In this document: in pieces, positions 1-21,688 of the stretch
Layout: every line of letters starts with the position of its first letter
Position numbering within the stretch: position 1 is the stretch's first letter
Source of the DNA: a virus
DNA: 21,688 nucleotides
Direction: 5' to 3' (one strand)
Virus record (IMG/VR): IMGVR_UViG_3300047371_000301
Span: 1-21,688 of that record
The notes under the pieces: generated by a model
Seen by the model: only the letters and a program-made list of their open reading frames with translations
What the model was told of the DNA's origin: nothing
Databases searched by the model: none
Position numbers and translations under genes: made by a program

Positions 1-3000
1 ATAATGTTGCCAATATTTTAACATATGGTCCAATAAATGAAAAACTGACTGTAAGTGGTTATAACTCTCTTAATGGTGAAAGAAGCAATGCCACTGCATT
101 TGAGATGGAGCACGAAGGCATTCCTATTTTTGCGAAGACCTTCAATCCAGCAGAGACTACTGTCCTCGATAAGGGAACTGGCATCTTTACCATTGAAGAT
201 CACTTCTTCCAAACTGGAGAGCGTCTGATATATGAACCAGGTTCAACTTTCGCCGGTGTTGCTGGAACTGCAATTAATCGTGCAGGAACCAGTGTTGGAC
301 TTGCAACAGAAGTATATGCAATTAGATTAAATTCTGATCAGTTTAAGATTGCAGAATCTGCAGCAAATGCAAACACTGGAACTGGGGTTACCTTTACCGA
401 TAACGGTGGTGGTAATGCTCACACCTTTGAGATGTTTAAGAAACTTAGCAAGTCTATTGTTTCTATCAGTGGTATTGTTCAAAGTCCGATTGCATTTACA
501 GACATCAATTATGATCTGACTGATAATGGCGGATCTATTACCGGTCTAACATCATTCTTCTCAGTCTCGGGTATTTCATCCATCTTATCTGGAGATATCT
601 TTAAGGTTGATGATGAATATATGAAGGTTGAAAGTGTGGGTCTTGGAACTACATCTGTTGGTCCAATTTCTGGAACTGGTAGTTTCAACCTTGTTAAGGT
701 TGAGAGAGGATTTGTTGGAACTTCCGCTGCAGCGCACGATGATGGTGCTATAGCAAGAATCTTTATTGGTTCGTTCAATATTGTTAAGAATAAGATTCAT
801 TTCACAGAAGCACCAAGAGGTGATCTGGGACAATTAATTAGTCTCGACAATCTACCTAAACCAAAGTCTTCATTTGGTGGAAGAGTATATCTTAGACAAA
901 ACTATGCCACCAATCAGGTATTTGATGATATCTCCAAAGACTTTACTGGGATTGGTAAAACCTATACTGTAACTGTTGCTGGACTCAACACAACTGGTAT
1001 CGAAACTGGAAGTGGTGTTGTTTTTATTAACGATATCTTCCAGAAACCATCAACTGACAATAATATTGGAAACAATTATGAATTTGATCAAGGTCCTACT
1101 GGAATCTCTAGCGTTATATTTACTGGTATCACTTCATCTAACGGTCAATTGATGATCTCTGAAGATAATATTAACAAGAATCAACTTCCTAGAGGTGGTG
1201 TCATTGTTTCTCTTGGATCTACACCTGGTCTTGGATTTGCACCTCTGGTTGGTGCTGCTGTAACCGCAGTTGTATCTGGCGGTGCCATTCAATCTGTTGG
1301 TCTTGGAATCACTGATATTCACGGATCTGGATATCGTGGTGCATCAGTTTCAATCGGAATCACTGAGTTTGGTGGATCACCTGGAACTGGTGCGAATGTT
1401 TCTGCAGTCGTTGGTGCTGGTGGAACTCTGATCTTTACTGTTAACACTCCTGGATCTGGATATACAAATCCAATCGTAAGTATCCCTGCACCATCATATG
1501 AAAATCTTGAAGTTGTTGGTGTATCACGTCGTGGTATTGGACCAACAACAAAAACTGGTACGGGTCTGCTTCTGACTCTTGATGTTGGTTCTGCTTCTAC
1601 AACGGGCATCGGATCAACTTTATTCGAAGTTAAGAGTTTCGATATTGTTAGAAATGGATACTCATTCTTACCTGGTGATAAGTTCAAACCAGTTGGACTG
1701 GTAACTGACAAAGGACTCTCCTCACCACTTGCAGATTTTGAACTGGAAGTTCTTGATACTTTCACCGATTCGTTCTCCTCTTGGTCATTCGGTGAGTTGG
1801 ACTTTATTGATCCAATCTCAGATCTTCAGGATGGATCGAGAACAAGATTCCCACTCAACTATGAGGGTGAATTGTTGAGTTTTGAACTGGGAGAAGATCC
1901 AGACTTAGATCTTAACGCAGTTCTATTGATCTTTATCAACGGTGTTATTCAAGAACCTGGTTCTCATTATCAGTTTACTGGTGGTACATCATTCAGGTTT
2001 GTAACTGCACCCAAAAAAGAAGATAATATTTCAGTCTTCTTCTACAGAGGAACACGCGGTATTGATAGTACTTCGGTTGAAATTGTCGAAACCATTAAAG
2101 AAGGTGATGAACTACAACTGATGCAGTTTGGTAATGTTGATACTCAAAATCGCAGAAGCATTGTAGGTATCGTTACTTCAGACTTAGTTGAAACAAATCT
2201 ATATCCCGGTGAAGGTGTTAGTGATACAATTTCCAGACCATTTGACTGGTATAAGCAAAAGGTAGATAAGTTTATCAATAATAACTTTGTCTTTAAGACA
2301 AGACCTTCTATTGAACCACACATTTATCCAACTGCAAGAATTATTGGCGATATTTCATCTTCTTCTAGTGAAATTTTTGTTGATAATGCACAATTCTTCA
2401 ACTATGAAGAAAATGAGTCTTCAATCATTATTGATGATGTAGATGCTCTTATTGTAAATGGTGGTTCTTCGGATCCAGTAGCAGCAGCAATTACTGCAAC
2501 TGTTGGAACGGGTGGAACAATTAGTGCTTTGACAATCACCACCGGTGGTTCAGGTTATGTTGGATCTGCAGTAACAATTTCACTCTCCTCACCTAAAACT
2601 ATTGGCGTTGGTGTTGGGACGACTGCTTCTGCAACTATTCCAGTTGTAAATGGTGCTCTGAGTGGAACTGCTAACATTACCAATCCTGGATTTGGATACA
2701 ATGCTTCCAATCCTCCATTGGTTCTTTCTCCTACACCTAACCCAACATTTGAAAATATTACTTCTATTGATATTGTTCAAGGTGGTGCAGGTATTGTTAC
2801 TGGCATTACAACCGTTATCGGAACTGGTGGTCAGGGAACTCTGGGTCTCAAGTTCTTCCTAAATGCTGCAAGCAATAACGAGTATTCAAACTTTGCAAAT
2901 GGTTATCCAATCTTTATTTCTGACACTATTGTCGGTCGTGGGGTAACTTCTATCAACAACTCTCAAGACATTGCAGTTGTTGGTGTAGGAACAACCTTTG

Positions 3001-3287
3001 TTGATAATATTTACATCGTCAGAAACTTCTCTGCTTCTGCGGCGAATGCAGAGTTTATTGCTGACATCCTTTCAACCACAGCGTCAAGTGCAGAAATATC
3101 TGCAACTGGATTCGTCACTTGTGGAAGATTCTCTTGGGGTCGTCTCGCGGGCATCTCAAGATCAAATTCACCAATCTCTATCGGTGTTACGGGTCTTACA
3201 TTCTCAGGTCTCAGTACATATCCAACTATTCAAAGAAGAACATTTGGACACAGAGACTCTGGTGCTCTTAGAAACGATCTAGCATAG
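1..3287 (+). CDS. Large virion structural protein, position of T4 gp7 (5' end missing)
   Basis: The frame is open from the first base to the TAG at 3285-3287, so the start lies upstream and about 1095 residues are visible. The first ATG in frame (105) is internal, because the protein reads through it without a break. I recognise no enzyme. The chain is Gly/Ser/Thr-rich and built of beta-type modules. Two have the form FIN(D/G)-x-x-Q-x-P...Y-x-F (1017-1125 and 1921-2050). One is a VDDEYMKV...VERGF-x-GT module (558-765). At least four GxGY repeats have tyrosines at 1332, 1461, 2556 and 2697. It sits directly before gp8, where T4 has gp7, the 1032-residue baseplate wedge initiator, and its size is comparable. 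A baseplate or tail-fibre-network role is therefore inferred from position, not from sequence homology that I can see. A late promoter follows its stop codon. Confidence 0.8.
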   Translation, partial: NVANILTYGPINEKLTVSGYNSLNGERSNATAFEMEHEGIPIFAKTFNPAETTVLDKGTGIFTIEDHFFQTGERLIYEPGSTFAGVAGTAINRAGTSVGLATEVYAIRLNSDQFKIAESAANANTGTGVTFTDNGGGNAHTFEMFKKLSKSIVSISGIVQSPIAFTDINYDLTDNGGSITGLTSFFSVSGISSILSGDIFKVDDEYMKVESVGLGTTSVGPISGTGSFNLVKVERGFVGTSAAAHDDGAIARIFIGSFNIVKNKIHFTEAPRGDLGQLISLDNLPKPKSSFGGRVYLRQNYATNQVFDDISKDFTGIGKTYTVTVAGLNTTGIETGSGVVFINDIFQKPSTDNNIGNNYEFDQGPTGISSVIFTGITSSNGQLMISEDNINKNQLPRGGVIVSLGSTPGLGFAPLVGAAVTAVVSGGAIQSVGLGITDIHGSGYRGASVSIGITEFGGSPGTGANVSAVVGAGGTLIFTVNTPGSGYTNPIVSIPAPSYENLEVVGVSRRGIGPTTKTGTGLLLTLDVGSASTTGIGSTLFEVKSFDIVRNGYSFLPGDKFKPVGLVTDKGLSSPLADFELEVLDTFTDSFSSWSFGELDFIDPISDLQDGSRTRFPLNYEGELLSFELGEDPDLDLNAVLLIFINGVIQEPGSHYQFTGGTSFRFVTAPKKEDNISVFFYRGTRGIDSTSVEIVETIKEGDELQLMQFGNVDTQNRRSIVGIVTSDLVETNLYPGEGVSDTISRPFDWYKQKVDKFINNNFVFKTRPSIEPHIYPTARIIGDISSSSSEIFVDNAQFFNYEENESSIIIDDVDALIVNGGSSDPVAAAITATVGTGGTISALTITTGGSGYVGSAVTISLSSPKTIGVGVGTTASATIPVVNGALSGTANITNPGFGYNASNPPLVLSPTPNPTFENITSIDIVQGGAGIVTGITTVIGTGGQGTLGLKFFLNAASNNEYSNFANGYPIFISDTIVGRGVTSINNSQDIAVVGVGTTFVDNIYIVRNFSASAANAEFIADILSTTASSAEISATGFVTCGRFSWGRLAGISRSNSPISIGVTGLTFSGLSTYPTIQRRTFGHRDSGALRNDLA

Positions 3288-3289
3288 AG

Positions 3290-3297
3290 TATAAATA
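3290..3297 (+). promoter_or_regulatory. T4-type late promoter TATAAATA before gp8
   Basis: This is an exact TATAAATA match, the T4 late consensus recognised by the sigma-gp55 type factor, in the 28-nt gap between two structural genes. With T4 geometry (box at -13 to -6) the transcript would start near 3303, giving a leader of about 13 nt before the ATG at 3316. The leader has no recognisable Shine-Dalgarno sequence. Confidence 0.65.
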
Positions 3298-3315
3298 TAG
3301 AAAAAACCTAGCACG

Positions 3316-4863
3316 ATGGCGGCCATTGTAACAGATCAGTTTAGAATATTGAATGCGGAAAATTTTGTAAATTCCGTTACAAATACTTCTAATTCATATT
3401 ATGTCTTTGTAGGATTGGCAAATCCTACAGAAAGTGGTTTTGGAAAATCCTCTACTTGGGACACAAACACTCCAAGTCCTATTGATAACTTTGAGTATCA
3501 AGGATTTGTAAGTGATAATATGTCTTTTGGTAGGAAAATTACTTCCGCAAACGTTAGAAGAGTTGTTAGAAGAATAAATTGGGTTCAAGGAACGCGATAT
3601 GAAATGTATCGCCAAGATTACAGTATTAATAGTCTGTCTCCAGTATCTAAATCTGCAAGACTATATGATTCAAACTACTATGTAATGAATAGTGAGTTCA
3701 AAGTCTATACTTGTATTGATAACGGTTCTTCTGGTATCTCTACAACAGGCAGCGCATCTCTGGATGAACCAACCTTCACTGATCTTGAACCTTCAAAGGC
3801 AGGCGTTAGTGGTGATAAATATGTTTGGAAGTATCTGTTCTCAGTTCCTCCAAGTGATGTCATTAAGTTTGACTCTACAGAATATATCACGTTACCTAAT
3901 GATTGGGAAACAACAACCAATGCTCAGATTACTGCAGTCAGAGACAATGGTGACTCTACAGTTAATGAGAATCAGTTAAAGAAAATTTATATTGATGAGC
4001 GTGGCGCTGGTTATTCTCAAGGAACTCACGAAGTAAGTATCTTGGGTGATGGTACTGGAGGTAAAGCAATCCTTGACGTTGATGCTCTGGGAAGAATTAT
4101 TAGTGCATCAGTTTCTTCTGGAGGTAAGAATTATTCTTACGCAATGGTTGATCTTGGATCAATCAACTCTAGTTCTACAACCAAAGCAAAACTGATTCCA
4201 ATTATCCCACCCTCAAAAGGTCACGGATATGATATTTACCAGGAATTGGGTGCAGAAAGGGTTCTCCTTTATGCACGTTTTGATGATTCTACTAAGGATT
4301 TTCCAATAGATACGACAATATCTCAAATTGGTATTGTTAAAAATCCAACTTCTGTTGGTTCTACTGCAGTATTTGTGGATAATCAATATTCGTCACTGGG
4401 AGCAATCAAGTTTACGACAACTTCGGGCACTCTTGCGATAGGTGATGCTCTTAGTCAGACTGTGAGTGGTGGAACTGCTAAAGGATATGTTTTTTCATAT
4501 GACACAGAAACCAAAGTTGTTAAGTATGCTCAGGACAGATCACTATTCTTGAATCCAACAACATTTGATCAAACTGATTATGTTGGAGTGACAACTTCTG
4601 CCCGTGTTTATGAATTTGCTTCAAACGCAAACGCTGTGACTAGCGACAATGGTTTCTCAGGAACAGTTCATCAAGCATTTACTGGAGTTTCAACTAATCC
4701 AACAGGATCAAAGATTATCTCCTTAGGTGTTGTGTTTAACGATGGTGTTGCAACACCAGAGATAAATAATGGATCAGGGGATATTATTTACATTGACAAT
4801 AGACCTGCAATCTCTAGAAATTCTAGACAAAAAGAAGACATTAAAATTATCCTGGAATTCTAA
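3316..4863 (+). CDS. 8: Baseplate wedge subunit, gp8-like
   Basis: This 515-residue protein is recognised as the marine T4-like form of gp8, a wedge component that in T4 forms a dimer linking gp7, gp10 and gp6. The family signature is the N-terminal half: SNSYYVFVG near residue 27, the FVSDNMSFG region, RYEMYRQDYS at 94-103, and a tyrosine-rich SNYYVMNSEFKVY stretch. The C-terminus carries the typical DIIYIDNRPAISR...KEDIKI ending. It is longer than T4 gp8 (334 aa). Part of the extra length is a GxGY repeat pair (tyrosines at 4012 and 4132) and a SGGTAKGYV-type module at about 4440-4520. The start is the first ATG after the late promoter; a ribosome binding site is not evident. The next gene begins 3 nt after its stop. 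Confidence 0.88.
   Translation: MAAIVTDQFRILNAENFVNSVTNTSNSYYVFVGLANPTESGFGKSSTWDTNTPSPIDNFEYQGFVSDNMSFGRKITSANVRRVVRRINWVQGTRYEMYRQDYSINSLSPVSKSARLYDSNYYVMNSEFKVYTCIDNGSSGISTTGSASLDEPTFTDLEPSKAGVSGDKYVWKYLFSVPPSDVIKFDSTEYITLPNDWETTTNAQITAVRDNGDSTVNENQLKKIYIDERGAGYSQGTHEVSILGDGTGGKAILDVDALGRIISASVSSGGKNYSYAMVDLGSINSSSTTKAKLIPIIPPSKGHGYDIYQELGAERVLLYARFDDSTKDFPIDTTISQIGIVKNPTSVGSTAVFVDNQYSSLGAIKFTTTSGTLAIGDALSQTVSGGTAKGYVFSYDTETKVVKYAQDRSLFLNPTTFDQTDYVGVTTSARVYEFASNANAVTSDNGFSGTVHQAFTGVSTNPTGSKIISLGVVFNDGVATPEINNGSGDIIYIDNRPAISRNSRQKEDIKIILEF
4761..4768 (+). promoter_or_regulatory. Possible internal late promoter GATAAATA before the DUF4815 gene
   Basis: GATAAATA lies inside the 3' end of the gp8 gene, 98 nt before the next start codon. 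It matches the NATAAATA form, but another copy at 3814-3821 lies far from any start, so chance matches inside genes do occur. It is listed only because it would give the very long gene downstream its own transcript. Confidence 0.2.
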
Positions 4864-4866
4864 AAA

Positions 4867-7800
4867 ATGCCACAAAAAACGAATCTCAATATAAGCCCAT
4901 ATTTTGATGATTTTGATAAGGACGATAACTTTTATCGTGTCCTATTCAAACCAGGATTCCCTGTTCAAGCGAGGGAATTGACGACTCTGCAATCTATTTT
5001 GCAGAATCAAGTAGAAAACTTTGGTAGTCATATTTTCAAAGAAGGATCGATGGTGATCCCTGGAAATATTAGCTACGATGGTGAATATACTTCTATAAAA
5101 ATTAACTCCGACTACTTAGGAATACCTGTAACGGCGTATGTAGATAAACTAATAGGAAAGAGACTGAGGGGACAAACCTCAGGTGTAACTGCTAGTGTTG
5201 ATAAATTTCTGGATGTTTCTCCTGCAGAAGGTATCACAGATTTAACTCTATTTGTTGGATATCATAGTTCTAATGAATCTGGAGAAATTGCATCATTCGA
5301 TGATGGTGAGGTTCTGATTGTTGAAGAAGGATTTACTTACGGAAACACTTCTGTTAATGCAGGAGATGTGGTTGCTACGGTAGTATCTGAAGATTCTGCT
5401 TCTATTGGTAGTAATGTTTCTATCGGCACTGGTGTTTATTTTATTAGAGGAACATTTGTTGATGTTGCCGCAGATAAAATTGTTCTGGATGCATATAGCA
5501 ATAATCCATCCTTTCGAGTTGGTCTAGAAATTATTGAAGAACTCATCACCGCAAAGGATGATGATTCTCTATATGATAATGCAAAGGGATTTTCTAACTT
5601 TGCTGCACCAGGTGCAGATAGATTAAAGATTTCTACAAAACTTTCTAAAAAACTTCTAACTGATTACGACGACAAAACTTTTGTCGAATTACTTAGAATT
5701 GAAGATGGTGAAATAAAGAAGTTACAGAATATTTCTGTTTATAGTATTATCAAAGATTACTTTGCAAAGAGAACCTTTGAAGAGTCTGGAGACTATTCTC
5801 TTGGAAACTTTGGTGTTAGTACATCAGAGATCTTAAACGATAGAATGTCTAACGAAGGTGTATATTTTGAAGATCAAATAACTGATCAAGGTAATACTGC
5901 TTCTGAAGACCTGTATGCAGTAAAACTTTCTGCAGGAAAGGCATACGTCAAAGGATTTGACGTAGAGACTATTTCAACAACAGTTGTTGATGTAGAAAAA
6001 CCAAGGGATACAAGATCAGTATCAGATGCTTTGGTTCCATTTGAGTTTGGAACAGTATTAAGACTGAACAATGTCAATGGTTCTCCTTTCATTGGTGTTA
6101 ATAATAATGATAATATCGTAAATCTATTCAATCAAAGAAAGACAACTGCAAACGCAACTGCTGGTTCTGGAACTCAAGTTGGTAGGGCAAGAGTTTATTC
6201 TTATGGTTTGACTGATAGCGCATATTCAAATGCATCATCAAAGTTTAATCTTTCTCTGTTTGATGTTCAAACTTTTACGGAACTTACTCTCAACTCTTCA
6301 GTAACAAATGCACAACTTCCAGACTCTTCATTTGTTGAGGGTGTAAGCAGTGGTGCATCAGGTTTTGCAAATGCTCAGGGCGGTGGTAGTGCTACAGTCA
6401 ACCTTGTTCAAACAACCGGAACCTTTATTGCTGGAGAACAATTAAAAATTAATGGAACTTCTTTAGTTTCAAGATCTGTAACCAGCGTTAGAACTTTTGG
6501 TATTGAAGATGTTAAGTCTGTATTCCAAGATTCTACTGCAGTTGATTCAGAATTAAAATCTGATTTCTCTGGCGACCTAATTTTGCAGAAAAAGACTGCA
6601 CCAAACTTCAGTATTGCAGATCAAATTACTATCAGTAATGCTGGTATTGCTACAGTTGCTGGTAAAAACTTTGTTGGTATTAAGAAAGATTCAATTGTCA
6701 GATACCAGACCTCATCTCTTTCAGTTCCAACATTCAACAGAGTCTCTGCAGTTGCTGCTGATGGATTAACAATGACACTGGCAGCAACCACTGATGTTGC
6801 CAATGTTTGTGCTGGTCCTATAACTGAAGGAACAGTTAATTTTACAATTGGTGCCCCTATTGTAAGAAATAATGGTGGTATGTATGCATCTTTAGAAGAA
6901 ACTAGTGTTGCTACCGTTGGTCTTTCTGGATCAAATCTTACTGTAACCACTCAAATCAGAGAAAAGTCTACTAATGATTCTGGAGAACTGAGTCTGGTTC
7001 CTGGAGATACTGGTATTACTAGTTCTAGATATGAGACATTTGATGCTGATCGTTACTCAATTCACTATTCTGATGGAAGCATTGAAGATCTAACCTCCGA
7101 TCAGTTTAGTTTAGGAACTGATGGTAATGTCACGATCACAGGTTTGACAGCATCACAGTCAAGTAATGTTACTGTTAATGCAACTGTCAAGAAGATTGGT
7201 ATAAGCGAAAAAAGAAAAGATTACATCAGAAGTGAAAAGATTAATATTAATCAATGTAGAACTGGAGTTACAACTTCTCTGACAGGACTTACACAGAGCA
7301 ATTTCTACGGAACAAGGATTGAGGACAAAGAAATCTCACTCAACGTTCCTGATGTTGTAAAGGTTATTGCTGTCTATGAAGCACTCGATATCAATATTCC
7401 TGTATTAGATAAATTAATCTTCCCATCTGGACTTGCTCTAGATACAAATTCTATTCTTGGTGAGAAGATTCTTGGTAAGGAGACTGGTGCTCTAGCACAG
7501 ATTGTCACAAGATCTTCTGCAACAGAGGTTGAGATTGTATATCTGAATGATTCCAAATTCTCTATTGGAGAATTGGTGAATTTTGAAGAGTCAAACATCA
7601 ATTCTATTATTTCTAACATCACTATTGGTAACTATCAAAATGTAACTGATCACTATACTCTAGACAAAGGACAGAGAGAAGAGTTCTATGACTATGGACG
7701 TATTGTTAAATCCAATGATGGATATACTCCGACACGCAGACTGCTTATCATTTTTGATTATTATCTAGTTCCTAGCAATGACACCGGTGATATTTACACT

Positions 7801-10800
7801 GTAAATTCATATGATCCTGAAAGATATAAGTTTGATATTCCAACTCTTCCTAGTGAAGCGAGAGCATCTGATATTCTTGATGTAAGACCAAGAGTTACTG
7901 CCTTTGATCCTTCAACTAGTAGATCTCCATTTGATTTTGATTCAAGAACATTTGGAACCACAGGAAATAATCCAACTTTGGTTGTTGCACCTGAAGAAAG
8001 TTCGATTGTCGATTTTGCATACTATCTGCCAAGGATTGATAGGATTAGTTTGAATAAAGATGGTGTCTTTACCGTAACTAAAGGAACTTCCGCAGTAAAT
8101 CCAAAGGCACCAACTTCGGTTGATGAGGCAATGGAAATTGCAACTCTGAAGTTACCTGCATATCTCTACAATCCTGAGGACATTGAAATCACGGTTGTTG
8201 ACAATAGAAGATACACGATGCGTGACATTGGAAAAATTGAAGATAGAGTTGAAAATTTAGAAACTCTTACTTCACTGACTCTTCTTGAACTTGACACTAA
8301 GACCCTTCAAGTTAGAGATGCTGACGGTCTTGACAGATTTAAGTCAGGTTTCTTTGTTGACGACTTCAAAGATGTTAATAGAACTGATTTTGATAGTTCA
8401 GATATTGCAGTTGATAGTCGAACAAACACTTTGACAACACCTAGAGATTTCTTCTCTCTGAAACCACAGGTTGCTTTAGAACCATCAATTAATATCAACA
8501 CAGCAGATTTCAGTCAAAACCTATCTCTTTTGGACTCCAATGTTCAAAAGACTGGTGATTTAATCACTCTCAAATATACTGAAAAAGGATGGATTGAGCA
8601 ACCTCTTGCATCTAGAGTTGAAAATGTCAATCCATTCAATATGATTGACTTTACTGGAAGAATTCAACTGACTCCTGCCTCTGATAACTGGACAAGAAAT
8701 GTTTTTGTTTCTGGTGGAACTAGAAGGATCACCGGAAGTTTTAATGGATCTTTCATTGAAACAATTAAGATTTCTAGTAAACCAGACACTCACGTTAGAT
8801 CAAGAAACGTATCATTTGTTGGTGGTGGTTTAAGACCTTTAGCAAGACACTATCCTTTCTTCGATAGTGCTAGTGGTATCGATATTGCTCCAAAACTAAT
8901 TGAAATTGCAATGTCTTCTGGCGTATTCAATGTAGGTGAAAATGTTAGTGGATTTATTGGTGGAAGAAGAATATTCAGGGCAAGAGTTATTCAACCAAAC
9001 CACAAGACTGGTCAATATAATAAACCAGCAACGACTATTAGTTTGAATCCATATGATAGATCTGTAAGTCTCCCAACAACATATTCTGCATCTTCGACTG
9101 TTCTTAACGTTGACATTGAAGCACTTGCAGATGAAGTTCAGGGTCGTTATTTTGGATTTGTTCAAAAAGGTGTAGTTCTCATCGGCAATACGAGCGGTGC
9201 ACAAGCGACTGTGAGTGACGTTAGACTGTTTACGGATACATTTGGTGATGTAGGTGGTTCAATCTTCTTCAGGAACCCTCTAGCGTCTCCTCCACCACCT
9301 TTAAGGTTTAAAACTGGTACCAATGCTTACAAGTTAACTTCAAGCTCAACAAACGCAGAACCTCTCAAGGGAAGTTTGTTGATCAGTTCTGCTGAAACTA
9401 CTTATAGAGCAACGGGTATTGTTGATACCTTTAGACAAACAAGAGTTGTTGTAAGAAGACCACCTCCACCACCAGCACCACCAAGACGCCGCCGTCGCCG
9501 CCGTGGCGGAAAAGATCCACTGGCACAATCATTTACAGTGGATGAAACTGGTGCATTTATGACTTCAATTGACTTGTTCTTCGCGAACAAGGATGAAGCG
9601 GAAAAAGTTACTATTGAAGTTAGGACAGTTGAATTGGGCACACCAACAAATCAACTGGTTGATGATTTCTCTAGAGTCACTTTAGAACCTTCCCAAATTA
9701 ATACTTCAACTGATGGAACAGTTCCAACGAATGTTAAGTTCCCATCACCAATCTATTTGGAACCAAATACTGAATATGCAGTTGTTATTTTGGCACCAAC
9801 AACCAATCAATATGAGCATTGGGTTGCTAGAATGGGCGAAAGAACAGTCAACACAACCACATTGCCAAACGCTGAGAGTGTTCTTGTAACTAAGCAATAT
9901 GTTGGAGGAAGTCTCTTCAAATCTCAAAATGGAACCATTTGGACCGCAAGTCAATTTGAAGATCTTAAGTTCAAACTTTATAAGGCGAACTTCACAACTA
10001 CAACAGGAACAGCATTTTTCTATAATACACCATTAACACCCACAGATAGTAATCTGCCTAAATTGAATGCAGATTCTGTCAAAACTCTACCTAGAAGACT
10101 GAAGGTTGGTATTAGTACAACAAATACAATGAATGCCGTATTGCAAGTTGGTAGAAAGGTAAGTGATGGAACTGCAGGAAGACCTTTTGGTTTCATTGAT
10201 CAAGTTGGTGGAAGAGTCAATACATTGAGTCCTTCCATTGTAGGTGCTGGATATAGTAACGGCACATATAGTGATGTTCCACTCTATACCATTACAGGAA
10301 ACGGCAGTAACAGTAGAGCAACTGTTGTTGTTTCTGGTGGGGTAGTTTCTTCAGTTAGTCCAACCACAGACGGAAATGGATATGTAGTCGGTGACGTTGT
10401 TGGTGTTACTACTTCCAATATGGTAAAAGGACGTGGTGCAAAAATTACTGTTACTGAGTTGGACGGATTTGATACTCTGTATCTGACTGGTGTTCAAGGA
10501 CAAACTTTTGATACAGGAAACTTAGTTGTTTATGATAGCAGCACTGCCGTTTCCTATGCAAATACTGATATTTTAAGTTCCACTGTCCTAGATTCTCTGT
10601 CAGAGGGTAATGTTATTGAGGTTACTCATCATAGTCACGGTATGCATGCAAGTAACAATATTGTTACTCTGTCGGATATTGAACCAAATACAGTTTCAAC
10701 TACACTCACGTCCGAACTGTCAAACAGTGGGGGATCGATCTCTGTTGCCAATACTTCTCTCTTTGGAACATTTGAAGGTATTACAACTTCAAGAGGATTT

Positions 10801-11943
10801 GTTAAAATCAACAACGAAGTTATCTTCTATGATTCAATCACCGCAGGTGGTGGCGGATCAGGATCTCTTGGTATTGGAACAAGAGGTATTGATTCATCTC
10901 TAGTAAGATCTCATCCAAATAATTCAGAAATCTTCCCATATGAACTGAATGGTGTATCTCTGACCAAGATTAATAAGCAACATAGTATGTCTAGTAACGC
11001 ATTACTGAATGCATCACAAGATATTGATAAGTATTATCTTGAAATTGATCGTCAAGATAGAGCAAGTGGTGATACGCTTCTGTGTTTCACTAGTGATAAC
11101 CAAGTTGGTGGCGATGGTGCAGTTGGCACAAGAAACATTCAGTATAATACTCTTGAACCAAGAGTTAACGTAATTACTCCAGGTGAGGGAACATCTTTGT
11201 CTGCATCCATCAGAACAACTTCTGGTACAAGTGCTGGTGGTATTGAACCATCTTTTATTGATCAAGGATTTGAACCTATTGAATTGAATGTAGATAACTC
11301 TCTGTCTACACCAAGAATTGTTGCCTCTGAAGTCAATGAAACAACCAGATTGACAACATTGCCCAAGAACAGATCATTTACTCTGGGAATCCAGATGAAC
11401 TCTAGTGATTCAAACTTGTCACCAGTCATTGATACTCAAAATATAACAATGATCTATGGTAGAAACCGTATTAATAATCCTATTAGTGATTATACAATTG
11501 ATGGTCGTGTCAATCTGAGTAGTGAAGATCCGCATAGTTCAATCTATGTCACTAATAGAGTAGATTTGGCACAACCTGCCACATCTCTCAAGGTTCTGGT
11601 TTCTTCTTATCGACACGCATCGGCAGATTTTAGACTTCTCTATCAACTGTTTAGAACAGATTCTTCTGGTATTGAGACATCATATCAACTGTTTCCAGGT
11701 TTCAACAACCTTAATGACACTGATGGTGATGGTTTTGGCGATGAAGTAATTGATAATACTCAGAACAATGGTAGATCTGATGCGTTTGTTTCTGCAAGTG
11801 CTGATGGACAGTTCTCTGAATATCAGTTCAGTGCTGATAATTTGGAACAGTTCACTGGATTCAGAATCAAGATTGTTATGAGTGGAACTAATGAAGCTCG
11901 TTCTCCGCAGTTCAAGGACTTTAGAGCAATTGCTCTTGCTTAA
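4867..11943 (+). CDS. Giant virion structural protein, DUF4815 family (2358 aa)
   Basis: The N-terminus (MPQKTNLNISPYFDDFD, then FKPGFPVQARELTTLQSILQNQ and GSMVIPGN) is the start of the DUF4815 family, found in large tail or baseplate proteins of marine myoviruses. The family continues to the YDYGRIV and ASDILDVRPRV motifs, roughly residues 940-1020. A short predicted coiled coil follows (RDIGKIEDRVENLETLTSL, about 1119-1137). A Pro/Arg linker at 1530-1549 leads into a DPLAQSF domain (1550 to about 1660), a conserved beta-type tail module. Further on are GxGY repeats (10252, 10381), a His cluster HHSHGMH (1921-1927), an RG/ERG-type module (10741-10960) and a DTDGDGFGDE calcium-loop-like motif (2284-2293). 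It contains only three cysteines by my count. It occupies the T4 gp9-gp12 slot, so a baseplate-periphery or adhesion role is inferred. It starts 3 nt after gp8. Confidence 0.85.
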   Translation: MPQKTNLNISPYFDDFDKDDNFYRVLFKPGFPVQARELTTLQSILQNQVENFGSHIFKEGSMVIPGNISYDGEYTSIKINSDYLGIPVTAYVDKLIGKRLRGQTSGVTASVDKFLDVSPAEGITDLTLFVGYHSSNESGEIASFDDGEVLIVEEGFTYGNTSVNAGDVVATVVSEDSASIGSNVSIGTGVYFIRGTFVDVAADKIVLDAYSNNPSFRVGLEIIEELITAKDDDSLYDNAKGFSNFAAPGADRLKISTKLSKKLLTDYDDKTFVELLRIEDGEIKKLQNISVYSIIKDYFAKRTFEESGDYSLGNFGVSTSEILNDRMSNEGVYFEDQITDQGNTASEDLYAVKLSAGKAYVKGFDVETISTTVVDVEKPRDTRSVSDALVPFEFGTVLRLNNVNGSPFIGVNNNDNIVNLFNQRKTTANATAGSGTQVGRARVYSYGLTDSAYSNASSKFNLSLFDVQTFTELTLNSSVTNAQLPDSSFVEGVSSGASGFANAQGGGSATVNLVQTTGTFIAGEQLKINGTSLVSRSVTSVRTFGIEDVKSVFQDSTAVDSELKSDFSGDLILQKKTAPNFSIADQITISNAGIATVAGKNFVGIKKDSIVRYQTSSLSVPTFNRVSAVAADGLTMTLAATTDVANVCAGPITEGTVNFTIGAPIVRNNGGMYASLEETSVATVGLSGSNLTVTTQIREKSTNDSGELSLVPGDTGITSSRYETFDADRYSIHYSDGSIEDLTSDQFSLGTDGNVTITGLTASQSSNVTVNATVKKIGISEKRKDYIRSEKININQCRTGVTTSLTGLTQSNFYGTRIEDKEISLNVPDVVKVIAVYEALDINIPVLDKLIFPSGLALDTNSILGEKILGKETGALAQIVTRSSATEVEIVYLNDSKFSIGELVNFEESNINSIISNITIGNYQNVTDHYTLDKGQREEFYDYGRIVKSNDGYTPTRRLLIIFDYYLVPSNDTGDIYTVNSYDPERYKFDIPTLPSEARASDILDVRPRVTAFDPSTSRSPFDFDSRTFGTTGNNPTLVVAPEESSIVDFAYYLPRIDRISLNKDGVFTVTKGTSAVNPKAPTSVDEAMEIATLKLPAYLYNPEDIEITVVDNRRYTMRDIGKIEDRVENLETLTSLTLLELDTKTLQVRDADGLDRFKSGFFVDDFKDVNRTDFDSSDIAVDSRTNTLTTPRDFFSLKPQVALEPSININTADFSQNLSLLDSNVQKTGDLITLKYTEKGWIEQPLASRVENVNPFNMIDFTGRIQLTPASDNWTRNVFVSGGTRRITGSFNGSFIETIKISSKPDTHVRSRNVSFVGGGLRPLARHYPFFDSASGIDIAPKLIEIAMSSGVFNVGENVSGFIGGRRIFRARVIQPNHKTGQYNKPATTISLNPYDRSVSLPTTYSASSTVLNVDIEALADEVQGRYFGFVQKGVVLIGNTSGAQATVSDVRLFTDTFGDVGGSIFFRNPLASPPPPLRFKTGTNAYKLTSSSTNAEPLKGSLLISSAETTYRATGIVDTFRQTRVVVRRPPPPPAPPRRRRRRRGGKDPLAQSFTVDETGAFMTSIDLFFANKDEAEKVTIEVRTVELGTPTNQLVDDFSRVTLEPSQINTSTDGTVPTNVKFPSPIYLEPNTEYAVVILAPTTNQYEHWVARMGERTVNTTTLPNAESVLVTKQYVGGSLFKSQNGTIWTASQFEDLKFKLYKANFTTTTGTAFFYNTPLTPTDSNLPKLNADSVKTLPRRLKVGISTTNTMNAVLQVGRKVSDGTAGRPFGFIDQVGGRVNTLSPSIVGAGYSNGTYSDVPLYTITGNGSNSRATVVVSGGVVSSVSPTTDGNGYVVGDVVGVTTSNMVKGRGAKITVTELDGFDTLYLTGVQGQTFDTGNLVVYDSSTAVSYANTDILSSTVLDSLSEGNVIEVTHHSHGMHASNNIVTLSDIEPNTVSTTLTSELSNSGGSISVANTSLFGTFEGITTSRGFVKINNEVIFYDSITAGGGGSGSLGIGTRGIDSSLVRSHPNNSEIFPYELNGVSLTKINKQHSMSSNALLNASQDIDKYYLEIDRQDRASGDTLLCFTSDNQVGGDGAVGTRNIQYNTLEPRVNVITPGEGTSLSASIRTTSGTSAGGIEPSFIDQGFEPIELNVDNSLSTPRIVASEVNETTRLTTLPKNRSFTLGIQMNSSDSNLSPVIDTQNITMIYGRNRINNPISDYTIDGRVNLSSEDPHSSIYVTNRVDLAQPATSLKVLVSSYRHASADFRLLYQLFRTDSSGIETSYQLFPGFNNLNDTDGDGFGDEVIDNTQNNGRSDAFVSASADGQFSEYQFSADNLEQFTGFRIKIVMSGTNEARSPQFKDFRAIALA
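9454..9513 (+). repeat. Pro/Arg low-complexity linker with a 9-bp tandem CG-rich repeat
   Basis: Codons 1530-1549 of the DUF4815 protein read Arg2, PPPPPAPP, seven arginines, then GGK. The arginine tract contains two exact copies of CGCCGCCGT (9487-9495 and 9496-9504). This is locally very GC-rich in an AT-rich gene that otherwise mostly uses AGA for arginine. It separates the N-terminal part from the DPLAQSF domain, and the repeat structure suggests expansion by replication slippage. Confidence 0.75.
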
Positions 11944-11945
11944 TT

Positions 11946-12143
11946 ATGATTAGAGTTGAAGGGCAAAAAAATCTGTATCGGGACAATTCTGGCGCTATTG
12001 TCAATACCGATACAGAGCAATATAATCAGTATGTTAAACTGAGAGAGAGAAGGAAATTTGATAAAAAAGAAATCACTGATATCAAACAAGAAATTGAGGA
12101 ACTTAAATTACTTCTTAAGGAGGTTTTAAAAAATGGATCCTGA
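11946..12143 (+). CDS. Small conserved-type phage protein with C-terminal coiled coil
   Basis: This 65-residue protein starts 2 nt after the stop of the DUF4815 gene and shares 11 nt with the next gene. The N-terminal half contains VEGQKNLYRDNSGAIVNTD, a short module I associate with small orphans in marine T4-like phages, without a known function. The second half is charged and predicted helical (EITDIKQEIEELKLLLKEVL), with leucine/isoleucine heptad spacing that suggests a coiled coil and oligomer formation. There is no signal peptide or membrane segment. Its place among virion genes suggests a minor structural or assembly role, but that is inference from context only. Confidence 0.75.
   Translation: MIRVEGQKNLYRDNSGAIVNTDTEQYNQYVKLRERRKFDKKEITDIKQEIEELKLLLKEVLKNGS
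12117..12123 (+). promoter_or_regulatory. Strong ribosome binding site AAGGAGG
   Basis: AAGGAGG is a near-perfect anti-16S match, 9 nt before the ATG at 12133 and located inside the preceding gene. It decides that the 58-codon frame at 12133 is a real gene. It is the strongest Shine-Dalgarno sequence I see in the window. Confidence 0.75.
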
Positions 12144-12309
12144 TAGCATAGAATTGACAAATCTATCTAAAAGTTTTGAATATGCAAAAATGGCAAAAGA
12201 GTTAGAAGATTGTGATGATCGTGATGAACTTCGTAATGTTGCAAAGGCATATCTAAAACTCTATCTAAAGCAGCAAGAGGTTGTTGCGCAACTAGGTCTG
12301 TCTAAATAG
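12133..12309 (+). CDS. Small helical phage protein (58 aa), unknown function
   Basis: The frame reads MDPDSIELTNLSKSFEYAKM and ends ...VVAQLGLSK with a TAG at 12307-12309. It is supported by the AAGGAGG site 9 nt upstream and by filling an otherwise empty 185-nt space between two genes. The sequence is acidic in the middle (ELEDCDDRDE) and helical at the end (NVAKAYLKLYLKQQEVV). It resembles small orphans I recall from T4-like cyanophages at this locus, but I know no function. It overlaps the upstream gene by 11 nt in a different frame, so its translation is probably coupled. With the upstream coiled-coil protein it forms a pair of small proteins that could be a chaperone or minor virion component; this is speculation. 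Confidence 0.8.
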   Translation: MDPDSIELTNLSKSFEYAKMAKELEDCDDRDELRNVAKAYLKLYLKQQEVVAQLGLSK

Positions 12310-12328
12310 TTAAAAATATTATTAGAAA

Positions 12329-12667
12329 ATGGCAGTATATACTTCTAATATTATAGTCAACACTGGAACAGACTTTTCCCAAATTTTTACTTTAGAGGAT
12401 GGTCAAACCAATGCTGCTCTCAATTTGAGTAGTTTTGGTGTAAAAGCACAGATGAGAAAGCATCCCACTTCATCGGGAGTAACAACTTTTACTGCATCAA
12501 TTTACAGTGCTTCTAATGGTCAAATTCAGTTAGGGTTATCAACAACCACAACTTCTAGTTTGAAAGAAGGTAGGTATATGTATGATGTAGTCTTGACAGA
12601 CGCAGGAAGTATTATGAGTAGGGTTCTAGAAGGATCTGTAATGGTCACCAAAGGAGTTACTCAGTAA
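12329..12667 (+). CDS. Small virion-type protein (112 aa), unknown function
   Basis: The sequence is predicted all-beta, with no signal peptide, membrane segment or cysteine. Features include SNIIVNTGTDFSQIFTLEDG at 6-25, a V-K-A-Q-M-R-K strand near residue 38, and a repeating Gly/Ser/Thr pattern. The EGRYMYDVVLTD segment near residue 81 is like the strand before the C-terminal edge of Ig-like or jelly-roll folds. I recall close relatives at the same place in T4-like cyanophages, annotated as hypothetical or virion structural. No strong ribosome binding site precedes the ATG. The stop codon overlaps the next start as TAATG (12665-12669), so the two proteins are probably made together and may form one complex. 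Confidence 0.8.
   Translation: MAVYTSNIIVNTGTDFSQIFTLEDGQTNAALNLSSFGVKAQMRKHPTSSGVTTFTASIYSASNGQIQLGLSTTTTSSLKEGRYMYDVVLTDAGSIMSRVLEGSVMVTKGVTQ
12651..12656 (+). promoter_or_regulatory. Ribosome binding site AAGGAG
   Basis: AAGGAG lies 10 nt before the ATG at 12667, inside the preceding gene. It supports independent or coupled initiation at the TAATG junction. Confidence 0.6.
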
Positions 12668-12933
12668 TGGCAAACATCAAGGTCAGATCAAGAAATAATT
12701 CTATTGTTGTTAGAGTTGGTCAAACCAATGCAACTAAAGTTGTTGCATCAAATTCTGCTGCATCAGCAGCAGGCACACTTTTAGCTATTGCAAGTGATGT
12801 TGTTGACACTGGTCTCGCAACTAATACATTTTTAATGTATGATGGCAGTGACTATATACATGTACCTGCATCTCAGATTCTGGATCTGGCAGATACAACT
12901 GATGATGATACTATTGATTATGGTTCTTTTTAA
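12667..12933 (+). CDS. Small phage protein (88 aa), probably virion-associated
   Basis: The N-terminus (MANIKVRSRNNSIVVRVG) is a basic beta hairpin-like stretch. An Ala/Ser-rich region (VVASNSAASAAGTL) and an acidic C-terminus (LADTTDDDTIDYGSF) follow. The segment LATNTFLMYDGSDYIHVPASQIL resembles the repeat units of fibre-type proteins of marine phages, in which a value is assigned to a short beta strand. A preceding AAGGAG and the TAATG overlap with the upstream gene support the start. The function is unknown. The location just before the fibre-like gene suggests a minor tail or fibre-attachment component, which is inference. The 69-nt gap after it carries the next late promoter. Confidence 0.78.
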   Translation: MANIKVRSRNNSIVVRVGQTNATKVVASNSAASAAGTLLAIASDVVDTGLATNTFLMYDGSDYIHVPASQILDLADTTDDDTIDYGSF

Positions 12934-12971
12934 GTGATAATTTTGATACTTGAGTAATAACCTCTTGTTTT

Positions 12972-12979
12972 GATAAATA
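12972..12979 (+). promoter_or_regulatory. Late promoter GATAAATA before the fibre-like gene
   Basis: GATAAATA lies in the 69-nt gap 12934-13002, the largest in the window. It is one base from the T4 late consensus and fits the NATAAATA pattern. The expected transcript start is about 12985, immediately at the AAAGGA ribosome binding site (12985-12990), which lies 12 nt before the ATG. Confidence 0.55.
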
Positions 12980-12984
12980 CCTTT

Positions 12985-12990
12985 AAAGGA
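12985..12990 (+). promoter_or_regulatory. Ribosome binding site AAAGGA
   Basis: AAAGGA lies 12 nt before the ATG at 13003. The spacing is slightly long but acceptable, and it supports that start. Confidence 0.45.
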
Positions 12991-13002
12991 AAAGAATAAA
13001 AA

Positions 13003-15129
13003 ATGGCTGCTCCAATTTTAAAGTTTAAAAGGGGTGCTCTTACCGAACCCGGATTTACTACTGATAAGTATGACTTATATCTTGGAAGTAGTGCTGGAAA
13101 TAAATTTGTAGGTAGTGGAAGATTCTGGAGTACTGAAACTGCTACTGCTGGTAGTGGGGTACGTTTCTTCGAAGCTACCGATAACGGTGCTCATAGCACT
13201 CTTATCCAATCAGCAGCTAGTATGGCTGCCAATGTCACATATAAACTCCCTATAGGTCAAGGTAACGCAAATACCGTTCTGACAAACGACGGATCTGGCA
13301 ATTTAAGTTGGGGCGCTGGTTCAGCAAACTCAGTTCTTACTGGTGTTACAACTGTTCAGGGTTCACTTGATGTTGAGGCAGATTCTGAATTTTCTGGTCT
13401 CACTACATTTACCAATACTACAAATAACACTCTCGGCAATGTAAATAGTGGTGCCGTTCAGTTAGACGGCGGTATGGGAATCGCCAAGAATCTGACTGTT
13501 GGCGCTGCAGCGTCCATTACTAGTGATTTCTTTGTTTCAGGTATTTCAACCTTTGTTGGTGCGGTAACCTTCCAAGGTGGAACAATTAATCTTGGCGATG
13601 CCGATACTGACGACATTAACGTCGGTGGTGAGTTCATCTCAAGTCTTGTCCCTAATGCAGACAAGTCTGTTGATTTGGGCGAGTTTGATAAGCAGTGGAG
13701 AGATGTTTATGCTGGTGGTTCTGTTTACGGATATGAAAGTCTGGTAAGCACTGAAGCTGCTAATACTACAGTTACATATGCCGTTACTGTTGCTTCTAAG
13801 ACTGCTAATCACAGATATAACGGTAGTGGTTCTAGTTCTGGATACTTTATTGATGGATCCGAATCTCCAATCCTGACTCTTGTACCTGGCGTAACTTATA
13901 GATTTACGCATGATAATACGGGAAGTCATCCCCTCAAGTTTTATCTTGAAGCAGATAAGACAACATTATATGAAACAGGTGTAAGTTTCCAGAATACTTA
14001 TACTGAAATAACAGTCGGTGATGAAACTCCTGCAGTTCTCCACTATCAGTGTACTGCCCATAGTCTTATGGGTAACGCGGTGGTTACTCAATCCAACGTA
14101 GTAAACAGCAATTATGCAGCAATTCTCCGTGGAGGATTGAATGTTAGTGGCGCAGAGTCAGTTCTTTCTTCCGCAACTGTCAGTGATCTGACCTCTGGTC
14201 GTGTCGTTCTTGCAGGGACCGGTGGTGTTCTTGAAGATAGTGCACTTCTGACCCACACTGGTGGAACCGGTCTTGTTGTAACTGGCAATGCCAATGTAAC
14301 AGGAATCGCCACATTTAATCAACTTGAGGTTGGTTCTGCATCAGCCACACTAGTTGGTATTACCAGTATTGTCGATGAAGATAATATGGGATCTAACAGT
14401 GCAACCGCACTGGCGACTCAACAGTCAATTAAGGCATATGTTGACAATCAAGTAACTGCACAAGATCTTGACTTAGCTGGTGATTCTGGAACTGGTGCTG
14501 TTGATCTTGATTCACAATCTCTGACGATTGCAGGTACTCTAAACGAAATTGAAACTGTAGCATCAAACCAGACTGTTACAATCGGTCTTCCAAGCACCGT
14601 TAATGTTACAACTAAGATTGATGTTCCAACAATTGAAGTAACTGACATTAAAGCAAGAGATGGTACATCTGCTCTTACGCTCACTAATTCAACCGGTGCC
14701 GTTTCCTGTGCAGAGGACCTGACTGTTACTGGAAACTTTACAGTTCTTGGTTCGCAGTCAATTGTCAATACTGAAACCTTAAAGGTTGAAGACTCTCTGA
14801 TTGAAGTTGGTCTTGTTAACAGTAGTGGTAATCTGGTTGCACCTAGTAGTGATGCAAACATTGACGTTGGTATCCTCTTTCACTATTATTCCGGTTCTGC
14901 CAAGAAAGCAGCAGTATACTGGGATGATAGTGTTGGAAGAATTGTATTTGGATCTGACGTATCAGAAACTAACAGTGTCTTGAGTGCAACTGCTAACACA
15001 GGTTACTCTGGAATTGAGATTAGAGAACTCTACGTCAACGACTGTGCAGGTGTTTCACAGGTCATCTCTTGTACAGGAACTACGAGAAATCTTGAAAATA
15101 TCACCGTTGATGGTGGAACATTCACTTGA
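13003..15129 (+). CDS. Fibre-like virion protein with a cupredoxin-like domain (708 aa)
   Basis: The N-terminus (MAAPILKFKRGALTEPGF, then TDKYDLYLGSS) is the attachment-type start seen in many fibre-like proteins of marine T4-like phages. Beta repeats follow (TTVQGSLDVEAD, SVDLGEFDKQWRDVYAGG). Residues about 255-365 form a cupredoxin-like domain with candidate type-1 copper ligands His309 (in SHPLKFYLEAD), Cys350, His353 and Met356 (in HYQCTAHSLMGN). The Cys-x2-His-x2-Met spacing is that of amicyanin. Later segments include QSIKAYVDNQVTAQ (about 473-486), LTVTGNFTVLG and a VGILFHYYSGSAKKAAVYW segment near 622-640, all typical of these fibre-like proteins. I see no S74 chaperone domain. It sits where T4 has gp12/wac, so a receptor-binding or accessory-fibre role is inferred. 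A late promoter precedes it and a terminator follows. Confidence 0.83.
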   Translation: MAAPILKFKRGALTEPGFTTDKYDLYLGSSAGNKFVGSGRFWSTETATAGSGVRFFEATDNGAHSTLIQSAASMAANVTYKLPIGQGNANTVLTNDGSGNLSWGAGSANSVLTGVTTVQGSLDVEADSEFSGLTTFTNTTNNTLGNVNSGAVQLDGGMGIAKNLTVGAAASITSDFFVSGISTFVGAVTFQGGTINLGDADTDDINVGGEFISSLVPNADKSVDLGEFDKQWRDVYAGGSVYGYESLVSTEAANTTVTYAVTVASKTANHRYNGSGSSSGYFIDGSESPILTLVPGVTYRFTHDNTGSHPLKFYLEADKTTLYETGVSFQNTYTEITVGDETPAVLHYQCTAHSLMGNAVVTQSNVVNSNYAAILRGGLNVSGAESVLSSATVSDLTSGRVVLAGTGGVLEDSALLTHTGGTGLVVTGNANVTGIATFNQLEVGSASATLVGITSIVDEDNMGSNSATALATQQSIKAYVDNQVTAQDLDLAGDSGTGAVDLDSQSLTIAGTLNEIETVASNQTVTIGLPSTVNVTTKIDVPTIEVTDIKARDGTSALTLTNSTGAVSCAEDLTVTGNFTVLGSQSIVNTETLKVEDSLIEVGLVNSSGNLVAPSSDANIDVGILFHYYSGSAKKAAVYWDDSVGRIVFGSDVSETNSVLSATANTGYSGIEIRELYVNDCAGVSQVISCTGTTRNLENITVDGGTFT

Positions 15130-15145
15130 TAACTTTTAGATAACT

Positions 15146-15153
15146 TATAAATA
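15146..15153 (+). promoter_or_regulatory. T4-type late promoter TATAAATA for the gp13-gp17 block
   Basis: An exact TATAAATA match in the 59-nt gap after the fibre-like gene. T4 geometry places the transcript start at about 15159, inside the left arm of the terminator stem that begins at 15155. The leader to the ATG at 15189 would be about 30 nt. Confidence 0.7.
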
Positions 15154-15154
15154 C

Positions 15155-15178
15155 AGGTGGGAGTTCCCACCTTTTTTT
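15155..15178 (+). terminator. Intrinsic terminator after the fibre-like gene
   Basis: Stem AGGTGGG (15155-15161), loop AGTT, stem CCCACCT (15166-15172), then an unbroken T run to 15178. A 7-bp GC-rich stem with a U-tract is a standard Rho-independent terminator. It ends transcripts coming from the fibre-like gene, 25 nt after its stop codon. Confidence 0.85.
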
Positions 15179-15188
15179 ATATCCAATT

Positions 15189-15377
15189 ATGAATGAAGTT
15201 GATTATAGAGCTTTATTGATGGTATATCAACAAAAATCTGCGGACATGCTTTCCCAGATTATCGCCTTGGAAGCAAAATTGATTGTTGCAAATCAGAAAC
15301 TTGAAGAGGCACAGCAAGAAGGCAAAACAAGAAAAAAAACCACAACCAAGACGGTTATAGATTCTGAGGAATTCTAA
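15189..15377 (+). CDS. Small coiled-coil protein (62 aa) before gp13
   Basis: The sequence is almost entirely predicted helix with heptad-like hydrophobic spacing (YRALLMVYQQKSADMLSQII, then ALEAKLIVANQKLEEAQ). A very basic Lys/Thr tail (TRKKTTTKTV) and an acidic end (DSEEF) follow. This fits a short coiled-coil oligomer. I recall such a gene just upstream of gp13 in T4-like cyanophages, with no known function. It is the first gene after the late promoter at 15146 and its stop codon abuts the gp13 ATG with no gap, so it is probably translated together with the neck proteins. A role as assembly factor for the neck is a guess. No good Shine-Dalgarno sequence precedes its ATG. Confidence 0.75.
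   Translation: MNEVDYRALLMVYQQKSADMLSQIIALEAKLIVANQKLEEAQQEGKTRKKTTTKTVIDSEEF
15366..15370 (+). promoter_or_regulatory. Ribosome binding site GAGGA of gp13
   Basis: GAGGA lies 7 nt before the gp13 ATG at 15378, within the preceding gene. It supports that start at the zero-gap junction. Confidence 0.55.
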
Positions 15378-16223
15378 ATGGCAAAACCATCAACACGCCA
15401 AGGACTGATTGATTATTGTTTCAGACGTTTGGGTGCTCCAGTACTAGAAATCAACGTAGATGATGATCAAGTTGATGATCTGATTGATGATGCCCTGCAA
15501 TTTTATCAAGAAAGGCACTATGATGGTGTCGAAAGAATGTTTCTTAAGTATCAAGTTACTCAAGAAGATGTGGACAGAGGACAGGCAAAAGGAACTACGG
15601 GAGTTGGAATTGTAACTACAAGTGCCACATCTACATCAATTAGTGGATATGGAACTACAACGTCAAATTTCTATGAAACTTCAAATTTTATTCAAGTTCC
15701 AGACTCTGTAGTTGGTGTTGAAAAAATATTTAGATTTGATACAAGCAGCATTTCGGGAGGAATGTTTAGCATTAAATATCAACTGTTTTTGAATGATATG
15801 TATCAGTTCAATTCAATTGAACTTTTGCAGTATTCAATGACAAAAAGATATCTTTCGGATATTGATTTTCTTCTCACTACAGATAAACAGATAAGATTTA
15901 ATAAGAGATCGGATAGATTATATTTGGATATTGACTGGGGAGCACAAAACGTAGATGATTTTATTATCATTGATTGTTATCGTGCTTTAGATCCAGAAAC
16001 ATTTAATCAAGTATATAACGATAGTTTTATTAAAAAGTATCTTACTTCGTTAATTAAGAGACAGTGGGGATCCAATTTAATTAAGTTTGGTGGAGTTAAA
16101 CTCCCTGGAGGAATTGAATTAAATGGGAGACAAATATATGATGACGGTGATCGAGAAATATCGGAATTGATGTCAAGAATGTCAATGGATTTTGAAATTC
16201 CACCCCTCGATTGTATTGGATAA
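15378..16223 (+). CDS. 13: Neck protein gp13
   Basis: The 281-residue sequence is recognised as gp13, which with gp14 forms the neck that closes the filled head and accepts the tail (T4 gp13 is 309 aa). Family features are the N-terminal STRQGLIDYCFRRLGAPV, the acidic helix VDDDQVDDLIDDALQFYQE (25-43), HYDGVERMFLKYQ, the LSDIDFLLT...RFNKR region near 155-175, and a conserved C-terminus (KKYLTSLIKRQWGSNLIKF, then LPGGIELNG and MDFEIPPLD). A Thr/Ser-rich low-complexity segment at about 76-100 interrupts the fold after DRGQAKG and is probably a surface loop. The stop overlaps the gp14 start as TAATG, in keeping with production of partner proteins in fixed ratio. Confidence 0.92.
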   Translation: MAKPSTRQGLIDYCFRRLGAPVLEINVDDDQVDDLIDDALQFYQERHYDGVERMFLKYQVTQEDVDRGQAKGTTGVGIVTTSATSTSISGYGTTTSNFYETSNFIQVPDSVVGVEKIFRFDTSSISGGMFSIKYQLFLNDMYQFNSIELLQYSMTKRYLSDIDFLLTTDKQIRFNKRSDRLYLDIDWGAQNVDDFIIIDCYRALDPETFNQVYNDSFIKKYLTSLIKRQWGSNLIKFGGVKLPGGIELNGRQIYDDGDREISELMSRMSMDFEIPPLDCIG

Positions 16224-17635
16224 TGGCTTTAAATCCCTTCTTTCTGCAAGGTTCTAGATCCGAACAAAATCTTATTCAGGACCTTATCAATGAGCAACTA
16301 AAAATATACGGGGTAGAAATTACATATATCCCAAGAAAAATGGTCAGAAGACAGACCATTCTAGAAGAAATTCAATCTTCAAAATTTGATGATAATTTTT
16401 TATTAGAAGCATATCTTAATAACTTTGATGGTTATGGTGGTGCTGGCGACATTATGACAAAATTTGGTGTTAGTGTTAGAGATGAAGTAAGTCTTACCAT
16501 ATCTAAAGAAAGATTTGAAGACTTTATCTCACCATTTTTAGAAGATGAAAATGATCTTGAGATTGAACTTGCATCAAGACCAAGAGAAGGAGATTTAGTA
16601 TATTTTCCTCTCGGACAAAGATTATTTGAAGTCAAGTTTGTAGAGCATGAAAATCCTTTCTATCAGTTAGGTAAAAACTATGTTTACGAAATTCAGTGCG
16701 AACTCTTTGAATATGAGGATGAAGTTATTGATACTTCTATCGATGAAATAGATAAGACAATTGAAGATATAGGCAATATTATTGAATTGCAACTGTTCTC
16801 TACAGGAACTAATGCTTCTGTAACTGCACACGTTGGAACTGGATATGTTAGACAGTTGTTCCTAAACAATGATGGTTCTGGATATACAAGTGCTCCTACT
16901 GTAACATTCTCGGCTCCAACAGGACCAGATGGAACTGTAGTGGCAACAGGAACTACTGCATCTGCTGTTGCAATCACAACAACTAGAGGTGGAATAACCT
17001 CTGTTGATAAAGTTTTGATAACAAATGCTGGTACTGGATATACAGGTTCTACACCAACAATGACATTTACTGGTGGTGGCGGAGCAGGTGCCGCAGCAAC
17101 TTGTGGAATTAATACTGACAAGAGAGGTGTTGTTAGATTTAGTGTTTCGGACGGTGGCGTTGGATATAGCACCGTTCCTTCAATATCAGTTGCTGCAGCA
17201 TCACTTTCACCAAATATCCGTGCTACTGGAGAAGCAGTTGTTAGTTCTGCAGGTACTATTAGCGCAGTTCGTATCACAGATGCTGGTGCTGGATATCTTG
17301 GATCTGCACCAACTGTTACTGTTGGAACTGCCGCAACCGTTGGAGTTGGAACTTTCTGGTTCAATGAACTTGTTACTGGAGAGGAATCAAACACCACTGC
17401 TCGTGTCAAGCGTTGGGATACTGATACGAATATCTTAGAGGTTGGTATTGTTACTGGAAGATTCTTTGCCGGTGAACAAATTACTGGTGCTAAATCTACA
17501 GCAGCATATGATATTCAGTATGTTGGAGGTGCAAGTACCACTCTGACAGATAAATACCAACAAAACGACGAATTAGAAGATGAGTCAGATCTCATCTTAG
17601 ACTTCTCAGAATCTAACCCATTTGGTTCATATTAA
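16223..17635 (+). CDS. 14: Neck protein gp14 with an internal beta-repeat insertion
   Basis: I place the start at the ATG overlapping the gp13 stop (TAATG, 16221-16225). A TTG four codons upstream is in frame but lies in gp13 coding sequence and is less likely. The result is 470 residues, against 256 in T4. Residues 1 to about 190 are the conserved gp14 core (ALNPFFLQGSRSEQNLIQDL, ITYIPRKMVRRQ, FGVSVRDEVSLTISKERFED, YFPLGQRLFEVKFVEHENPF). The C-terminal peptide (DESDLILDFSESNPFG) is also of family type. Between them lie four GxGY repeats (tyrosines 221, 273, 315, 358) and a GEESNTTARV...GEQITGAKSTAAYD module (about 380-435). The protein works with gp13 in the neck. The insertion probably forms a surface-exposed beta structure, which is inference. 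The stop overlaps the gp15 start. Confidence 0.9.
   Translation: MALNPFFLQGSRSEQNLIQDLINEQLKIYGVEITYIPRKMVRRQTILEEIQSSKFDDNFLLEAYLNNFDGYGGAGDIMTKFGVSVRDEVSLTISKERFEDFISPFLEDENDLEIELASRPREGDLVYFPLGQRLFEVKFVEHENPFYQLGKNYVYEIQCELFEYEDEVIDTSIDEIDKTIEDIGNIIELQLFSTGTNASVTAHVGTGYVRQLFLNNDGSGYTSAPTVTFSAPTGPDGTVVATGTTASAVAITTTRGGITSVDKVLITNAGTGYTGSTPTMTFTGGGGAGAAATCGINTDKRGVVRFSVSDGGVGYSTVPSISVAAASLSPNIRATGEAVVSSAGTISAVRITDAGAGYLGSAPTVTVGTAATVGVGTFWFNELVTGEESNTTARVKRWDTDTNILEVGIVTGRFFAGEQITGAKSTAAYDIQYVGGASTTLTDKYQQNDELEDESDLILDFSESNPFGSY
16830..17330 (+). repeat. Four GxGY beta-repeats inside gp14
   Basis: The repeat has the form (D/N)xGxGYxxxPxVxxxx, followed by an Ala/Thr-rich stretch and a G-x-I/V-x-x-V strand. 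Tyrosine codons lie at 16883, 17039, 17165 and 17294, giving periods of 52, 42 and 43 codons. The segment is absent from T4 gp14. Similar repeats at about 40-47 residue spacing occur in three other virion genes of this window. Confidence 0.75.
17549..17556 (+). promoter_or_regulatory. Possible internal late promoter GATAAATA before gp15
   Basis: GATAAATA lies inside the 3' end of gp14, 79 nt upstream of the gp15 start. It matches NATAAATA, but intragenic copies are expected by chance at this base composition. Confidence 0.22.
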
Positions 17636-18681
17636 TGTTAGGCAATTATTTTTATCACGAGATCATTAGAAAGACTATCATTGGTTTTGGTACTCTCTTC
17701 AATGGCATTTCAATTCAGCACAAAAATGAACAAGGACAAGTTATCAGTGATCAGAAAGTTGCTTTAGCATATGGACCTGCACAGAAATTTTTAGCAAGAA
17801 TTGATCAGCAAGCAAATTTAAATAAAGCTGTTCAGATAACACTGCCAAGAATGTCATTTGAGATGACATCTTTAGAATATGATTCCTCAAGAAAAGCAGG
17901 AATTACTCAAACCTTTAAGACTACAAATAATAGTCAAATGAAAAAGGTTTATATGCCTGTTCCATATAATATTGGTTTTCAATTGAATATTTTCTGCAAG
18001 TTAAATGATGATGCTTTGCAGATTGTTGAGCAGATTCTTCCATATTTTCAACCATCATTTAATATTACAATTAACTTAGTAGATTCTATTGGCGAAAAGA
18101 GGGATATTCCTATAATTTTGAACAATATTTCAATGCAGGATGATTATGAGGGAGACTTTAGTAGTAGAAGAGCATTAATATACACACTGAACTTTACTGC
18201 CAAAACATATCTATTCGGTGGAATTGCTGATAGTCCAGAAGGTCTTATCAAAAAAGTTACTGTGGACACTTATGCTTCTACCAATACGAAGACTGCTACA
18301 AGGCAGATGCGTTACGTTGTAACTCCTAAAGCGAAGAAAGATTATGATAATGATCAAACTGGAGATCTTACTCTAACAATTAATGATACAGAGACTTTAA
18401 TTCCTGTTGTAGATAGTTCCAATTTTGAAATAGGAAATAGAATTATCATAGATAATGAGATAATGTATGTTGACTCTATTCCAACTTCTACTCAACTTTA
18501 TGTTGAAAGAGGTTATGACTCAACAGTTAAGGCAACGCATTTGAAAAATGCAATTATCAATCTACTTACTGCTGCCGATGATGTATTGATTGAACCAGAA
18601 GATGATTTTGGTTTCAATGAATCCTTTACATATCTTGGTGATAGCAAAGCATACAGTCCCACAAGAAAAATTGATATCTAA
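17635..18681 (+). CDS. 15: Tail completion / sheath stabilisation protein gp15
   Basis: The 348-residue sequence is recognised as gp15, which in T4 (272 aa) forms the terminator ring at the head-proximal end of tube and sheath and joins the tail to the neck. Signatures are MLGNYFYHEIIRKTIIGFGT, LARIDQQANLNKAVQITLPR, the VYMPVPYNIGFQLNIFCK strand near 103-120, INLVDSIGEKRDIP, and LNFTAKTYLFGG near 190-200. Residues about 245-312 are an extra module (GNRIIIDNEIMYVDSI, then LYVERGYDST) shared with two other virion proteins in this window, inserted before the typical acidic EPEDDFGF C-terminus. This explains the extra length. It starts at the gp14 TAATG overlap and is followed after 5 nt by gp16. 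Confidence 0.9.
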   Translation: MLGNYFYHEIIRKTIIGFGTLFNGISIQHKNEQGQVISDQKVALAYGPAQKFLARIDQQANLNKAVQITLPRMSFEMTSLEYDSSRKAGITQTFKTTNNSQMKKVYMPVPYNIGFQLNIFCKLNDDALQIVEQILPYFQPSFNITINLVDSIGEKRDIPIILNNISMQDDYEGDFSSRRALIYTLNFTAKTYLFGGIADSPEGLIKKVTVDTYASTNTKTATRQMRYVVTPKAKKDYDNDQTGDLTLTINDTETLIPVVDSSNFEIGNRIIIDNEIMYVDSIPTSTQLYVERGYDSTVKATHLKNAIINLLTAADDVLIEPEDDFGFNESFTYLGDSKAYSPTRKIDI

Positions 18682-18686
18682 CTATT

Positions 18687-19130
18687 ATGTCTAAATTTGA
18701 CGCTATTGATGATGCACTTAATGTGGAGAGTAGTATTGTAGAAAAAGAAAAACACGTTCCTATTAAAAGACCGGAAGAAAATACTCATATACAAAAGGAC
18801 TATGAGTACACTCGTGCCAATTTATATTCTTTAATAGAAAAGGGTCAAGAAGCAATTAATGGAATTATGGAACTTGCAGGTGAAAGTGCAAGTCCTAGAG
18901 CATATGAAGTTGCTGGACAGTTAATTAAAAGTGTTGCAGATACAACTGATAAACTAGCAGATCTTCAAAAGAAACTCAAAGATCTTGAAGAAAATAATAC
19001 TAAGAGTGGTCCTAACAGTGTTACCAACAATGCAGTGTTTGTAGGGTCTACAACAGAACTACAAAAACTATTAAAACAAGGTTTTCTAAATAGTAATACT
19101 ACCAATTCTAATAAGAATGAAAAAGTGTAA
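18687..19130 (+). CDS. 16: Terminase small subunit gp16
   Basis: The 147-residue protein lies between gp15 and gp17 as in T4 (164 aa). The small terminase recognises or holds the viral DNA and regulates the ATPase and nuclease activities of gp17 during headful packaging. The N-terminus is acidic and probably flexible. The centre (YTRANLYSLIEKGQEAINGI, then YEVAGQLIKSVADTTDKLAD and QKKLKDLEE) is predicted helical with a coiled coil at about 72-107, the oligomerisation core of T4-type small subunits. The C-terminal VFVGSTTELQKLLK (117-130) is a motif I recognise in T4-like small terminases, probably for contact with the large subunit. Its 3' end overlaps the next gene by 14 nt. Confidence 0.9.
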   Translation: MSKFDAIDDALNVESSIVEKEKHVPIKRPEENTHIQKDYEYTRANLYSLIEKGQEAINGIMELAGESASPRAYEVAGQLIKSVADTTDKLADLQKKLKDLEENNTKSGPNSVTNNAVFVGSTTELQKLLKQGFLNSNTTNSNKNEKV

Positions 19131-20595
19131 GCAGGGTTATTACTACTGCCATACTGATAAAAAGTGTAAGCGAATCCCTGGTGGATATCGTGTAGGTCTA
19201 GGTGGTTATCTCCGTAGAGAAAGAGAAGAAGAAAAGTCTGAAGATAATAGTGAAACCGAAACTAAGAAGAATGGAAATGGCAATGTTTCTAATGGCAATG
19301 GTAATGGCAATGGTGGTAATGGTAATGGGAGTGGCTCTTCTGGATCCAACGGTGGTAATGGAGGAGGAGTAAGCGAAGGTTTGAGTAGCAAATATATGAA
19401 AAGTATTGTAGAAAGTGACGGCAAGTCTTCTAAGGATAAAGGATATTCTCTTCGTGATTGGTTTAAGGGTGGTGGATGGAAACAGACTGGTGGTAAGTAT
19501 GATGGGAAACCTTGTGCAAAACAACCAGGACAGAAAACAAAACCATATTGTCGTGATGCAGATGACCGTGCATCAATGAGTAAAGATGAAAGAAACAAAC
19601 GTGCTTCTAAAAAGAGAGCAGAAGATCCAAATCCAACTAGAAAAGGGAAGGCAAAAATCGTGACTCAAGAATCTTATTCAAACTGGAGAAAAGACTTAGA
19701 ACAACTTGATGAGTTTTTAGCTGGTAAACCCGGTGATGGATATATTGGACATCCCAATCTAGATATCAAGAATCCTCTCGCCAAAAAACAAGTTAAAAAA
19801 GAAGTTTTACCTGGATCTAAGGGTGGTGGTGTAGTCAACAGAGTTGGTGCTGCATTGGGTGATAGAAATATGAAATATAATAAAATGTTGAATCAATCAT
19901 TTGAACCAGAAGGTGAACTAGTTGATGAGGGTAAGAAAGATGCTTGTTATAATAAGGTCAAGTCTCGTTATGATGTATGGCCTTCTGCTTATGCTTCTGG
20001 TGCTTTAGTCAAGTGTCGTAAGGTTGGCGCTAAAAACTGGGGGAACAAAACCAAGAAAGAAGAGTTTGAACTTGGCGAATCAAAGAAAGATAAATTGAAA
20101 GAAATTTCATCACAATTGAAAGGTGCATCTAAACTGCATTCACAGCAATCTAAAAAAGTTTCTGCTGTTGCTGATGCTATTGAAGAAGCAAAGAAGTGCT
20201 GGCCTGGATATGAAAAGAAAGGCACCAAAAAAATGTTTGGTAAGACCTATAACAACTGTGTGAAGAAAGAAGGTTTCTCTAACTGGAGAGATAATTATAT
20301 TCCAACTGATTATGAAACTACAAACTTGATCACCAATCAAGATGTTCTTGGAGAAGACTGGACAAAAAAGTCCGGTAAGGATCCAGAGGGTGGATTAAAC
20401 GAAAAGGGCAGAAAGTCCTATGAGCGTGAGAACCCTGGATCTGATCTCAAGAGACCTTCGAAAGAAGTTGGTAATAAGCGTAGATCATCATTCTGTGCAA
20501 GAATGAAGGGAATGAAAAAGAAACTAACTTCTTCCAAAACTGCTAACGATCCAAACTCAAGAATAAATAAATCATTGAGAGCTTGGAATTGTTGA
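19117..20595 (+). CDS. Cys/Lys-rich modular protein between the terminase genes
   Basis: This 492-residue protein has no T4 counterpart. Visible modules: an N-terminal Cys motif (CKQGYYYCHTDKKCKRIPGG, Cys 4, 11, 17); a Gly/Asn linker (about 52-84); LRDWFKGGGWKQTGG with two further cysteines (112-172), which I associate with DUF5872; an SNWR motif (188-191); KDACYNKVKSRYDVWPSAYA (273-310, two cysteines); CWPGYEKKG...NNC (361-381); a second SNWR (388-391); and a C-terminal module from DPEGGLNEKG to RAWNC (422-492) with FCARMKGMKKKL and TANDPNSRINK, which I associate with DUF6321. The DUF names are from memory. It is strongly basic, has eleven cysteines by my count and no signal peptide or membrane segment. 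The start overlaps gp16 by 14 nt. DNA- or metal-binding, or a capsid-internal role, is possible but unproven. Confidence 0.82.
   Translation: MKKCKQGYYYCHTDKKCKRIPGGYRVGLGGYLRREREEEKSEDNSETETKKNGNGNVSNGNGNGNGGNGNGSGSSGSNGGNGGGVSEGLSSKYMKSIVESDGKSSKDKGYSLRDWFKGGGWKQTGGKYDGKPCAKQPGQKTKPYCRDADDRASMSKDERNKRASKKRAEDPNPTRKGKAKIVTQESYSNWRKDLEQLDEFLAGKPGDGYIGHPNLDIKNPLAKKQVKKEVLPGSKGGGVVNRVGAALGDRNMKYNKMLNQSFEPEGELVDEGKKDACYNKVKSRYDVWPSAYASGALVKCRKVGAKNWGNKTKKEEFELGESKKDKLKEISSQLKGASKLHSQQSKKVSAVADAIEEAKKCWPGYEKKGTKKMFGKTYNNCVKKEGFSNWRDNYIPTDYETTNLITNQDVLGEDWTKKSGKDPEGGLNEKGRKSYERENPGSDLKRPSKEVGNKRRSSFCARMKGMKKKLTSSKTANDPNSRINKSLRAWNC
19270..19368 (+). repeat. Gly/Asn low-complexity tandem repeat
   Basis: Imperfect AATGGC/AATGGT hexamers encode alternating Asn-Gly and then Gly/Ser, residues about 52-84 of the modular protein. 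This is a flexible linker between the N-terminal Cys motif and the rest. The hexamer repetition makes it prone to length variation by slippage. Confidence 0.75.
20562..20569 (+). promoter_or_regulatory. Possible late promoter AATAAATA before gp17
   Basis: AATAAATA lies in the last codons of the preceding gene, 33 nt before the gp17 ATG. This distance is like that of the stronger late promoters at 3290 and 15146. It matches NATAAATA but not the preferred first T, so confidence is modest. Confidence 0.3.
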
Positions 20596-20602
20596 TTAGT
20601 TT

Positions 20603-21688
20603 ATGAGTGAAGTATATCTTGGTAATCCGAATTTAAAAAAAGCAAATACGGAGATTGAATTTACAGAGGATCAAATCATTGAGTTCCTCAAATGTAAAGA
20701 AGATCCTGCATATTTTGCTAATAACTACATTAAAATTATTTCACTTGATGAGGGTCTAACACAGTTTCATCCATATGATTTTCAAGAAAAATTAATTCAT
20801 AATTTTCATAACAACAGATTCAACATCTGTAAGATGCCACGTCAGACTGGCAAATCTACGACTGTGGTATCATATTTACTTCATTATGCAGTTTTTAACG
20901 ATAGTGTAAATATTGGCATTCTTGCTAACAAAGCAGCAACAGCTAGAGAATTATTAAGCAGACTGCAAACTGCATATGAGAACTTGCCTAAATGGATGCA
21001 GCAGGGTATACTATCCTGGAATAAAGGATCGATGGAGTTAGAGAATGGGAGTAAGATACTGGCATCTTCTACGTCTGCAAGTGCTGTCCGAGGCATGTCG
21101 TTTAACATCCTCTTCCTCGACGAGTTTGCGTTCGTTCCAAACCATGTTGCAGACTCGTTCTTTGCATCTGTTTATCCTACTATTACTTCTGGCAAAAACA
21201 CCAAAGTAATTATTGTATCCACGCCACATGGTATGAATCACTTCTACCGTATGTGGCACGATGCAGAAAAAGGTAAAAATGAATACATACCAACCGACGT
21301 TCATTGGTCTGAAGTCCCCGGTAGAGATGATGTTTGGAAGGAACAGACTATTGCCAATACTTCTGAGCAGCAGTTTAAAGTTGAGTTTGAGTGTGAGTTC
21401 CTTGGATCAGTCAATACACTAATCAATCCTGCGATTCTTAAAAATCTTATCTATGAAGATCCTATCAAAAAGAATGCTGGGTTAGATATATACGAAGAAT
21501 ATAAACCGGAACATAACTACCTTCTTACTGTCGATGTTGCTCGTGGGTTGGGTAAAGATTATTCCGCATTTATCGTATTTGATATTACAGAATTTCCATA
21601 CAAAGTAGTTGCAAAATATAGGAATAATGAGGTAAAACCAATGTTATTCCCAAATATTATACAACAAACCGCGAAAGGGTATGATAAC
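20603..21688 (+). CDS. 17: Terminase large subunit gp17 (3' end missing)
   Basis: The first 362 residues are present; the frame is open to the last base. This is the packaging motor ATPase and headful nuclease. Visible motifs: PYDFQEKLI (adenine-binding Q-motif type, near 60); Walker A RQTGKST (80-86); Walker B ILFLDE (169-174) with Glu174 as the catalytic glutamate; and VIIVSTPHGMNHFY, the ATPase coupling motif. The nuclease domain begins with LLTVDVARGLGKDYSAF, where Asp311 matches the first catalytic aspartate of T4 gp17 (Asp401). Walker A lies about 80 residues nearer the N-terminus than in T4 (about 161-167), so the N-terminal region is shorter. The start is the ATG at 20603, 7 nt after the preceding stop, MSEVYLGNPNLKKANTEIEF; no Shine-Dalgarno sequence is visible. 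The rest of the nuclease domain is outside the window. Confidence 0.95.
   Translation, partial: MSEVYLGNPNLKKANTEIEFTEDQIIEFLKCKEDPAYFANNYIKIISLDEGLTQFHPYDFQEKLIHNFHNNRFNICKMPRQTGKSTTVVSYLLHYAVFNDSVNIGILANKAATARELLSRLQTAYENLPKWMQQGILSWNKGSMELENGSKILASSTSASAVRGMSFNILFLDEFAFVPNHVADSFFASVYPTITSGKNTKVIIVSTPHGMNHFYRMWHDAEKGKNEYIPTDVHWSEVPGRDDVWKEQTIANTSEQQFKVEFECEFLGSVNTLINPAILKNLIYEDPIKKNAGLDIYEEYKPEHNYLLTVDVARGLGKDYSAFIVFDITEFPYKVVAKYRNNEVKPMLFPNIIQQTAKGYDN

Follow-up and report, generated by a model that had tools for sequence, protein, structure and literature searches.

Introduction

In bacteriophage T4, the gp21 protease removes a propeptide from the N-terminal region of gp23. The internal proteins of this phage enter the prohead by means of a 10-residue sequence, in which residues 4 and 7 of IPIII serve targeting and residues 8 and 10 serve cutting, and gp21 cleaves after L/I-x-E (PMC9026906); the cut positions of T4 Alt are ITE-6 and LTE-619 (PMC5694885). 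One internal protein, IPI, inhibits a host restriction enzyme (PMC3012670). In cyanophages, the interval between gp16 and gp17 is a known insertion hot spot that houses unrelated genes (PMC3037559). In the open-access literature that we searched, the terms "capsid targeting sequence" and "cyanophage" occurred together only in a review of T4, and no mention of DUF6321 was found.

We describe here an open reading frame, X, in a 21,688-nt stretch of viral DNA (IMG/VR record IMGVR_UViG_3300047371_000301), which is referred to below as the window. X belongs to T4-GC119 / phrog_727, a cyanophage family that is known by name but uncharacterised. We propose, as a reading with an even chance of being correct, that X would be a prohead-targeted head precursor, cut by gp21 into basic beads that would remain with the DNA and might be injected; we infer the cutting and targeting from sequence patterns. 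If this is true, a hypothetical gene becomes a testable delivery system, cyanophage proteins that are packed into heads obey a readable sequence rule, and there is a route by which the cyanophage enzymes of virion proteomes could get into particles.

Results

ORF X and its gene neighbourhood

A first-pass annotation of the window had noted a Cys-rich ORF of 492 residues between gp16 and gp17. We found the ORF to be open, and Pfam and PHROG matches confirmed the 2 neighbours, as follows.

18687..19130 (+): gp16, terminase small subunit (PF11053, phrog_445)
19117..20595 (+): X, 492-aa bead-string protein of the T4-GC119 / phrog_727 family (open ORF, homologues)
20603..21688 (+): gp17, terminase large subunit, continuing past the window end (PF03237, phrog_2)

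X overlaps gp16 by 14 nt, as had been noted, and ends 7 nt from the start of gp17. The predicted protein (54.5 kDa, pI 9.7, Lys+Arg 21%) has 11 Cys residues, at positions 4, 11, 17, 133, 145, 277, 300, 361, 381, 460 and 492; our recount also upheld the earlier comparison with the 2358-aa ORF, which has 3. The nearest named relative of gp17 is that of Synechococcus phage S-SKS1 (88.6% identity). No copy of the T4 late promoter TATAAATA was found near X, and the window total was 2 vs 1.4 expected. At window positions 19360-19383, within the Gly linker of X, we observed a purine-rich, ribosome-site-like run, GGAGGAGGAG, before an in-frame TTG (19381); an internal start there could give an X product that lacks the first module (M1, below). 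Also, at window positions 18328-18675, gp15 is extended on its C-terminal side relative to S-SSM5 (348 vs 261 aa), and it contains a small module with weak similarity (E 0.006) to a segment of the window's first ORF.

X matched the phrog_727 profile over aa 101-492 (E 1.7e-109; profile positions 106-430 of 450), and the T4-GC119 proteins of S-SM1 and S-SSM5 align to X aa 111-492. The family gene has the same gp16-gp17 placement in S-SSM5, S-SM1 and S-E7. Altogether, 510 phage records match X; most are phages of Synechococcus and Prochlorococcus, and the rest include phages of Pelagibacter and further marine phages. Searches of Pfam, NCBIfam and PHROG with X gave no packaging-family match, and a search against anti-defence profiles gave no match at all. 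S-SZBM1_190, a "virion structural protein" between terminase genes, was considered as a relative and found to be unrelated to X.

The synteny that the first-pass annotation had pointed to is strongly conserved: on viral contigs, gp16 lies upstream in 54/80 loci and gp17 downstream in 56/80, and the loci without a visible gp16 or gp17 neighbour are mostly at contig ends. Of the 56 loci with gp17, 34 have it 6-15 nt beyond the end of X. Most relatives have a gp16-X spacing of -8 to +29 nt; in other relatives it can be as long as 4.6 kb, and the overlap seen in the window is not general. It should be noted that, because the gp16-gp17 interval is an insertion hot spot, location alone is no proof of a packaging role.

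Beads and linkers of X

AlphaFold2, with 39 sequences, modelled X as five folded beads with disordered linkers between them, in a model of low overall score (mean pLDDT 57.6, pTM 0.22). The beads, M1 to M5, and the linker elements are listed here; a slash marks a putative cut position.

19117..19224 (+): bead M1, aa 1-36, Cys 4/11/17, predicted beta strands, pLDDT 85-91 over the first 30 residues (profile, model)
19225..19416 (+): Gly/Asn-rich disordered linker, aa 37-100, with VSE87/G and IVE99/S upstream of M2
19432..19662 (+): bead M2, aa 106-182, Cys 133 and 145 (profile, model)
19675..19689 (+): linker motif YSNWR, aa 187-191, followed by LDE199/F (sequence motif)
19930..20052 (+): bead M3, aa 272-312, helical hairpin, Cys 277 and 300, with VDE271/G immediately before (profile, model)
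20188..20274 (+): bead M4, aa 358-386, beta hairpin, Cys 361 and 381, with IEE357/A immediately before (profile, model)
20275..20289 (+): linker motif FSNWR, aa 387-391 (sequence motif)
20356..20592 (+): bead M5, DUF6321, aa 414-492, Cys 460 and C-terminal Cys 492, with LGE413/D immediately before (Pfam, profile, model)

M5 modelled alone gave a helical bead with a confident C-terminal half (pLDDT 86-91). A separate profile search for each module, as had been suggested earlier, found M1 to M5 in 41, 77, 80, 74 and 74 proteins of viral contigs, and all 11 Cys were invariant (100%) across these matches, three in M1 and two in each of M2 to M5. The small modules of the first-pass annotation, which had counted at least five with two or three Cys apiece, are thus recurrent units, each found in 41-80 viral loci, and their recurrence, their invariant Cys and their stable location run contrary to the three outcomes that it had named as telling against it: degenerate low-complexity modules, unconserved Cys and a variable location.

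Its likening of the modules to small metal- or DNA-binding units is weakened, as far as metal is concerned, by the same profiles, since two or three invariant Cys per bead are too few and no invariant His was found in any bead among the matches on viral contigs. We considered a zinc finger or zinc ribbon and rejected it: no module has four invariant Cys/His ligands, and zinc binding by a single bead is unsupported. At least two modules had also been associated with uncharacterised DUFs. A virus DUF was confirmed for M5, which matched DUF6321 (PF19846) at 79.1 bits vs a gathering cut-off of 28.5 (72/72 positions, aa 420-490). M1 to M4 of X had no Pfam match, and a second DUF was found only as domains inserted in the linkers of relatives, DUF192 in 9/39 and DUF3008 in 4/39. 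The DUF192 inserts (best E 5e-29) are probably those of loci L041, L050, L083 and others.

The usual bead order is 1-2-3-4-5 or 2-3-4-5, and the permuted orders 2-4-3-5 and 4-2-3-5 were also found on viral contigs. M4 is duplicated in some relatives, and highly variable linkers give the family a length range of 282 to 1247 aa. M5 also occurs as a standalone gene, which follows that of the major capsid protein in podovirus P-SCSP1g and is placed two genes past the capsid gene in pelagiphage HTVC115P.

X has no sequence relative in the PDB. A structure search with the whole X model gave insignificant matches only, the top ones being alpha-defensins around M4 (E 1.9, Z 2.0), and the M5 model alone had no Foldseek match; with models as modest as these, such a lack of fold matches does not show that a fold is new.

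In S-SKS1 (HQ633071; locus L001, 2766-5328), the deposited gp15 and bead protein are both fragmented, probably by sequencing errors. We had considered this split gene as a natural "pre-cut" form of X and dropped the idea, because gp15 is broken too and M4 looks to have been lost by frameshift. A cellular origin was likewise rejected: the M3 matches in GTDB were nearly all on short contigs of MAGs, and one of these (L110) is a gp15-gp16-X-gp17 phage fragment. In a record titled as a WOR-3 chromosome (CP070664.1; L122, 7381-9681), three adjacent ORFs begin ESWRKFIQEA, DKWKQFLEEE and ESWRTYMSEA, and one of them has an M3-like bead and the sequence SSLRDWF; this region is probably phage DNA inside a bacterial assembly.

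Relatives of X in virion proteomes

S-SCSM1_29 (42662-44215), which lies in the terS-terL interval and has the same beads as X, carries a virion-protein annotation; the virion proteins of that genome were set by mass spectrometry (MS), and its terS and terL have no such annotation. Two bead proteins of S-CREM2 are in its published MS virion table: gp137, an M5 protein encoded between terS and terL (4 peptides, 4.1% coverage), and gp160, which has the beads M2-M4-M3 and a gene elsewhere in the genome (7 peptides). The authors themselves caution that strong expression could lead to co-purification. Neither TerS nor TerL is in that table. Also, the MS-detected protein S-SZBM1_139 has an M4 bead (E 3.4e-13) and the C-terminal end QQTYSWRREMGVDE, and S-SZBM1_192, an M5 family member, was undetected by MS. 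These published data, which concern relatives and not the phage of the window and comprise few peptides, with possible co-purification, indicate that X is very probably a virion protein, and a position inside the head is likely.

From location, the first-pass annotation had drawn a packaging, head-vertex or ejected-protein role. A virion or ejected role is the part best supported, by relatives and bead-sharing proteins in three virion proteomes; a place in the packaging motor, drawn from location alone, was not supported. If X were a packaging accessory acting together with gp16 and gp17, such as a factor that loads DNA or regulates the motor, this would account for the constant slot between the terminase genes, often 6-15 nt ahead of gp17, and for basic beads that could bind DNA. 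We nevertheless regard such a role as improbable: relatives of X are in virion lists and TerS and TerL are not, the slot says little in an interval where unrelated genes are inserted, and the M5 gene also follows the capsid gene in podoviruses.

A candidate cut-site pattern before the beads

We observed that beads are frequently preceded by a hydrophobic residue, any residue and Glu (phi-x-E), as in VDE/GKKDACY, IEE/AKKCW and LGE/DWTKK of the window and LQE/GAAWTKK, VSE/SKSGD and LDE/KCWKGY of relatives. In counts restricted to the 14 residues preceding the bead core, [LIVM]xE[GASDKEN] was found upstream of M2, M3, M4 and M5, which are four unrelated bead types, in 56, 78, 86 and 47% of dereplicated cases; the controls were 15% for random linker 15-mers, 10-28% for shuffles and 7% for bead interiors. 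With one protein per M5 type, the corresponding counts were 27/45, 38/54, 54/61 and 29/56, where the related phages counted in these motif surveys are non-independent samples. The strict T4 form, [LI]xE[GASD], was found before 5-31% of beads vs 4% in linkers, a rarity which means that P3 must tolerate V or M. In gp160 of S-CREM2, where the order is permuted to M2-M4-M3, there is a site ahead of every bead (LSE/A, LEE/K, ISE/G). Near the N terminus of cyanophage gp23 we observed LTE/A, LTE/T or LAE/A. Cleavage was not apparent in the data consulted, and by this pattern it may equally well be that X is cut between its beads or that it is not.

If X is not cut, it could be a virion protein that lies internally or associates with the shell, in the form of a flexible basic string that condenses DNA or stabilises the head, in which the pre-bead Glu would be part of the bead. 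The presence of relatives in virions requires no cleavage, both the beads and whole X are strongly basic, and the Glu lies near the bead cores and moves with the beads when these are reordered. We consider the uncut string unlikely, with about one chance in a few, because the hydrophobic-x-E motif is common to four unrelated bead types, and because the standalone M5 proteins of podoviruses and pelagiphages start at the bead and do not have the motif, which is easier to reconcile with a processing site than with part of the fold.

Motifs resembling the capsid targeting sequence

The N terminus of X (MKKCKQGYYYC...) has no match to [FYW]xx[FYW][LIMVF]xE in its first 16 residues, and X is therefore not classed as a T4 internal protein. 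We tried an N-terminal T4-type capsid targeting sequence (CTS) as a general trait of the family and rejected it, as it was not enriched (2 vs 2.9 by chance). The M5 protein S-SZBM1_192 has the N terminus MKTFKQYITEAKNC (MKTFKQYITE/A), which is near-identical to the starts of T4 IPI (MKTFKEF) and IPIII (MKTYQEFIAEA). We also observed that the N-terminal stretch of S-CREM2 gp160 (L099, 4843-5736), GATGFTGAAAPEGPVAGYDPLM, closely resembles the N-terminal region of gp23 of the same phage (GADGFTGAAAPGGPNAGFDPVM).

Within the linkers of the family, S[ND]WR occurs 73 times, vs 0.3 in shuffles, in 42/84 members only. F or Y precedes it in 63/73 cases, to give an aromatic-xx-aromatic spacing like that of T4 CTS residues 4 and 7, and phi-x-E lies within a few residues after about half of the longer SNWR-type matches. 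In our first survey SNWR was absent from S-SM1, so the motif is not universal.

A regular expression for the N-terminal or linker form was run on the annotated genomes with MS data, S-SCSM1 and S-CREM2. It gave 4 matches in S-SCSM1, 3/4 virion proteins (p 0.016), and 6 in S-CREM2, 5/6 virion proteins (p 0.003), with a pattern that was partly framed on proteins later counted (three S-SCSM1 matches; S-CREM2 gp136, gp154 and gp155), so that the fresh matches are limited to a SAM hydrolase and a kinase, both virion proteins, and a pectate lyase, which is not one. Among the matches in the 2 phages are an NMNAT/cytidylyltransferase, a SAM hydrolase and a kinase. The N-terminal form alone matched 5/577 ORFs of T4, two with the internal-protein start shown above for IPIII, and its sole match in 150 kb of S-SM1 was the T4-GC190 cytidylyltransferase, which is an MS-detected virion protein (Sullivan et al. 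2010).

T4-type CTS starts, such as MKNFSSFLTE/A, MKSFLQFLKE/A and MRFRQFIIE/A, were observed on cyanophage enzymes that are found in virions (SAM hydrolase, APH-like kinase, NMNAT/cytidylyltransferase), and also on S-CREM2 gp136. The genes with such starts lie at 3837-5081(-), 10579-12846(-), 107301-108014 and 124608-125468 of S-CREM2 (OR473000), 88819-90048 of S-SCSM1, 148256-149419 of S-SM1 and 80389-81477(-) of S-SZBM1. In T4 (NC_000866), a small 54-aa ORF at 18966-19130 (-) has the CTS-like start MKTFKEFIKEDMVAGD. T4-type CTS starts may be a general cyanophage cargo code.

These motifs also bear on whether X decorates the outside of the virion or is associated with the tail, with disulfide-stapled beads exposed to sea water. 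Two-Cys beads with no further invariant ligands would suit stable extracellular modules, and genes neighbouring the S-SCSM1 relative are annotated as tail fibre proteins. The phi-x-E sites and CTS-like motifs point to the prohead interior instead, and no decoration protein is visible by cryo-EM in P-SCSP1u, a member of a phage group in which a standalone M5 gene follows the capsid gene; we consider an external position very improbable.

Discussion

In the precursor reading, the aromatic-xx-aromatic motifs in the linkers of X ([FY]S[ND]WR) would draw the protein into the prohead core during assembly, and some relatives would enter by a true T4-type N-terminal sequence. Cleavage by gp21 after the phi-x-E motifs ahead of the beads would then release small basic beads of ~30-80 aa, each possibly stapled by its own Cys, with at most one Cys pair each (M1 has three Cys). 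The beads would stay among the packaged DNA and would probably accompany it into the host in the manner of T4 internal proteins. We infer the targeting, cutting, DNA contact, injection and disulfides from sequence features, and taken on its own merits the injection of beads into the host is a possibility that we hold with some doubt. Coating or condensation of DNA is one function that the beads could have; another could be a role in the host similar to that of T4 IPI.

A broader and more tentative suggestion is that marine T4-like phages may have an open-ended head polyprotein, in which beads and cargo such as DUF192 are placed between gp21 sites and internal targeting motifs, to be loaded as one chain, cut at maturation and delivered together with the DNA; the same code would mark the NMNAT/cytidylyltransferase, the SAM hydrolase and the kinase.

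The bead anatomy, the cut-site pattern and the link to a targeting code appear to be new, and to be a variant of the T4 internal-protein system. The closest described relatives, those of T4-GC119 / phrog_727, are like X in sequence and in their place between gp16 and gp17; the family has no assigned function, and we did not find its bead and cut-site anatomy described in the literature searched. DUF6321 (PF19846) covers one bead, M5, among the five of X, and no relative of M5 was found in the T4 genome. In the reading proposed here, X would resemble T4 IPI, IPII, IPIII and Alt in being basic, packed into the head and supplied with gp21-type sites. The T4 internal proteins, however, have a single domain and one N-terminal CTS, whereas X is a string of several beads with putative internal sites and no N-terminal CTS. 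The prohead-protease substrates of SPN3US and phiKZ (PMC5694885) would share with X the presence of several cut sites per precursor, cleavage after x-x-E and an ejected cargo, but in those phages long propeptides are carried on single mature proteins, whereas the whole chain of X would split into beads.
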